DNA of 64,000 nucleotides from Paeniglutamicibacter psychrophenolicus (lineage in GTDB: Bacteria > Actinomycetota > Actinomycetes > Actinomycetales > Micrococcaceae): assembly GCF_017876575.1 (NCBI RefSeq), contig NZ_JAGIOE010000001.1, positions 3,390,443-3,454,442 of the forward strand. The letters are read 5' to 3'. Every line of letters starts with the position of its first letter. Positions within the stretch are counted from its first letter, which is position 1. This document shows positions 1-64,000 of the stretch, one piece after another. A program made the translations under genes and the position numbers. Under the pieces are notes generated by a model, which did no database searches, was not told the DNA's origin, and saw only the letters and a list, made by a program, of their open reading frames with translations.

Positions 1-302
1 ACCCGCGCAGCGCCCACCTGCTCGAAGGGTCCGAGGGCATCGGTGCCTGGTCCGGGTTGCTGCTGGGCACCTTCGCCTCGGCGCTGCCGGGGCTGCAGCA
101 CGCCTCGGCGCCCTGGCTGCGCCGCCAGTTCCTGCACACCGAAGGCACCCTCGCGGTCACCGACACCGGGCTCGAAGCCGCGCTGCGGGGCCCGGATTTG
201 GCGGTGGTGCTGTCCCTGGCCGGGCTGCACGGCGATGTCGGGCCCATCGGCTGGCTCGGCAACCGGCGGCTGCGGATACTCCTGACGGGACGCCGGCCAT
301 GA
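1..302 (+). CDS. contractile injection system tape-measure-type protein, C-terminal fragment
   Basis: The frame is open from base 3 and ends in a TGA at 300-302, so only the last 99 residues are present; the start lies before the window. The visible tail has a FLHTEGTL segment, then a D-x-x-x-V-L-x-L stretch, a PIGWLG turn and a final RLRILLTGR strand. This order resembles the C-terminus of the Afp14-like tape-measure family of extracellular contractile injection systems (from memory of the family; no search was run). The stop overlaps the start of the AAA+ ATPase gene by 4 nt (ATGA), the arrangement expected in eCIS loci. In the assembled particle such a protein would set sheath and tube length. 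The identification leans on the downstream ATPase; on its own this fragment would be hypothetical. Confidence 0.6.
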   Translation, partial: PRSAHLLEGSEGIGAWSGLLLGTFASALPGLQHASAPWLRRQFLHTEGTLAVTDTGLEAALRGPDLAVVLSLAGLHGDVGPIGWLGNRRLRILLTGRRP

Positions 303-2332
303 GCGGCCGGGGCGCGCACCCCGCCGGAGGCTGGACGGGGCGGGCACTGCGGGTGCTGGCCCTGCGGCTGCGCCACGAGGTGGCATTGACCCGGACGCTG
401 CGCGGGGACGGGCAGCGGGAGGGCTTCATGGGGCTGCTGCTCACCGCCGATGAGGCAGAGTCCATCCTGGCCGAGGCCGGCGGCCGGTTGCGGGCCTCGG
501 GCACCGCCGAGTCCGCCGCGGTGCTCGGCGACCTCGAGGCCCGGCTCCGCGCCGAACGCCGGGCCGGCAATCGGGATCCGCTGTGCGTCCTGGCCCGGGA
601 CCTGGGGCTTGACGACGCCGAGGTCGATCTGCTGCTGCTGGCGGCGGCCCCCTCCCTCGATGCCCGCTATGGGTTGGTCTACGGATACCTGAACGACGAC
701 ATGACCCGTCGCCACCTCACGCCCGACCTCGCGGTGCGACTGCTGCCCGGCGACGACGCGGACCTGTCCACCGTCAGGACGCTGCTCGGTTCCCGGGGCA
801 CCCTGTGCGCCGGCGGGTGCCTGGCCGTCGCCGAACAAGTCCCCTGGGTGCAGGCGGCGGTGCGGCTGGACGAGGACCTGCTGGAGCGGCTGCTGGGGGT
901 GGCCGGGACCTCAACCGTGCTTGAGGAGCATGGGACGCGCATCGGGCTTGGCGTCCGCACCCCCGGGATCGGACCGGGGCGCTGGCTGGTGGATACCGGG
1001 GCCGATGCCGTGGCGGCCGGCGTGCGGGCGGTGGATCTTGCCGCCCGGCGTGGCGGCGGGATCTATCTGCTCGATGCCGCCACGCTGCCGCCGGACCCGG
1101 CGGCGGCCGCCGCCCTGCTGTGCTCGGTGCTGCGCGAGGCGCACCTGGCCTCGTTGCTGCCGGTGCTGCGCGGCATGGACGAGGCCCCGGCGCACCTCTT
1201 GCGCCGGCTGGCACGGATCCTGCCCGCCCCGCTGCTGGTGCTCAGCGACCGGTCTGCCGTCTGGGAGGATGCAGGCCTTTGTGCCGACGCGCTGCCGGCA
1301 TGCACCCTGGCGCGCACCGGGGCGCTGGAGTTGCTGCTGGAGGGCCACCCGGCGAACACCCCGGGGTTCCGCGGCCGGTTGGGGCGCCTCGAAAGGCTCG
1401 ATCCGCTGCTCCTTGGCCGGCTGCTGACGGTGCACCGCGAACCGGAGGCGCTGCATGCGGCGGTGCGCGGGCGCCTCGCCCACGCCCTGGTGCACCTGGC
1501 CGAACCTGTCGCCAACGGATACACGCTCGAGGACCTGGTGCTTCCGCCGGCCACCCGCATCGCGCTGGACGAGGTGGTCGGCAGGCAGGGAACCGGTACC
1601 GTGGTGCGCACCGACTGGGAGCTGGGCCGCATCTTCGGGCGCGGCCCGGGAACCACGGTCCTGTTCAAGGGCCCCTCGGGCACCGGGAAGACCATGGCCG
1701 CCAGCGCCGTGGCCAACGCACTTGCGTTGCCGCTGTTCCGCGTCAACCTCGCCGGGCTGGTCTCCAAGTACATCGGGGAGACCGAGAAGAACCTGGATAA
1801 GCTCTTCGAGGCGGCATCCGGCACCGACGTGGTGCTCTTCTTCGACGAGGCCGACGCCATCTTTTCCAAGCGCTCCGAGGTCCGCGACGCCCACGACCGC
1901 TACGCAAACCTGGAAACCGCCTACCTGCTCCAGCGCCTTGAGACCTTTGCCGGGGTCGCGATCCTCGCCTCCAACCTGCACCAGAACATTGACGAGGCCT
2001 TCCTGCGGCGCCTCGACGCCGTCATCGACTTCCCCGCCCCAGCCGCAACTGCGCGCCGGGCCATCTGGCGGCGGCTGGAGCAAGGCAAGGCAAGCATGGA
2101 TACGGATGTGGACCTCGACCTGCTGGCCGAACGCTTCGAACTGACCGGAGGGCAGATCCGCAATGCCGCGCTGGCCGCGGCGCACCTGGCCGCCGCCGAC
2201 GGCGGGTCCATCACCATGGCCGCCCTGATGCGGGCGGTGGGCAGCGAACTGGCCAAGTCCGGCCGCCCGATCCGCCGCAACGACTTCGGCGAGCACTACC
2301 GCTTGCTGCGCCCAACCCGGGAGACGACATGA
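299..2332 (+). CDS. eCIS-associated AAA+ ATPase (Afp15-like)
   Basis: This 677-residue cytosolic ATPase has a single C-terminal AAA+ module. Walker A is GPSGTGKT at residues 458-465. Walker B is VVLFFDEAD around 511-519, followed by an arginine-rich sensor region (AFLRRLDAVIDFP). The N-terminal 400 residues are an alpha-rich region with an LDDAEVDLLLLAAAP...YGYLNDDMTRR segment, typical of the Afp15/Cis15 ATPases that accompany extracellular contractile injection systems. These are needed for assembly or cargo handling, although their exact step is not settled. The start codon overlaps the upstream tape-measure stop by 4 nt, and its own stop overlaps the next gene by 4 nt (ATGA), so all three are probably translationally coupled. 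Family assignment is firm; the precise role is inferred from context. Confidence 0.87.
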   Translation: MSGRGAHPAGGWTGRALRVLALRLRHEVALTRTLRGDGQREGFMGLLLTADEAESILAEAGGRLRASGTAESAAVLGDLEARLRAERRAGNRDPLCVLARDLGLDDAEVDLLLLAAAPSLDARYGLVYGYLNDDMTRRHLTPDLAVRLLPGDDADLSTVRTLLGSRGTLCAGGCLAVAEQVPWVQAAVRLDEDLLERLLGVAGTSTVLEEHGTRIGLGVRTPGIGPGRWLVDTGADAVAAGVRAVDLAARRGGGIYLLDAATLPPDPAAAAALLCSVLREAHLASLLPVLRGMDEAPAHLLRRLARILPAPLLVLSDRSAVWEDAGLCADALPACTLARTGALELLLEGHPANTPGFRGRLGRLERLDPLLLGRLLTVHREPEALHAAVRGRLAHALVHLAEPVANGYTLEDLVLPPATRIALDEVVGRQGTGTVVRTDWELGRIFGRGPGTTVLFKGPSGTGKTMAASAVANALALPLFRVNLAGLVSKYIGETEKNLDKLFEAASGTDVVLFFDEADAIFSKRSEVRDAHDRYANLETAYLLQRLETFAGVAILASNLHQNIDEAFLRRLDAVIDFPAPAATARRAIWRRLEQGKASMDTDVDLDLLAERFELTGGQIRNAALAAAHLAAADGGSITMAALMRAVGSELAKSGRPIRRNDFGEHYRLLRPTRETT

Positions 2333-5300
2333 GCATCGAATCAGGCACTCCGAGCCCGGGCCCGCCGGTTCATGCCCCCCGGGTCCCGGCACCCCCTGCC
2401 CCCGTGCGGGCTCCGGCCGGAGCCGAACCCGCAACCGACACCGGGGTTCCGGCGAGCGCCTACGGCTGGCTGGCCGAGGGCGGTTTCGCCGCCAGGCTGG
2501 GAAGCGGGCTGCGGTTGGGTGCCGACCTGCTGGCCGCCAGGGAGCTGGACCCCGCCCGGATCCCGCAGCCGCTGCCCGGGGTGCGGATCACCGGGCTGCG
2601 GGTCCGCGAGCGCCAGGTGCACCTGACCGGTTCACTGCTGGTGCCGCATCTGGATGCGAACGAGGTGCGCATCCGCCTGGATCGGGACGGCACCGCCCAC
2701 TTTTCCGCCCACGGGCAGACCCGCTTGCAGGTCCCGGCCCTGGGCAACCCGCGGGTGCGCATCGGCCTGGACGAGGCGGGCCGGCTCTCCGGCACCCTGG
2801 AATTCAGGGACCTGGATCTCTCGCCCCCACGCACCGAACTGGAAGCCACCGGGTCCGGCACCCTGGCGCTGGCCAACGGGAGGTTCAGCGGGCAGGTGCA
2901 CGCGGACTTGGTGTACCCGCGGGCCGGAAGCGCGGCCCTCGACGTCGGATTCGACGAGAACGGGGCGTTCACCGGTTCGGGCACCCTGACGCTGGCCCTG
3001 CCGTTCCTGGACGCCGTGGGCGCCACGATCACGGCCGATGCGGCAGGCAACCTGGCCGCCGCCGCCACCATCGATGCGACGGGGGCGCACTCCCCGCTGC
3101 CCGGCTTGTCGGTGGGCACCGGGCAGGTCGTCCTTGGCTTCGGCAATGGCCGGCCCACCGCCACCCTCAGCGGGTTCTCCGCCAGCTATTCCGGGGTCGG
3201 GTCCCTGTCGATCACCACCCTGGAACTCGGCGGCCGCAACCCCGGCTTCAGCGGAGCGGGCGAGCTGGTGCTCACCATCCCGGGCCTCGAGGAGGTCACC
3301 GGCCGGGTGGCGGTCACCAATTCGAGGGTGAGCGGAACGCTGCGCATTGACGCCAACAAATTCCCCGAGGGGCTGCCGCTGACCAACGGCTCCCTGACCA
3401 TCATCCTCTCCGAGTCCGGCCAGCTCGGATTCCGCGGCTCGGTCGGGGTGGCGCTGGAACCTGCGGCACGCGGGCGCCTGGAGGCCAGTTACGAGGAGGG
3501 CAGGTTCGCGCTGTCGACCCAGCTGGAACTGACCATCCCGGGCATGGCCCCGGTGCAGGTCACCGTCGCCTACCTTGACGGCGCGATTTCCGGGGCCGTC
3601 GACGTGCCGATCGATTCCGAGACGCTTCCGGGGCTCTCCGGGGCGATCCACGTCGAATACGCCCAGGACCGCTGGAGCGGCGAGACGACCCTGGCCTACT
3701 CGGCCGACGACGGCAAGCTTTCGGGCACCGTCACCGTGACTGTCACCCAAACCGAGGACAATTCCCTTCAGGTAGGCGGCAGCGGGTCGGTCACCGCGCA
3801 GTTGTTGCCGAACCTGGCCGGAACGCTTACCGCCACCATCCTGCCCGAGGGCGGGGTGGATGTCTCGGGCACCATCGAGGTGACCGAACCGGTGGAGCTT
3901 TTCGGGGAAAAACGGGTGGAAAAGGAGCTGTTTTCGCATTCGCAGAACATCCCGCTGTGGGCCATCCTGGTGGCGGTGATCCGCATCCGTGCCGGGGTGC
4001 GCGCGGGCATCGGGCCCGGGGTGTTCCGCAACATCACCGTCACCGGGTCCTACACCATCGGGGCCACCGAGGCGGATCCGAGCTTCACCGTCTCGGGCGA
4101 ATTGTTCATCCCGGCCTTCGTAGAGGGCTATCTCGCCTTCGGCGCCGGGCTCGGCCTGGATGTGGTGCTCGGTTCGCTGACCGGCGGCATCGAGGCCATG
4201 GGCACCGCCGGGATCTACGGGGCCATCAGCGTTATTCCGGAACTGAGCTACGAGGGTGGTCAGTGGTCGATCGCCGGTGTTGCGACGCTGGCGGCCGGGG
4301 CCCGGCTGAAACTGAGCCTGAACGCCTGGGCAGAGGTCGAGGCGCTGTGGGTCACGGTCTGGGACAACACCTGGGAATTGGCCTCCGTCACCATGCCGAT
4401 CGGCCCCGACCTGGCCCTGCAGGCGAGGATGAACTATGTCTTCGGTCGTCCGGAGCCCCCGGAACTGGAATTTTCCTCCACCGACATCGACTCCGAGTCG
4501 CTGATCCAATCGGCCATGCCCGAGGACGGCCCGGAACCTTCCGGTGCCCGCGAGGCCCTGGAAAACAAGGCCGAATGGCAAGGTGCCCTGCGCGAGGCGC
4601 GCACCGCGCCGGTCCCGGCCGAGCTGGCCGCCCAAGCAAGCCACACCGAGCCCGCACCGCAACCCGCCCGCCGGCCCCCGGCCCCCGGCGGCCCGCGTCC
4701 CGGTGCCGCGCGCGCCGATGCACCGGGACACCTCGGCGAGCCAACCGCGACTCCGGCCGCACCCGGCACCACGGCACCGGGTGCGGCGGCTGCGGCCGCA
4801 GCCGCACCGGATGACACGCTGCCCGGCCCCGTGCCGGCCAACGAGTTGCCCGCATCCAACGTGCCGCGCTACCCGTCACCGATTTCATTGCAGAGCCTTG
4901 ACGAGCCAGCGGCCCCCCTTCCGCGCACCAAGGAGCAGGAACGCCAGGACCTGGATGCGGCATCCCGCACCGTCGACCTGGCCTCGGCCCAGGCGAGCTC
5001 CAGCGGCACCCTTGACGACTACTTCCCGCGCATCAAGAACCGCTTCCGCTTGGCCACGCTGGGATACGACGGCGATTTCGAGACCGGATTCAAGGTCCTC
5101 GGCTCCATCAACCCGGAGTTCCGCAAGACCCTGGCCGGGGAACCGCTCCAGGGCAGCGGCGTGGACCCCGAGAACGATCCCGCCCACCAGACGGAGGTGA
5201 AGTTCTGGTCCGCCACATTGGCCGGCACCGCAGTCGGCATCGAGATGCAGGCATCGCCCCTGGGACCCGACCACCCGCTGGGCTCCGAGCCACGGGGACA

Positions 5301-6003
5301 AACCGGGCTGATGGACAGGCTGGGCAGCGAATACATCCGCGGGCACCTGCTCAACGAGCACCTCGGCGGGCCGGGGGAACCACGCAACCTGTTCCCCATT
5401 ACCCGCAGCGCCAACGCGCTGCACAGCAGCCGGATCGAGGAAACCATCAAGCGCTGGGTCAACACCGACAGGTACTGGGTGCGCTACCACGTCAAGATCG
5501 CGGGGTCGAACAGGATCGAGACCGATCATGGCCAGGACTACATCAATTCAACGATCCAGGCGCAGGCCTGGGTGCTGGACACGAACCTGGCTCCGTGGCG
5601 GAAAATCGAGACCGATATCACCTCGCATTATTCCCTCCAGTCGACGGCCACCAGGGAAGACGAAAATGCAACAAGCGTTGCCGGTGTGGCCGGCCACCGG
5701 GCACGCGCCGAGGACCTCGCCATCAATGTGGCGGTCTCCGGGTCCGGCCTGACCGCTTTCCCGAACCACGTCAAGGAAGACCTGGGGAAGATGCTGAAGC
5801 CCGGGACCACCTGGGCAGAGGTCCGTGAGAAGCTGGACAGGGCCACGGGTGTCGGCCCCGACACTGCCAGGGTGCTGCAGGAGGCCTACGGGCAGTCACT
5901 AAGTCGCAATGACGAGCAGGTGCTGTTGGCGACCGCCACCGACAAGCGGTTGCTGACCATCGCCGTGGACCATTGGGCAGCGATCATGGCACAGCTGGAA
6001 TAG
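2329..6003 (+). CDS. large eCIS cargo/effector-like protein with C-terminal endonuclease-like domain
   Basis: This 1224-residue protein has three visible parts. Residues about 50-540 are strand-rich and repetitive, with alternating Gly/Thr/Val stretches of the form G-x-L-x-L-x-x-P-G-L. Residues about 524-720 hold an EKELFSHSQNIPLW segment and a glycine-rich hydrophobic beta region like that in large proteins of other eCIS loci. Residues about 770-855 form a Pro/Ala-rich linker. The C-terminal part (about 865-1130) contains RGHLLNEHLGG (residues 1004-1014), then NLFPIT at 1020-1025 and N1029/H1032. This matches the RGH...N layout of DNA/RNA non-specific (beta-beta-alpha-metal) endonucleases, with H1006 the candidate catalytic residue. 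No signal peptide is seen. It overlaps the ATPase gene by 4 nt, so it is probably loaded as cargo. Toxic nuclease activity is inferred. No immunity gene is obvious downstream, which would fit a cargo delivered to foreign cells. I see no HExxH-type DUF4157 leader. Confidence 0.68.
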   Translation: MSIESGTPSPGPPVHAPRVPAPPAPVRAPAGAEPATDTGVPASAYGWLAEGGFAARLGSGLRLGADLLAARELDPARIPQPLPGVRITGLRVRERQVHLTGSLLVPHLDANEVRIRLDRDGTAHFSAHGQTRLQVPALGNPRVRIGLDEAGRLSGTLEFRDLDLSPPRTELEATGSGTLALANGRFSGQVHADLVYPRAGSAALDVGFDENGAFTGSGTLTLALPFLDAVGATITADAAGNLAAAATIDATGAHSPLPGLSVGTGQVVLGFGNGRPTATLSGFSASYSGVGSLSITTLELGGRNPGFSGAGELVLTIPGLEEVTGRVAVTNSRVSGTLRIDANKFPEGLPLTNGSLTIILSESGQLGFRGSVGVALEPAARGRLEASYEEGRFALSTQLELTIPGMAPVQVTVAYLDGAISGAVDVPIDSETLPGLSGAIHVEYAQDRWSGETTLAYSADDGKLSGTVTVTVTQTEDNSLQVGGSGSVTAQLLPNLAGTLTATILPEGGVDVSGTIEVTEPVELFGEKRVEKELFSHSQNIPLWAILVAVIRIRAGVRAGIGPGVFRNITVTGSYTIGATEADPSFTVSGELFIPAFVEGYLAFGAGLGLDVVLGSLTGGIEAMGTAGIYGAISVIPELSYEGGQWSIAGVATLAAGARLKLSLNAWAEVEALWVTVWDNTWELASVTMPIGPDLALQARMNYVFGRPEPPELEFSSTDIDSESLIQSAMPEDGPEPSGAREALENKAEWQGALREARTAPVPAELAAQASHTEPAPQPARRPPAPGGPRPGAARADAPGHLGEPTATPAAPGTTAPGAAAAAAAAPDDTLPGPVPANELPASNVPRYPSPISLQSLDEPAAPLPRTKEQERQDLDAASRTVDLASAQASSSGTLDDYFPRIKNRFRLATLGYDGDFETGFKVLGSINPEFRKTLAGEPLQGSGVDPENDPAHQTEVKFWSATLAGTAVGIEMQASPLGPDHPLGSEPRGQTGLMDRLGSEYIRGHLLNEHLGGPGEPRNLFPITRSANALHSSRIEETIKRWVNTDRYWVRYHVKIAGSNRIETDHGQDYINSTIQAQAWVLDTNLAPWRKIETDITSHYSLQSTATREDENATSVAGVAGHRARAEDLAINVAVSGSGLTAFPNHVKEDLGKMLKPGTTWAEVREKLDRATGVGPDTARVLQEAYGQSLSRNDEQVLLATATDKRLLTIAVDHWAAIMAQLE

Positions 6004-6030
6004 TCCAAGGCAGCGCGCTCCCCCGAATGG

Positions 6031-6789
6031 TCAGCGATCCTCGCCGCGCAAAAAGGAATCCAGGCGTTGGGCCAAGGCCGGTGACGGTTCAACCCCGAGT
6101 TCGTCCATGACCAGGTCCCGGTATTCCGCATAGCTGCGCTGCGCCACCAGCGGGTTTCCCTCGGACAAGTAGGTTTCAATCAGCGTTTCCTGGGCGGACT
6201 CGCGCAGCGGATCGGTCTGGCACACGACGAGTGCCGACTCCAGGGCGTCGGCGAACCTGCCGGCCAACCTGAATTCGCGGCTGAGGCATTCCATGGCATG
6301 GAGCATCCGTTGCTGCAGCCGTTGGCGTTCCATCTCTATCCACTCGTCGGAGAACCCGGGCAGGATTTCTGCGGTGTCGATGTTCCTGGGCACCCACGCC
6401 AGGTCGATGGCCGTCGGGCTCCCGGCAATCAACCGGGTGGCCCAGTCATCGAGCAATTGGACGTCCACCAGCACGCCATCTCCCAGGGACAACAGGTGCC
6501 CATCCGAATCGACCAGGCCGACGCCGTCGCGGCGCAGCCGCCACAATTGCGCCCTCAGGTTGCCCGCTGCCCGTTCCCCGCCCGCGTCCGGCCACAGGGT
6601 GCTGGCCACAAAGCGGCGGTCGTGCTCGCCCGGGTTGAAGGCCAGGTATCCCAGGATCCGGGCGTGCCCATCGGTCAGGTGCCGGACATTTCCGCCCATC
6701 GTGGCGGAGGGGGGACCCAGAAGGTGAAGCACCGGCTCGTTTCCATTACCGCAACCAGACTCCAGCGAACGCACCAGTCCCGATGTCAT
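6031..6789 (-). CDS. SARP/BTAD-family transcriptional regulator
   Basis: The product has 252 residues. An N-terminal winged-helix of the OmpR/SARP type (segments HARILGYLAFNPGE and NLRAQLWRLRRDG) is followed by a helical bacterial transcriptional activation domain ending in SYAEYRDLVMDELGVEPSP, the usual BTAD closing motif. I chose the ATG at 6789 because a GGGGGA ribosome-binding site lies about 6 nt upstream and the coding similarity begins soon after; the open frame continues back to 6936 without supported coding. It converges on the cargo gene with only 27 bp between the stops. SARP regulators are common next to actinobacterial eCIS loci, so it probably controls that locus, but nothing in the sequence proves the target. 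Confidence 0.84.
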   Translation of the reverse strand: MTSGLVRSLESGCGNGNEPVLHLLGPPSATMGGNVRHLTDGHARILGYLAFNPGEHDRRFVASTLWPDAGGERAAGNLRAQLWRLRRDGVGLVDSDGHLLSLGDGVLVDVQLLDDWATRLIAGSPTAIDLAWVPRNIDTAEILPGFSDEWIEMERQRLQQRMLHAMECLSREFRLAGRFADALESALVVCQTDPLRESAQETLIETYLSEGNPLVAQRSYAEYRDLVMDELGVEPSPALAQRLDSFLRGEDR

Positions 6790-6807
6790 GGCGTCCCCCA
6801 AGCAGGA

Positions 6808-6837
6808 TTGAAACAATGGACAAGGCCACCATACAAT
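6808..6837 (+). promoter_or_regulatory. putative sigma-70-type promoter in the gap before the glycosyltransferase gene
   Basis: TTGAAA at 6808-6813 and TACAAT at 6832-6837 are separated by 18 bp and read toward the glycosyltransferase gene, leaving a leader of roughly 275 nt. The gap between the two divergent genes (6790-7117, 328 bp) is locally AT-richer here than its surroundings. I see no open frame worth calling in it. The spacing and both hexamers are good by eye, but no transcription start is known. Confidence 0.35.
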
Positions 6838-7117
6838 TCCCGGCCACCGCCTTGCCAGTGGCCAAAAGACTACAGACAATGCGAGGCCCCGGTGGTAGGC
6901 AAGTGCTCCCGAGCGGCCGTGAAGCGGCAACGCCACGGGGGTGTGGCAAGGGATTTTCCATGGGTTTTCCCGCCGCCGGGCAAACCCGCCGATAACGCCC
7001 CGGTGACGGATCGGGGCGCTAACTCAAGACAGGAGCCACGTGCCCGGGCACCGGCCCGGCGTACCGGGGGCTCGGCACACGGGGCGGACCGACCTTCCCA
7101 AGGGGGTGGCCAGCGCG

Positions 7118-8926
7118 ATGACAGATGTCTCGCCCGCGAGCTACGCCGGCTACACGGATCTTGCCGGTCCCCCGGATCCACGGCTTGACCGGCTCGCCTT
7201 CCGCCGAATCCTGGAGGGCCGGGAGAAGTCGGTGCTCGGTTCGCTGCTGGTGCTGAACCTGGCGGCTGCGGCCGCGTTCATCGCCTTGCTCACGGCACTG
7301 GCCCTGCACTCCGACCCGGGCCCGTACGGCTGGGCCCTGTGGGCCTTGGTGGTGCTGCCCGAACTGCTCCGGCTGGCACAAAGCGCCGGGGTCGTCGCCT
7401 TTGCCGCCGTCGCGAGCGACCCGGTGCCCATGGAACCGGTGCCCGGGCTGCGCGTGGCGGTGTTGACCACCATCGTCCCGTCCCGGGAACCTGTCGAACT
7501 GCTCCTGAAGACGTTGCGCGCCATGCGGGCAGTGGAATACGACGGAGCGGTGGACGTGTGGATCCTGGACGAGGGGGACGACCCGGCGGTCCGCGCAGCT
7601 GCGGCATCGCTCGGGGTCAGGCATTTCACCCGGCTCGGGAACCCGGACTACAACACCTCCGGCGGCCGGTTCCGGGCCGGGACGAAGGCGGGAAACCACA
7701 ACGCGTGGCGCGATGCCCACGGCCGGGACTACGACATCGTCGCCCAGGTGGATCCCGACCATGTCCCCTTCCCCCGGTTCCTGTTGCGCACCCTGGGATA
7801 TTTCCGCGATCCGGACCTGGCCTTCGTCGTGGCTCCCCAGGTCTATGGCAACACCGGTAGCAGCCTGATCGCCAAGGCCGCCGCCGCCCAGGGATACATT
7901 TTCACAGGCATCATCCAGCGCGGGGGCAACGGCTTGGGTGCGCCGCTGCTGATCGGCACCAACCACCTCTACAGGATGAGCGCGTGGGAGCAGATCGGCG
8001 GTTACCAGGATTCGATCGTTGAGGACCACCTGACCGGCATGGCGGTGCACGCCGCGACCAACCCGGCCACCGGCGCCGCCTGGACCGGGGTTTACACCCC
8101 GGACATCCTGGCCGTCGGCGAGGGGCCCTCGACCTGGACCGACTTCTTCGGCCAGCAGGACCGCTGGGCCTCGGGCATCTGGCAGATCCTGCTCGGTGGC
8201 GGACGCGAAGCGCGCCGCCGGCTCGGCGCCCGGCAGGCCGCCGCCTACGTCTTCCTGCAGTCCTTCTATCCAAGCGTGGGTCTGGCCTGGATATTGGGCA
8301 CCCTGGCGAATATCACCCAACTCGTCTGGGCCCGGACCCGCACGGGCCCAGACGAGCTCGGGGTGCTGCCGTTGGCCCTCTGGTGCCTGGTGGTGTGCAG
8401 CTGGCTGCTGATCCTGCACCGGATGAAGCGCTGGTACCTGCATCCGGCCGAGCGCCGAACCTCGATCGCGCTGGCGCTGCTGGCGACGCTGGTCGCGGCC
8501 CCCGTGTATGCCGCATCCGCACTGGCCGCCCTGCTGCGCCGCACCCCCGCCTACGTGGTCACCGGCAAGGGACGTCTGCGCAGCCGCGAAAGGGCGCGCA
8601 CGTTCCTTCCCCACCTGCTGTGGGCAGCGGCCCTGGCGCTGGCGCTGGCGGCCGGCATCGCGGCCGGCACCGCGACCGGCACCGCGGCGGCAGCCTGGGC
8701 CTTGGTCGGCATCTCGGTGTGCCTGCTGCCTCCCGTCATGGCCCTGTCCCGTCCCCTTGGCCTCCGGCACGGAAGACATTCAGCACGGCGCTTCCATGCT
8801 GTCCGTCGTCGTAACCACCCATCACGTAGATTTCGGGGCCCAGCGCGGCAGCTGCCAGCCCCGCCCGCGGGACCGGCAGCGCAGGAATCCCCGCGGGCCC
8901 GTTCAGGCACTGCACTTGGGCACTGA
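7118..8926 (+). CDS. membrane glycosyltransferase family 2 (cellulose-synthase-like)
   Basis: This 602-residue inner-membrane enzyme would transfer sugars from a nucleotide-sugar donor to a growing surface or extracellular polysaccharide. Two N-terminal helices precede a cytosolic GT2 domain with VDPDH (around residue 210, the D-x-D metal/UDP site), IVEDH (the catalytic-base region) and QQDRW near residue 345 (the Q-x-x-R-W processivity motif). Four or more further hydrophobic helices follow. The ATG at 7118 is chosen because GGGGG lies 7-11 nt before it. The last 55 residues or so are Arg/Pro/Ala-rich and are read across the 3' end of the convergent TIR-Kelch gene (191 bp overlap). The true end may therefore be altered by a frameshift or a late stop. 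The product polymer is unknown. Confidence 0.85.
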   Translation: MTDVSPASYAGYTDLAGPPDPRLDRLAFRRILEGREKSVLGSLLVLNLAAAAAFIALLTALALHSDPGPYGWALWALVVLPELLRLAQSAGVVAFAAVASDPVPMEPVPGLRVAVLTTIVPSREPVELLLKTLRAMRAVEYDGAVDVWILDEGDDPAVRAAAASLGVRHFTRLGNPDYNTSGGRFRAGTKAGNHNAWRDAHGRDYDIVAQVDPDHVPFPRFLLRTLGYFRDPDLAFVVAPQVYGNTGSSLIAKAAAAQGYIFTGIIQRGGNGLGAPLLIGTNHLYRMSAWEQIGGYQDSIVEDHLTGMAVHAATNPATGAAWTGVYTPDILAVGEGPSTWTDFFGQQDRWASGIWQILLGGGREARRRLGARQAAAYVFLQSFYPSVGLAWILGTLANITQLVWARTRTGPDELGVLPLALWCLVVCSWLLILHRMKRWYLHPAERRTSIALALLATLVAAPVYAASALAALLRRTPAYVVTGKGRLRSRERARTFLPHLLWAAALALALAAGIAAGTATGTAAAAWALVGISVCLLPPVMALSRPLGLRHGRHSARRFHAVRRRNHPSRRFRGPARQLPAPPAGPAAQESPRARSGTALGH

Positions 8927-10214
8927 CGCCAAGGCCCGTGTCCCCGGCGATGGCACACGGCCCCGCACCGGGGATCCACACCGCGGCGGCGCTGTGCACG
9001 GGGCGCACCGACTGCCCCCGGCTGATCCCGTCCACCTGCACCACGTCCACTGTGCCGAACGCCGGGACGCCCGAGGCCCGATCCCGGCCCCCGATGATCC
9101 ACACCGTGCCGAATCCATCGCTGAGCGCGGCAGGCTTCTCCCGGGCAACGGAAAGCTCGCCGATCTGTTTCCACGCCCCCGCCGCCAGGGCGTAGACCTC
9201 CCTGGCGGCGGCGTGGTCAGTGCCGACGCCTCCGGCATAGACGATCCGGCTTCCGTCCCAGGCCGCAGCGCCGGCTTCCCGGCTTGCGGGCAGGGGCTCG
9301 TCCCGGAGCCATTCCCCGGTTCCGGCATCCAGCCGCAGCGTCGTGTCCACCGCACCGGCGGCACCCTGCCCGCCCACGAGGTAGAGGTCGGGCCCAGCCG
9401 CGACGAGGGCGCCGAAGGCGAGCGGTTCGGGCAATTGGGGGCCCGCGCTCCAGCTTCGGGTGGCCGGGTCGTAGATGTTCACATCATCCAGCAGTTCCCG
9501 GCCGTCCCTTGCGGATACCCCGCCGGCCACCCAGATCTTTTCCCCGTGGGCAGCCATCGATGCCCCCTCGAGCGCAAGCGGCGCATCGGGCAGGGGCTGC
9601 CACGACGCCGGGCCGGGGCGCTGCAGCAGCACCACGACGACGATGAGCACCACCGCAAGAACCCCGCCGATGGACGGCAGGGCCCAGCGAGGGAGCACAA
9701 ACCGTCCTGCGTGTTCCTCTCGCCACGAGGGCTTGGGCCGCTTCTTGGGGACTCCCACGATCCCTTCCAGCGCGATTATCAGCCGCCCGGCGTCGTACCG
9801 GAACCGGGTGGGACTGATTTCCACCGCCTGTTTGCCGGCCAGCGAGCGAAGCGGGGCGGGCAGCGCCGCCGCCGAGGGCATCGCGGCGCCGCCGACGAGC
9901 ACAGGGAAGACCTTGACCCCGGCGACCAGCGCACTTTCGACCTCGAGGCGGACGAAGTCCCCCGGATCATCGAGCCTGCGCCTGCCTTGCGCGTCGGCCA
10001 CCTCCAACCAGTCCGGGTCGATCACCACCAACACCGCCCGACACCCGGAAAGGGTCTCGGTGAGCACACCGGCAAATTCCTCGCCCGGTTCGATGGAATC
10101 GACGTCCATGAAAACGTGTTCCTCCCCGAAGTGCGCGGCAAGGGCGTCATAGACTCGGCCGGCGCTGCCCGTGGAGGTCGCCCGCCGATAGCTGATGAAG
10201 ATGGACTCGGACAT
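8736..10214 (-). CDS. TIR domain - transmembrane helix - Kelch propeller protein
   Basis: The protein has 492 residues. The TIR domain (about 1-150) opens with IFISYRR, has a DVDSIEPGEEF loop and a helix with E91/E93 (RLEVESAL) in the place of the catalytic glutamate of NAD-cleaving TIR enzymes. A basic stretch (KKRPKPSWREEH) precedes one hydrophobic helix at about 175-197, then five or six Kelch-type repeats of the IWVAGG / LYLVGG / WIIGG / IYVMGG form to the C-terminus. By the positive-inside rule the TIR should be cytosolic and the propeller outside. The ATG at 10214 is used because the TIR fold begins there; the frame stays open upstream but overlaps the previous gene. It is the last gene of the SLOG - DUF4231 - TIR operon, 8 bp after the preceding stop. 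Signalling or NADase activity is inferred, not shown. Confidence 0.87.
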   Translation of the reverse strand: MSESIFISYRRATSTGSAGRVYDALAAHFGEEHVFMDVDSIEPGEEFAGVLTETLSGCRAVLVVIDPDWLEVADAQGRRRLDDPGDFVRLEVESALVAGVKVFPVLVGGAAMPSAAALPAPLRSLAGKQAVEISPTRFRYDAGRLIIALEGIVGVPKKRPKPSWREEHAGRFVLPRWALPSIGGVLAVVLIVVVVLLQRPGPASWQPLPDAPLALEGASMAAHGEKIWVAGGVSARDGRELLDDVNIYDPATRSWSAGPQLPEPLAFGALVAAGPDLYLVGGQGAAGAVDTTLRLDAGTGEWLRDEPLPASREAGAAAWDGSRIVYAGGVGTDHAAAREVYALAAGAWKQIGELSVAREKPAALSDGFGTVWIIGGRDRASGVPAFGTVDVVQVDGISRGQSVRPVHSAAAVWIPGAGPCAIAGDTGLGVSAQVQCLNGPAGIPALPVPRAGLAAAALGPEIYVMGGYDDGQHGSAVLNVFRAGGQGDGTGP

Positions 10215-10222
10215 CGCGGGTC

Positions 10223-10723
10223 TCAGTCCTTGGTCGGCTCGGCGCCCTTGCCGGCCGATTCGGTCCAGGCAGCATGTTCCGTGCTCACGGATTCCTCGAT
10301 GAACCGGGCCAGCCTTTCCCGTCGCCGCTCCGGATTGGCGTAAGCGCCGACCCCGGCCGCAAAGAAGAACCCCTCGTGGCGCATGCGCTCGGCCGTGGAA
10401 CGGTAATTCAGCCATTTGGCGTGGAACTGGCCAATTTGTTGCAGGCCCTCGAAGAGCACGATGAGCCCACCGACCAGGGCTGTCAGCGCCGCCGGAGCGG
10501 CCAACGCGGCAAGCACCGTGACCGATGCACCGCTGGCGAGCGTCAGGGCCTTGAGACCCTGGTAGGCCCAGCGGGATCGGCTTGCGGCGCGGTCGTACCA
10601 ACGGAATTGGGCGCTGAACATCTGCCACAGCAAGTCCTGCGCGCCGTTTGAATCCTGCGGCTCGGGCAGGTCCGAGGCAAGTTTTTCCCATTCGGGGCGT
10701 CGTTTCCGTTTTGCCCGTGCCAT
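10223..10723 (-). CDS. DUF4231 / SLATT-like two-helix membrane protein
   Basis: The product has 166 residues. Two adjacent hydrophobic helices at about 52-74 and 75-96 are followed by the conserved soluble tail pattern W-L-x-Y-R-x-x-A-E-R-M-x-x-E, a GAYANPERRRERLARFIEE segment and a closing EHAAW. These are hallmarks of the DUF4231 branch of the SLATT superfamily, predicted by comparative genomics to form membrane effectors next to SLOG and nucleotide-signalling proteins. An AGGAG site lies about 7 nt before the ATG. It sits between the SLOG gene (28 bp upstream) and the TIR gene (8 bp downstream). A pore-forming or membrane-damaging role is inferred from the family, not visible here. Confidence 0.85.
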   Translation of the reverse strand: MARAKRKRRPEWEKLASDLPEPQDSNGAQDLLWQMFSAQFRWYDRAASRSRWAYQGLKALTLASGASVTVLAALAAPAALTALVGGLIVLFEGLQQIGQFHAKWLNYRSTAERMRHEGFFFAAGVGAYANPERRRERLARFIEESVSTEHAAWTESAGKGAEPTKD

Positions 10724-10751
10724 GGTCTTCTCCTAGAATTCGCGGTTGGCC

Positions 10752-11345
10752 CTAGTCTTGATCCTTGGGGCTTGGTTCGCATCCTTCGAGCGGTACGGGG
10801 AACGGTCCCCCGTCCTGCTCGGCGAGCGGATCGATGTCCCACAACGGAATGGACAGCGGGCCGCAGCGCTCGGCGAAGTCGTCGGTGGTCTCGCTCAGAC
10901 CCCGGGATGCGGGCCGGATTGCCAACGCCCTGACCGGTTCCGATCCGATGGCCCAAGCCCGTGCCCGTTCCAGCAGGACCTGGTTGTGGCGGGTAAAAAC
11001 GGCGGGATCGGCAGGATCCAGGGTTCCGGCCAGCGGCGGCCCGGTGGCAGTGAGCAGGGCGTTGAACCGTGCCACCCATTCCCCGCCGTGCGCCCGGATG
11101 CTGCTCAATTCGAAGGCCGGCACGTCAAAGGGCAGCAGGACCTTGAGCTGGACTCCGGCGGCCAGGGCGGCTTCGGCCACGATGATGTCGCTGCCGGAGG
11201 CAAGCGCGCCGACAGCAAGCCGCGGCCGGCTTCGCAGCAGCAGGCAGGTGAGGTGCCGGCGCAACGGCGCCTCGGCACGGGAAGGGAGCCGGGGCTGCAA
11301 TCTGTCGCGCAGGTCGGCCTGGACACCGGCAAACACCAGGATCAT
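10752..11345 (-). CDS. SLOG-fold putative nucleotide-sensing protein
   Basis: The protein has 197 residues and a Rossmann-like fold. It begins with a hydrophobic strand, MILVFAG, then carries GALASGSDIIVAEAAL (residues 46-61) and LKVLLPF (67-73). This is the G-x-D-x-x-x-x-E-A ... LPF pattern of SLOG-superfamily sensors or lipoprotein-associated LOG-like folds. In Thoeris ThsA a SLOG domain binds the cyclic ADP-ribose signal made by a TIR protein, so pairing here with a TIR gene is meaningful. The ATG at 11345 has GGAGG 10 nt upstream and starts exactly at the first strand. An upstream ATG at 11459 in the same frame would add 38 low-complexity residues and seems less likely. The last 50 residues are acidic and Pro-rich. 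Confidence 0.78.
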   Translation of the reverse strand: MILVFAGVQADLRDRLQPRLPSRAEAPLRRHLTCLLLRSRPRLAVGALASGSDIIVAEAALAAGVQLKVLLPFDVPAFELSSIRAHGGEWVARFNALLTATGPPLAGTLDPADPAVFTRHNQVLLERARAWAIGSEPVRALAIRPASRGLSETTDDFAERCGPLSIPLWDIDPLAEQDGGPFPVPLEGCEPSPKDQD

Positions 11346-11747
11346 CCTCGCACCGCCTCCCCCGTGAGGTCCGTGGCTGCCTCCCGGCCGGGGCGCAGCC
11401 AAACGCAAGTGGATGCGGGCGCCCGGGCGCACCGCATTCAGGTGCCTCCACAAGTCCATGATGCGCCCCCGGCCCCGGTGACGTCCATGCGTGGGCAGGG
11501 GGGCATCTCCGGCCGCCCCGGATGGCGGGCCGGAAACACGGGAACCCGTGGAGCTCATTTTGCGGGGATTGGTTCCATTCACCGCCCCGGGCACGGCACG
11601 CCGAAGTCCGCTGGTTGCCCTGGGCGGCAAGAAACGGCGACCTCGGATCGGGGCCGAGCTGCCCTCATCCCGCGCACGGCAGGAATAACACCTCGACTGC
11701 GGCCGGCCCACCAAGTGCCCGAACCGCTACGGGGCCCATGGCCCGTT
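11346..11747. other. 402-bp GC-rich gap upstream of the SLOG operon
   Basis: This lies between the SWIM-protein stop and the SLOG start, both on the minus strand. It should hold the promoter of the SLOG-DUF4231-TIR operon. By eye I see no convincing -35/-10 pair and no strong terminator, only a short bulged GGGCC hairpin near 11728-11745. The open frames here have skewed composition and no recognisable protein. Confidence 0.4.
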
Positions 11748-12569
11748 TCACATCTCCGGCCCGGATTCGCGCAGTGCCGTGTACACCGGACGCAGCACCT
11801 CGGCCAGCGGGTGCGAGCGCACGGTCAGGTCCACTTCCGGCAGCTGGTCCACGAGCAATGCCGAACCACGTGTGCCGGGGCGCAGGGGAAGCGCTGCGGG
11901 CGATTCAAAAAATGCATCAAGCACGTCCGTGAGGGCAGCGCCGGCGCGCGAATCGTGCCCGCTCCCCGCGTCGGCCTCCCGCAAGCGCCCCAGCAGGTCG
12001 TCCCGCTCTCGTCCGCGCCAGGCAAGGATGCGGAACGGATCCTCGTCGAATTGTTCGGCCAGCAGATAGAACACGGCGGCCAGGTGCTTGCAGGGAACTT
12101 CCCAGTCCGGGCACGAACAGTCCATGCTCAATTCGTTGGCGCCGCGCGGGAAAAGCGACAGCCCTACGGAGGTAAAGACTTCTTCGATGTCGTCCGGCAT
12201 TTCACCGGCCAGCAGCGACGCGACATACCAGGCGTTGTTTGCCAGGGATTCCTCCACCGAAGCCCATTCGGACTTGCCGAACGCCGCGAGGCCTATCCGC
12301 ACGCGATACGGCTTGGACCGGGAGCCCTGCACGCTTGCTGTCACCGTTCCGGCATCAACCTTCAGTGACATCACTTGCCCACGCCGGGCATAGTTCTTTC
12401 CACGGGCCAGCCGCGACCCAACACCAATGCCCTCCAGCACCTCGATGAAACGTCCTGACCACCAGCTGGTGCCAATGGCACCACGCGCACTTCTGGCTTT
12501 CACACCACCCTGGACCGCCAGCGGGGAGGATTGCGGAAAAAACTGTGAATTGTAGCGGCGCCTAGTCAT
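11748..12569 (-). CDS. SWIM zinc-finger protein, helicase partner
   Basis: This 273-residue protein has a SWIM-type zinc site: C151-x-C153 ... C160-x-H162 (segment CSCPDWEVPCKHLAAVF). N-terminal WWSGRFIEVLE and YARRGQV segments are typical of the actinobacterial SWIM proteins encoded beside SNF2 helicases. The start overlaps the helicase stop by 8 nt, so the two are almost certainly co-translated and probably act together on DNA or nucleoprotein. The C-terminal third, after about residue 195, is Ala/Arg/Leu-rich without a recognised domain. Its substrate is not known. Confidence 0.86.
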   Translation of the reverse strand: MTRRRYNSQFFPQSSPLAVQGGVKARSARGAIGTSWWSGRFIEVLEGIGVGSRLARGKNYARRGQVMSLKVDAGTVTASVQGSRSKPYRVRIGLAAFGKSEWASVEESLANNAWYVASLLAGEMPDDIEEVFTSVGLSLFPRGANELSMDCSCPDWEVPCKHLAAVFYLLAEQFDEDPFRILAWRGRERDDLLGRLREADAGSGHDSRAGAALTDVLDAFFESPAALPLRPGTRGSALLVDQLPEVDLTVRSHPLAEVLRPVYTALRESGPEM

Positions 12570-15500
12570 CGACGGCCTCCTGTGACAGGGCGAACACGTC
12601 TCTCAGGCTCGCGGTGGACAGGTCCGTGAGCCACCCTTCCCCGTCGCCGACCACCATGTCCGCCAAGGCCTTCTTTTCTTCGATCATGGCATCAATCCGT
12701 TCTTCCAGGGTTCCGCGGCAGATGAACTTGCGCACCTGCACACTGCGCTTCTGACCGATCCTAAAGGCCCGGTCGGTGGCTTGGTTTTCGACCGCAGGGT
12801 TCCACCAACGGTCCAGGTGGATGACGTGGTTGGCGGCGGTCAGGTTCAGCCCGGTGCCGCCGGCCTTCAACGAGAGCAGGAAGACCGACGGCCCGTCGGC
12901 GGATTGGAAACGGCTCACCATTTCGGTCCGCTTCTGTCTGGATGTGCCGCCGTGAAGATAGGCAACCTCGGTGTCCAATCGTGTCGTGAGGTGCGGCAGG
13001 AGCATCTCGGCGAACTCGGTGTACTGGGTAAAGCACAACACCTTGTCTCCCTCCGCAAGGATCTCCTCCAGGATCTCCTCCAGGCGCATCACCTTGCCGC
13101 TGCGCTGCCCCACGTCCGAGCGGTCGTGCAAAAGCTGGGCGGGGTGGTTGCAGACCTGCTTGAGCTTGGCCATCGCCGCCAAAACGTTGCCACGACGTGC
13201 GATTCCCTCCGATCCCTCGATCTTCTCCATCATCTCGTCCACGACGGACTGATAGAGCGAGGCCTGTTCGCTCGTGAGCGTGTAGTACTGCTTGATTTCG
13301 ATCTTTTCCGGCAGGTCGTCGATGATGGACGGATCGGTCTTGACGCGCCGCAGCAGGTACGGCCGGGTAATGGCACGGAACCGCCGGGCCGCCTGCTCGT
13401 CGCCATACCGCTCAACGGGAATTGCATACCTTGCTCGAAACAGCTCCGCAGGGCCAAGCATCCCCGGATTCAGGAAGTCCATGATCGAGAACATCTCCCC
13501 CAGGCGATTTTCCACCGGGGTACCGGTGAGCGCGACCCTGTGCTGGGCCGATAGCCGCTTGACGGCCTTCGCTGCGCGTGAAAGTCTGTTCTTCACCGCC
13601 TGGGCCTCATCGAGCACGATTCGGTTCCAGATGCGGGACTCAAAAATCTCGACGTCGCGGGTGAGCGTCGCATAGGTGGTAATCATCAAGTCGGTGTCGG
13701 CCAGCGCAGACTCCAGCTCCGCGTCTCGCAGCCTCTCCGATCCATGGTGAACGTGCAACCGCATTCCGGGGGCGAATTTTGCGGCTTCGGCCTCCCAATT
13801 GCCAATCAATGACATCGGACAGACCAGCAGCGTAGTTCCGGAACCGGGATGGGCGTGACGTCGGACGGCCTCCAACGCGAGCAGCTGTACGGTTTTTCCC
13901 AGCCCCATGTCATCGGCCAGGCAAGCACCCAGTCCCAGATCCGCCAGGAAGTTCAACCAGGCCAGCCCACGTTCCTGGTAGGGTCGCAGCGTCGCGACGA
14001 AGTCCTGGGGAAGGGCCACCGGTTGGATGCTTGCATCAGCCGAACCATCCAGCAGGGAGCCCAGCCACCCATCGGCCTTGACCTCGGCGATGTCCAAGGG
14101 GAGTTCCGCGTCTTCGGGATGCATGGACGCGAGGCGCAATACCTCCGCGACGGTGCCGGCGCCCCCGCTGTTGCGCTCCAGGAACTCGATGCCCCGGCGC
14201 AGCTGCTCGGAGTCCACGGCAATCCATTGCCCACGCAGCCGGACCAGCGGGGCCTTGGCCCGGGAAAGTGCGTCGATTTCTTCATCGCTGAGCGTATTCT
14301 CGCCCATGGCGAGGCTCCACTGGAAGTTGCAGAGCTGTTCCATGCCGAAGGTCGGGGCGCGGCCGGTGTCATCACCCATCGGGGTGGAAGCCGAGAGTTT
14401 CAGGCCCAATTTCGCACGCTGGTCCCACCATGCAGGCAAGAGCACCCCGAATCCCTCTTCGGCGAGGGCAGGGGCTCCGTGGCGCAGGAAATCAAAGGCC
14501 GCCTCGGTGTCAAGTTCCATCGATTGCGGCCGAGATTGGCGCAAGCCGTGTTCGATGCCGGGATAGATGCGGGCGGCCTTCCCCAATTCACCCAGCAGGA
14601 TCTCCTGCGGACGCCCCAGCCAGCGGGAGAGGGCTCCGTCGTCCCTCCAGACCTGCTCGGCGGGAACCAACAGGCTCGGGTCTGCCGCGGACTGCAAGAG
14701 GAACTCCACGCGCCACCGTTGCGTGCCCGGCCGTGCAGGTTCACCCACCTCTGCGTCATTGATTTCACCGAGTCGAAAGGTTGCACGAGCCACTGAGGTG
14801 GCTTCGATGGCGTATCCGGCCCAGGGCGCCAAGGCGCGTTCCAGGTCCTCCAACGCAGGTTCCGGCGCGTTGACGTCCGCATTCGGGCTTGACAACGCCT
14901 CCAGCCAAGCCTCGACCACAGGGAGTTGCCCCGGTTTGCGGCCACGGCGAGGTGGCAGTATCCGCAAGTCCGTTGGAAGTCGTCGCCGAACCGCCGCATC
15001 GGTCAGCACGTCCAGCGCCGCGGCGACCAATTCGCCGGCATCCTCCGAACCCGGCTCTGCCCGAAACGACGGTGGCGTGGCAGCGGTCAAGTCCCCGAAC
15101 GCCAGGGCATCGGGTCCCCGCAGAACCGCACGCCAACGCGCCTGTGCCACCGGGGCTCCCTTCCCGTCCTTCTCCGTCCACGCAATCTCGGGGATGACCC
15201 TGCCGCGCTGCGCAAGCTCGTCCGCGAAGCGCACCAGTTCCTGGAGGAACCGAACCGACGGCGCCATGCGGGGATCGAAGGGCGGGGTGCCTTCCGCGAC
15301 GGAAAAGCCCTCGGGAAGCAACGCCCTCTCCAGCACCGTGCCGTGAGCCTCGGCATCGGATGCCGGATGGGGCCGGGCTCCGACGGCTTCCGGGCTCACC
15401 CACACCACGGGGACCAACCACGACAAGAGCGAGGGGTCGCCTGCGCCACGGCGCCGTGGAACCACACGCACAACTTCGGGAGAGTCAAGCGGCGACTGCC

Positions 15501-15705
15501 GCAGGGACGGGAGCCAAAGGGTGGTGCTGCCGACCGCACCGGGCTGCAGCCCCAGCATGACATCACCGGTTGCAGCGAAGGGATGGGGGCGCGCCGACCT
15601 CACTGCCTGGCTGGGGCTCTTGACGGTCTTCCCGGAGTCTTCCGCCCACAACCCGAGACCACGCTCGATCGACCAGAACGCATGGAGCACCAGCAAAAGC
15701 ATCAC
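12562..15705 (-). CDS. SNF2-family DEAD/DEAH helicase
   Basis: The protein has about 1047 residues. The C-terminal half is a full SNF2/RapA-type ATPase. Motif I is DDMGLGKT near residue 600, motif II is LDEAQAVKN near 700, a GTPVENRL motif III follows, and motifs V and VI are GTGLNLTAANHV and DRAFRIGQ near 965-985. The N-terminal half is the poorly characterised SNF2-associated region of bacterial members, with an acidic beginning (LWAEDS). It would translocate on double-stranded DNA and remodel bound protein. The start is uncertain: adjacent GTG (15705) and ATG (15702) precede LLLVLHAFW, and the nearest AAAGG is too close for either, so a TTG a few codons on is possible. It overlaps the SWIM gene by 8 nt. 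Confidence 0.9.
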   Translation of the reverse strand: MMLLLVLHAFWSIERGLGLWAEDSGKTVKSPSQAVRSARPHPFAATGDVMLGLQPGAVGSTTLWLPSLRQSPLDSPEVVRVVPRRRGAGDPSLLSWLVPVVWVSPEAVGARPHPASDAEAHGTVLERALLPEGFSVAEGTPPFDPRMAPSVRFLQELVRFADELAQRGRVIPEIAWTEKDGKGAPVAQARWRAVLRGPDALAFGDLTAATPPSFRAEPGSEDAGELVAAALDVLTDAAVRRRLPTDLRILPPRRGRKPGQLPVVEAWLEALSSPNADVNAPEPALEDLERALAPWAGYAIEATSVARATFRLGEINDAEVGEPARPGTQRWRVEFLLQSAADPSLLVPAEQVWRDDGALSRWLGRPQEILLGELGKAARIYPGIEHGLRQSRPQSMELDTEAAFDFLRHGAPALAEEGFGVLLPAWWDQRAKLGLKLSASTPMGDDTGRAPTFGMEQLCNFQWSLAMGENTLSDEEIDALSRAKAPLVRLRGQWIAVDSEQLRRGIEFLERNSGGAGTVAEVLRLASMHPEDAELPLDIAEVKADGWLGSLLDGSADASIQPVALPQDFVATLRPYQERGLAWLNFLADLGLGACLADDMGLGKTVQLLALEAVRRHAHPGSGTTLLVCPMSLIGNWEAEAAKFAPGMRLHVHHGSERLRDAELESALADTDLMITTYATLTRDVEIFESRIWNRIVLDEAQAVKNRLSRAAKAVKRLSAQHRVALTGTPVENRLGEMFSIMDFLNPGMLGPAELFRARYAIPVERYGDEQAARRFRAITRPYLLRRVKTDPSIIDDLPEKIEIKQYYTLTSEQASLYQSVVDEMMEKIEGSEGIARRGNVLAAMAKLKQVCNHPAQLLHDRSDVGQRSGKVMRLEEILEEILAEGDKVLCFTQYTEFAEMLLPHLTTRLDTEVAYLHGGTSRQKRTEMVSRFQSADGPSVFLLSLKAGGTGLNLTAANHVIHLDRWWNPAVENQATDRAFRIGQKRSVQVRKFICRGTLEERIDAMIEEKKALADMVVGDGEGWLTDLSTASLRDVFALSQEAVDD

Positions 15706-15937
15706 CTTTCATGACGGCAAGCAGCGACCCAGACAGGCCCCGGTATTTCTCACCCACCAGCCTACCGCTGGAACGGGCCGAATTCCGGGGTATCCGGGTC
15801 GGGAACGTTCGCCCGCCGTCCATTCCGCCGTCCGCCGGTGATTGCCGTTTTGCGGCGTGGTCCCAGGATTGGCCCGGCACAGGATCAGCCGCCTGTCCAC
15901 CATCCGGGTGGTGGGTCGTTTGCCCCGGATACGGCGA

Positions 15938-15974
15938 AAGGGCCCCCTTCCACCATTGGTGGAAGGGGGCCCTT
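15938..15974 (-). terminator. strong hairpin terminator downstream of rpsA
   Basis: A perfect 17-bp inverted repeat (AAGGGCCCCCTTCCACC and its complement) with a 3-nt loop lies 49 bp beyond the rpsA stop. No T-run follows on the minus strand, as is usual in high-GC actinobacteria. It sits in the 317-bp gap between rpsA and the helicase gene (15706-16022); I see nothing else coding there. Confidence 0.8.
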
Positions 15975-16022
15975 CGGTCAAGCTACCTTGCGTGGATCAA
16001 TGATCCGTTGGCGCAGGTTGGC

Positions 16023-17489
16023 TTAGGCGCCGGTGAGCTTCTCGCGCAGTGCTGCGAGGGCCTCGTCGGATGCCAGGGTGCCTGCCTCGGGAGCCGGGGC
16101 TTCCGAGGAGTAGGACGAAGAAGCGGACTCGGCCGGAGCCGATTCTGCTGCTGCGTCGTCGAGCACGTGCTGGGCAACCTGCTTCTTGTGTGCTTCCCAG
16201 CGGGTCTGGGCGTCAGCGTACTGCTGCTCCCAAGCCGCACGCTGGGTCTCGAAGCCTTCGAGCCACTCGTTGGTCTCCGGATCGAAGCCCTCCGGGTACT
16301 TGTAGTTGCCCTCTTCGTCGTACTCTGCGGCCATGCCGTAGAGTGCCGGATCGAATTCGGTGCCTTCCGGATCGACGCCCTCGTTGGCCTGCTTGAGGGA
16401 CAGCGAGATGCGGCGACGCTCGAGGTCGATGTCGATGACCTTGACGAACAGCTCGTCTCCAACGGAGACAACCTGCTCTGCCAGCTCCACGTGGCGCACG
16501 GCCAGCTCGGAGATGTGCACGAGGCCTTCGATTCCGTCTTCGACGCGCACGAATGCACCGAACGGAACAAGCTTGGTGACCTTACCCGGTACAACCTGCC
16601 CGAGGGCGTGGGTGCGGGCGAAGGTCTGCCACGGATCTTCCTGGGTGGCCTTGAGCGAGAGCGAAACACGCTCGCGGTCCAGATCCACTTCGAGAACCTC
16701 GACGGTGACTTCCTGGCCAACCTCGACAACCTCGGACGGGTGGTCGATGTGCTTCCAGGACAGCTCGGAAACGTGGACGAGGCCGTCTACGCCGCCAAGG
16801 TCCACGAATGCACCGAAGTTGACGATGGAGGAAACGACGCCCGGACGAACCTGGCCCTTTTCCAGCTTGTTGAGGAACGTGGAGCGAACCTCGGACTGGG
16901 TCTGCTCGAGCCATGCACGGCGGGACAGCACAACGTTGTTGCGGTTCTTGTCCAGCTCGATGATCTTGGCTTCGATTTCCTGGCCGATGTACGGAGCCAG
17001 ATCGCGCACACGGCGCATTTCGACAAGCGATGCCGGCAGGAAGCCGCGCAGGCCGATGTCGAGGATAAGGCCGCCCTTGACCACCTCGATGACGGTGCCG
17101 GTAACGACGCCGTCTTCTTCCTTGATCTTTTCGATGTCGCCCCAGGCACGCTCGTACTGAGCACGCTTCTTGGACAGGATCAAACGACCTTCCTTGTCCT
17201 CCTTGGTGAGGACGAGGGCCTCGACGTTGTCGCCGACGGCGACGACGTCGCCCGGGTCAACATCGTGCTTGATGGAAAGTTCGCGGGAAGGGATGACACC
17301 TTCGGTCTTGTAACCGATGTCGAGCAGAACTTCGTCGCGGTCAACCTTGACGACGATGCCTTCGACGAGGTCGCCATCGTTGAAGTACTTGATGGTGGCG
17401 TCGACGGCAGCGAGGAAGTCTTCAGCAGAGCCAATGTCGTTGATTGCAACGACCGGGGCACTGGTCTTCTCGTTGGAGGTGATGGTCAT
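16023..17489 (-). CDS. rpsA: 30S ribosomal protein S1
   Basis: The protein has 488 residues, the short four-repeat form usual in Actinobacteria. Four S1/OB-fold repeats lie at about 36-105, 123-188, 209-277 and 294-363, each with the G-x-V ... FGAFVD/GLRGFLP ... G(L)VH(V/I)SEL pattern; VDGLVHVSELSW and IEGLVHISELAV mark repeats three and four. An acidic, Ala/Ser-rich tail follows. S1 binds mRNA on the 30S subunit and helps initiation, especially on structured or SD-poor leaders. The ATG at 17489 is chosen because family similarity begins at MTITSNEKT; the longer open frame to 17618 reads unlikely residues. A strong hairpin ends the unit. Confidence 0.97.
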   Translation of the reverse strand: MTITSNEKTSAPVVAINDIGSAEDFLAAVDATIKYFNDGDLVEGIVVKVDRDEVLLDIGYKTEGVIPSRELSIKHDVDPGDVVAVGDNVEALVLTKEDKEGRLILSKKRAQYERAWGDIEKIKEEDGVVTGTVIEVVKGGLILDIGLRGFLPASLVEMRRVRDLAPYIGQEIEAKIIELDKNRNNVVLSRRAWLEQTQSEVRSTFLNKLEKGQVRPGVVSSIVNFGAFVDLGGVDGLVHVSELSWKHIDHPSEVVEVGQEVTVEVLEVDLDRERVSLSLKATQEDPWQTFARTHALGQVVPGKVTKLVPFGAFVRVEDGIEGLVHISELAVRHVELAEQVVSVGDELFVKVIDIDLERRRISLSLKQANEGVDPEGTEFDPALYGMAAEYDEEGNYKYPEGFDPETNEWLEGFETQRAAWEQQYADAQTRWEAHKKQVAQHVLDDAAAESAPAESASSSYSSEAPAPEAGTLASDEALAALREKLTGA

Positions 17490-17651
17490 GTAGTAGGGAC
17501 TCCGATGTGGATAGTCTGTATGAGTCGGGCAGCCGGAAGCCCCGGCATTTTCCGAATTTAGCTTGGGTGCGGGCACGGCAATAGCCGCAACACGCTCGCC
17601 TAGTCTATTCCCCCGCACCCTGCCGGGTCAAAACGGCAAACCGGCAAGTTG

Positions 17652-18596
17652 TCAAGCCGACGGGGTCCCGGTTCGGGCTCCGAAGGCCTCGGAGAGCGTG
17701 AGCAGGGCCAGTTTCCGGGCCGCCAGGGATTCGAGCAGCCCGGGCAGCGCCTCGGCCACGCCGCGGGCGGTTCCCGAGGACGGGCGGTTGAAGTGACCGA
17801 TCCCCACATCCCCCGCACGCAACTGCCTGGTTTGCGCCGCGACGCCCGCGGCTCGGAACGTCGCGCCGGCGTCGAGGTTGACGGTGAAATTCATCGGGAC
17901 CAGGCCCAGCTCGCGGCACAGCGCGGCACCAAGTTCGTCCATGTGCGCGGTCCCGGAGCGGAAGAACTTTGCGCGGATCCCGAAGGTGTCGGCCAGGTGG
18001 CGCTGGTTGTCCATGATCTCGTCATAGGCGGCCCCGATGCTTGCGGTGCCAGGTATGCCGTATGCCCCCTGCCCCCGGCTGGCCAGCGGCGCGTGCGTGG
18101 TGCCGTGGTTGGCGATCTCGAAGAGCGGGTCGGCGGCCAGTTCGCGGACCAGCCCCGGGTTGGCCCGGGCCCACCGCTGGTTGATGAACAGCGTGGCCGG
18201 CGCCCGGTGTTTGCGCAGTGCCGCCATCAACGCGGCGTCGTAGCCCTCGCCGCCCGGTCCCCCGCAGGCGTCGAAGGTCAGCGCTGCTCCCCGCGCCGTG
18301 GCCGGCAGGCCGAGCTCGATGCCCTTGGCTTCCAGCCCGAACGCGCCGGAGGGCTTCGAGGCATAGGCGGAGAGAACCGCGCCGCGGCCGGGCACCGCGC
18401 GGGCCGGTGCGGTTGCCTCGACCGGTGGCGACGGTGCGGGTGCCGGGGCGGACGGAGAGGTGGCGGCGGTCGGCGCGGGACCCGTCGGGGACAGCGGGTC
18501 GGCGGCGCAGGAGGCCAACAGGGCGGCACCGGTCCCGAGCAGGGCAGCGAGCAGCGTGCGGCGCCCCGTCGGGGAGCCGGAAAACTGTGTGTGCAT
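17652..18596 (-). CDS. polysaccharide deacetylase-like lipoprotein
   Basis: The protein has 314 residues. The N-terminus GRRTLLAALLGTGAALLASC carries an RR pair and a lipobox with cysteine at residue 30, so it is probably exported (possibly by Tat) and lipid-anchored by the Lgt encoded later in this window. A Pro/Ala/Ser linker follows, then a NodB-type domain with ALTFDACGG (a TFDxCG variant of the metal-binding Asp motif) and NHGTTHAPL (the H-x-x-x-H zinc site), plus FFRSGTAH. It would remove acetyl or other N-acyl groups from cell-wall or surface glycans; the substrate is not evident. The start is the ATG 4 bp after the upstream acetyltransferase stop, which implies co-transcription. No clear Shine-Dalgarno is seen. 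Confidence 0.82.
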   Translation of the reverse strand: MHTQFSGSPTGRRTLLAALLGTGAALLASCAADPLSPTGPAPTAATSPSAPAPAPSPPVEATAPARAVPGRGAVLSAYASKPSGAFGLEAKGIELGLPATARGAALTFDACGGPGGEGYDAALMAALRKHRAPATLFINQRWARANPGLVRELAADPLFEIANHGTTHAPLASRGQGAYGIPGTASIGAAYDEIMDNQRHLADTFGIRAKFFRSGTAHMDELGAALCRELGLVPMNFTVNLDAGATFRAAGVAAQTRQLRAGDVGIGHFNRPSSGTARGVAEALPGLLESLAARKLALLTLSEAFGARTGTPSA

Positions 18597-18600
18597 GGAA

Positions 18601-19896
18601 CTAGAAATCCGCCTGGCAGTAGGGAATGGTGTCGGTGGAGAAGAGGGCGTCAAGCGTGCCCAGCGCCTCGGGTGTGTGGACCTTCAGCACCCCGGCCGCG
18701 GCCAGGTGCGTGGCGCTGAAACCGCCCAGGTACAGCGAAGCGAGGTCGCGGACATCCAGGGTCGCCTCGGGCACCGCCCCCTCCGGTGCACGGCGCACCC
18801 CTGCGGCGGAGTCCTGGACCATCAGGTCCCAGATGCCGTCGGCGAACCCCAGGGAGTCGTGCACGCGCAACCGGATGTGCCCGTCGCGCCCGTAGGCGCG
18901 CGCGGACAGCGCGGTCTCCAAATCCAGGATGCGCAGCCAGAGGTGGTCGCCCATGGAGGCGACCTTGTAGGCGCGCGCGTTTTCCAGCACGGTGGGCACC
19001 ACGTCGTCGACCGGTCCGCGGCCGGTGATCTTTTCCACCAGGTCGTGGGCGCCGAGGTAGGCGATGAGTTCGCGGCGGGCGGCGCCGGTGGCGGTGCACA
19101 TCTGGCCGATCTCCATGGTGGGCGGGGCGGTCTTCCACCCGGCAAAGACGTAGCTCATGAAGCCGTCCGGCTTGCCCTGGGCGTCGAGGTGCAGGGCGGC
19201 GCGCAGGTTCTTCACCGGCTTGAGCGAGTCGTAGTCCTCCCACAGCCCGGCGGCCTGGCCCACGTCGAATTGCGTGGCACTGATCGAGCCCAGCGTGTGG
19301 GCGTGGGCGGCGGCAAAGATGCCCGGGGCGTAGTTCTTCAGTTCCCTGGGGTCCACGGCAACCACCGTGCCCTCGTTTTCCACGCGCATCGAGGCCCCGC
19401 GGTGGGTCTTGAGAGTGAAGCGTGCCCGCTGGGTGGCCCGGCCGAACCCGAAGCGCCCGTAGATGGTCGCCTCCGAGGCGGTCAACGCGGCGAACACGGT
19501 CCCGGCCTCGCGGGCGCCCGCAAGGTCCTCGGTGATCAGCCGGCGCAGCAGGCCGCGGCGGCGGTGGGTGGGGCTGACGGTGACCGAGGTGATCTGGTGC
19601 ACCGGCATCAGGTTCCCTCCCCCGATGTTCAGCGTCCCGGGGAACGAGGCATAGGTGGCCACCGGGGCCTCGGCGTGCAGCGAGGGCTGCACCGCGGACT
19701 CGTCGTAGACGGCCGTGAAGGTCGTGTTGTCGTTGATCTCGAGCCCGGCGAGGATCTTGAGCTCCTCGGCCTCCAGCGCGGCCTCGTGGAAGCCGCGGCT
19801 GATGGACGTGAGGAATTCCACGGTGGCCGCGGAAGGGACACCGTCGATGAGTTCGGGTTCAAACCGTTCAATGCGAATCGTGGTGTCATCACTCAT
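18601..19896 (-). CDS. Eis-like GNAT acetyltransferase (copy 2)
   Basis: This 431-residue cytosolic enzyme has the Eis layout. A GNAT domain has the acetyl-CoA loop VTVSPTHRRRGLLRRL and the catalytic-region segment ATIYGRFGFG. A second degenerate GNAT domain and a C-terminal SCP2-like domain end in a terminal phenylalanine (QADF), whose carboxylate serves as the general base in Eis enzymes. Eis proteins N-acetylate amines such as aminoglycosides or polyamines and lysines; the natural substrate here is unknown. It is paralogous to the gene immediately upstream (19954-21252), 57 bp away on the same strand, and is followed 4 bp later by the deacetylase gene. Confidence 0.86.
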   Translation of the reverse strand: MSDDTTIRIERFEPELIDGVPSAATVEFLTSISRGFHEAALEAEELKILAGLEINDNTTFTAVYDESAVQPSLHAEAPVATYASFPGTLNIGGGNLMPVHQITSVTVSPTHRRRGLLRRLITEDLAGAREAGTVFAALTASEATIYGRFGFGRATQRARFTLKTHRGASMRVENEGTVVAVDPRELKNYAPGIFAAAHAHTLGSISATQFDVGQAAGLWEDYDSLKPVKNLRAALHLDAQGKPDGFMSYVFAGWKTAPPTMEIGQMCTATGAARRELIAYLGAHDLVEKITGRGPVDDVVPTVLENARAYKVASMGDHLWLRILDLETALSARAYGRDGHIRLRVHDSLGFADGIWDLMVQDSAAGVRRAPEGAVPEATLDVRDLASLYLGGFSATHLAAAGVLKVHTPEALGTLDALFSTDTIPYCQADF

Positions 19897-19953
19897 GGTC
19901 GTGGGGTGCTCTCTGAATGGGGATCGGGTGGGTGGCGGGGTGCCGGAATGGGC

Positions 19954-21252
19954 CTAGAACCCGTTGATGGCGTGGGGCACCCCGGGCAAGTCGAGCAGCG
20001 CGGCCAGCGCCGCCACGCTGGTGTGCGAGGACGGTTCCAGCAGTCCGGCGGCGATGAGCCCGGCGGTGTCGCAGGAGCCCAGCAGCAGCGGGGCCAGGGC
20101 AACGACGTCGCAGGTGGCGTCCGCCGGGGACGCCTCGGCCAGTGCAGTGACGGTGGCCCGGCCGTCGCGGATTTCAAGGCCGTAGCGCCCGTCGGCCAGG
20201 CCCAGCGGGTCGGTGACGGCGAGCGTGAAGGAGCCGGTGCCGCGGTATTCCCTGGCATCGAAGGCCGCGGGCACATCCAGCACCCGCACCCACAGCCCGT
20301 GCTCGCGCTCGCTGAAGCCCACGCGGGCCGGGTTTTCCAAGGCCCAGGGCAGCGGGTCGTTCGCGGCGGCAAAGGGGCAGGAAACCGACTCGATGAGGTC
20401 GAAGCTGGCCAGGAAGCGGAAGATCTCCCGCCTGGCCACCTCGGTGGCCGCGACCAGGTCGCGGACCTTGAGCGTGATCGGTTTGGGATCCCAGCCGCCG
20501 AAGACATAGGTCACGTACCCCTGGATCTCCCCGGACCCGTCCAGGTACACCGCGGCGCGCAGCTTGGGTTCCGGTTCCGGGCCTTCCTCGCCCCAGGCCC
20601 CGGTGGCGTGGCGCAGGTAGGCCTCCTGGCGTCCCACCGAGCCGCGGCGCGTGGAATGGAAACGCTCGAAGACCCCATTGGCGATTCCCGCCAGTTTTCC
20701 CGGTGCAAGTTGCACCATGGACCCGGTCGCCGGCGCGTGGAAGCGCACGTCCCCGCGCACGTCCAGGTGCAGTGTCTGGGTCTCGGTCACCCGGCCGAAG
20801 CCGAAGCGCCCGTAGATGGTCGCCTCGGAGGCGGTCAGCGCGGCCACCGGGTACCCGGCCTGCTTGGCCCGGGACAGGTCCGCGGACATCAGCTCGCGCA
20901 GGATGCCGCGGCGCCGGTGCGTGGGCCGCACCGTGACCGAGGTGACAAGGTGTGCCGGGACCACGGCGGCCCCGATGTTCAGCGTCTTGGCGAAGGTGCC
21001 GTAGGTGGCCACCGGCACCAGCGGGTCCACCAGGTCCCGGGGGCGCGAATCGTCCCAGACCGCGGTCAGCACCCGCTCGTCGGCCTGGTGGGATTGGAGC
21101 ATCTGTTCGAGCTGCCCGTCGCTGGCGGGCTTGTAGTGGTAGAAACCCTCCCACACCCCGTTCACCCAGGCGGCATACCCCGGGGACGCGACGTCGGTGT
21201 CGGCGCCGCGTTCCACCGCGACGTTTCCGATGCGCAGGTGCCCGCCAAGCAT
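19954..21252 (-). CDS. Eis-like GNAT acetyltransferase (copy 1)
   Basis: This 432-residue protein has the same three-domain Eis architecture as the next gene: acetyl-CoA loop VTVRPTHRRRGILRELMSADL, ATIYGRFGFG, the middle domain with a YVTYVFGGW strand, and a C-terminal Phe (INGF). It shares long motifs with its neighbour but differs over most of its length, so the duplication is old. The ATG overlaps the polA stop by one base (TGATG), indicating coupling to polA. Function by family is an amine or lysine acetyltransferase; the substrate is unknown. Confidence 0.86.
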   Translation of the reverse strand: MLGGHLRIGNVAVERGADTDVASPGYAAWVNGVWEGFYHYKPASDGQLEQMLQSHQADERVLTAVWDDSRPRDLVDPLVPVATYGTFAKTLNIGAAVVPAHLVTSVTVRPTHRRRGILRELMSADLSRAKQAGYPVAALTASEATIYGRFGFGRVTETQTLHLDVRGDVRFHAPATGSMVQLAPGKLAGIANGVFERFHSTRRGSVGRQEAYLRHATGAWGEEGPEPEPKLRAAVYLDGSGEIQGYVTYVFGGWDPKPITLKVRDLVAATEVARREIFRFLASFDLIESVSCPFAAANDPLPWALENPARVGFSEREHGLWVRVLDVPAAFDAREYRGTGSFTLAVTDPLGLADGRYGLEIRDGRATVTALAEASPADATCDVVALAPLLLGSCDTAGLIAAGLLEPSSHTSVAALAALLDLPGVPHAINGF

Positions 21253-23948
21253 CAGTGTCCGGCGTCCTGCCAGGAGGCGCCGATGCCCACATGCACGTCG
21301 AGTGGGACCAACAGGTCCGCGGCCGCGCCCATCTTCTCGCGCACCAACGCCTCGACGGCTTCAAGTTCGCCCGCGGCGACCTCGAGGACCAATTCGTCAT
21401 GGACCTGCAACAGCATCCGCGACTTCAGGCCGGCGGCGGCCAGGCCTTCCTCGACCCCGAGCATCGCGCGCTTGATGATGTCGGCGGCCGAGCCCTGGAT
21501 CGGGGCGTTCAGCGCGGCACGTTCGGCGATGTCGCGCAGCTGACGGTTGTCGCTGGCCAGCTCCGGCAGGTAGCGGCGGCGGCCGAAGATGGTCTCGGTA
21601 TAGCCGTCCTTCCGGGCATCGTCGACCAGCTTGCGCAGGTAGTCGCGGACCGCGCCGAAGCGTGAGAAGTAGTCCTTCATCAGCGTGCGGGCCTCGTCGA
21701 CGGAGATCCGCAGCTGCTTGGAAAGCCCGAAGGAGCTCAGCCCGTAGGCCAGGCCGTAGCTCATGGCCTTGACCTTGGAGCGCATCTCGTTGGTGACGTC
21801 CTCGGGCTCGACATTGAACACGTGCGAGCCGACGAAACGGTGCAGGTCCTCGCCGTCCTTGTAGGCCTGGATCAATCCCTCGTCCTGCGAGAGATGCGCC
21901 ATGACGCGCATCTCGATCTGCGAGTAGTCGGCGGTCAGCAGCGTCTCGTAGCCCTCGCCGACGACGAAGACCTCGCGGATGCGCCGGCCGGCCTCGGAGC
22001 GGACCGGGATGTTCTGCAGGTTCGGGTTCAGCGAGGACAATCGTCCGGTCGCCGCGACGGTCTGCGCGTAGGTGGTGTGGATGCGGCCCTCGGGGGCCAC
22101 CGCCTTGCGCAGGCCCTCGACGGTCTGGCGTAGCTTGTTCGCGTCCCGGTGCGCCATCAGCGCCTTCAGGAACGGGTGCCCGGTGTTTTCCAGCAGGTCC
22201 TGCAGCGACTCGGCGTCGGTGGTGAAGCCGGTTTTGATCTTCTTGGTCCGCGGCAGGTCGAGTTCCTCGAAGAGGACCACCTGCAGCTGCTTGGGGCTGG
22301 AGAGGTTGACCTCGTGGCCGATGGCCTCGTAGGCCCGGTCGGTGGCCTGGTTGATGCTGGCGGTGAAACCGTCGTAGAGCTCGTCGAGCTTGGCGGTGTC
22401 GATGGCGATGCCGGCCATTTCCATGCGGGCCAGCACCAGCGAGAGCGGCATTTCCAGTTCCTTGAGCAGCGTCTCTCCCCCGCGCTCCACGAGCATCCCG
22501 GCCAGGAGCTGGGACAGCTGGCGCACCACGTGGGCGGCACGCACCGCCGGCGTGGCGTGGTCCGGGCCCTCCAGGTCGAAGGCCAGCTGACCGTCGGCCG
22601 GGGCCTTGGCTTCCTCCAGCGCGATGCGCAGGTGCTGCTGCGCGATGTCGGGCAACTCGTGGCTGCGGCGATCCGGCTGGATCAGGTACGCGGTGATCAT
22701 GGTGTCATCGACGACCCCGGCCAGCTCGAGCCCGTGTTCCAGCAACAGCTTGTAGGTGCCCTTGAAGTCGTGGACGGCCTTGGCATAGCTCGTCGAGGAA
22801 AGCACCTTGGCCAGCGCCTGTTTGGTGTCCGCGTCGATGTCCTGGAGGGAGACGAAGGCGGTGGCGTCGTTGGAGGCAAAGGCCACACCGACCACGTCGG
22901 TGCCGCCGGAGGCAGGAACGGTGGCGGCGTGCAGGCCCAGCAGCTGCGCGCCGTGGGCGCCGAACCAGCCCTGGAGCGCCGCTGCGTCGCCGAGCACCTC
23001 GTGGACCGGGATCACCGCTTCGGCGGCGGCGTCCTGCGGCTCGTCGCCAAAGAGGTCGAAGAGGCGCTTGCGCAGGGTGTTGAACTGCAATGCGTCGAAG
23101 AGTTCCTCGATGGCCTCGCGGTTCGGGCGCTCCAGTTCCATGGCCTCGATCCCCACCGGCAGCTCAAGGTCGCGCAAGAGGTGGTTCAGGCGGCGGTTGC
23201 GGGTCACGTTGTCCACGTTCTCGCGCAGCGAGTCGCCGACCTTGCCCTTGATGGCGTCGATGTTCTCCAGGATGCCGGGCAGCCCGCCGTAGAGGTTGAT
23301 CCACTTCGCGGCGGTCTTGGGTCCCACCCCGGGCACGCCCGGGAGGTTGTCGGCGGTCTCGCCGACCAGTGCGGCCAGGTCCGAGTACTGCTCGGGGCGC
23401 ACGAAGTACTTGGCCTCGACGGCGTCACCGTCCATCGGCGGGATGTCGGAGATCCCCTTCTTGGGGTAGAGCACCAGGGTCTTGTCGGTGATCAGCTGGA
23501 AGGCGTCGCGGTCCCCGGAGACCACCAGCACGTCCAGGCCCGCGGCCTCGCCCTTGGCGGCGAGGGTGGCGATGATGTCGTCGGCCTCGAAACCATCCAT
23601 GGTGATGGTGGGGATGTTCATGGCTTCCATGACCTTTTGGATCAGGTCGATCTGCCCGTAGAACTCTTCCGGGGTCTTGTTGCGCCCGGCCTTGTATTCG
23701 GTGTATTCCAGTGAGCGGAACGTGGGGGTGTCCAGGTCGAAGGCCACCGCCACGTGGGTGGGCTTCTGCTGCCGGATCATCGTCAGCAGCATCGACACGA
23801 AGCCGTGGACCGCGTTGGTGTGCTGCCCGGTGTCGGTTGCAAAGTTTTCCGCCGGCAATGCGTAGAAGGCGCGGAAGGCCATGGAGTGCCCGTCGATGAC
23901 GAGCAGGCGCTGGGGATCGGTTGCCACAAGTTTGGTTGATTCGCTCAC
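21252..23948 (-). CDS. polA: DNA polymerase I
   Basis: This 898-residue enzyme fills Okazaki gaps and repairs DNA. The N-terminal 5' nuclease has LLVIDGHSMAFRAFYALP, DGFEADDIIATLA and a helix-hairpin-helix GVPGVGPKTAAKW. The central 3'-5' exonuclease-like region lacks the clear D-x-E motif of proofreading enzymes, as in other Actinobacteria. The C-terminal polymerase has motif A (DYSQIEMRVMAHLS), an O-helix with KAMSYGLAYGLS and motif C (LLQVHDELVLEV). I choose the GTG at 23948 (V-SESTKLVATDPQ): it matches the family N-terminus and follows a TAGGCT -10 hexamer by 7 nt. An in-frame ATG lies 21 nt earlier at 23969. Its start region is nearly back-to-back with the divergent thioesterase gene. 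Confidence 0.96.
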   Translation of the reverse strand: MSESTKLVATDPQRLLVIDGHSMAFRAFYALPAENFATDTGQHTNAVHGFVSMLLTMIRQQKPTHVAVAFDLDTPTFRSLEYTEYKAGRNKTPEEFYGQIDLIQKVMEAMNIPTITMDGFEADDIIATLAAKGEAAGLDVLVVSGDRDAFQLITDKTLVLYPKKGISDIPPMDGDAVEAKYFVRPEQYSDLAALVGETADNLPGVPGVGPKTAAKWINLYGGLPGILENIDAIKGKVGDSLRENVDNVTRNRRLNHLLRDLELPVGIEAMELERPNREAIEELFDALQFNTLRKRLFDLFGDEPQDAAAEAVIPVHEVLGDAAALQGWFGAHGAQLLGLHAATVPASGGTDVVGVAFASNDATAFVSLQDIDADTKQALAKVLSSTSYAKAVHDFKGTYKLLLEHGLELAGVVDDTMITAYLIQPDRRSHELPDIAQQHLRIALEEAKAPADGQLAFDLEGPDHATPAVRAAHVVRQLSQLLAGMLVERGGETLLKELEMPLSLVLARMEMAGIAIDTAKLDELYDGFTASINQATDRAYEAIGHEVNLSSPKQLQVVLFEELDLPRTKKIKTGFTTDAESLQDLLENTGHPFLKALMAHRDANKLRQTVEGLRKAVAPEGRIHTTYAQTVAATGRLSSLNPNLQNIPVRSEAGRRIREVFVVGEGYETLLTADYSQIEMRVMAHLSQDEGLIQAYKDGEDLHRFVGSHVFNVEPEDVTNEMRSKVKAMSYGLAYGLSSFGLSKQLRISVDEARTLMKDYFSRFGAVRDYLRKLVDDARKDGYTETIFGRRRYLPELASDNRQLRDIAERAALNAPIQGSAADIIKRAMLGVEEGLAAAGLKSRMLLQVHDELVLEVAAGELEAVEALVREKMGAAADLLVPLDVHVGIGASWQDAGH

Positions 23949-23955
23949 AGGTGCC

Positions 23956-23961
23956 AGCCTA
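23956..23961 (-). promoter_or_regulatory. putative leaderless -10 element of polA
   Basis: TAGGCT (minus strand) lies 7 nt before the GTG start. That places the expected transcription start at or next to the start codon. No Shine-Dalgarno is visible before that GTG. Confidence 0.45.
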
Positions 23962-23967
23962 GTTGGC

Positions 23968-24486
23968 ATGGGCAATAATTTCACTGAAGACAACGCACGG
24001 GCCGCCGAGAGATCTGGCACCTTTGCCTCCAACGGCGCATCGGCGGGCAATCCGCATGCCCGGCAACTGGCCGCGCACGGCGTCCCCGAGGCCATGTGGC
24101 CGATGCTGGCCAGCCACGGGGTGGGGCCGCTGGTGGAGAAGCTGGGCATCATTTTCTCGGAGATCACGGCCGACCGCGTGGTGGCCACGATGCCGGTGGA
24201 GGGCAACCAGCAGGTGGCCGGGATCCTGCATGGAGGGGCGTCGGTGGCTCTGGCCGAGACCCTGGGGTCCTTTGCCGCGGCGGTGCACGGGAAGGGCCTG
24301 AAAAAGCCCGTGGGCGTGGACATTTCCGCAACGCACCACCGGGCAGGTGTCACCGGTTTGGTGACCGGGGTGTGCACCCCGATCCATCTGGGCCGGACGC
24401 TGACCACCCATGAGATCGTCATCAGCGACGAGGCAGGCCGGCGCCTGTGCACCTCGCGGATCACCAACATGCTGCTCGAGGTCTAG
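23968..24486 (+). CDS. hotdog-fold thioesterase (PaaI/EntH type)
   Basis: The protein has 172 residues. The hotdog core includes QVAGILHGGASVALAETLGS, the G-x-x-H-G-G-x-x-x-x-x-x-E signature of PaaI-type acyl-CoA thioesterases, followed by VGVDISATHHRAG and TTHEIVISDEAGRRL strands. It would hydrolyse aryl- or acyl-CoA esters, probably for menaquinone (MenI-like) or aromatic catabolism; the exact substrate is not apparent. The ATG lies 19 bp from the divergent polA start, leaving no room for a separate 5' leader unless promoters overlap. The 40-residue N-terminal extension is polar and not part of the fold. Confidence 0.87.
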   Translation: MGNNFTEDNARAAERSGTFASNGASAGNPHARQLAAHGVPEAMWPMLASHGVGPLVEKLGIIFSEITADRVVATMPVEGNQQVAGILHGGASVALAETLGSFAAAVHGKGLKKPVGVDISATHHRAGVTGLVTGVCTPIHLGRTLTTHEIVISDEAGRRLCTSRITNMLLEV

Positions 24487-25047
24487 GTGGAGCCGGGACA
24501 CGGGATCCGGAGGGTCTTGTGCCTGGGCGCGACAGGCAGCGGGAAGTCGACGCTGGCCGGTGAGCTCGGGCGAATCCTGGGACTGCCGGTGCACTACGTC
24601 GACGAGGAGATCGGTTGGCTGCCGGGCTGGACCAGCCGCCCGGCCGCCGAGCAGCGGGAGCTGGCGCTGCGGATCGCGGCCGAGCCGGCATGGGTCTTTG
24701 ATTCGGTCTACCGGCATTACCGGCAAGACATCGCAGAGAGCGCCGAGCTGATCGTGTGCCTGGATTATTCGCGGGTCGTCTCGCTGGGCCGGCTGCTGGT
24801 GCGCTCGGTGCGCCGCGCCGCGACGGGGCAAGAAACCTGCAACGGCAACAGGGAGACCTGGGCCAGGCTACTGGGCAAGGAATCCATCATCCGTTGGCAT
24901 TTCAGCACCTTTGCATCCAAGCGCCGACAGATCCGCGGCTATGAACAAACGCTGGGCCCCGTCAGGGTCAAGCGGTTCACCTCGCCGCGTGAAACACGCA
25001 GGTGGCTTGCTTGGCTCGAGGCCGGCCGGCCGGGTTCGAATCCCTAG
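24487..25047 (+). CDS. P-loop kinase-like / DNA topology modulation protein family
   Basis: The protein has 186 residues and starts with GTG directly after the thioesterase stop (adjacent codons), so it is co-translated with it. Walker A is GATGSGKS at residues 14-21. A VDEEIGWLPGW segment, WVFDSVYRHY and LIVCLDYSRVVSLGRLLVRS follow, then an Arg-rich region (RRQIRGY) like the lid of adenylate-kinase-type proteins. The family is often labelled topology modulation protein/FlaR but is best read as a small nucleoside or nucleotide kinase of unknown substrate. Its stop overlaps the stop of the convergent reductase gene by 4 bp (CTAG). Confidence 0.8.
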   Translation: MEPGHGIRRVLCLGATGSGKSTLAGELGRILGLPVHYVDEEIGWLPGWTSRPAAEQRELALRIAAEPAWVFDSVYRHYRQDIAESAELIVCLDYSRVVSLGRLLVRSVRRAATGQETCNGNRETWARLLGKESIIRWHFSTFASKRRQIRGYEQTLGPVRVKRFTSPRETRRWLAWLEAGRPGSNP

Positions 25048-25607
25048 TAGTCGCGGGTCTGGCCAGGCGCCTTGATGACGTCGTAGCGGGTCTCGCGCAC
25101 TCCCCCGGGATATTCTCGGCTGAAGGTCGGAGCCAGCTTGGTGTGTCCGCGCATGGCAAAGAGCGGACGGCCACCGCCCAGCAACACCGGCATCGTGTAG
25201 AGCTGCAGCTCGTCGAGCAAGCCCTCGTCCACGAACTGGCCGGCCAGCGAGCCGCCCCCGAGGACCCAGACGTCCTTGCCGTTGGCGCTGCGTGCCACGT
25301 CCCCGGCCCATTCATTCACGTCCCCGCGGACGAAGGTCAAATCTGCCCCGGGGAACGCAGCCAGTTCCCGGTGCGTGAAGACCCACACCGGCAGCCCCGC
25401 GTAGGGCCATTCCTCGAGCGCCTCGTTGAGCAGCCAGGAGTATGTGTCGGCGCCCATGGCGACGGCCCCGATCTGCCCCATGAATTCGGCGTAGCTTTCC
25501 GCCTGCCCCTCGAACCCGTCAAAGTCCATGAGCCAGTCGAGTCGATCGTTTTCATCGGCAATGTAGCCGTCGGCCGAGGCCGCCACGAAATACCTGAATT
25601 GCATCAT
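25044..25607 (-). CDS. dihydrofolate reductase-fold (RibD C-terminal type) reductase
   Basis: The protein has 187 residues. It begins MMQFRYFVAASADGYIAD, then has MGADTYSWLL, PVWVFTHRELA, and VWVLGGGSLAGQFVDEGLLDELQLYTMPVLLGGGRPLF. This is the NADPH-binding and substrate-loop pattern of the RibD-C/YyaP branch of the DHFR superfamily. These are NADPH-dependent reductases of usually unknown substrate; the true folate enzyme is normally separate. The ATG at 25607 is supported by TAGGAT exactly 7 nt upstream. The convergent upstream gene overlaps its stop by 4 bp. Confidence 0.84.
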   Translation of the reverse strand: MMQFRYFVAASADGYIADENDRLDWLMDFDGFEGQAESYAEFMGQIGAVAMGADTYSWLLNEALEEWPYAGLPVWVFTHRELAAFPGADLTFVRGDVNEWAGDVARSANGKDVWVLGGGSLAGQFVDEGLLDELQLYTMPVLLGGGRPLFAMRGHTKLAPTFSREYPGGVRETRYDVIKAPGQTRDY

Positions 25608-25614
25608 GGAGCCC

Positions 25615-25620
25615 ATCCTA
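25615..25620 (-). promoter_or_regulatory. putative leaderless -10 element of the DHFR-fold gene
   Basis: TAGGAT (minus strand) ends 7 nt before the ATG, the same geometry as at polA, hisI and the GPH transporter gene. No Shine-Dalgarno is seen. Confidence 0.45.
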
Positions 25621-25696
25621 TCCATGGGCGCGGCCCCATCGCCTGTATTCAGCAGGGGTTTCACGGCCCGAAGGCCGCAGACTGGGGCTTAAACGG

Positions 25697-25736
25697 CTTT
25701 CGCCCGCCCGGATCCAAGGATCCGGGCGGGCGAAAG
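25697..25736 (-). terminator. terminator of the pit operon
   Basis: A perfect 19-bp inverted repeat (CTTTCGCCCGCCCGGATCC and its complement) has a 2-nt AA loop, 27 bp after the stop of the small membrane gene. On the minus strand it is followed by CCGTTTAAG, a short T-rich run. Confidence 0.82.
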
Positions 25737-25763
25737 CGCAGGGTGGTTCGGCCGGCGTGTGGC

Positions 25764-26003
25764 TTAGGCGCCGAGGATCTTTTCGCTGAGCGAGGGCACG
25801 ATCAGGATGATCCCGAAGAGGACCACGATGCCGCACATGGCAAAGCAGCCGTAGGCGGCGAGCTTGGCCGGCATGGCCGAGCGCTTGGCGTCCTCACCGA
25901 CGGCGAGCATGCGCACACCAAAGGAGTAGGCACCGACGATGAACAGTGCGGCGACCCAGGTGGTGACGGCGACGATCAGGAATTCATCCCACTGAATGGT
26001 CAT
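25764..26003 (-). CDS. small two-helix membrane protein linked to Pit
   Basis: The protein has 79 residues. Two hydrophobic helices are visible (FLIVAVTTWVAALFIVGAYSFGV and CFAMCGIVVLFGIILIV, split here by a GEDAKRSAMPAKLAAYG loop). Its ATG overlaps the pit stop by one base (TAATG), so it is translated with the transporter. Similar small membrane proteins follow pit genes in other Micrococcaceae. No function is established; an accessory role to the phosphate transporter is inferred from the coupling. Confidence 0.8.
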   Translation of the reverse strand: MTIQWDEFLIVAVTTWVAALFIVGAYSFGVRMLAVGEDAKRSAMPAKLAAYGCFAMCGIVVLFGIILIVPSLSEKILGA

Positions 26004-27208
26004 TACTTGCTCTCCTGCTTGGCCTTGGCGCGCTCCATCTTGCGACGCTGCTTCTTGGTGGGGATGTTCACTGCGGCACCGGAGACGTCAACGTCGCTGA
26101 TCGCGTTGTTGTGCCCCACGAGGTCGCGGCGGGACAGGACCCAGATGACCAGCAGGGCACCGAGTCCCAGGATGCTGACGATGACCAGGCCGCCGTTGCC
26201 CAGGTGGGCGAGTGCCGCGGCCGCGGCCCCGATGATCGCGGCGGCCGGGAGCGTGAAGAGCCAGCCGAGGGCGATGCGTCCGGCCGTTCCCCAGCGGACT
26301 TCTGCGCCCTTGCGGCCCAGCCCGGAACCGATCACGGACCCGGAGGCCACTTGTGTGGTGGACAGCGCGAAGCCCAGGTGCGAGGAGACCAGGATGGCCG
26401 CTGCGGTGGAGGTTTCTGCGGCGAAGCCCTGGGCGGGCTTGACGTCGGTCAGGCCCGAGCCCATGGTGCGGATGATCCGCCAGCCGCCCATGTAGGTGCC
26501 CAGCGCGATGGCCAGGGCACAGGAGGCGATGACCCAGAAGTGCGGGCCGGTGCCGGCGTCCTGCAAGCCGGAGGCGACCAGGGTCAGCGTGATGACACCC
26601 ATGGTCTTCTGCGCGTCGTTGGTGCCGTGGGCCAGCGCCACGAGCGAGGATGAGAAGATCTGTCCGTAGCGGAATCCGCCGCGCTTCGGGGAGGCGAGGC
26701 CGGACTGGCGCTTGGTGACCGAGTAGGCCAGTTTGGTGCACAGATACGCGGAGGTACCCGCAATCACCGGTGCGACCAGGGCCGGCAGCAGGACCTTTGA
26801 CATCAGCACGCTGTAGTCGATGGCACCGAACCCGGCGCCCACGATGGCGGCGCCGATCAGTCCGCCGAAGAGGGCATGAGAGGAGCTGGAAGGCAGGCCG
26901 AGCAGCCAGGTGAGCATGTTCCAGACGACGGCGCCCATCAGGCCGGCGAAGATCATCGCCGGCATGATTTGCACGCCGGTGTCCCCGCCCTCCTTGATGA
27001 TGCCTCCGGAAATGGTCTTGGCGACTTCTGTTGAAAGGAATGCACCAACAAGGTTGAGAACCGCGGCTAGCGCGACTGCGGCCTTCGGCTTGATGGCACC
27101 GGTCGCGATGGGCGTAGCCATCGCGTTGGCGGTGTCGTGGAAGCCATTGGTGAAATCAAAGAACAAGGCAAGTGCTATGACCAGGACGACGATGAGCGTC
27201 AGATCCAT
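26003..27208 (-). CDS. pit: Pit-type inorganic phosphate transporter
   Basis: This 401-residue polytopic inner-membrane permease has two copies of the PiT signature: FDFTNGFHDTANAMATPI near the N-terminus and ALAHGTNDAQKTMGVITL in the second half. GLPSSSSHALFGGLIGA and STTQVASGSVIGSG are the paired conserved loops. About ten hydrophobic helices are visible. It imports phosphate (probably as a metal-phosphate complex) with protons at low affinity. The ATG at 27208 is chosen because the first helix (LTLIVVLVIALALFF) begins right after it. A Lys/Arg/Glu tail ends the protein. The downstream membrane gene overlaps its stop by one base. Confidence 0.94.
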   Translation of the reverse strand: MDLTLIVVLVIALALFFDFTNGFHDTANAMATPIATGAIKPKAAVALAAVLNLVGAFLSTEVAKTISGGIIKEGGDTGVQIMPAMIFAGLMGAVVWNMLTWLLGLPSSSSHALFGGLIGAAIVGAGFGAIDYSVLMSKVLLPALVAPVIAGTSAYLCTKLAYSVTKRQSGLASPKRGGFRYGQIFSSSLVALAHGTNDAQKTMGVITLTLVASGLQDAGTGPHFWVIASCALAIALGTYMGGWRIIRTMGSGLTDVKPAQGFAAETSTAAAILVSSHLGFALSTTQVASGSVIGSGLGRKGAEVRWGTAGRIALGWLFTLPAAAIIGAAAAALAHLGNGGLVIVSILGLGALLVIWVLSRRDLVGHNNAISDVDVSGAAVNIPTKKQRRKMERAKAKQESK

Positions 27209-27459
27209 GTATAAACCAATCTTGGGATTACGGGCGAGGGCCGATTCGCGCTGGGTGACTCCGTTTTTCCCGCATTGTTTGCCCAATGTTGGGGGTCTGT
27301 TCACCTAAGTCGCAAATTCATCATATGGCCTGCCCCGAACTAGTCAATTCCCCGGCCTCACCGCCAAGGCACCCGACCCCGCCCGTGTGTAGGCATGCAC
27401 GGGCGGGGCGCGGAACCAACGTGAGCGACTTCACGCCTCGAATCGGCCTCACCGCCGGC

Positions 27460-28923
27460 TCAGGGTTTCGGGCCCGGATCCCGGTCCAGCGGCACCACGA
27501 GGCCGGCCAGAAGCTCGATGAGCAGCTTCCCGGAGGCTTCTCGCGGCAGGGCCTCGACAAGGGCCAGCAGCGGCGCCATGTCCTTGGGCAGCGAGCCATC
27601 CCCCGGGGTAACGCCCATGGCGGAGAGCACACGCTGCACCCCGTCGTCTTCCGCACCCGCGGCGCCGGCCGGACCCAACGCGGCGAGAACCTGTTGCGGG
27701 TCCACGCCCGCGACGCCGCGGACCTCGTCGGCGCAGCTGACCAGCGCCGCGCGCAATGGGGGCAGCACCGATTCGGTGACCGGGGTGATCGTCAGGTGCG
27801 TGGTGCGTGGCAGCCAGCTGCCGTCGGGCTGCCGGTAGCCCGGCTGCAACTGCAGGTGCCAGCCGGAGGCGGCCAGCCTGTCGGCCCACAGGTGCGGATC
27901 GATGCCCGACCCGAGGCCCGCACCCGGGTCCCGGGCAACGGCCAGCAGCGGGCCGGCCGGGGAACCCACCACTGTAAGTCCCTCGATGTCCGCGATGCAG
28001 GCGGCCAGTGCCGCGGTGGAGCGCTTGCAGGATTCGGCGAGCGCAGCATATCCGCTAACGCCCAGGTGCCTGGTGATGGCCCAGGCCGCGGCCAGCGGTG
28101 CGGCGGACTTCGAGCCCAGCAACGTGGGATTCACCACCGGGTAGCCCGGCCAATCGGTGGTGGCGAAGTATTGACCGTGCTGGCGCGCGGCGCCCTTGGT
28201 CAGCAGCACCGAGATCCCCTTGGGTGCGTATCCATATTTGTGGAGGTCGGCTGCCAGGCTGGTGACCCCCGGAACCGACAGGTCCCAGGGTGGCAGTCCG
28301 TCCCAGAACGGCAGGATCCACCCGCCGAAGCAGGCGTCGACGTGGCAGTCGATGCCGCGGGCCAGGGCTGCCGCGGCGACCTGTTCGATCGGGTCAAGGG
28401 CCCCGTGCGGGTAGGACGGGGCCGAGAGGACGACCAGTGCGGTGTCCGGGCCCATCCGGGCGATCACCGCTTCGGGGTCGGCCTGGCCGTCTTGGCCCAC
28501 CGGGACCAGGTCAAGGGCGAGGCCCAGGTATTCGGCGGCCTTGTGGAAGGCTGCGTGGACGCTGGCCGGGGCGAGGATACTGGGATGGTCGGTGCCCCGG
28601 TGGTTGGCCCGGGCGGTCTTCACGGCCAGCAGGCAGCTTTCGGTCCCGCCGCTGGTGGCGGTTCCCACCACGGTGCGGTCCCCGCCGAGCAGGTCCCGTG
28701 CGAAGGTGATGAGGTCGCGTTCCATGTGGGCCACGGAGGTGAACATGGTGGGGTCAAGCCCGTTGACCGGTTGCACCAGGGCCATGGCCCGTGCGGCGAG
28801 CGCGTCGAGGTCAGCCAGTCCCGAGTCATAGACGTAGGACATGACGTGTCCCCCGTGGGTGGGTGCATCCTGGGCCCGCCAGGACCTGAGTTGGTCCAGG
28901 ATCGCTAGTGCGTCTTGTGGCAT
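27460..28923 (-). CDS. PLP-dependent group II decarboxylase / sphingosine-phosphate-lyase-like enzyme
   Basis: This 487-residue fold-type I PLP enzyme has VGTATSGGTESCLLAVKTAR for phosphate binding, DCHVDACFGGW for the PLP-ring aspartate and DLHKYGYAPKG for the Schiff-base lysine near residue 230. The arrangement matches the sphingosine-1-phosphate lyase / MfnA tyrosine-decarboxylase branch of group II amino-acid decarboxylases. The C-terminal 80 residues are an extra Ala/Gly-rich and helical region. It lies 15 bp downstream of a GPH transporter gene on the same strand, so it may act on the imported compound. The substrate cannot be read from the sequence. Confidence 0.82.
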   Translation of the reverse strand: MPQDALAILDQLRSWRAQDAPTHGGHVMSYVYDSGLADLDALAARAMALVQPVNGLDPTMFTSVAHMERDLITFARDLLGGDRTVVGTATSGGTESCLLAVKTARANHRGTDHPSILAPASVHAAFHKAAEYLGLALDLVPVGQDGQADPEAVIARMGPDTALVVLSAPSYPHGALDPIEQVAAAALARGIDCHVDACFGGWILPFWDGLPPWDLSVPGVTSLAADLHKYGYAPKGISVLLTKGAARQHGQYFATTDWPGYPVVNPTLLGSKSAAPLAAAWAITRHLGVSGYAALAESCKRSTAALAACIADIEGLTVVGSPAGPLLAVARDPGAGLGSGIDPHLWADRLAASGWHLQLQPGYRQPDGSWLPRTTHLTITPVTESVLPPLRAALVSCADEVRGVAGVDPQQVLAALGPAGAAGAEDDGVQRVLSAMGVTPGDGSLPKDMAPLLALVEALPREASGKLLIELLAGLVVPLDRDPGPKP

Positions 28924-28938
28924 CTCCGGTTTTCCCCT

Positions 28939-30306
28939 TTACGCCGCTGCGGTGCCGCGCGGTTGGTTGAAGTTTGATTCGCGCAGCGGGTAGCGGCGAA
29001 ACGCCCACAGGCTCAGGGCAATGACCAGGGCGGGGAGCACGCTGAAGGCCAGGATGATGCCGGTGATGGCCGCGGGTTGCTGGGTGGTGGCTTGGCCCGC
29101 CACGGACTCGGCGTATCCGCTGGCCGCCAGGACGACGGTGAGGATCACGGCGCCCAGGGCCATCCCGGTGGTTTCCCCCGCCGTCCACACCCCGCCGAAG
29201 ATCCCGGCATTGCCCTCCCCGTGCTCCACGGCATCGTGGGTGATGACATCGGGCAGCATCGACATGGGCAGCGACTGCATCCCGGCATATCCGGCCCCGG
29301 CGAGCGCCACCGGCAGGTACACCCAGGCTCCGGGCCGGAGGAGCATCCCGGCCAGGGCCAGGGCGGCGAGGCCGAACAGGACGCTGGAGAGCAGGAAGCT
29401 GCGTTCCTTGCCGATCCGCCGGGCAACCATCCGCCAGATCGGGGCAAACAGCAGTGCCGGGCCAATCAGGGCGATGAAGAGGAATGTCACCGCCTCCTCG
29501 TCGTGCAGCACCCAGGTGGCGACGTATTGCGCCCCGGCAAGCATTCCCCCGGTGGCCAGGCCCTGCAGTGCGAAGGCCAGCAACAGCGCGCGGAACGGCT
29601 GGCTGCGCCGCAACACCGCCAGGCCCCGCAGGTAGCCTTGGCGGATCGGGGCCGGTTGGCCCGCGGTCCGGGTTCCGCCCCTGGGTGCGACCCTTGCGCT
29701 GGCCAGGAGACTGGTTCCTATGACGATTCCGGCCACAACGGACATCAGGAAATAGCCAAGCCATTGGTTTGCCCCGCCCAGGGTGCGCAGCGCCGGTCCC
29801 CCGGCACCGAAGAGCAGGATCGCCAGGGACAGGACAAGCACGCGCAGCGACAGCAGGCGGGTGCGTTGGTCGTAGCTGGCGGTCAGTTCGGCCGGCAGCG
29901 CCATATACGGGACCTGGAAAAGGCTGAAGGCCGTGGCCGTGGCGGTGAATGCCACCAACACCCACAGCCCCGCGGCAAGTTGGCCCAGGCCCGCAGGCAC
30001 GGCAAAGGTGAGGATGAAGAACAACGGAAGCAGGGCTCCCCCGGCGACCATGAAGCGGTGCCGTGAACCGGTGGCGGCCAGGTCGCGGTCGCTGCGGATA
30101 CCGATGACCGGGTCGATGAGCACGTCCCAGATCTTGGCCACGCCCAGCAGCAGTCCCGCACCCAGGGCAGCGATGCCCAGGGTGTCGGTCATGTAGTAGA
30201 TCAGCACCAGGCCGGGGAGCGTGGAAAACCCGCCGGTGCCCATGGAACCGAGCGCATAGGTGCCAATGACACTGCGTGGAAGCGGGACTTCCCCCGATGT
30301 CGCCAT
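28939..30306 (-). CDS. GPH-family (MelB-type) cation:sugar symporter
   Basis: The protein has 455 residues and about twelve hydrophobic helices. An N-terminal YALGSMGTGGFSTLPGLVLIYYMTD and the KIWDVLIDPVIGIRSDRD loop mark the glycoside-pentoside-hexuronide branch of the major facilitator superfamily; SMLPDVITHDAVEHGEGNAGIFGG is the second conserved loop. It should import a sugar or sugar-like solute with H+ or Na+. The ATG at 30306 is chosen because TAGACT lies exactly 7 nt upstream. Upstream in the same frame, an ATG at 30351 would add 15 residues without support. It is probably the first gene of a two-gene unit with the PLP enzyme. Confidence 0.85.
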   Translation of the reverse strand: MATSGEVPLPRSVIGTYALGSMGTGGFSTLPGLVLIYYMTDTLGIAALGAGLLLGVAKIWDVLIDPVIGIRSDRDLAATGSRHRFMVAGGALLPLFFILTFAVPAGLGQLAAGLWVLVAFTATATAFSLFQVPYMALPAELTASYDQRTRLLSLRVLVLSLAILLFGAGGPALRTLGGANQWLGYFLMSVVAGIVIGTSLLASARVAPRGGTRTAGQPAPIRQGYLRGLAVLRRSQPFRALLLAFALQGLATGGMLAGAQYVATWVLHDEEAVTFLFIALIGPALLFAPIWRMVARRIGKERSFLLSSVLFGLAALALAGMLLRPGAWVYLPVALAGAGYAGMQSLPMSMLPDVITHDAVEHGEGNAGIFGGVWTAGETTGMALGAVILTVVLAASGYAESVAGQATTQQPAAITGIILAFSVLPALVIALSLWAFRRYPLRESNFNQPRGTAAA

Positions 30307-30313
30307 GGCTTGG

Positions 30314-30319
30314 AGTCTA
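30314..30319 (-). promoter_or_regulatory. putative leaderless -10 element of the GPH transporter gene
   Basis: TAGACT on the minus strand ends 7 nt before the ATG at 30306. No ribosome-binding site is visible between them. Confidence 0.45.
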
Positions 30320-30411
30320 CGCACCGAAACCGGCCCGTGACCAGAGCACACCGGGCCTCGGAGAGCCTGTGTGAATCGGGGAAAGGGAGTGCGCGAACCG
30401 GCGCGGAGCCG

Positions 30412-30417
30412 TAAGCT
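30412..30417 (+). promoter_or_regulatory. putative leaderless -10 element of the tsaC-like gene
   Basis: TAAGCT ends 6 nt before the ATG at 30424. The nearest GGAG is about 15 nt away, too far for a normal Shine-Dalgarno. Confidence 0.42.
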
Positions 30418-30423
30418 CGTTCA

Positions 30424-31047
30424 ATGGCTAGATTCTTTGATGTTCACCCCGAAAACCCACAGCCGCGCGCGATCGCCCAGGCCGTGGAGCTGATACGCAA
30501 TGGCGGGCTGATCGCCTACCCCACCGATTCCTGTTACGCCCTGGGCGCGCAGATCGGCAACCGCGAGGCGCTGGACCGGATCCGGTCCATCCGCCAGGTC
30601 GACGACAAGCACCACTTCACGCTGGTGTGCAAGGACTTTGCCCAGTTGGGCCAGTACGTGGAGGTCAACAACAAGGTCTTCCGCAACATCAAGGCGGTGA
30701 CCCCGGGCAGCTACACCTTCATCCTCCCGGCGACCAAGGAAGTCCCGCGTCGGCTGATGCAGGCCAAGAAGAAGACCATTGGCGTGCGCATCCCCGACAA
30801 TGCGGTGGTCCGTGCCCTGCTTGACGAGCTCGGCGAGCCCATCCTTTCCAGCACGCTGTTGCTTCCGGGTGAAGAGGATCCGATGACCCAGGGCTGGGAA
30901 ATCAAGGAGGCTCTGGACAACGTGATCGAAGGCGTCATCGATTCCGGCGAATGCGGGACCGAGCCGACCACCGTCATCGACTACTCCAGCGGCGAGGCAG
31001 TGATCGCCCGTGTGGGGCTGGGCGATCCCTCGCGCTTCGAAGAGTAG
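30424..31047 (+). CDS. TsaC/YciO-family (Sua5-YrdC) protein
   Basis: The protein has 207 residues and a YrdC fold. It has GGLIAYPTDSCYALG, the KHHFTLVCKD segment, TPGSYTFILPA, and GVRIPDN followed by ILSSTLLLPGE. TsaC proteins make L-threonylcarbamoyl-adenylate for the t6A37 modification of ANN-decoding tRNAs. The sequence is closer in feel to the YciO branch, whose activity is weaker or different, so the symbol is left blank. It is monocistronic by layout: divergent from the GPH transporter and convergent with the VOC gene. Confidence 0.86.
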   Translation: MARFFDVHPENPQPRAIAQAVELIRNGGLIAYPTDSCYALGAQIGNREALDRIRSIRQVDDKHHFTLVCKDFAQLGQYVEVNNKVFRNIKAVTPGSYTFILPATKEVPRRLMQAKKKTIGVRIPDNAVVRALLDELGEPILSSTLLLPGEEDPMTQGWEIKEALDNVIEGVIDSGECGTEPTTVIDYSSGEAVIARVGLGDPSRFEE

Positions 31048-31064
31048 CGAGGGACCGGTCCGGC

Positions 31065-31493
31065 CTACGGCGTGTGGCCTTCGGTATCGGTGAGGTTGCA
31101 GACCAGTTGCCAAAGGTGGCCGTCCGGATCGGCGAAGGTGCCGACGTATTGCAGTTGTCCGCCGACGTGCGGGATGCGGTGGGCGGTGAAGCCCTTGCCC
31201 TCCGAGCCGGCCACCGCGGCGAGTATTTCGTCGACCTCGACCTCGGTGGCGATGGCGCAGCTGAGCAAGGCGTCGGTGGCGGGCACGGGAAGCAGCGGCG
31301 TGCGCTTGGCCTCGCGCGAATACTTCGTGAAGGCCTCGGTCTCGGCCAGGAAGATCGTCATTCCCGGCAGTTCCAGGCAGACCATGCCCATGGCAAGCGT
31401 GGCGTTTTCGATGCCCACCACGTCGCGATAGAAGTCCAGGGAGCGCACGGCATCGGACACGGCCAGGCTCAGGACCACACCTTGGGTTTTCAT
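31065..31493 (-). CDS. VOC-family (glyoxalase/bleomycin-resistance fold) protein
   Basis: The protein has 142 residues. Two beta-alpha-beta-beta-beta modules are visible. The first begins LSLAVSDAVRSLDFYRDVVG; the second ends VGTFADPDGHLWQLVCN, which holds the usual final metal-ligand strand. The family includes dioxygenases, isomerases and drug-binding proteins, and no substrate can be named here. The ATG at 31493 begins at the first strand (MKTQGVVLSLAV). It faces the tsaC-like gene tail to tail, 17 bp apart. Confidence 0.8.
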   Translation of the reverse strand: MKTQGVVLSLAVSDAVRSLDFYRDVVGIENATLAMGMVCLELPGMTIFLAETEAFTKYSREAKRTPLLPVPATDALLSCAIATEVEVDEILAAVAGSEGKGFTAHRIPHVGGQLQYVGTFADPDGHLWQLVCNLTDTEGHTP

Positions 31494-31542
31494 CGGGATG
31501 CTGTTTCCTTCCACGAGTTGCACGTTGCTGTGCTTCCATTGT

Positions 31543-32496
31543 TCATCGGGAATCGCCCGCGGCCACGTGCCTGATCCCCCACGAAGATTCCCAGGCCTCG
31601 CCCGGTGCCAGCCAACGCAATCCCCGTCCGTTGTTGAAGGCGTTCGCCGCCGCCGTCATCGGTTCCAGGGCCACCGCGTGCACCGGACCTTCAGGGCCCT
31701 GGAAGGTTTGCGTGGTGTAGGCCTGGATGAATCCGTAGTTCCCGTCCATGTGCAATTCCACGCGGTTTCCATCCGGGGCCTCCAGGTGGTGCAGTGAACC
31801 CCCGTCGCCCCCGCGCGTGAGATCCGTCCACGCATTGTCGAGGGCGACATCGCCCAGTTTCTTGCCGTGCCTGTAGTCCAGGTCCGTACCGTCCACCGGC
31901 AACGGCCGCCCGACGGGAATCATCGCCCCGTCGACTTCCAGGTGCCGCGCGGCGTCGATGAGCAGTGTCAGCTCGCCCACCGGGGTGTCGCCGACTCGCA
32001 GGTACGGGTGGGCACCCACGGCCACCGGGGCCTTGGACGTGCCGAGGTTTTCCAGCCTGTGGGTGACCTGCAACCCGTCAGCCACCAATTCATAGTGCAC
32101 GGACGTGGCCAGCTCGAAGGGATACCCGGGCGCGGGTGAAATCTCCGCCGCCAATGTCACGCTGCTGCCTGTTCGGCCTGCCTGCCGATAGCTGCTGTGC
32201 CGCAGCAGTCCATGGTTGGCGTTGTTGCGCTCCGGTTCGGTGATCACCAGCTGCTCTTCGACGCCATCGTGGCTCCAGGTCCCCCCGGCAACACGGTTGG
32301 GCCAGGGCACCAGGACGACGCCGGCCGCGGAGGGCGCGGCCATGTCTTGCGGGTAGTCCTGGACAAGTTCCATCCCGTCGACCACCAGCCTGCGCAACGC
32401 GGCACCGACCTGGGTCACCACCGCGTGTTGCCTGTGGCCGTCGATGGTTCCGGAGAGTTCGAATTGCTCACCCATCGGTGAATCCGCATGTGGCAC
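31543..32496 (-). CDS. aldose 1-epimerase family protein
   Basis: The protein has 317 residues. Typical galactose-mutarotase elements are present: VLVPWPNRVAGG, NNANHGLLRHSSY with the conserved His, VGAHPYLRVG with the second catalytic His, and ALEPMTAAANAFNNGRGLRWLAPGE with the catalytic Glu region. It would interconvert alpha and beta anomers of an aldose. The GTG at 32496 is chosen because GGAAAGGG lies about 6 nt upstream; an in-frame ATG at 32475 lacks a ribosome-binding site. No sugar genes flank it, so the substrate is unknown. Confidence 0.86.
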   Translation of the reverse strand: MPHADSPMGEQFELSGTIDGHRQHAVVTQVGAALRRLVVDGMELVQDYPQDMAAPSAAGVVLVPWPNRVAGGTWSHDGVEEQLVITEPERNNANHGLLRHSSYRQAGRTGSSVTLAAEISPAPGYPFELATSVHYELVADGLQVTHRLENLGTSKAPVAVGAHPYLRVGDTPVGELTLLIDAARHLEVDGAMIPVGRPLPVDGTDLDYRHGKKLGDVALDNAWTDLTRGGDGGSLHHLEAPDGNRVELHMDGNYGFIQAYTTQTFQGPEGPVHAVALEPMTAAANAFNNGRGLRWLAPGEAWESSWGIRHVAAGDSR

Positions 32497-32589
32497 GGTG
32501 GCCCTTTCCTCGCGGTTGGTTGCCCTGCATTGTCTGTCCCTAGAATCCTATCGAGCCAACGTGCCCGTGGCAGCAGGAAAATGCAAACA

Positions 32590-32626
32590 GGGCCGCGAAT
32601 TTCCCGTGTCGGGGATTCCGCGGCCC
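32590..32626 (-). terminator. hairpin terminator downstream of the ANTAR regulator
   Basis: GGGCCGCG at 32590-32597 pairs with CGCGGCCC at 32619-32626. A partly paired inner region (AATTTCCC / GGGGATTC) and a short loop lie between. It is 25 bp past the regulator's stop. Confidence 0.6.
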
Positions 32627-32651
32627 CGTCAAGGGCGATCCTGGTGCTTGG

Positions 32652-33272
32652 CTACTTGACCTGGTCGATGACGGTCTCGGCAACTTCGCGCATGGACAAG
32701 CGGCGGTCCATGGACGTCTTCTGGATCCAGCGGAACGCCTCGGGTTCGGTCAGGCCCATCTTGGTGGTCAGCAGGCTCTTGGCTCGCTCGACGAGCTTGC
32801 GCGTGGCGAACTGCTCGGTGAGGTCGCCGACCTCCTTCTCCAGCGCGCGGATTTCCTCGTAGCGGGAGATGGCGATCTCGATGGCCGGCACCAGGTCCGC
32901 GGGGGTGAACGGCTTGACGACGTACGCCATGGCTCCGGCCTCGCGGGCGCGTTCCACCAGTTCCTTCTGGCTGAAGGCGGTCAGCAGGACCACGGGGGCG
33001 ATGCGCTCCTTGACGATGGTCTCGGCCGCGGTAATGCCGTCCATGACCGGCATCTTGACGTCCATCAGCACCAGGTCCGGCTTGTGCTCACGCGCCAGCT
33101 CGATGGCCTTTTCCCCGTTGTCTGCCTCGGCAACCACGTCGTAGCCCTCGCCGCGCAGGATCTCAACGATGTCGAGACGGATCAGGGTTTCATCCTCGGC
33201 AACAATCACGCGGCGGGGTGCGCCGGTGTTGGGCTCGGGATCAATTCGTGTTACTTCGGGCAGATCGTTCAT
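32652..33272 (-). CDS. pdtaR: ANTAR-domain response regulator (PdtaR-like)
   Basis: The protein has 206 residues. A receiver domain has E26-D27 in the acidic pocket, phospho-acceptor D71 in LVLMDVKMP and the conserved Lys in VVKPFTPADL. A C-terminal ANTAR domain (about 135-200, with RKLVERAKSLLTTKMGLTEPEAFRWIQK) follows. ANTAR proteins bind tandem hairpins in nascent RNA and prevent termination. PdtaR works with the histidine kinase PdtaS, which is not encoded in this window. The ATG at 33272 is supported by AAGGAG about 7 nt upstream and by the family N-terminus. It is monocistronic. Confidence 0.92.
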   Translation of the reverse strand: MNDLPEVTRIDPEPNTGAPRRVIVAEDETLIRLDIVEILRGEGYDVVAEADNGEKAIELAREHKPDLVLMDVKMPVMDGITAAETIVKERIAPVVLLTAFSQKELVERAREAGAMAYVVKPFTPADLVPAIEIAISRYEEIRALEKEVGDLTEQFATRKLVERAKSLLTTKMGLTEPEAFRWIQKTSMDRRLSMREVAETVIDQVK

Positions 33273-33331
33273 GGGTGCTCCTTCAATCCCGGGGTGACCG
33301 GGGCTGTCATCGACTCTCGGTTTTACGGTTA

Positions 33332-33337
33332 AGCCTA
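33332..33337 (-). promoter_or_regulatory. putative -10 element of the ANTAR regulator gene
   Basis: TAGGCT on the minus strand lies 59 nt before the ATG. It sits in the context GCAGATAGGCTTAACCGT, almost identical to the sequence in front of pyk (GCAGATAGGCTAACCGT). The gene has a good Shine-Dalgarno, so it is leadered, unlike pyk. Confidence 0.42.
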
Positions 33338-33430
33338 TCTGCATGTACAGTGGATAACCGCAAGGACGCGAGGATTTCTGCGCAAAGCAATCATCAGTTA
33401 CGCTTATTCTCGCTGCTTCAAAATGTGCCC

Positions 33431-33511
33431 GCCCGAGTGGCGGAATGGTAGACGCGCTGCACTCAAAATGCAGTATCGAAAGGTGTGTGGGTTCGAGTCC
33501 CACCTCGGGCA
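33431..33511 (+). tRNA. tRNA-Leu (anticodon CAA)
   Basis: Acceptor GCCCGAG (33431-33437) pairs with CTCGGGC (33504-33510), with discriminator A at 33511. The anticodon stem CTGCA/TGCAG holds the loop CTCAAAA, anticodon CAA at 33464-33466. A long variable arm and the T-loop GTTCGAGTC (starting GGGTTCGAGTCCC) make it a class II tRNA. CCA is not encoded. A terminator follows directly. Confidence 0.95.
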
Positions 33512-33516
33512 CAACC

Positions 33517-33554
33517 GGCCCCGATCCCTTATTCCATAAGGGATCGGGGCCTTT
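33517..33554 (+). terminator. rho-independent terminator of tRNA-Leu
   Basis: A perfect 15-bp stem (GGCCCCGATCCCTTA at 33517-33531 with its complement at 33537-33551), a 5-nt loop and a trailing TTT lie 5 bp after the tRNA. Confidence 0.88.
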
Positions 33555-33894
33555 GTCATTTCCGGAAAAGCGTTCCCCGGATTCAATGCCGACCACCACT
33601 TTGACATCCACTTGTGCATTTCTTCTATCCGGCGGGAACCCCACCACATGCTCCGGGCCTCGTTGGCTGAAGGCCCTGGCAGAACTCCTGGATCAGGTGC
33701 TCGGAGACGACCAGCGAATTCGGCATTGCGGGATCCGTGGAAATGCCGTTCTTCCCGCGGCGGCGTTCTCCCATGGCGTATCCGTGACGGGATTACGGCG
33801 GGCGCTGCTTTCGTTGTATAGGCATGTGGCGCGGCCCCTGCATGGACAGGAAGCGCCGCAAATATCCGACCATGAGCACCCCGGGAGGCGTGCG
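33555..33894. other. 340-bp gap between tRNA-Leu terminator and the protease gene
   Basis: I see no recognisable gene. The protease reading frame stays open through this gap and into the tRNA, but the translated residues (many His, Arg and Pro) look like random reading. The real start is the RBS-supported GTG at 33895. A promoter for the protease is expected here but none stands out. Confidence 0.4.
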
Positions 33895-34872
33895 GTGAAA
33901 GAGCCTTTCGATATTTCCGAATCCGGGCTTGGGTCTGAAGACGTAATGGATTCCTATTCCCGGACCGTCATCGGCGTCGCCGAAGAGGTGGGGCCGCATG
34001 TTGCAGCCGTTGAAATGACGCGTACCGGCCGCAGTGGACCGGTGCGCCTTGGCGCGGGTTCCGCCGTGGTCTTCACCGAAGACGGGTACATGTTGACCAA
34101 TGCCCACGTGGTTGCCGGGGCCAGTGCCGGGCGGGCGACCTTTGCCGATGGCACGGGAACCGACCTCGAGATCATAGGAGCGGACGCCCTGTCCGATCTG
34201 GCGGTGATCCGCGGCTTTTCCCACATGCAGGCCCCGGCGCGACTCGGCGACGCCGAGGGGCTGCGTGTGGGCCAACTGGTGATCGCCGTGGGCAACCCGC
34301 TGGGCCTGGCCGGATCGGTGACCGCCGGGGTGGTCAGCGGGCTGGGGCGTTCCATCCCCACGGCACTTGGCCGGGCCCGGCGGGTGATCGAGGACGTCAT
34401 CCAAACCGATGCCGCGCTGAACCCGGGCAATTCGGGCGGGGCACTGGCCGATGCCCGTGGCCGGGTCGTAGGCATCAACACGGCAGTGGCAGGCGCGGGC
34501 CTGGGTCTGGCCGTCCCGATCAACGCGACCACCCGGCGGATCATCGCCGCGCTGATAGCCGACGGACGTGTCCGGCGTGCCTACCTGGGCCTGGTCAGTT
34601 CCCCGATTGCGCTGAACGAGACGCTGGCGTCGCGCATGGGCCAGCGGCAGGGACTGCGCGTTGCCGATGTCATCTCCGGGTCCCCGGCGGAGAAGTCCGG
34701 GTTGAAGCCCGGCGACCTGGTGCTGACCGTCGGGCGGCGCCCGGTATCCAGCGCCGAAAGCGTGCAAAAGCAGTTGTTCACCGAAGCCATCGGCGTGCCG
34801 CTGCCCGTGACGGTGCTCCGGAACGGTGCGATGGTGGATGTCATCGCCGTGCCGGTTGAGATGACGGACTGA
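33895..34872 (+). CDS. HtrA-like trypsin-family serine protease with PDZ domain (apparently cytosolic)
   Basis: The protein has 325 residues. An S1C protease domain has H71 in TNAHVV, D101 in SDLAVI and S180 in NPGNSGG, the complete catalytic triad. One C-terminal PDZ domain (about 245-320) has KSGLKPGDLVLTV. I find no signal peptide or membrane anchor, unlike most actinobacterial HtrA proteins. This points to a cytosolic protease, or an unseen export route. The GTG at 33895 is supported by GGGAGG 6 nt upstream; an ATG at 33946 would also leave the domain intact. It would degrade damaged or specific regulatory proteins. It is monocistronic, convergent with pyk. Confidence 0.86.
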   Translation: MKEPFDISESGLGSEDVMDSYSRTVIGVAEEVGPHVAAVEMTRTGRSGPVRLGAGSAVVFTEDGYMLTNAHVVAGASAGRATFADGTGTDLEIIGADALSDLAVIRGFSHMQAPARLGDAEGLRVGQLVIAVGNPLGLAGSVTAGVVSGLGRSIPTALGRARRVIEDVIQTDAALNPGNSGGALADARGRVVGINTAVAGAGLGLAVPINATTRRIIAALIADGRVRRAYLGLVSSPIALNETLASRMGQRQGLRVADVISGSPAEKSGLKPGDLVLTVGRRPVSSAESVQKQLFTEAIGVPLPVTVLRNGAMVDVIAVPVEMTD

Positions 34873-34878
34873 AAACGA

Positions 34879-34935
34879 AAGGGCCGGACCCCCACCGCGG
34901 TCCCCCAAGGGAATCGTGGTGGGGCTCCGGCCCTT
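34879..34935. terminator. bidirectional terminator between the protease gene and pyk
   Basis: A 17-bp stem with one mismatch (34879-34895 against 34919-34935, arms AAGGGCCGGACCCCCAC and GTGGGGCTCCGGCCCTT) has a 23-nt loop. It lies 7-17 bp from both convergent stops and would work in both directions. Confidence 0.7.
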
Positions 34936-34952
34936 GCCGTGCCTGGAACCGG

Positions 34953-36470
34953 CTAGATGGTGTGGCTGTTTTCGCCCTCGACCTTGTCCGAGTCCCACGG
35001 ACCGACCTTCTCGCGGGCAGGCATCGGCTTGCCGTCGGTGAGCTGGCCGGCGTCCGCAAGGTCGCCGACCTTGTGGATGCGCAGCGAGTTGGTGGACCCG
35101 GCCTGTCCGGGAGGTGACCCGGCGGCGATGCAGACAATGTCGTTGATCTCGGCCAGGCCTTCCTGCAGGAGTGCGCGGTCGACCTGTGCGGTCATCTTGT
35201 CGGTGTGGTCGGCGTATTCGACCAGGCGCGGCTGGATGCCCCACATCAGTGTCATGATGTTGTAGGTCTGCGGCAGCGGGGTGAAGGCCAGGACCGGGCG
35301 CTTCGGGCGCAGCCGGGACAGGCGTCGGGCGGAGTCGCCGGACTGGGTGAAGGCCACGATGTACTTGGCATCCAACTGGTCGGCGATTTCCACTGCGGCA
35401 CGGGTGATGGCGCCGCCACGGGTCTTGGGCTTGGAGCCCAGGCGCGGGATGCGGTCCAGTCCGTGCTTTTCCGTGGAGGAGATGATCCGTGCCATGGTCT
35501 CGACGGTCTCGATGGGGTATTCGCCCACCGAGGTCTCGCCCGAGAGCATGACCGCGTCGGCACCGTCGAGGACGGCATTGGCGCAGTCCGAGGCCTCGGC
35601 GCGGGTCGGCGTCGGGGACTCGATCATCGACTCGAGCACCTGGGTCGCCACGATGACGGGCTTGGCCCAGCGGCGGGCCAGCTCGATGGCGCGCTTCTGC
35701 ACCAGCGGGACCTCCTCGAGCGGAAGCTCCACGCCGAGGTCGCCACGGGCCACCATGATGGCGTCGAAGGCGTCGATGATTTCTTCCAGCGCGTCAACCG
35801 CCTGCGGCTTTTCGATCTTGGCGATGACCGGAAGGCGACGGCCTTCCTCGTCCATGATCTCGTGGACGCGCCCGATGTCGGCGGCGTTGCGCACGAAGGA
35901 CAGGGCGACCATGTCGACGCCAGCCCGAATGGCCCAGCGCAGGTCGTCCTCGTCCTTTTCGCTCAGGGCGGGAACGTTCACGGCCACGCCGGGAAGGTTG
36001 ATGCCCTTGTTGTTGGACACCTCCCCGCCCACGACGACCTCGGTGACAACCTTCTCGTCATCCACGGCCGTGGCGCGCAGGGCGACCTTGCCGTCGTTGA
36101 TCAAGAGGATGTCGCCCACGTTGACATCGGTGGGCAGGCCCTTGAACGTCGTGGAGCAGAACGTGCCATCGCCCAGCACGTCGGCAATCACGATGGTGAA
36201 CGTGTCCCCGACCTTGAGCATGTGCTTGGCGTCGTCCACGAAGCGGCCCAGGCGGATCTTCGGTCCCTGCAGGTCGGCAAAGATGCCCACCGGGCGGCCG
36301 AGCTCCTCGGCCGCCGCACGCACGTTGCCGAGGTTCTCGGCATGCATCGAGTGGTCGCCGTGGCTCATGTTCAGCCGGGCGACGTCGACACCCGCCTTGA
36401 GCACTGCCAATGTCTTGTCGTAGGTACCGATCGCCGGGCCCCAGGTGGCCACGATTTTTGCGCGTCTCAT
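34953..36470 (-). CDS. pyk: pyruvate kinase
   Basis: This 505-residue glycolytic enzyme converts phosphoenolpyruvate and ADP to pyruvate and ATP in the cytosol. It opens RRAKIVATWGPAIG and has ARLNMSHGDH, FADLQGPKIRLG, LINDGKVALRA, then IAKIEKPQAVDALEEI with the catalytic Lys, MVARGDLGVELPLEEVP for metal and substrate binding, and ATQVLESMIESPTPTRAEASD. The C-terminal domain ends in an acidic tail. The usual KIVATLGPA motif reads KIVATWGPA here. TAGGCT lies 6 nt before the ATG, suggesting a leaderless message. It is monocistronic with a shared terminator downstream. Confidence 0.96.
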   Translation of the reverse strand: MRRAKIVATWGPAIGTYDKTLAVLKAGVDVARLNMSHGDHSMHAENLGNVRAAAEELGRPVGIFADLQGPKIRLGRFVDDAKHMLKVGDTFTIVIADVLGDGTFCSTTFKGLPTDVNVGDILLINDGKVALRATAVDDEKVVTEVVVGGEVSNNKGINLPGVAVNVPALSEKDEDDLRWAIRAGVDMVALSFVRNAADIGRVHEIMDEEGRRLPVIAKIEKPQAVDALEEIIDAFDAIMVARGDLGVELPLEEVPLVQKRAIELARRWAKPVIVATQVLESMIESPTPTRAEASDCANAVLDGADAVMLSGETSVGEYPIETVETMARIISSTEKHGLDRIPRLGSKPKTRGGAITRAAVEIADQLDAKYIVAFTQSGDSARRLSRLRPKRPVLAFTPLPQTYNIMTLMWGIQPRLVEYADHTDKMTAQVDRALLQEGLAEINDIVCIAAGSPPGQAGSTNSLRIHKVGDLADAGQLTDGKPMPAREKVGPWDSDKVEGENSHTI

Positions 36471-36476
36471 ACGGTT

Positions 36477-36482
36477 AGCCTA
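36477..36482 (-). promoter_or_regulatory. putative leaderless -10 element of pyk
   Basis: TAGGCT on the minus strand ends 6 nt before the ATG at 36470, in the context GCAGATAGGCTAACCGT. No Shine-Dalgarno is present. Confidence 0.48.
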
Positions 36483-36536
36483 TCTGCCTTTCCATTTCTC
36501 AGGTCGGGAAAACACCGCATAAGAGGTGCATCCGTT

Positions 36537-42591
<6,055 letters not shown>

Positions 42592-43134
42592 GAGTTGTCC
42601 CTTTCTCGGTGTGTGGGCGGCGGGTCTGGTTTCTTCGGACAACGGTGGCCGAGTGGGTTTTTGGGTTCGCGAATCGGTGCCCCGCTGGGGGCTTGGTGTG
42701 GGGTGTGGGTGTGGCACCGGTGATGCGGGCGCGGCAACCGTGTGTTCCAGCCGGTGGGCGGGCCGCGGGTCGTGCGCTTCCACGTCATTGTGGTTGCCGG
42801 CAGCATCGGGTGCGGATGGGGGTGGGTGTTCCGAGCCCGGTCGTGCTGCCACAGTGAAAAAAGAGTAGCACCGGCATGTTTCGGATTTATACGTGCTTTT
42901 GTTTCCAACAGTTTTCGCAGTCACTACGAACCCGTTGCTGACGTGGCACTTTTGAGTTTCCTGAAAGTTTCGTCGTGAGACATAAAGGCTTCGTCATTCT
43001 TCTTCCAACGGCACCGGGGCCACTGGGCCGTGGCGGCGGGCGGATCCCCCCTGAATGAGCAGCGCGCCCGCGGGTAGACTGGCGTGAGCTGCCGCACACC
43101 CCCACCGCGGCACGCCCCGAGAGATTGCCGGCCC
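42592..43134. promoter_or_regulatory. 543-bp divergent control region of gltB and the LuxR gene
   Basis: The middle (about 42860-42990) is AT-richer than the rest. On the minus strand TATAAAT at 42885-42891 is a good -10 candidate for gltB, with about 290 nt of leader, but its -35 is weak. On the plus strand TAGACT at 43075-43080, with CTGAAT 18 bp upstream, could drive the LuxR gene. The gltB leader is long and G/T-rich; I do not recognise a riboswitch or attenuator in it. Confidence 0.35.
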
Positions 43135-45828
43135 ATGGCACGCCCCCTGATTGCCACCAAGTTGAATGCGCCCAGGCAACGACGCGGCCTGGTGGCACGT
43201 CCGCGGCTGGACTGGCTGCTGGCCCGCGGGGCCGAGGCAAGGCTCACGCTCGTCTCGGCCCCTGCCGGGTTCGGCAAGACAACGCTCCTGTCCCAGTGGT
43301 GGGGGCAGGACCACGCAGGGGATCGCCGCGTTGCGTGGCTTTCCCTGGACGCGGCGGACAACGATCCCGCGTCGTTCTGGACCGGAGTGGTGGCAACCCT
43401 GCAAGCGGCGGTTCCCGGCGTCGGCCCATCGGCAATGGAACCTGTTGCGGTCTCCCCCACGCCAACCGGACCCGAGCTCGCCATCCTGCTGAACGAGCTC
43501 GCCGCGGACCCCTCGAACCTCTGGCTGGTCCTTGACGACTACCACTTCATCTCCAACCGCGATGTTGGTGAGGCCATGGCATTCTTCCTTGACCACCTCC
43601 CGCCGCGGGTGCACCTGGTCATCAGCACCCGTTCCGATCCGGATCTGCCGCTGGCTCGTTGGCGGGGACGAGGCGAGCTGGTGGAGATCCGTGCCGAGCA
43701 CTTGCGGTTTACCGCGCCGGAGACGGCCGAATACCTCAATGCGGTGTCGGGGCTGGAGCTGGCCCCGGAGCAGGTGGCGGTGTTGGGGCAACGCACGGAG
43801 GGGTGGATCGCGGCGCTCCAACTCGCCTCGATCTCCTTGGTCGGACACGGGGACGCAGCGGGATTCATTGACCGCTTTGCCGGGAATGACAGGTATGTCG
43901 TCGACTACCTTGTCGAGGAGGTGCTGGCGCACCAGCCGGCACCGGTTCGCGACTTCCTGCTGGACACCTGCGTCCTTGATCGACTGACGGGTCCGCTGTG
44001 CGATGCCTTGGGCGGGCGCGGCGACGGGGACCGCATGCTCAGGGAGCTGGAGCGAGCCAACCTCTTCCTTGTCCCGCTGGATGAGAAGAGGCAGTGGTAC
44101 CGCTACCACCAGCTATTCGCCGACGTGCTGCGGGCACGACTTTCAGGTGAGCGGCCCGGAAAGGTTGTCTTGCTGCACCGGCGTGCCAGCCAGTGGTACG
44201 GGGCCCGTGACCTGTGGCCGGATGCCGTCGGGTACGCCCTGGCTGCCGAGGACTTCGAGGATGCGGCGCACCTCATGGAGCTGGCCTTGCCCGGGATCCG
44301 CCGCAACCGGCAGGATGCGCTGCTGCTCGGCTGGCTGGACCGGCTTCCCGATTCCGTGGTTCGGCGCAGCCCGGTGCTCAGCGTGTTCCATGGGTTCCGG
44401 CTTCTGGCAGGAGGTGACCTCGACGGGGTTGAGCCCCGGCTTCTCGATGCTGAACGAGCGCTGGGGAGGTTGTCCCGCGGTCCTGTTCGGCCCGAGCCCG
44501 AAACCGAAGAACTGCGCGCGCTGCCTGCGACAATCGCCGTCTACCGCGCCGCTCTGGCACAGGCACGCGGGGATGTGGCGGGCACCTCCAATCATGCCCG
44601 GACCGCTCTCGAAGCGGCCGACCCGGAAGACCACCTGTCCCTTGGCGCGGCGTCCGGCTACCTGGGGCTCGCGGCCTGGGCGCAAGGCACGGTGGCCGAC
44701 GCGCTGGCGTTGTTCGGACGGGCGGTGGAACACCTGCACCTGGCCGGAAACCTGGTCGATGAACTCGGCAGCACGGTGCTCCTCGCCGACATGTGGCTCG
44801 CCGCGGGCCGACCCGACACGGCGCGCCGGCTCTGCGCGGATGCCCTGGCCCGGGCCGAGGCGCAAGGCACCCACTTGTCGCGGGCGGTCGCCGAATTGCA
44901 TGTGGGGCTGGGTGAGATCGACAGCCAGGCGGGAGACCTCGAGGCCGCCGAGGGACACCTGGTTTCCGCCGCGGCGTTGCTGGAACACGCGCCGATGACC
45001 GAGAGCAGGTACCGCTGGTTCGTGGCCAAGGCCCTGCTCGCCCGTGCGCAGGGCGAACCGGAGGAGGCAATCGCCCTTCTGGACCAGGGCGCAAGGCTCT
45101 ACCGTCGGGGGTTCTTCCCCGAGGTCCGCCCCATCCCGGCGCTGAAGGCACGGGTGTGGATCGCCGAAGGCAAGCTGCAACAGGCCGCCGACTGGGCGCA
45201 GGAATGCGGGGTTGGCACCACCGACGAGGTCGGATATCTGGCCGAGTTCAACCAGCTCACGCTGGTGCGCCTGTTGATCGCACGGCACCGGGCGGACCCG
45301 GGGACAGATGCGGCCCGGCACGCGGCCGCACTGCTGGATCGGTTGCTGCCGGGTGCCGAGGCATCCGGGCGGGGCGCGAGCGTCATGGAGATCCGGCTGC
45401 TGCAGGCCCTTGCATACGATGCCCTCGGGCATCGGGCACGGGCCCGGGCCGCGCTGGGCCTGGCGATGTCCGCTGTTTCCGAGCCGGAGGCATACCTCCG
45501 GCTTTTCCTGGACGAGGGAGAACCCCTGCTCGGTCTGCTGCGCGAGGCTTCCCGCCAGCCGGGCGCCGGTGCGGTGATCACGCGGTTGCTGCGCCTCGGC
45601 ATGATTCCCCGCGCGGCGGCTGGACCGACCCCGCCGGACTCCCTCAGCGAACGGGAGCTGCAGGTGCTGGGACTTTTGGGCAGTGCACTGAACGGGCCGC
45701 AGATCGCGGCGGAATTGTTCATCTCCTACAACACGCTGCGCACCCACACCAAGCACATCTTCACCAAGCTCGATGTCACCGACCGCCGGGCAGCGGTGAT
45801 CCGGGCGCGCGAACTCGGCTTGCTGTAA
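43135..45828 (+). CDS. LAL-type (MalT-like) LuxR-family transcriptional regulator
   Basis: The protein has 897 residues. The STAND-type ATPase has Walker A SAPAGFGKTT at about 41-50 and the Walker B region NLWLVLDDYHFI. Winged-helix and TPR-like repeats fill the middle. A C-terminal LuxR helix-turn-helix (SLSERELQVLGLL ... NTLRTHTKHIFTKLDVTDR) closes the protein. Such large ATP-binding LuxR proteins sense small effectors and switch on neighbouring genes. The ATG at 43135 begins at MARPLIATKL, the family N-terminus. It is co-directional with three small genes starting 127 bp downstream, its likely targets. The effector is unknown. Confidence 0.9.
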   Translation: MARPLIATKLNAPRQRRGLVARPRLDWLLARGAEARLTLVSAPAGFGKTTLLSQWWGQDHAGDRRVAWLSLDAADNDPASFWTGVVATLQAAVPGVGPSAMEPVAVSPTPTGPELAILLNELAADPSNLWLVLDDYHFISNRDVGEAMAFFLDHLPPRVHLVISTRSDPDLPLARWRGRGELVEIRAEHLRFTAPETAEYLNAVSGLELAPEQVAVLGQRTEGWIAALQLASISLVGHGDAAGFIDRFAGNDRYVVDYLVEEVLAHQPAPVRDFLLDTCVLDRLTGPLCDALGGRGDGDRMLRELERANLFLVPLDEKRQWYRYHQLFADVLRARLSGERPGKVVLLHRRASQWYGARDLWPDAVGYALAAEDFEDAAHLMELALPGIRRNRQDALLLGWLDRLPDSVVRRSPVLSVFHGFRLLAGGDLDGVEPRLLDAERALGRLSRGPVRPEPETEELRALPATIAVYRAALAQARGDVAGTSNHARTALEAADPEDHLSLGAASGYLGLAAWAQGTVADALALFGRAVEHLHLAGNLVDELGSTVLLADMWLAAGRPDTARRLCADALARAEAQGTHLSRAVAELHVGLGEIDSQAGDLEAAEGHLVSAAALLEHAPMTESRYRWFVAKALLARAQGEPEEAIALLDQGARLYRRGFFPEVRPIPALKARVWIAEGKLQQAADWAQECGVGTTDEVGYLAEFNQLTLVRLLIARHRADPGTDAARHAAALLDRLLPGAEASGRGASVMEIRLLQALAYDALGHRARARAALGLAMSAVSEPEAYLRLFLDEGEPLLGLLREASRQPGAGAVITRLLRLGMIPRAAAGPTPPDSLSERELQVLGLLGSALNGPQIAAELFISYNTLRTHTKHIFTKLDVTDRRAAVIRARELGLL

Positions 45829-45955
45829 CCGGCCGGAACATCCGGTTCCCACCCCGAGGATCACATCATTGGGTGATGCCCCTCGGAGGGTGGATTCCTA
45901 GTCTGGAGGCATCACGCGGCACCCGTCGCGGAAACCCGCAACCAGGGAGCCCGAC

Positions 45956-46645
45956 ATGTCCATCACCACCACCAAGATCGCCCGCGCCGCCGGATTGTGC
46001 GCAGCTGCAGCGGGCCTGCTGTTCCTCGCCGTCCAGGTCAACCACCCGCATCTGGACGCCGTCTTTGCCACCACGCCCGAATACCTGCTGCGCCAGGGTG
46101 CAAAGCTTGCGATGTCGGTCCTCGCGCTCATTGGCATCACCGGCATGTACCTGGTGCAGACCCGGAAAATGGGAGTGCTTGGTCTGCTCGGCTACCTCCT
46201 CTTCGGTGCCTGCTACCTCATCATGATGAGCGTGGAGGCCATCGGCGCGGTCGTCCTGCCGGTCCTGGCCCACGACGCGCCGGGGTACGTCAATGACGTG
46301 TTCGCGGCCGCCACGGGCGGCAGCGCAACCGGTGGCATCGGACTGATGATGGCCCTCACCCTGGCCTCCGCAGGCACCTACATCGCCGGCGGGACCATTT
46401 TCGGCATCGCCTTGTTCCGGGCCGGGCTCCTTGCCCGATGGGCTGCCGCGCTGCTGGCCGCGGGCACCGCCGCGACCATCGCCATCCCCCTGCTGCCCAT
46501 GGTCAACGAAAGGTTGTTCGCGGTTCCCACCGGGGTGGCCCTGCTCGGCCTCGGATTCTCTTTGTGGCGCGTGCAGCGCACCGCGGGCGACGGGGACCTT
46601 GGGCTTTCCACCGCCTCGGCACCGGCGAAGCGTGGTGCAAAATGA
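45956..46645 (+). CDS. DUF4386-like multipass membrane protein
   Basis: The protein has 229 residues and about six hydrophobic helices, beginning with ARAAGLCAAAAGLLFLAVQV. AGGGAG lies about 8 nt before the ATG. It resembles unnamed membrane proteins of the DUF4386 type that sit beside LAL regulators. No catalytic motif is visible. Its stop overlaps the next gene by 4 nt (ATGA). Function unknown; membership of a LuxR-controlled membrane module is inferred. Confidence 0.75.
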   Translation: MSITTTKIARAAGLCAAAAGLLFLAVQVNHPHLDAVFATTPEYLLRQGAKLAMSVLALIGITGMYLVQTRKMGVLGLLGYLLFGACYLIMMSVEAIGAVVLPVLAHDAPGYVNDVFAAATGGSATGGIGLMMALTLASAGTYIAGGTIFGIALFRAGLLARWAAALLAAGTAATIAIPLLPMVNERLFAVPTGVALLGLGFSLWRVQRTAGDGDLGLSTASAPAKRGAK

Positions 46646-47319
46646 GTTCCCCATCCGCTTCACGAAGCGGCGCACCGGGACGGTGGGTGCCGTTCGCGCT
46701 CATCGCCCTGGTGCTGGTCCCAGCGGTGGCGGGGGCGTTGCGGCTGGCACAGCTCTCCGGCGGGACGGTTGCCATGCCCGCCGATCCCCGCATGGCAGCC
46801 TCGCCGTGGCCCGTGTCGGTGCACATCGTTGCCGCGATCGCCTACGCGGTCGTTGGGGCGTTCCAGTTTTCCCCGAGCCTCAGGCGCCGCCGCCCGCGCC
46901 GGCACCGCCGGGTGGGCAGGGCCCTGGTGCCGCTGGGCCTGGCGGTGGCGTTCTCGGCGTTGTGGATGACGCTGTTCCATGCCCGGACCCCCGGCTCCGG
47001 CCAGTTGCTCTTCGGGCTGCGGCTGCTGTTCGGCGCGGGCATGGCCATGGCCCTCGTCCTGGGTTTCGCGGCGATCCGACGCGGCGACGTACCGTCCCAC
47101 CGGGCGTGGATGATGCGGGCCTATGCGCTGGCCCTGGGTGCCGGCACCCAGGTATTCACCCAGGGCATCGGCTATTCCCTCTTCGGAAGAAGCGAACTGG
47201 CCACCGCGCTGATGATGGGTGCCGGATGGGCGATCAATCTCCTGGCCGCGGAGGTCCTCATCCGCTCCCGCCGCGGCAAACGCTTTGGCGGTGCCCTTGC
47301 GAAGGAGGCATTCCAATGA
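46642..47319 (+). CDS. DUF2306-family membrane protein
   Basis: The protein has 225 residues and about six hydrophobic helices. VSVHIVAAIAYAVVGAFQF, the RRRRPRRHRRVGRAL loop and RRGDVPSHRAWMMRAYALALGAGTQVF contain the conserved His and Arg residues seen in DUF2306 proteins. The function of the family is unknown. The ATG overlaps the previous stop by 4 nt, and its own stop overlaps the next start by 4 nt, so all three small genes are translated in a chain. Confidence 0.8.
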   Translation: MSSPSASRSGAPGRWVPFALIALVLVPAVAGALRLAQLSGGTVAMPADPRMAASPWPVSVHIVAAIAYAVVGAFQFSPSLRRRRPRRHRRVGRALVPLGLAVAFSALWMTLFHARTPGSGQLLFGLRLLFGAGMAMALVLGFAAIRRGDVPSHRAWMMRAYALALGAGTQVFTQGIGYSLFGRSELATALMMGAGWAINLLAAEVLIRSRRGKRFGGALAKEAFQ

Positions 47320-47594
47320 GCCGGCTTCCGGCGCCGCGGGCGCCGGCCGGCTACCGGGTTCACGTCGAAGGTCGGCTGGATCCCGGGTGGTCGGCCTGGT
47401 TCGACGGCCTGGCACTGTCACCGGAGGCCGACGGCACCACCAACATCGTGGTCCCGGACCAGGCGGCGCTGCACGGGCTGCTCGCCAAGGTGCGGGACCT
47501 GGGTCCCGTCCTGATATCCGTGGAGGCCATCGGTCCCAAACCCCGCGGGGAACCGCCGGAACAAACGACAACGGCCGGTCCTCCCCTTCCGTGA
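47316..47594 (+). CDS. small conserved protein of the LAL-regulator module
   Basis: This 92-residue protein has no membrane helix. The segments YRVHVEGRLDPGWSAWFDGL and VPDQAALHGLLAKVRDLGPVLISVE form a compact alpha/beta pattern that I recall in small proteins next to LAL regulators and DUF2306 genes in Actinobacteria. GGAGG lies 9 nt before the ATG, which overlaps the upstream stop by 4 nt. Its stop codon (47592-47594) falls in the loop of the terminator hairpin. Function unknown; a ligand-binding or regulatory role is guesswork. Confidence 0.72.
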   Translation: MSRLPAPRAPAGYRVHVEGRLDPGWSAWFDGLALSPEADGTTNIVVPDQAALHGLLAKVRDLGPVLISVEAIGPKPRGEPPEQTTTAGPPLP

Positions 47595-47614
47595 AGAAGG
47601 GGAGGACCGGCCGT
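47571..47614. terminator. perfect bidirectional terminator between the LAL module and lgt
   Basis: A perfect 18-bp stem (ACGGCCGGTCCTCCCCTT at 47571-47588 with its complement at 47597-47614) has an 8-nt loop that contains the TGA of the 92-residue gene. It can end both the plus-strand module and the minus-strand trp-lgt operon, whose lgt stop is 42 bp away. Confidence 0.8.
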
Positions 47615-47655
47615 CGCGCGGCACCGTGGATCCGTTTCCGGACGGTGCTTCGGTG

Positions 47656-48687
47656 CTACTTGTCCTGGGTTGCAGGCCCGGTCTCGCCGGTATCCGGCTT
47701 GCCGTCCGCGGGCTTGCTGTTCCCGGGCTTCGAATCGTCCTTGGTGGGCTCGTCCGTCTCCGTGGTTGCTGCGGCGACTTCGGCCTTGGGCTCGCGGCCC
47801 TTGAGGTAGACCCCGGGATCCGGCAGCGGGCGCAGGCGGGTGAGCACGAAGACCAGCCCGATGATGCCCATGATGATCATGACGATGGCCAGCCACATGT
47901 GCACGCGCAGCCCGATGCCCACGATGGTGATGGTGTCCGCGGCGTCGATGCGCATGGTTTCCATGATGGTCCGGCCGATGCCGTACCACAGGATGTAGGT
48001 CCAGAACAGGGACGCCCGGCGCAGCTTGAACTTCCGGTCGAGGGCCAGCAGCAGGAAGACCCCGGCCACGTTCCACAGGGATTCGTAGAGGAAGGTCGGC
48101 TGGAACAGGGTTCCGGCCGGCAGCCCCGGGGGGAAGTTGTAGCTGTTCGGGTCGATTTCCAGGCCCCACGGCAGCGTGGTGGGCTTCCCGAAGAGTTCCT
48201 GGTTGAACCAGTTGCCCCAGCGGCCGAAGGCCTGGGCCAGCAGCACGCCCGGGACCGCGGCGTCCAGGAACGCCGAGAGGCGCACCCCGGCACGGCGGCA
48301 GGCGATCCAGGCACCCAGGGAGCCCAGCGAGATGGCACCCATGATGCCCAGCCCGCCTGCCCAGATCTGCGGGATCTCCGAAAGGTGCGCCGACTGCCCC
48401 TGGAGGCCGAAGTAGTACTCCGGGTCCGTGACCAGCACGTGGTACAGGCGTCCGCCGACGATGCCGAACGGGATCGCCCAGATGCAGATGTCCCAGACCA
48501 CGTCCTCCGGCCCGCCCTTGGCCCGCCAGCGCCGCGACGCGATCCACATGGCGGCAACGATGCCGATCATGATGCAGATCGCGTAGGCGTGGATGGTCAG
48601 CGGGCCGATGGAGAACTTCGAGAACTCGGACGGCGGGCTCGGGATCGAGGCCAGGATGTTGGTTCCGACCGCGGCCAGGGGCATCAT
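47656..48687 (-). CDS. lgt: prolipoprotein diacylglyceryl transferase
   Basis: This 343-residue inner-membrane enzyme transfers diacylglyceryl from phosphatidylglycerol to the lipobox cysteine of prelipoproteins. The Lgt signature GRWGNWFNQELFG is complete, with RLYHVL, GGLGIMGA and the TFLYESLWN / R-x-x-M-E-T-M-R region also present and about seven helices. The C-terminal 60 residues form a charged Lys/Asp/Pro-rich tail, common in Actinobacteria. Its start overlaps the trpA stop by 4 nt, so it is the last gene of the trp operon. Confidence 0.95.
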   Translation of the reverse strand: MMPLAAVGTNILASIPSPPSEFSKFSIGPLTIHAYAICIMIGIVAAMWIASRRWRAKGGPEDVVWDICIWAIPFGIVGGRLYHVLVTDPEYYFGLQGQSAHLSEIPQIWAGGLGIMGAISLGSLGAWIACRRAGVRLSAFLDAAVPGVLLAQAFGRWGNWFNQELFGKPTTLPWGLEIDPNSYNFPPGLPAGTLFQPTFLYESLWNVAGVFLLLALDRKFKLRRASLFWTYILWYGIGRTIMETMRIDAADTITIVGIGLRVHMWLAIVMIIMGIIGLVFVLTRLRPLPDPGVYLKGREPKAEVAAATTETDEPTKDDSKPGNSKPADGKPDTGETGPATQDK

Positions 48688-49478
48688 GCGTTCACTGCCC
48701 GCCCGCTGAGTTCCGCGGTCAGCTTGGCAACCGCGTCCACTCCCCCGTCGCCGAGGGCCGCGACCAATGCGGTGCCCACGATGACGCCGTCGGAGTAGGC
48801 GCCGATTTCTTCCACGTGCTTGCGCTGCGAGACGCCCAGGCCCACGCAGGCGTTTTCGGCGCCGGCGGCGTGGGCCGCGGCGACCACGGCGGCCGCGGCG
48901 TCGGAGACCTCGGCGCGGGCGCCGGTGACGCCCATGACCGAGACGCAGTAGACGAAGCCGCGGCTGGCGGCCACGGTGGCCTTCATGCGGGCCTCGGTGG
49001 AGGACGGTGCGACCAGGAAGACGCGGTCAAGGCCGTACTTGTCGGAGGCTTCCATCCATTCGGCGGCCTCGTCCGGGACCAGGTCCGGGGTGATCAGTCC
49101 GGCGCCGCCGGCCTCGGCCAGGCGGCGGGAGAACTCGTCCACGCCCATGCGCAGCACCGGGTTCCAGTAGGTCATGACCATGACCGTTGCCGAGCAGCGG
49201 GCGGTGATGCCCTTGATGATGTCGAACACCTGGGCGACCCTGAAGCCCTGGGCCAGCGACTGGACCGTGGCGGCCTGGATGACCGAGCCGTCCATCACGG
49301 GGTCCGAGTACGGGATGCCGACCTCGATGATGTCGGCGCCGTTTTCGGCCATGGCCACGGCGGCGTCGATGGTGCCCTGCACGTCGGGGTAGCCGGCGGG
49401 CAGGTAGCAGATCAGTGCCGGACGGCCTTCGGCGCGGGCGGCCGCGATGGCTGCACCGCTCTTTGATACGGGGCTCAC
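48684..49478 (-). CDS. trpA: tryptophan synthase alpha subunit
   Basis: This 264-residue TIM barrel cleaves indole-glycerol phosphate to indole and glyceraldehyde 3-phosphate. [13 protein letters not shown] holds the catalytic glutamate and the phosphate-side loop; [11 protein letters not shown] and [14 protein letters not shown] follow. The start is the GTG at 49478, whose TGA-containing overlap with the trpB stop (GTGA) couples translation. The longer open frame to 49682 lies inside trpB and reads basic, unlikely residues. Confidence 0.95.
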
Positions 49479-50767
49479 TTGGCGTCCTTCGCGTTGCTGT
49501 CGATGAGGTTGAACCATTCGGCGGCGGTTCCGACGTCCTTGTCGCCGCGCCCCGAAAGGTTGGCAATGATGATGGTCTCTTCCGGCAACGCGCCGGCGGC
49601 GATCTTCCGTGCGGCGATCTTCAGCACGCCGGCCAGGGCGTGCGAGGACTCGATGGCCGGGATGATGCCCTCGGTGCGGCACAGCAGCGAGAAGGCGTCC
49701 ATGGCCTCGGTGTCGGTGATCGGCTCGTAGTGCACGCGTCCGATGTCGGCAAGGTAGGCGTGCTCCGGGCCGACTCCCGGGTAGTCAAGGCCGGCGGAGA
49801 TCGAGTGGGACTCGATGGTCTGGCCGTCGTCGTCCTGCATCAGGTAGCTCTTGGCCCCGTGCAGCACCCCGGGCTTGCCCAGGGTGATGGTGGCGGCATG
49901 GCGCGGGGTGTCGATGCCGTCGCCCCCGGCCTCGAAGCCGTAGAGCTCGACCTCGGCGTCGTCCAGGAAACCGTGGAAGATGCCGATGGCGTTGGAGCCG
50001 CCGCCGATGCACGCCGCAACGGCGTCGGGCAGCCGGCCGGCCTGGGCGATGATCTGCTCGCGGGCCTCCTCGCCGATGACCTCGTGGAAGTAGCGCACCA
50101 TGGCCGGGAACGGGTGTCCGCCGGCGGCGGTGCCCAGCAGGTAGTGGGTGGTTCCCACGTTGGCGACCCAGTCGCGCAGCGCCTCGTTGATGGCGTCCTT
50201 GAGCGTCTGGGAGCCGGCGGTCACCGGGATGACGGTGGCGCCGAGCAGCTGCATGCGGGCGACGTTCAGCGACTGCCGGCGCGTGTCCTCCGCACCCATG
50301 TAGACCACGCATTCCAGGCCCATGAGGGCCGCGGCGGTGGCCGAGGCGACGCCGTGCTGGCCCGCACCGGTCTCGGCGATGATGCGGGTCTTGCCCATGC
50401 GCTTGGCCAGCAGCGCCTGGCCCAGGACGTTGTTGATCTTGTGGCTGCCGGTGTGGTTCAAATCCTCGCGCTTGAGGAAGACGCGCACCCCGCCGGCGGC
50501 CTCGGAGAAGCGCTTGGCCTCGGTGAGCAGCGAGGGACGGCCCGAGTAGTTCTTGTTCAGGTCCTTGACCTGCGCGATGAACTCCGGATCGGCCTTGGCC
50601 GCCTCGAAGGTCTCGTTGAGCTCGTCCATGGCGGCGATCAGGGATTCGGGCATCCAGCGTCCGCCGTAGTCGCCGAAGTACGGGCCCGCGGCGTGGCGCA
50701 GGGAATGGGAAGGCGCGGAGGCGGGCTTGCTTTCGCCCTGGTCCGGGTCACCGTTCATCGGGTTCAT
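49475..50767 (-). CDS. trpB: tryptophan synthase beta subunit
   Basis: This 430-residue PLP enzyme joins indole and serine. The PLP lysine is in [28 protein letters not shown] and a [12 protein letters not shown] phosphate-binding loop are present. The first 20 residues or so are a Ser/Pro-rich extension before the conserved [15 protein letters not shown] take the ATG at 50767 (MNPMNGD) because AAGG lies 8 nt upstream. Two other ATGs (50776 and 50758) are near, so the exact start is uncertain by a few codons. Confidence 0.94.
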
Positions 50768-50822
50768 CTGGCGCATCCTTTTCTTGCTCAGGAATTCTTC
50801 GAGGGGGTTTGGGGGGTGTTGC

Positions 50823-51653
50823 TTAGCGGGCGCGGGCCGGCTTGGCGGCGGTTCCGGCGTCGATGAAACGCTCGATGGCTGCACGCGGGTCGTTGTCCTT
50901 GACCAGGGCCTCGCCCACGAGGATCGCATCGGCACCGTGGGTTGCGTAGTGCTCGACATCGGCGACGTCGCGGACCCCGGATTCGGCCACGATGACGACA
51001 TCCGAGGGGATGTTTTCGGCCAGGCGGGCGAAGTTGCCGCGGTCCACCTCAAGGGTCTTGAGGTTGCGCACGTTCACGCCGATGATCTTGGACCCGAGCT
51101 TCACGGCGCGGGCAATTTCTTCCTCGGTGTGCGTTTCGACCAGGGCGTTCATGCCCAGGGCGTGGGTCAGGTCCAGGAATTCGCGCAGCTGCGCGTCGTC
51201 CAGGGCCGCGACGATCAGGAGGATGAGGTCCGCACCGTGGGCGCGGGCCTCATGGATCTGGTAGGCGTCGACGGTGAAGTCCTTGCGCAGCAGCGGGATG
51301 TCCACCGCGGCGCGCACCGCGTCGAAGTCGGCCAGCGAGCCGCCGAAGCGGCGTTCCTCGGTCAGCACCGAGATCACCGAGGCGCCGCCGGCGGCGTAGG
51401 CCCGGGCGAGGTCCGCGGGGCTGCCGATTTCGGCCAGTTCCCCCTTGGAGGGGGACTTGCGCTTGACCTCGGAGATCACCCGCATCGCGGCGTCGCGTGC
51501 CCCGGGGTCGGTGTTCCCGCCCAGGGCGGCGTAGGCGTCGAGTGCCGGGGCCGCCAACGTGGCGTCGGTCTCGATTTGCGACTGGCTCCGGATGGACCGA
51601 CGGGCGTCCAGATCGATCCGGACGCCCGCGATGATTTCAGTTAGTACGCTCAC
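50823..51653 (-). CDS. trpC: indole-3-glycerol phosphate synthase
   Basis: This 276-residue TIM-barrel enzyme makes indole-3-glycerol phosphate from Cd[15 protein letters not shown] holds the catalytic lysine, [15 protein letters not shown] and LVETHTEEE the next conserved strands, and [17 protein letters not shown] the closing phosphate site. It starts at GTG 51653, 2 bp after the stop of the HGxxPAAW gene. No trpD or trpF is present in the window; in Actinobacteria PriA often supplies the TrpF step and trpD lies elsewhere. Confidence 0.95.
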
Positions 51654-51655
51654 GG

Positions 51656-51907
51656 CTAGTGCGAGTCACCCGATTTGGAACCGTTGACGCCGTAGCCGGC
51701 CTTCTTCATGATCCAGCCGACGACCAGGCCGAGCAGGACGACGCCGGAGCAGATGTACACCACGAGGTGGTTGTGCGCTGCGAAGGCGATGCCGCCGGCG
51801 ACGAAGCCGACCATCATGATGCCGACGGCGGCCCAGGCGGCCTTCGAGTTGCCGTGGCCGATTTCATCTGCGTGCATTGGATCGATCTGGGTGTTGGCGT
51901 TAGCCAT
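51656..51907 (-). CDS. HGxxPAAW-like small membrane protein of the trp operon
   Basis: The protein has 83 residues. The [12 protein letters not shown] segment is a variant of the HGxxPAAW motif (here K replaces P). Two hydrophobic helices follow ([17 protein letters not shown] and [19 protein letters not shown]). GGAG lies about 9 nt before the ATG. It sits between the Trp-operon membrane gene and trpC, the standard place for this actinobacterial family. Function unknown; a membrane-linked role in the pathway is only suggested by position. Confidence 0.83.
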
Positions 51908-52021
51908 GGTGGGAGACTCCTTCTCACCTCGTGCCAATCGGGATTGACCCCGATAAATTTCTTGTTTCCATTCTGCCATTCTTTAAGGCGATGGCATGCC
52001 ATGTTGCGCAGCGTGTGCGCG

Positions 52022-52627
52022 TCAGCCGGTGGGATCATCCCCCCGGGAGAGCGAGTCCCAGCCGGAGATCTCATCGATCTGCCCGGTCTGCCCGGCCGGC
52101 GTGGTCCCGGGCGCGGTTGTCGCGGCGTCGCGGGCGTACTTGCGCGACCCGGCCCAGTTCCGGCCGGTGATGCCCAGCAGCAACGCGCTGGCCACGAGGA
52201 CGGCACCGGCCAGCACCGCAAGCCAGGGCCAGGGGGTCAGGTCGTAGTCGCCGCCGGAGGTGTTCAGCCCGGTGGCTTCACCGACCTTGGTGGCGGCGGC
52301 GAACACGGGATCGGAGAGCACCGAGATGCCGGCGCCGGAGATGCCGCCTCCGGCCAGCAGCAGGATCGCGGCGATGATGTAGCGGGCGACCTTCCCGGCG
52401 ATCATCGCGGCCAGCGAGCCGGCCAGGGCGACCACGGCCAGCGCGGCCACCGCGGTGGCGGCATCGGAGCCCGCGACCTCGATCAGCGGGATCTTCACGG
52501 TGCCGACCTCGGGCTGGACGTTGATCCAGGTACGGGTGCTGGTGGCCAGCGCCAGCACCGCGCCGAGCAGCCCCAGCAGCATCACGGATCGCTTGGAGCT
52601 GCGGCGGGGTTTCGTGGTGGTGCTCAT
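52022..52627 (-). CDS. Trp-operon-associated membrane protein (TIGR02234 type)
   Basis: The protein has 201 residues. Four hydrophobic helices are visible, the first after a basic N-terminus (RRSSKRSVMLLGLLGAVLALA). The final helix ends in a basic loop, followed by an acidic, Gly/Asp-rich tail. The layout and its place right after trpE match the actinobacterial Trp-region conserved membrane protein. The start overlaps the trpE stop by 4 nt. Function unknown. Confidence 0.85.
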   Translation of the reverse strand: MSTTTKPRRSSKRSVMLLGLLGAVLALATSTRTWINVQPEVGTVKIPLIEVAGSDAATAVAALAVVALAGSLAAMIAGKVARYIIAAILLLAGGGISGAGISVLSDPVFAAATKVGEATGLNTSGGDYDLTPWPWLAVLAGAVLVASALLLGITGRNWAGSRKYARDAATTAPGTTPAGQTGQIDEISGWDSLSRGDDPTG

Positions 52628-54183
52628 GAATCGGTGCCGTCCACTTGTGCCGGCGCCATGGTCCCGGCGGCCCAGACGGCGCGCAGGGGTGCGGCCGACT
52701 TGTTGATGGTTTCCAGTGCCTCGGCGTCCAGGTCGGAGTCTGCGACGATGCCGCCGCCGGCCTGCACGTAGGCGCGGTTGCCCTTGATCAGCGCGGAACG
52801 GATGGCGATGGCCATGTCCATGTCCCCGGTGAAGTCCAGGTAGCCGACCACCCCGCCGTAGATGCCGCGGCGGTATGGCTCGAGCTCGTCGAGCAGCGAG
52901 AGGGCGCGGGGCTTCGGGGCCCCGGACAGTGTTCCTGCGGGGAAGGTCGCGGCGAGCACGTCGTAGCCGTCGGTGCCGGGAGTGAGCCTGCCGACCACGT
53001 TGGAGACCAGGTGCATGATGTGGCTGAAGCGTTCGACCTCCATGAACTGGGTGACCTCCACCGAGCCCGGAACGCAGACCTTGGACAGGTCGTTGCGCGA
53101 GAGGTCCACCAGCATCAGGTGCTCGGCGCGTTCCTTCTCGTCGGCCAGCAGGTTCTTCTCGTGCAGCTGGTCGTCCTCGTAGTTGGCCCCGCGCGGGCGC
53201 GAGCCGGCGATCGGGTGGGTGACCACGTGGTCGTCGTTGACCGTGACCAGCGCCTCCGGGGACGAGCCCACGATCGAGTACCCCTTGCCGTGGGCGTCCT
53301 GCAGGGAGAAGAGGTACATGTACGGGCTGGGGTTGGTGGCCCGCAGAATCCGGTACACATCCAGCGGGTCCGCGTGCGTTTCCAGCTCAAAGCGGCGGGA
53401 GACGACCACCTGGAAGACCTCGCCGTCCACGATGGCTTCCTTGCCGCGCAGCACCGCCCGGCGGTAGGAATCCTCGTCCCAGGAGTGGGTGACGGCATTC
53501 ATCAGCTCGTCGGCCGGGACGTCGGTGCCCGAGAGCACCGAGACCGGGTTCTCGGCGGCCTCGCCCAGCGCGTCCAGCATGCCCCTCAGGCGGGCCACGG
53601 CATGGTCGTAGGCCCCGTCGACGCCCTCGGTGGTGCCGTTGAAGTTGATGGCGTTGGCGATCAGCGTCAGGGTGCCGTCGGTGTTGTCGTGCACGGCCAT
53701 GTCGCCGACCAGGTTCATGGCCAGCTCGGGCAGGTGCAGGTCGTCGGCCGGCGGGTTGGGCAACTTCTCCCAGTGCCGCACGGCTTCCCAGCCGATGAAG
53801 CCGACCATGCCGCTGGTCAGCGGCGGCAGCCCGTCAAGCGGTTCGGTGCGCAGTGCGCGGACGGTGTCGCGCAGGACCTCGACCGGGTTGCCCTCGGTGG
53901 GCATGCCCGCCGGCGGGGTGCCCTGCCAATGCGCCTTGCCGTCCAGGGTGGTCAGGGTGGCCGGCGAGTTCACGCCGATGAAGGAGTAGCGGGACCACAC
54001 TCCCCCGGCGGCGGCGGATTCCATCAGGAAGGTTCCGGGGCGGCCGTCCGCCAGCCGGCGGTAGATGGAGATGGGTGTCAGCGCGTCGGCCAGCACCCTC
54101 ATGCTTACGGGGATGACGCGGCGTTCCGCGGCGAGCGCGCGGAATTGCTCGCGGGTGGGGGTCAGGGCGCCGAGAGCTTGCAT
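52624..54183 (-). CDS. trpE: anthranilate synthase component I
   Basis: This 519-residue enzyme converts chorismate, with ammonia from the partner amidotransferase, to anthranilate. An FLMESAAAGG segment near the N-terminus holds the L-L-E-S-like feedback site for tryptophan. The chorismate-binding half includes FQVVVSRRFE, IVGSSPEALVTV, HPIAGSRPRG, DLSRNDLSKVC and FPAGTLSGAPKPRA. No trpG amidotransferase lies in the window, so it must be elsewhere. It follows hisI by 47 bp on the same strand. I see no leader peptide rich in Trp codons. Confidence 0.95.
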   Translation of the reverse strand: MQALGALTPTREQFRALAAERRVIPVSMRVLADALTPISIYRRLADGRPGTFLMESAAAGGVWSRYSFIGVNSPATLTTLDGKAHWQGTPPAGMPTEGNPVEVLRDTVRALRTEPLDGLPPLTSGMVGFIGWEAVRHWEKLPNPPADDLHLPELAMNLVGDMAVHDNTDGTLTLIANAINFNGTTEGVDGAYDHAVARLRGMLDALGEAAENPVSVLSGTDVPADELMNAVTHSWDEDSYRRAVLRGKEAIVDGEVFQVVVSRRFELETHADPLDVYRILRATNPSPYMYLFSLQDAHGKGYSIVGSSPEALVTVNDDHVVTHPIAGSRPRGANYEDDQLHEKNLLADEKERAEHLMLVDLSRNDLSKVCVPGSVEVTQFMEVERFSHIMHLVSNVVGRLTPGTDGYDVLAATFPAGTLSGAPKPRALSLLDELEPYRRGIYGGVVGYLDFTGDMDMAIAIRSALIKGNRAYVQAGGGIVADSDLDAEALETINKSAAPLRAVWAAGTMAPAQVDGTDS

Positions 54184-54230
54184 GAGCGAAGAATGGTCCT
54201 TGCGTGTACGGAAAATGGAGCGGGGGTGGG

Positions 54231-54632
54231 TCAGGAAACGCGGCGGCCCACGACGGCGGGCAGGTTGCGCCCGTCGAAGCAGGTGTGCGTCCCGGTGTGG
54301 CAGGCGGCGCCGATCTGATCGACGACCACCAGCAGGGCGTCGCCGTCGCAGTCAAGGGCCACGGAGCGGACCAGCTGGGAGTTTCCGGAGGTGTCGCCCT
54401 TGCGCCAGTATTCCTTGCGCGAGCGGGACCAGAAGGTCACCCGACCGGTGGTCAGGGTGCGGCGCAGTGCCTCATCGTCCATCCAACCGAGCATCAGCAC
54501 CTCCCCGGTGCCATGCTGCTGGATGATGGCGGCCACCAATCCGGCGTCGTCCTTCTTCAGGGCGGCGGAAATCTGGGCGGACAATTTCCCGTCAACGGAG
54601 GCGGGAGCGGCGAAGGCTGGGTTCTGCGACAT
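54231..54632 (-). CDS. hisI: phosphoribosyl-AMP cyclohydrolase
   Basis: This 133-residue enzyme opens the adenine ring of PR-AMP in histidine biosynthesis. The family motifs are complete: [51 protein letters not shown] and [10 protein letters not shown], including the zinc-binding cysteines and the metal-binding Asp cluster. The ATG at 54632 is supported by TAGACT 7 nt upstream and no Shine-Dalgarno. It leads the trp operon here, with trpE 47 bp downstream. The extension back to 54746 is not used. Confidence 0.94.
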
Positions 54633-54639
54633 CCACACC

Positions 54640-54645
54640 AGTCTA
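54640..54645 (-). promoter_or_regulatory. putative leaderless -10 element of hisI
   Basis: TAGACT on the minus strand ends 7 nt before the hisI ATG. It probably also serves the trp genes downstream. Confidence 0.45.
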
Positions 54646-54762
54646 GTGCCACGTGCACCAAAACATGGGCCAACCCACGTGGGCGCGACCCCCGGTGACG
54701 ATTTGGCCACAGAAGCCGCGACCCGGGCGCGACACAGGGGCTCCAAGTGCCCCCGAACGTGT

Positions 54763-54768
54763 TAGTTT
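54763..54768 (+). promoter_or_regulatory. putative leaderless -10 element of the TIGR03085-like gene
   Basis: TAGTTT ends 7 nt before the ATG at 54776. The gene has no recognisable ribosome-binding site. Confidence 0.43.
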
Positions 54769-54775
54769 CGAAGTG

Positions 54776-55408
54776 ATGCATTTCGTACCAGCCTCGCGTG
54801 AAGTATTGGCCGAAGTCCTGCTGGCGGCAGGGCCAACGGCCCCCACCCTGTGCGCAGGATGGGAGACCCGGCACCTGGCCGCGCACCTGGTGCTGCGGGA
54901 GCAGTCGCTGCTGGCCGCGGGCCTGGTCCTGAAGCCCCTGGCGCACCGCATGGAGGCCGAACTTTCCCGCCGCGCCGACCGCGCCCTGGACCGCAACGCC
55001 TATGCCACGATCGTGAACGAATTCAAGGCCGGCGCCCCGAGGATCTCCCCGCTGTCGGTGCCCCGCATGGACCATGCCGCGAACCTCTCCGAGTTCTTCA
55101 TCCACACCGAGGACGTCCGCCGTGCGGGCGACCGCTGGGTTCCGCGTGCGCTCGATGCGAAGTACGAGGACCTTTTGTGGCACGACCTGGTGCGCCGGGC
55201 CGCGCACTACTACCGCGGTGTCGATGTCGGGATCATCCTGGTGCTGCCCGATGGCCGGCGCCACGTGGCACGCAAGTCCAGCACCTCGGTGGCCATCACC
55301 GGGCGCGCGGGCGAGCTGTTGCTGCATGCCTCCGGACGCCGTGAAGAGGCCCTGGTGACGTTCGAGGGCGCCCAGGAAGCCATCGCCCTTCTGTCGGTCT
55401 CGCTCTAG
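54776..55408 (+). CDS. TIGR03085-like / DinB-maleylpyruvate-isomerase-fold protein
   Basis: The protein has 210 residues. The opening LLAAGPTAPTLCAGWETRHLAAHLVLREQS, in which W and H stand at the places of the metal-binding first helix, and MDHAANLSEFFIHTEDVRRA with further His/Glu ligands, match the TIGR03085 group of the MDMPI/DinB four-helix fold. These are thought to be mycothiol-linked or thiol-dependent enzymes, but the function of this subgroup is unknown. The gene is divergent from hisI and is the last core gene before the low-GC stretch. Confidence 0.85.
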   Translation: MHFVPASREVLAEVLLAAGPTAPTLCAGWETRHLAAHLVLREQSLLAAGLVLKPLAHRMEAELSRRADRALDRNAYATIVNEFKAGAPRISPLSVPRMDHAANLSEFFIHTEDVRRAGDRWVPRALDAKYEDLLWHDLVRRAAHYYRGVDVGIILVLPDGRRHVARKSSTSVAITGRAGELLLHASGRREEALVTFEGAQEAIALLSVSL

Positions 55409-55753
55409 CAGGGCCCTGGGCTGCGGTACCTAGATCCCGATAGCTTAACCCAGTCACAACTAGTCTCTATCAGCTCCGCGAATCGCAAATGTGGGTTTTG
55501 CAATCAATCATCGCTACATCCAACATTCTCAAATTTGTGAGCGTGGAATTGGCACACGCGAAAATTGTCAAGCTGTGTGGAGTCACTAGGCGCTTAGTAT
55601 GGCTGATTTTGCTTCGGGACGACGTCATTTCCAACCATCATTTTTGCCAAGGAATTCGCGTCAAGGTCACTGCAAAAAGACCTAATAGCATCCAAGACAC
55701 CATCCTAAAACCTGCAAACAACAGGCTCAACGGGGGCGTAGCAGTACAACTAG

Positions 55754-55768
55754 CCCGGATTTTTCATG
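55754..55768. repeat. left terminal inverted repeat of the IS
   Basis: CCCGGATTTTTCATG is flanked outside by CTAG at 55750-55753. It matches the right end in 13 of 15 bases. Confidence 0.85.
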
Positions 55769-55932
55769 GAATGCCGGCGGGCTGCTGAACCCGTGATTTT
55801 TCCGGAATCGGTGGCCCACCGCGTTTCGGGCACGCCAAGAACGGCCACGTCGCTGGCCGGGGGCGTCGGGTTCCATCTCACCGAAAAGGTGTTGTGCGTT
55901 CGTCTCGAAGGGGCTTTTCACGGCATCGTTGG

Positions 55933-57369
55933 TTATGCCGCGAGGTGCCCTTGCCGCCAGCGCTCACGCAGCCGGACGGTCCCTTCCAGAAGCGTGACCA
56001 AAAGTGGTGATTCGGGAGCGGCTTCCGGGATCAGCAGTCTCTTCTGCCGGCCACTGCTAATGACTTTCCCTGCGATCGAAAACAACCGGAAACGCCAGCG
56101 TTTCATGTCCCAGGCCCCGGCCTCGTGACCCGCAGGAAGAACGGCCAGTGACATCCATGCCACCAGGTTCATGGCGAGCACCGCAAGGTCCGTCCACAGC
56201 TGATTCGATGAAATCCCGAAGAAGGGCAGCTTACCCATCCCGCTGTTCTTCAGCGTCTTGATGCGGTTTTCGCACCTACCCCGGGCACGGTGCCGGGCAT
56301 CGAGGAACGCTACGTTGTAGCGCGGGGCGTTGGTGAGGAACGCGGTGACCCGGTGTCCGTCGACGTCGAAGATGGAGCCCTGGGCCCCGGGATGCAAGGG
56401 TTCCGCACGGAGGTAAAGGCGCATTCCTGTCGGATAATCCTTCAGGCGGATAACCTTCGTCGCGTCGATGACCCAGGCGTTGTGGCGTTCATACCCATCC
56501 TGCTCCACGACCCGTTCCCAGAGATCCTTGTTGTTGATCCAGTGAATGAAGCGTTCGTTGGGAACCGGCAGGGTGTAGGAGGTGGAGAACTGCAGTCCCA
56601 ACTCCTCCAGGTGGTTCAGGAATTCACGGCTGGCCCCGGCACTGTCGGTGCGGATCAAGATCCTGTCGGTGCGCAGTTCTCCGTGCTCGTCGCGCATCGA
56701 ATCTGGCAGCTGGGCCAGGGCCTTGTCCAGCACCCGGATATGGTCCTTGGCGCTGTTGGCGCCCTTGTTTCCCGCCCGCAGTTCCGCGACCAGGACCTCG
56801 CCGGTGCCGTTGTTCCTGCCGTAGTCGCAGCTTGCGACGAACGGGGCATGCCCGAATCCACCCTTGTAGTCGCCGGCGGCCCATTCCTTCTCGGTGTGAG
56901 AATTTACCAACGTCGCATCGAGGTCGATGATCAGCGGGTCCAGTTCGGTGGCCAGGATGGCGGGGTTTCGTGGGCCGGCGGCTTCCCAGATCTTGGTGCG
57001 CAGGGCCTTGGTGAGGGTGGCGAAGCCCAGGGTGAAGGCCTCGGGTTCCTCGGCGGCTCGGGCCACGAACCGGGACACGGTCGCGTTCGAGGGAGCGGGG
57101 CCGAACAGTGCCGGGCTGTCGCGCAGGGTGTCGAGGTCCGAGACGTGTTCGCCGCCGTCGGCGAGCATCACCGCAAGGGAGCCGATGATTCGTCCCGGGC
57201 GGTGCGTTGCCGTCTCGGGAACGAACCCGGAGAGCTGGTCTTCGCACATGGCCCCGAAGCCGGTTGCGTCCAGGAAGGAGGTGAGTACGTTCAGGCCGGC
57301 GTGGGAGATGATCGACTGGCCGGTCAGGGCTGCGGGAACCGAGGGGAAAACTTGGGTATGGTTAAGCAT
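55933..57369 (-). CDS. IS1380-family DDE transposase
   Basis: The protein has 478 residues and no frameshift. An N-terminal helical region has LADGGEHVSDLDTLRD. The first catalytic Asp lies in DPLIIDLDATLVNSH, the second in ILIRTDSAGASREFL, and the Glu in RGRCENRIKTLK, giving the D-D-E layout of this family. It cuts and joins the inverted repeats of its own element. Length and motif order are those of intact IS1380 transposases. Confidence 0.93.
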   Translation of the reverse strand: MLNHTQVFPSVPAALTGQSIISHAGLNVLTSFLDATGFGAMCEDQLSGFVPETATHRPGRIIGSLAVMLADGGEHVSDLDTLRDSPALFGPAPSNATVSRFVARAAEEPEAFTLGFATLTKALRTKIWEAAGPRNPAILATELDPLIIDLDATLVNSHTEKEWAAGDYKGGFGHAPFVASCDYGRNNGTGEVLVAELRAGNKGANSAKDHIRVLDKALAQLPDSMRDEHGELRTDRILIRTDSAGASREFLNHLEELGLQFSTSYTLPVPNERFIHWINNKDLWERVVEQDGYERHNAWVIDATKVIRLKDYPTGMRLYLRAEPLHPGAQGSIFDVDGHRVTAFLTNAPRYNVAFLDARHRARGRCENRIKTLKNSGMGKLPFFGISSNQLWTDLAVLAMNLVAWMSLAVLPAGHEAGAWDMKRWRFRLFSIAGKVISSGRQKRLLIPEAAPESPLLVTLLEGTVRLRERWRQGHLAA

Positions 57370-57473
57370 CGAAAAGGTGAGTCCTGTTCTGGTGGATAAA
57401 AAGGTGTGGTACCTCTATTTTCCCAGATCAGGTCACCTTTTCGTCTTTAAAGACACTTAATGACGCCCCGCCT

Positions 57474-57488
57474 CATGAAAAGGCCGGG
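57474..57488. repeat. right terminal inverted repeat of the IS
   Basis: CATGAAAAGGCCGGG is flanked outside by CTAG at 57489-57492. Its complement reads CCCGGCCTTTTCATG. Confidence 0.85.
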
Positions 57489-59753
57489 CTAGGGTTAAGG
57501 ATCCAGCGCTGGGATTCACCTGAAGCAGCAGCAGGAATAGAGGTGTCTAGGGCAAACAGGAGTGGATTGAAGTCACTGCCAAATTTCACTGATCTACAAG
57601 CAGCTAGCAGATCACTCGAACTTCCATCGGCTACAAACGTGGCTGGAACAAACATTCCTTCAGCCATATATGAAACGCCGATACACAAAAACAGTAAAAC
57701 TCCGAACGATACTAGAATCAGCGATGGCGTGTATCCATAGCGCACAGTCATACCGAAGACTTTTCTCTGCCACCTGTCCCTGCCGCTTGAGCTTCGGGTT
57801 ATCCCATGCTCCGCCTCTATTCGGAATTTTTTCGCTTCTGACCGGTACCCGTGCGATTCGAACAGGTCCGCTATTTCCCGCCATGGTTGAGGAGAAAACT
57901 TCTTCCTCTTTTTCGAAGACAGGGGATGCGAATCTACCCCGCCCAACCAATCATGGATTATTTTAGGATTATCAAAAAACGTAGGATCCATGGACTCAAT
58001 TTTCCACCCAATTGCTGTTTCCAATTTTGGCAATCTAAACTCAGAAAGATCTTCGACCTGCCCTCGGAAGCCCGCACCCTTCAGCCCAGTTGCGCGACGA
58101 ATCCACGACCCCCCACCTTCCTGTCGGCCAGGGCCGTTGTTTTCAGTCATTTTCCCATCGCAACGGACCACACTCCGCCTCAATTCTTTGTCAGAACCTA
58201 CTCGAGACGAAGCGGCAATCGAAAGCAGTCGTATCTGCGCCCTGTCCAACGAGAGCAAGAGACTCGGACAGCTATCTCGGGAGAGTTGGAGCACATCAAG
58301 CTTCGCCGCGGTACATTTCACCCCTACTGGGAGATCCCGAAAGTGCCTCCGCATGACTGCAGCACAAGATATACTCAGGTCCGCCTTCCCTCCGACCGAA
58401 GATCTGCGCAAGTTAATTCCGCCCATAGTCGAAAGGCTCCGAAAACTAACATCCCTCTTCACTTCACTTTGGGACAAATCGAGCAATTCGCGTGACGACC
58501 GCCTGGAGCACCGCCTAAGCAAGAGCCATCCGATGGATCTAATTCTATCAAGACGACGCTTCTTTGAACTTTCTGAAACAGAACCATAAACTTGTTCAGC
58601 TATCATTCCATTCAAAACATTATAATAATATTTGTCATCGGTTTCTGTCAAATTAAGAAAATCTCTTAAAGTTCCGTTATCAAAAACGATAGATCCTGAG
58701 GAAAGGCCCATGGCCCTAACTGAGCCCCCGACAACACAGTTCGTCATTATCCAGTCAGTAGCTATGGATGCGCCCTGCAAATTAAGGATCGGAGAATCTT
58801 GCTCAAGTCCAATTAGCTGCAGATCTGTCATGTTCAATTGACCCTGGACGTCTATTCGTGGAGCGGAAATCGAACCGAACACAGTCAGCTGCACAAGGAA
58901 GAACCCTCCTCCGACCACCGCCCGATCGCATGTAATTGCCTTTTGGTCCGGGCCGGGCCCAGCGTGAAGCAGTGAACCGCCCAGAATTAGCTGACCCGTC
59001 ACATTCAGGCCACGAGCGACGATACCTCCATGGCTAACAATCCCCCTCAGGTACATTCCCTCATGTATTACGGTTGCGTCTAATGAAAGAGACGTTCCAC
59101 CGGGATTAATTAGCATTGCTCCAGAGGCTACAAACTGACCGGCTATATCAGCGTTTACACAACTCAATTCACCTCGACATAGTACATTCTTCAGGATCAA
59201 GTCAGTTTTTATTTTTATTCCATCCAGCTCCAACCCAGGCAACTCAGATCCAGTCAAATCTACGAAAATCATTTCCGCTGATTCAAATAAAGGCTTTTCC
59301 AAAAAAATACAATCTTGGAACGAGAGAGGATAGTCAATAGTCGTATAAGACAAATCGAGAATACCGGAAATAATTGCCGAATTCATTCGAAGTCCAAGCG
59401 AGTCACGCGGAAGATCTCGCCGCAAAATTATCTGCCGGAGAACTTCGGCAGGAACGATCCGGCATTCCCCGCACTGGGACGCGTACGGTTCGACCGTAAT
59501 CCGCCCGCATTTCGGCGTCAAAGTCTCTCCGGATGCCAACGCCTGCTTAAGTTCAGTCAGCCAATACTCCCAGCCCAAACGCGCGCATGTCATGCATGAT
59601 TCATATCACAAAATTGGACTTCTCGCGCTGAACGCCTTTCGAGTCTCGAATGACAGCCTAAAAGCATGGATTTGATAGAAGGATCAGACTACCGGTCGAT
59701 CTACGCCGCGGCCCTTCCTAAAGCCAACGTCAACCATCACTATTGCAAGGATG

Positions 59754-62700
59754 TCAGGCCGTCCCTTCGCCGAGCACCAGTCCAAGTACATTCGATCGCC
59801 CGCCGAAACGATTCACGATTGCAACGATGCGTTCAACACTGGTTTCCGGGAACAAGTCCTCCGGTCCATGCGGTGCGAGGTCTGTGTAGGGTGCTTCGTA
59901 CAAGGCACCGGCATCCATGGGCCCACCGCTGGTCAGGTGCACCACGATCATGTTGATCAACTGCAGCTGGCGCGTGTTGAGCGTTGTCTCGGCAATGAAC
60001 TCGGCGAACGCCTCCTGCACCGCTTCAGGGTCCAGGCCCACCAGCGAGCGAATGAAACCCGTTAGGTCCCCCTCGGTTGCCCGATCCAGGTCTTCCTTGG
60101 AACCGGCACCCGATTCGAGCAGCATCTCTTCAATCGCCCCAAGATCATCCTGTGTGAGCGCACGGCCGCGGCGCAGGCGTTGGATGGAGATATGGTCCAG
60201 GTGTCCACGCAGGTGGATCTTCACGCGTTCGCGGAAGTAGGAAACATCGAACGCAGGTTCGTTGACTCCCGCGAGTTCCCCTTCGAGTACCTCCCCGAGG
60301 GTGTCTTCGAAGTGGGTATAAACGCTCTTGCGCTTCTTCTTTTCTATCAAGGGAACCAGGTCCCGTAGTTTCACGCGAACGGTCTCGAGCCACCGCGCAT
60401 CAACCGATTCCCACGCAAGGGCCTCATGGCCCATCTCCACGACGGAAACAATCAACGGCATCTGTGCGGCAATGCGCGGGATGTTTCCCTGGTCTTGCAG
60501 GGATTTTGCGATCTTCACCAGCTGAGCACCGAGCTTCAACAAGGAGGAAACTTCCCCGGACAGCGCCGCCAATTCAGCCTGCAGCACCAACAAGTCGAAG
60601 TATCGGGATTCCTCCTCGCCTTGTCCCGGGACAACGGAGGCCAGATCGGCAAGTTCCTGTTCAGCCTCTGATGCGTCGACCTCGCTGAGGCTGTCCCATG
60701 CCTTGTCCTCGGCGAACCGTTCCACCGCTTCCCGGTGCGGACGCACCAAGAAGTTCTCCCGGGGAAGTTCACGCACTCCCCCACCCAGATGGGAAACCAG
60801 TGCGGAGCGGAACTCCTGGTCACAGTCGGCTGTGATGGCTGCGCGGAGCAAACGGATACGCGCAGTGAAGGTGCGGGATGCCAAGGACTTGGGAACCCTT
60901 GTCTCGTCCGCGCTTAACCCCGCATTGAAGTATTCGGCGTTCGCGCAGACGTCAAAGATCAAGAAGTCCTGCTTCGGTTGTTCCGGTCCGTAGAGGTCCG
61001 GTCGCAACCGGGTTCCGCGGCCGACCATCTGCCAGAACTTCGCCTTAGAGCGCACGGGCTTGAAGAACACCAGGTTCACAACGTCTGGAACGTCGATACC
61101 CGTATCAAGCATGTCCACGCTGATGGCAATGTACGGTTCCTTGGCAGAATCCGAGAAGTCATCGATTAGCTGCTGGGCATAATTCACGCTGTGGGTGATC
61201 ACGCGGGCAAACCTTCCGGCGTGGGCCGGGTAGTTGGCATCGAAGCGGTCGGCAATGAACTGAGCGTGGTCCTGGTTCCGTGCAAAAATGATCGTCTTGC
61301 CCAGCCGGTCGCCGCCGGCAACCTTGTGTCCGCGTTCCATGAGCACAGTGAGGACCTTGTCCACCGTGTCGGCATTGAAGAGCAATAGGTTCAGCTCAGG
61401 TGCTGCAATCTCCTCCGGGACAAGCCCGTCTTCATCCCATTCCTTCTCATCCCACTCTTCTTGTTCTTCAGGACTGAGGTCGTCGTAGCGAACCCCGGCA
61501 CGCATGAATCCAATCGGCACATCAATGATCCGCGGCGGAACCAGGAAACCCTCGGCCACTGCCTCAGAAAGTTCGTAGGCGCTGGTGGGGTTGTTGTTCT
61601 CGATGCCAAAGAGCGAGTAGGTATTGCGGTCCACCTCGCTGTGTGGTGTTGCCGTCAGCCCGATGACCAGCGCATCGAAGTAGGCGAAGATCTGCCGGTA
61701 TTTTTGGTAGACGGAGCGGTGGGCTTCGTCCACAATGATCAGGTCGTAATACCCAATACCCCGGCGTTCGGGTCCGGACAGTTCACCCTCGCTCGAGGCG
61801 TTGATGAGGTTCATGATGGTCGGGTAGGTTGCCAGATGGATGCGGCTGCCGGCGGCGTCGTCGGTACCGAGCCTCGCAGGTGAAGAACCGGGGATCAAGC
61901 TCTTGAAAGCGCGGGACGCCTGGGTGACAAGGGCCGTACGGTCTGCCAGGAAAAGCACATTCTTGACCCAGCGGTTTTCGCTCAGCAGCTGGGTGAGCGC
62001 AACGACGGTTCGTGTCTTGCCGGTACCGGTTGCCATGACAAGCAGTGCCCGACGCCGGCGCTCGGTGTCGAAGGTTTCGGCCACGGCTCGGATGGCCTTG
62101 TGCTGGTAGGCGCGGTCTGCGATGTCGGCAGGGATGACGGCCCTGGCCAACGGCTTGCGCTGGACTCGCCGGTCCGCCATGAGCTGGAGGTCGTCACGGC
62201 TGTGGAATCCGAGAACTTCCCGTTCCGGATAGGTCGTGTCTTCCCAGAGCCAGTGTCGGTACCCATTGGAATAGTAGATAATGGGGCGCTGGCCATAGGC
62301 ACGTTCCAGCGCATCCGCATAAAGCTTGGCTTGCTGCTTCCCCACATGGGCGTCCCGGGCCGTGCGTTTGGCTTCCAGGACGGCCAGGGGCTTGCCGTCC
62401 TTGCCCCACAGCACATAGTCCACGAATCCCTTGCCGTCGAGCGTTCCGAGTTCGGTGGGCATGGTGTGTACGGGGAATTCCCGTAAATTTTGCGCATCGA
62501 GGTCCCACCCGGCCTCGGTCAGGTACAAGTCAATGTAGATCCGAGTTCCCGACTCGGTGTAATCATGTTCGTCGGGGATCTTCTCGTTGGCCTTGCGTGC
62601 TTCCTCGATCTGATCCTGCAAGGCCTTGATCTTGGCCTCGTAGTCGAACTCGCGTTGGACAGCAGCCTTCAGTTCGGTGTCTTTGGCATTCAAGGAGGCA

Positions 62701-63215
62701 GAAAGCTTTTCGGCTTGTGTCTTTGTCAGCTGCACGACCCCGCTGGGTAGCCGTGGTGCTAGGAGTTTGGGGTCGAACTTGGTTCCGGTCGCCGGGCGCT
62801 GTGAGGTTTGGGCGGAATAGAAGGTAGCGAGCCAGATCGTGATGTGGAAGAGCTCGGCAACCACGTGCACGGAAACTTGGGTACTCACCGGGATATTGCC
62901 GTGAACGCCATTGTTGCTGAGCTTGCGCAAGGCGTGCATCTTGTCCCTGACAATCGCGGGGACAACATCCTGGAAATGGGGCTCGGTCAGCCGGTTGTTA
63001 AGGTCGTCCTTCAATGGGACCCGCAGGCTCGAGTCTGCCGAGTACAACCAGTCAACAGTTTGTTCCAGCGCTCGTCGCACATACAGCAGGCAACCTCTGG
63101 GGTCCTTCAGCGCATAGCCTTCGCCCGTTCGCGCTTCTGTGAACACGCCAGGCCATTGCTCGGCCAGAAAGCTGAAGTTCGAAGGCCGTTGAGGCGTCTT
63201 GTCGTTCTGCACCAC
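59754..63215 (-). CDS. hsdR: type I restriction-modification system R subunit
   Basis: The protein has 1153 residues. An N-terminal DUF4145-like region (LLYVRRALEQTVDWLYSAD ... LSNNGVHG) precedes the HsdR nuclease domain with FVDYVLWG and LAVLEAKRT, the D...E-x-K site. The superfamily 2 motor follows with ATGTGKT (motif I), IIVDEAHRS (II), GLTATPH (III) and MVGRGTRLRPD (VI). The C-terminal helical domain of EcoEI-type R subunits closes it. It should cut DNA after translocation when bound to HsdM2-HsdS. No hsdM or hsdS is in the window. The start is a GTG at 63215 with GGGGG about 11 nt upstream; GATAAT there could instead be a -10. GC content is lower than in the core genes. Confidence 0.9.
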   Translation of the reverse strand: MVQNDKTPQRPSNFSFLAEQWPGVFTEARTGEGYALKDPRGCLLYVRRALEQTVDWLYSADSSLRVPLKDDLNNRLTEPHFQDVVPAIVRDKMHALRKLSNNGVHGNIPVSTQVSVHVVAELFHITIWLATFYSAQTSQRPATGTKFDPKLLAPRLPSGVVQLTKTQAEKLSASLNAKDTELKAAVQREFDYEAKIKALQDQIEEARKANEKIPDEHDYTESGTRIYIDLYLTEAGWDLDAQNLREFPVHTMPTELGTLDGKGFVDYVLWGKDGKPLAVLEAKRTARDAHVGKQQAKLYADALERAYGQRPIIYYSNGYRHWLWEDTTYPEREVLGFHSRDDLQLMADRRVQRKPLARAVIPADIADRAYQHKAIRAVAETFDTERRRRALLVMATGTGKTRTVVALTQLLSENRWVKNVLFLADRTALVTQASRAFKSLIPGSSPARLGTDDAAGSRIHLATYPTIMNLINASSEGELSGPERRGIGYYDLIIVDEAHRSVYQKYRQIFAYFDALVIGLTATPHSEVDRNTYSLFGIENNNPTSAYELSEAVAEGFLVPPRIIDVPIGFMRAGVRYDDLSPEEQEEWDEKEWDEDGLVPEEIAAPELNLLLFNADTVDKVLTVLMERGHKVAGGDRLGKTIIFARNQDHAQFIADRFDANYPAHAGRFARVITHSVNYAQQLIDDFSDSAKEPYIAISVDMLDTGIDVPDVVNLVFFKPVRSKAKFWQMVGRGTRLRPDLYGPEQPKQDFLIFDVCANAEYFNAGLSADETRVPKSLASRTFTARIRLLRAAITADCDQEFRSALVSHLGGGVRELPRENFLVRPHREAVERFAEDKAWDSLSEVDASEAEQELADLASVVPGQGEEESRYFDLLVLQAELAALSGEVSSLLKLGAQLVKIAKSLQDQGNIPRIAAQMPLIVSVVEMGHEALAWESVDARWLETVRVKLRDLVPLIEKKKRKSVYTHFEDTLGEVLEGELAGVNEPAFDVSYFRERVKIHLRGHLDHISIQRLRRGRALTQDDLGAIEEMLLESGAGSKEDLDRATEGDLTGFIRSLVGLDPEAVQEAFAEFIAETTLNTRQLQLINMIVVHLTSGGPMDAGALYEAPYTDLAPHGPEDLFPETSVERIVAIVNRFGGRSNVLGLVLGEGTA

Positions 63216-63543
63216 GCGCGATTATCCCCCTGAGAAGCGCCAACCTATTCCCTACATCCTAGTAAGCACCAAGACAGTATGCGCATTCCTTATCGCAATC
63301 TCACACGATGGTGCCCGCACCAGTACTTATCAGCCAGTGCCAAAACCTCAAAAAGTGTTTCCGTTCGGGCACCGCAAGGTTCCATGGCTTCAAATCGTAA
63401 ACGAAGGCCACAGAAAATCGCCTCCGAATCTAACCTAGTTTCCACAGCTCAAATTGATTCGGGAATCCTTCCTCAGGATTCGAATCAAAGAGGGACAATA
63501 GAAATTTCTCGCCTCGGATCACGAAGCTACGCACGACTACGTT
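63216..63543. other. 328-bp AT-richer gap between hsdR and the Mrr-like gene
   Basis: No convincing gene is seen. The sequence is visibly lower in GC than the window average and has no perfect hairpin that I can identify. Both neighbours are on the minus strand, so it should hold the hsdR promoter; GATAAT at 63221-63226 (minus strand) is the only candidate I see. Confidence 0.35.
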
Positions 63544-64000
63544 TCACTCGAAGAAGTCCTCGTCGATGTCCACCACGTCGTAGCTCTGTTTCACCTGCAC
63601 ACCGACCCGGTACTTAATCATCAGTGAAACCAGACGCTTACCGTCGATCAGTACAACTCGGCTCTGAATTCCGGCTGCATAGTCGCGCGCGTGCTGGGTG
63701 AAGGTACTAGTCGTGATGAACACACCCCGGCTGGCACCAAATCCGTGCAGCGCACCAATGAACGCCTGGATGGTCTCGCGGCCGATGCTGTTACCTTCGG
63801 CGTAGCGCTTGGCCTGCACATAGATCCGTTCAAGTCCCAGCGCGTCCTGGTCGATGACGCCGTCCACTCCACCGTCGCCGGTGCCGCCGATCCTCCTGCC
63901 GCGCTGCTCGGCGCCACCATAGCCCATGGCAAGCAGCAGTTTGACGACGGCTTCCTCGAAGAAGTCGGGATGGCTCTCGAGCAACCGGGCCAGTAGCGCG
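63544..64000 (-). CDS. Mrr-like restriction endonuclease, C-terminal part (cut by window end)
   Basis: About 151 residues are visible, open to the window edge, so the start is missing. The segment FFEEAVVKLLLAMGYGG, then TGDGGVDGVID and ERIYVQAKRYAEGNSIGRETIQAFIGAL, is the PD-(D/E)xK core of Mrr-type nucleases: D in GGVDG and Q-A-K. GVFITTSTFTQHARDYA follows. Full Mrr proteins have an N-terminal winged helix, which would lie beyond the window. Mrr enzymes cut modified DNA. Co-location with hsdR suggests a restriction island. Confidence 0.88.
   Translation of the reverse strand, partial: ALLARLLESHPDFFEEAVVKLLLAMGYGGAEQRGRRIGGTGDGGVDGVIDQDALGLERIYVQAKRYAEGNSIGRETIQAFIGALHGFGASRGVFITTSTFTQHARDYAAGIQSRVVLIDGKRLVSLMIKYRVGVQVKQSYDVVDIDEDFFE

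Follow-up and report, generated by a model that had tools for sequence, protein, structure and literature searches.

A candidate receptor-type TIR conflict system encoded by SLOG, SLATT and TIR–Kelch genes

Do three closely spaced genes of a soil actinobacterium for a SLOG-fold protein, a DUF4231/SLATT membrane protein and a TIR–transmembrane–Kelch protein form one TIR signalling pathway, and to which known conflict systems would such a pathway be related? The genes lie co-directionally on the minus strand at 8736..11345 of the window (the whole 64,000-nucleotide stretch of DNA that was analysed), in one run with gaps of 28 and 8 bp (Table 1). Pfam matches and fold comparison confirmed this trio as the initial annotation had described it.

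Table 1. Genes and features of the trio (window coordinates)
Feature	Position	Strand	Prediction or basis
SLOG-fold protein, 197 aa	10752..11345	(-)	predicted binder (or processor) of nucleotide signal
DUF4231/SLATT membrane protein, 166 aa	10223..10723	(-)	predicted membrane effector; Pfam DUF4231 1.8e-17
TIR–transmembrane helix–Kelch propeller protein, 492 aa	8736..10214	(-)	Pfam TIR_2 + Kelch; translation
TIR domain, residues 4-150	9765..10205	(-)	Pfam TIR_2
Glu91 codon	9942..9944	(-)	alignment with SARM1 E642
Transmembrane helix, residues 180-197	9624..9677	(-)	hydropathy + charge counts
Kelch propeller	8769..9605	(-)	Kelch_6 1.1e-18, Kelch_1 6.1e-18; about six repeats by eye

The N-terminal part of the largest protein has a TIR fold that is closest to SARM1, which it also resembles in sequence. 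Glu91 aligns with the HKEI glutamate of SARM1 (E642), which we take to be the catalytic residue of that enzyme, and the column is invariant in all five aligned TIR rows. The fold and the retained glutamate column predict that the window TIR is an NAD-cleaving enzyme. The PADLOC ThsB1 model matched residues 4-71 of the domain (6.2e-11), and Pfam ThsB_TIR was not listed at E<=1. A SARM1 E642A structure is also present among the structural matches. The membrane helix that follows has a mean hydropathy of 2.9 over 18 residues, with four K/R in the preceding 20 residues and one in the following 20, a charge distribution that suggests an N-in/C-out topology with the TIR inside and the propeller outside. 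The propeller matches the Kelch protein 9tsn at 2e-25. An AF2 model of the full protein (mean pLDDT 43.7) was good for the TIR only, with residues 156-492 below 50, a probable effect of mixed propeller types in the alignment.

Animal Toll-like and IL-1 receptors also combine an ectodomain, one transmembrane helix and a TIR domain, which in the receptors is cytoplasmic (PMC8635717) and in the window protein is only predicted to lie inside. Unlike these receptors, the window protein carries its TIR at the N-terminus, has a propeller rather than LRR or Ig domains and keeps the SARM1-type glutamate; we regard the likeness as an analogy of layout, not as descent.

Structural comparison with VIA-align showed that the stand-alone SLOG protein has the Rossmann-like SLOG fold; both folds named in the initial annotation were found, along with the conserved Glu91 column. 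YpsA is the nearest fold, and TRPM2 (solved with ADP-ribose present) and LOG proteins are also among the structural matches; the likeness to TRPM2 reflects a common fold and is no proof of ligand. The protein matched no Pfam family at E<=1 and hence no named Pfam SLOG family, two of 12 relatives weakly matched YAcAr (best 3.8e-4, below the Pfam cut-off for that family), and a profile search against PDB sequences returned no match. Some SLOG-fold proteins are enzymes, and PGGxGTxxE is the signature of LOG enzymes; the SLOG-family consensus is without it.

The middle gene of the trio encodes a protein that matches DUF4231 at 64.1 bits against a Pfam cut-off of 24.7, along with a SLATT_1 match (0.0039) below the Pfam cut-off. 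It has a single hydrophobic stretch of ~35 residues, with peaks at 59-75 and 74-90 and room for two short helices, and a simpler transmembrane scan placed one segment at 73-91. Searches with this protein gave weak matches only among PDB sequences (best 0.041) and no match among plasmids. SLATT proteins have been predicted to act as signal-gated pores or to be toxic to membranes (PMC7159879), and the window SLATT is likewise a predicted membrane effector.

Comparison with related loci bears on how the three proteins might work together. In all five Micrococcaceae SLOG loci, SLOG is followed on its own strand by a TIR–propeller gene (Kelch in two, PQQ-type in three); the five TIRs linked to SLOG do not group as a single clade. 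The initial annotation had proposed that the propeller senses, the TIR signals, the SLOG protein binds the signal and DUF4231 acts on the membrane; this recurrent gene order, together with a probable SLOG–SLATT fusion elsewhere, gives that scheme comparative support, with its steps still inferred. The repeated SLOG–TIR pairing also suggests signalling rather than depletion alone, which, like the 28- and 8-bp spacing within one run, speaks against the alternative that the TIR kills by depleting NAD while SLOG and SLATT serve as regulators or a separate module. That alternative is nevertheless in keeping with the likeness of the window TIR, both in its sequence and in its fold, to the NAD hydrolase SARM1; we consider it improbable.

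The fusion is found in another family, at locus L135, where a TIR–TM–Ig-like gene is divergent to a gene whose 526-aa product is SLOG-like at its N-terminus and also contains a SLATT-like region. Its SLOG part matches the window SLOG profile only weakly (hhalign probability 6%), and the match to SLATT falls short of the Pfam cut-offs. We describe it as a probable SLOG–SLATT fusion, which is what would be expected if SLOG feeds SLATT. A further genome encodes a TIR–TM–Ig protein at L134, where no SLOG or SLATT match adjoins the gene. Sequence comparison indicates that the architecture recurs beyond the trio with exchanged ectodomains (Kelch, PQQ-type and Ig-like). The membrane segment of the PQQ relatives is weak (1.0, 1.5 and 1.9), and the K/R counts of two of the three (L084 and L085) do not favour N-in.

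The three Micrococcaceae loci outside the two trio genomes show no SLATT, and their SLOG is fused to TPR-S, a domain that Pfam detects in relatives L041, L085, L086 and L096 and not in the window trio. TPR-S is named by Pfam as a sensor domain, and SLOG therefore need not be the sensor. This, together with the LOG proteins among the structural matches, is consistent with an alternative in which the TIR product is sensed by SLATT itself. SLOG would then be an additional enzyme or would switch the pathway off, for instance as a phosphoribohydrolase or nucleotide hydrolase that produces, trims or clears the signal. We judge this arrangement unlikely, since the SLOG consensus lacks the LOG signature and SLOG-like and SLATT-like parts are directly joined in the probable L135 fusion. 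Genome G400 (L041) carries a SLOG–TPR-S gene, a SLATT_3+SLATT_1 gene and two ThsB-type TIR genes in one run. On a Rhizobium plasmid, SLOG, SLATT, patatin and TPR-S genes share one strand, with others interspersed, and a CAP12/Pycsar-type TIR gene lies on the opposite strand; four of the five plasmid matches were examined, with H5 left out. Patatin, CAP12-type TIR and MoxR/CHAT genes lie beside some relatives.

The trio is rare and accessory. Checking other genomes, as the initial annotation had suggested, recovered SLOG plus TIR–Kelch from two of the 15 genus genomes and variants elsewhere; the exact trio was seen in two close species only, and the SLOG family in 5 of 395 Micrococcaceae genomes. 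A class sample of 394 genomes gave 10 with a SLATT match and 10 with a SLOG match, counts that are lower bounds because the SLATT query did not recover G400, in which Pfam detects a SLATT gene. The two lists had a single genome in common, that of the window itself, and with the genus count this led us to reject wide conservation of the trio. No window-type SLOG or TIR was near 12 other SLATT loci, among them the solo paralogue that each of the two trio genomes carries. Of 16 SLOG-family loci, six (five Frankia-type and one Acidimicrobiales MAG) showed neither a TIR nor a SLATT of the window type, and profiles found neither TIR nor SLATT in 17 of 21 checked loci of a broader, common SLOG relative; these absence counts are upper bounds, as the ThsB-type TIRs of L041 escaped the phmmer query and the SLATT-like part of L135 escaped the SLATT profile. 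The marginal SLOG matches G406 and G157 (L048 and L049) had no phmmer match within their loci.

Strict ties of the trio to other genes were rejected. In P. psychrophenolicus the trio is intact, and the best match to the nuclease-tailed gene of the adjoining injection-system genes covers 142 of 1199 residues; best matches to the SWIM/SNF2 genes cover 33 of 230 and 436 of 1046 residues.

The patchy accessory distribution, and the patatin, CAP12-type TIR and MoxR/CHAT neighbours of some relatives, argue against a signalling module for envelope stress or development that has no part in conflict. Such a module would suit a propeller that is probably outward and relatives with other cell-surface-type ectodomains (PQQ, Ig-like), as well as the lack of any SLOG or SLATT match in INPHARED phage records (tblastn, E<=0.01) and of any PADLOC model matching either protein at E<=1; we think it has only a small chance of being correct.

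Burroughs and colleagues reportedly described nucleotide-centric conflict systems of SLOG, SLATT and TIR proteins in 2015. TIR–SLATT pairs are in print for phages (PMC9503650) and TIR with SLATT for GAP1 systems (PMC7159879), so the combination is less new than the initial annotation held when it knew of no such described system; the accessible parts of PMC9503650 and PMC7159879 do not describe the window layout of a membrane TIR–propeller protein with separate SLOG and SLATT. The trio shares with nucleotide-centric systems the same superfamilies, a TIR predicted to make an NAD-derived signal and a SLATT predicted to be a 2TM effector, but its TIR is part of a propeller-bearing protein that spans the membrane once, and two small genes encode SLOG and SLATT separately. 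TPR-S operons are linked to prokaryotic ASK-signalosome-type systems. Those with TIR and SLOG (TPR-S, Pfam PF20308) have a homologous SLOG domain and adjoining TIR genes (L041, L085 and L096), whereas the window trio has SLATT in place of TPR-S.

Thoeris consists of the TIR protein ThsB and ThsA, either SIR2–SLOG or TM–macro (PMC11204291). The TIR enzyme, the SLOG fold as in SIR2–SLOG ThsA and the membrane arm as in TM–macro ThsA are shared, but in the trio SLOG stands alone without SIR2 or macro, and the TIR matches TIR_2 rather than Pfam ThsB_TIR and is membrane-bound with an ectodomain. Among the three trio proteins, the set covered by the PADLOC scan, there was no SIR2 or macro Pfam match and no PADLOC ThsA match. 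The proposed Thoeris likeness therefore holds only as an analogy, and membership was rejected because a ThsA-type effector is missing from the trio. In DRT10 (reverse transcriptase, ncRNA and SLATT) the SLATT gene is needed for phage defence, and control of SLATT by a nucleic-acid product has been proposed (PMC12632851). The trio likewise has a SLATT protein, but shows TIR and SLOG instead of a reverse transcriptase.

We read the trio as belonging with TIR-signalling conflict systems of the known nucleotide-centric kind, its receptor-like arrangement being an unusual variant. More specifically, we give about an even chance to a receptor-type TIR conflict system running from propeller to TIR to SLOG to SLATT, probably abortive and directed against phages or competitors. 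The outward Kelch propeller would recognise an envelope cue or ligand, and clustering would turn on the TIR NADase at the inner face of the membrane, so that NAD is turned into ADP-ribose or one of its cyclic isomers. The separate SLOG protein would bind this product and, once liganded, gate or assemble the SLATT protein, which would permeabilise the membrane and stop the cell.

A broader and more doubtful proposal is an actinobacterial Toll-receptor-like family, in which an inside TIR, one helix and an exchangeable outward Kelch, PQQ or Ig-like ectodomain would read outside cues, and an NAD-derived messenger would open a SLOG-controlled SLATT pore. We hold it tentatively because the charges of two PQQ relatives do not back the topology and neither SLOG nor SLATT was matched beside the TIR–TM–Ig gene of L134. 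If the reading of the trio is true, bacteria would couple an outward receptor to a TIR second messenger in a layout best known from animal Toll/IL-1 receptors, and the trio would offer a compact three-gene system for direct test of the SLOG-to-SLATT step, with the exchangeable ectodomains as natural comparisons for what is sensed. The family reading, if true, would add an outside-sensing branch to bacterial TIR immunity.

The three minus-strand genes encoding the SLOG, DUF4231/SLATT and TIR–TM–Kelch proteins are separated by gaps of 28 and 8 bp, as the initial annotation had them (positions are collected in the table). All three recur as intact homologous ORFs in P. psychrophenolicus, the second genome with the trio (the host genus is taken to be Paeniglutamicibacter), with identities of 98% for SLOG, 100% for SLATT and 97% for TIR–Kelch and with dN/dS values, based on few substitutions, of 0.37, 0 and 0.18. 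Together with the distant relatives described below, these results indicate that the ORFs are real genes rather than chance frames. The 3' ends of the TIR–Kelch gene and of a convergent glycosyltransferase gene overlap by 191 bp, and each of the two genes is matched over its full length in P. psychrophenolicus. Across window 8739-11345, synonymous divergence from the P. psychrophenolicus locus is ~0.025 in SLOG and SLATT and 0.081 in TIR–Kelch; the higher value between the two species may reflect recombination.

Positions of the trio, its neighbours and related genes at other loci
Feature	Location	Position	Strand	Size or basis
SLOG gene	window	10752-11345	minus	197 aa
SLATT gene	window	10223-10723	minus	166 aa
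TIR–TM–Kelch gene	window	8736-10214	minus	492 aa
Overlap of TIR–Kelch and glycosyltransferase genes (the latter ending at 8926)	window	8736-8926		
Winged-helix AAA+ ATPase, then 1224-aa protein	window, after injection-like cluster	353-6003		
SWIM-domain protein and DUF3670/SNF2 helicase pair	window, upstream of trio	11748-15705		
Possible Mrr-type restriction endonuclease	window, right edge	63544-63984		by eye
Solo SLATT paralogue	L003	7788-8288		
Second TIR protein	L086	2260-3432		
Patatin-like phospholipase near SLOG–TIR locus	L085	13041-14174	opposite	Pfam
Patatin-like phospholipase near SLOG–TIR locus	L086	5631-6752	opposite	sequence likeness

SLOG was found in 2 of 15 genus genomes, and TIR–Kelch likewise in 2 of 15. 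The rpsA gene is present in 15/15, and ~15 kb read downstream of it in 10 other genus genomes held neither the trio nor the glycosyltransferase and SWIM/SNF2 genes. From this rarity and the absence downstream of rpsA, we conclude that the trio is accessory. SLATT was detected in at least 3/149 genomes of a family sample and at least 10/394 of a class sample, and SLOG in at least 10/394 class genomes, all lower bounds because the SLATT gene of genome G400 was missed by the SLATT query; the window's own genome is the only one common to the two class lists. A solo SLATT paralogue, 64% identical to the window SLATT, is also present in the two trio genomes (L003 and L019). In each it sits near parA, with parA/scpA/scpB-like genes on one side and a transporter gene on the other, and no window-type SLOG or TIR adjoins it.

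Several neighbouring genes in the window were also noted. A cluster resembling a contractile injection system (tube, sheath and baseplate-like genes, by eye) reaches the window start, as seen in a 19-kb locus (L131) that overlaps the window's first bases. The 1224-aa protein that follows lies ~2.7 kb from the trio and ends in a weak match to a nuclease domain (Endonuclea_NS_2, below cut-off); the best match of this protein in P. psychrophenolicus covers 142 residues. The SWIM protein is matched in 2/15 genus genomes, over just 33-35 residues in P. psychrophenolicus, and SNF2, searched near rpsA only, is partial in that species.

A SLOG profile built from 15 sequences matched 5 of 395 Micrococcaceae genomes: the two trio genomes, Arthrobacter hankyongi (L085), a Micrococcaceae MAG (L084) and a genome taken as Arthrobacter sp. 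H14-L1 (L086). In 5/5 of these loci a same-strand TIR–propeller gene follows SLOG. SLATT lies between the two genes in the trio genomes, where the propeller is Kelch. At L084 and L085 the TIR gene begins 23 bp past the SLOG gene and encodes a PQQ-type propeller (PQQ_2 at 4.7e-70 in a Pfam scan covering L085, to which L084 is nearly identical by eye). The L086 propeller is PQQ-like by alignment and apparently frame-broken, and a second TIR gene stands between its SLOG–TPR-S and TIR–PQQ genes; the C-terminus of this second TIR protein is weakly CD225/interferon-induced-transmembrane-like (0.0085, below cut-off). In L084-L086, SLOG is the N-terminal domain of a longer protein (654-669 aa) that also has a sensor-named TPR-S domain (by scans of L085 and L086), and in these relatives TPR-S could hold the receiver role that we propose for SLOG. 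Their membrane segments are weaker (1.0, 1.5 and 1.9) than that of the window protein (2.9), and K/R counts in the L084 and L085 proteins do not favour an inside N-terminus.

In the TIR tree, the window TIR groups with the TIRs of genomes G327 and G326 (the latter taken as Frankia), and the L084-L086 TIRs group with those of f21, another family of genomes, with support of 87/81 and 87/85 for the two groupings. The SLOG-linked TIRs thus fall into more than one clade, and the tree suggests that the SLOG–TIR pairing may have arisen twice or that parts may have been exchanged.

Among 16 SLOG loci of a GTDB scan, four have a window-type TIR. Six others (Propionibacteriales MAG, Microbacterium paludicola, Brevibacterium, Leucobacter, Microbacterium ihumii and Agromyces) have 647-aa SLOG genes adjoining short TIR-like genes, identified by Pfam as ThsB_TIR in L096, the one tested of the six, and also in the similar locus L041 of G400, where a SLATT_3+SLATT_1 gene has a ThsB-type TIR gene on one side and the SLOG gene on the other. 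Window-type TIR and SLATT were absent by phmmer from 6/16 loci (five Frankia-type, one Acidimicrobiales MAG), and a Pfam scan of two of these found no TIR or SLATT among five neighbours. On a Rhizobium plasmid (L052), SLOG, DUF4231/SLATT_1, patatin and TPR-S genes share a strand, interspersed with other genes, and the opposite strand carries a CAP12/Pycsar-type TIR gene; the annotated patatin comes after the SLOG and SLATT genes. A Streptomyces plasmid (L053) has TIR, MoxR and CHAT–TPR genes and then SLOG, and in Paraburkholderia (L051) the SLOG gene is convergent with a TPR-S gene.

Two genomes of f21 have TIR–TM proteins with Ig-like ectodomains (He_PIG 3.5e-8 and Big_2 3.1e-6 at L055; Big_2 0.0052, below cut-off, at L057; Pfam). 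At locus L135, the TIR–TM–Ig gene is divergent to the gene of a 526-aa protein with a SLOG-like motif at its N-terminus and a SLATT-like region (DUF4231 1.2e-4 and SLATT_3 4.1e-4, both just under cut-offs). Direct comparison of this N-terminus with the window SLOG profile was weak (probability 6%), but the same profile did match relatives of this N-terminus, the best at 9.3e-7 against a small database. At L134, in the other f21 genome, no SLOG or SLATT match adjoins the TIR gene. L135 is probably an independent SLOG/SLATT/TIR triad, which we take as supportive, not as proof. Proteins related to the 526-aa protein, in most cases through its SLOG part, occur in 31/197 class genomes, and one stretch per genome was examined in 21 of the 31, L135 included. 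In 17/21 the profiles picked up no TIR and no SLATT; this count is a maximum, since L135 itself escaped the SLATT profile and the TIR profile had been made from window-type TIRs. The remaining four are L135, L156 (a presumed SLATT fusion, from full-length similarity of 30%), L161 (SLATT) and L172 (convergent TIR). SLOG by itself is not a marker of a TIR/SLATT system.

The combination of TIR with SLATT is a theme already in print, and the Pfam name of SLATT already joins SLOG with SLATT. According to a review (PMC9153377), prokaryotes are among the organisms whose TIR proteins include some with transmembrane regions, and both plants and bacteria have TIR–NBD–WD40 proteins. Among the matches listed in the literature search, no operon combined SLOG and SLATT with a TIR–TM–propeller protein, though Burroughs and Aravind (2015, 2020) may already draw some such arrangements.

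Computation gave the folds, the catalytic column, the topology predicted for the window protein, the order of the genes and their recurrent pairing, and we propose a model in which the propeller would recognise a ligand and an NAD-derived signal would be made and then captured by SLOG. The TIR-to-SLOG step is modelled on the signalling described for Thoeris (PMC11204291); SLOG as receiver is the weakest step of the mechanism, and the signal may instead be sensed by SLATT itself. In the proposed pathway SLATT would finally attack the membrane, a reading based on predictions of SLATT as an effector in PMC7159879 and PMC9503650 and on the requirement for a SLATT gene in DRT10 phage defence (PMC12632851).
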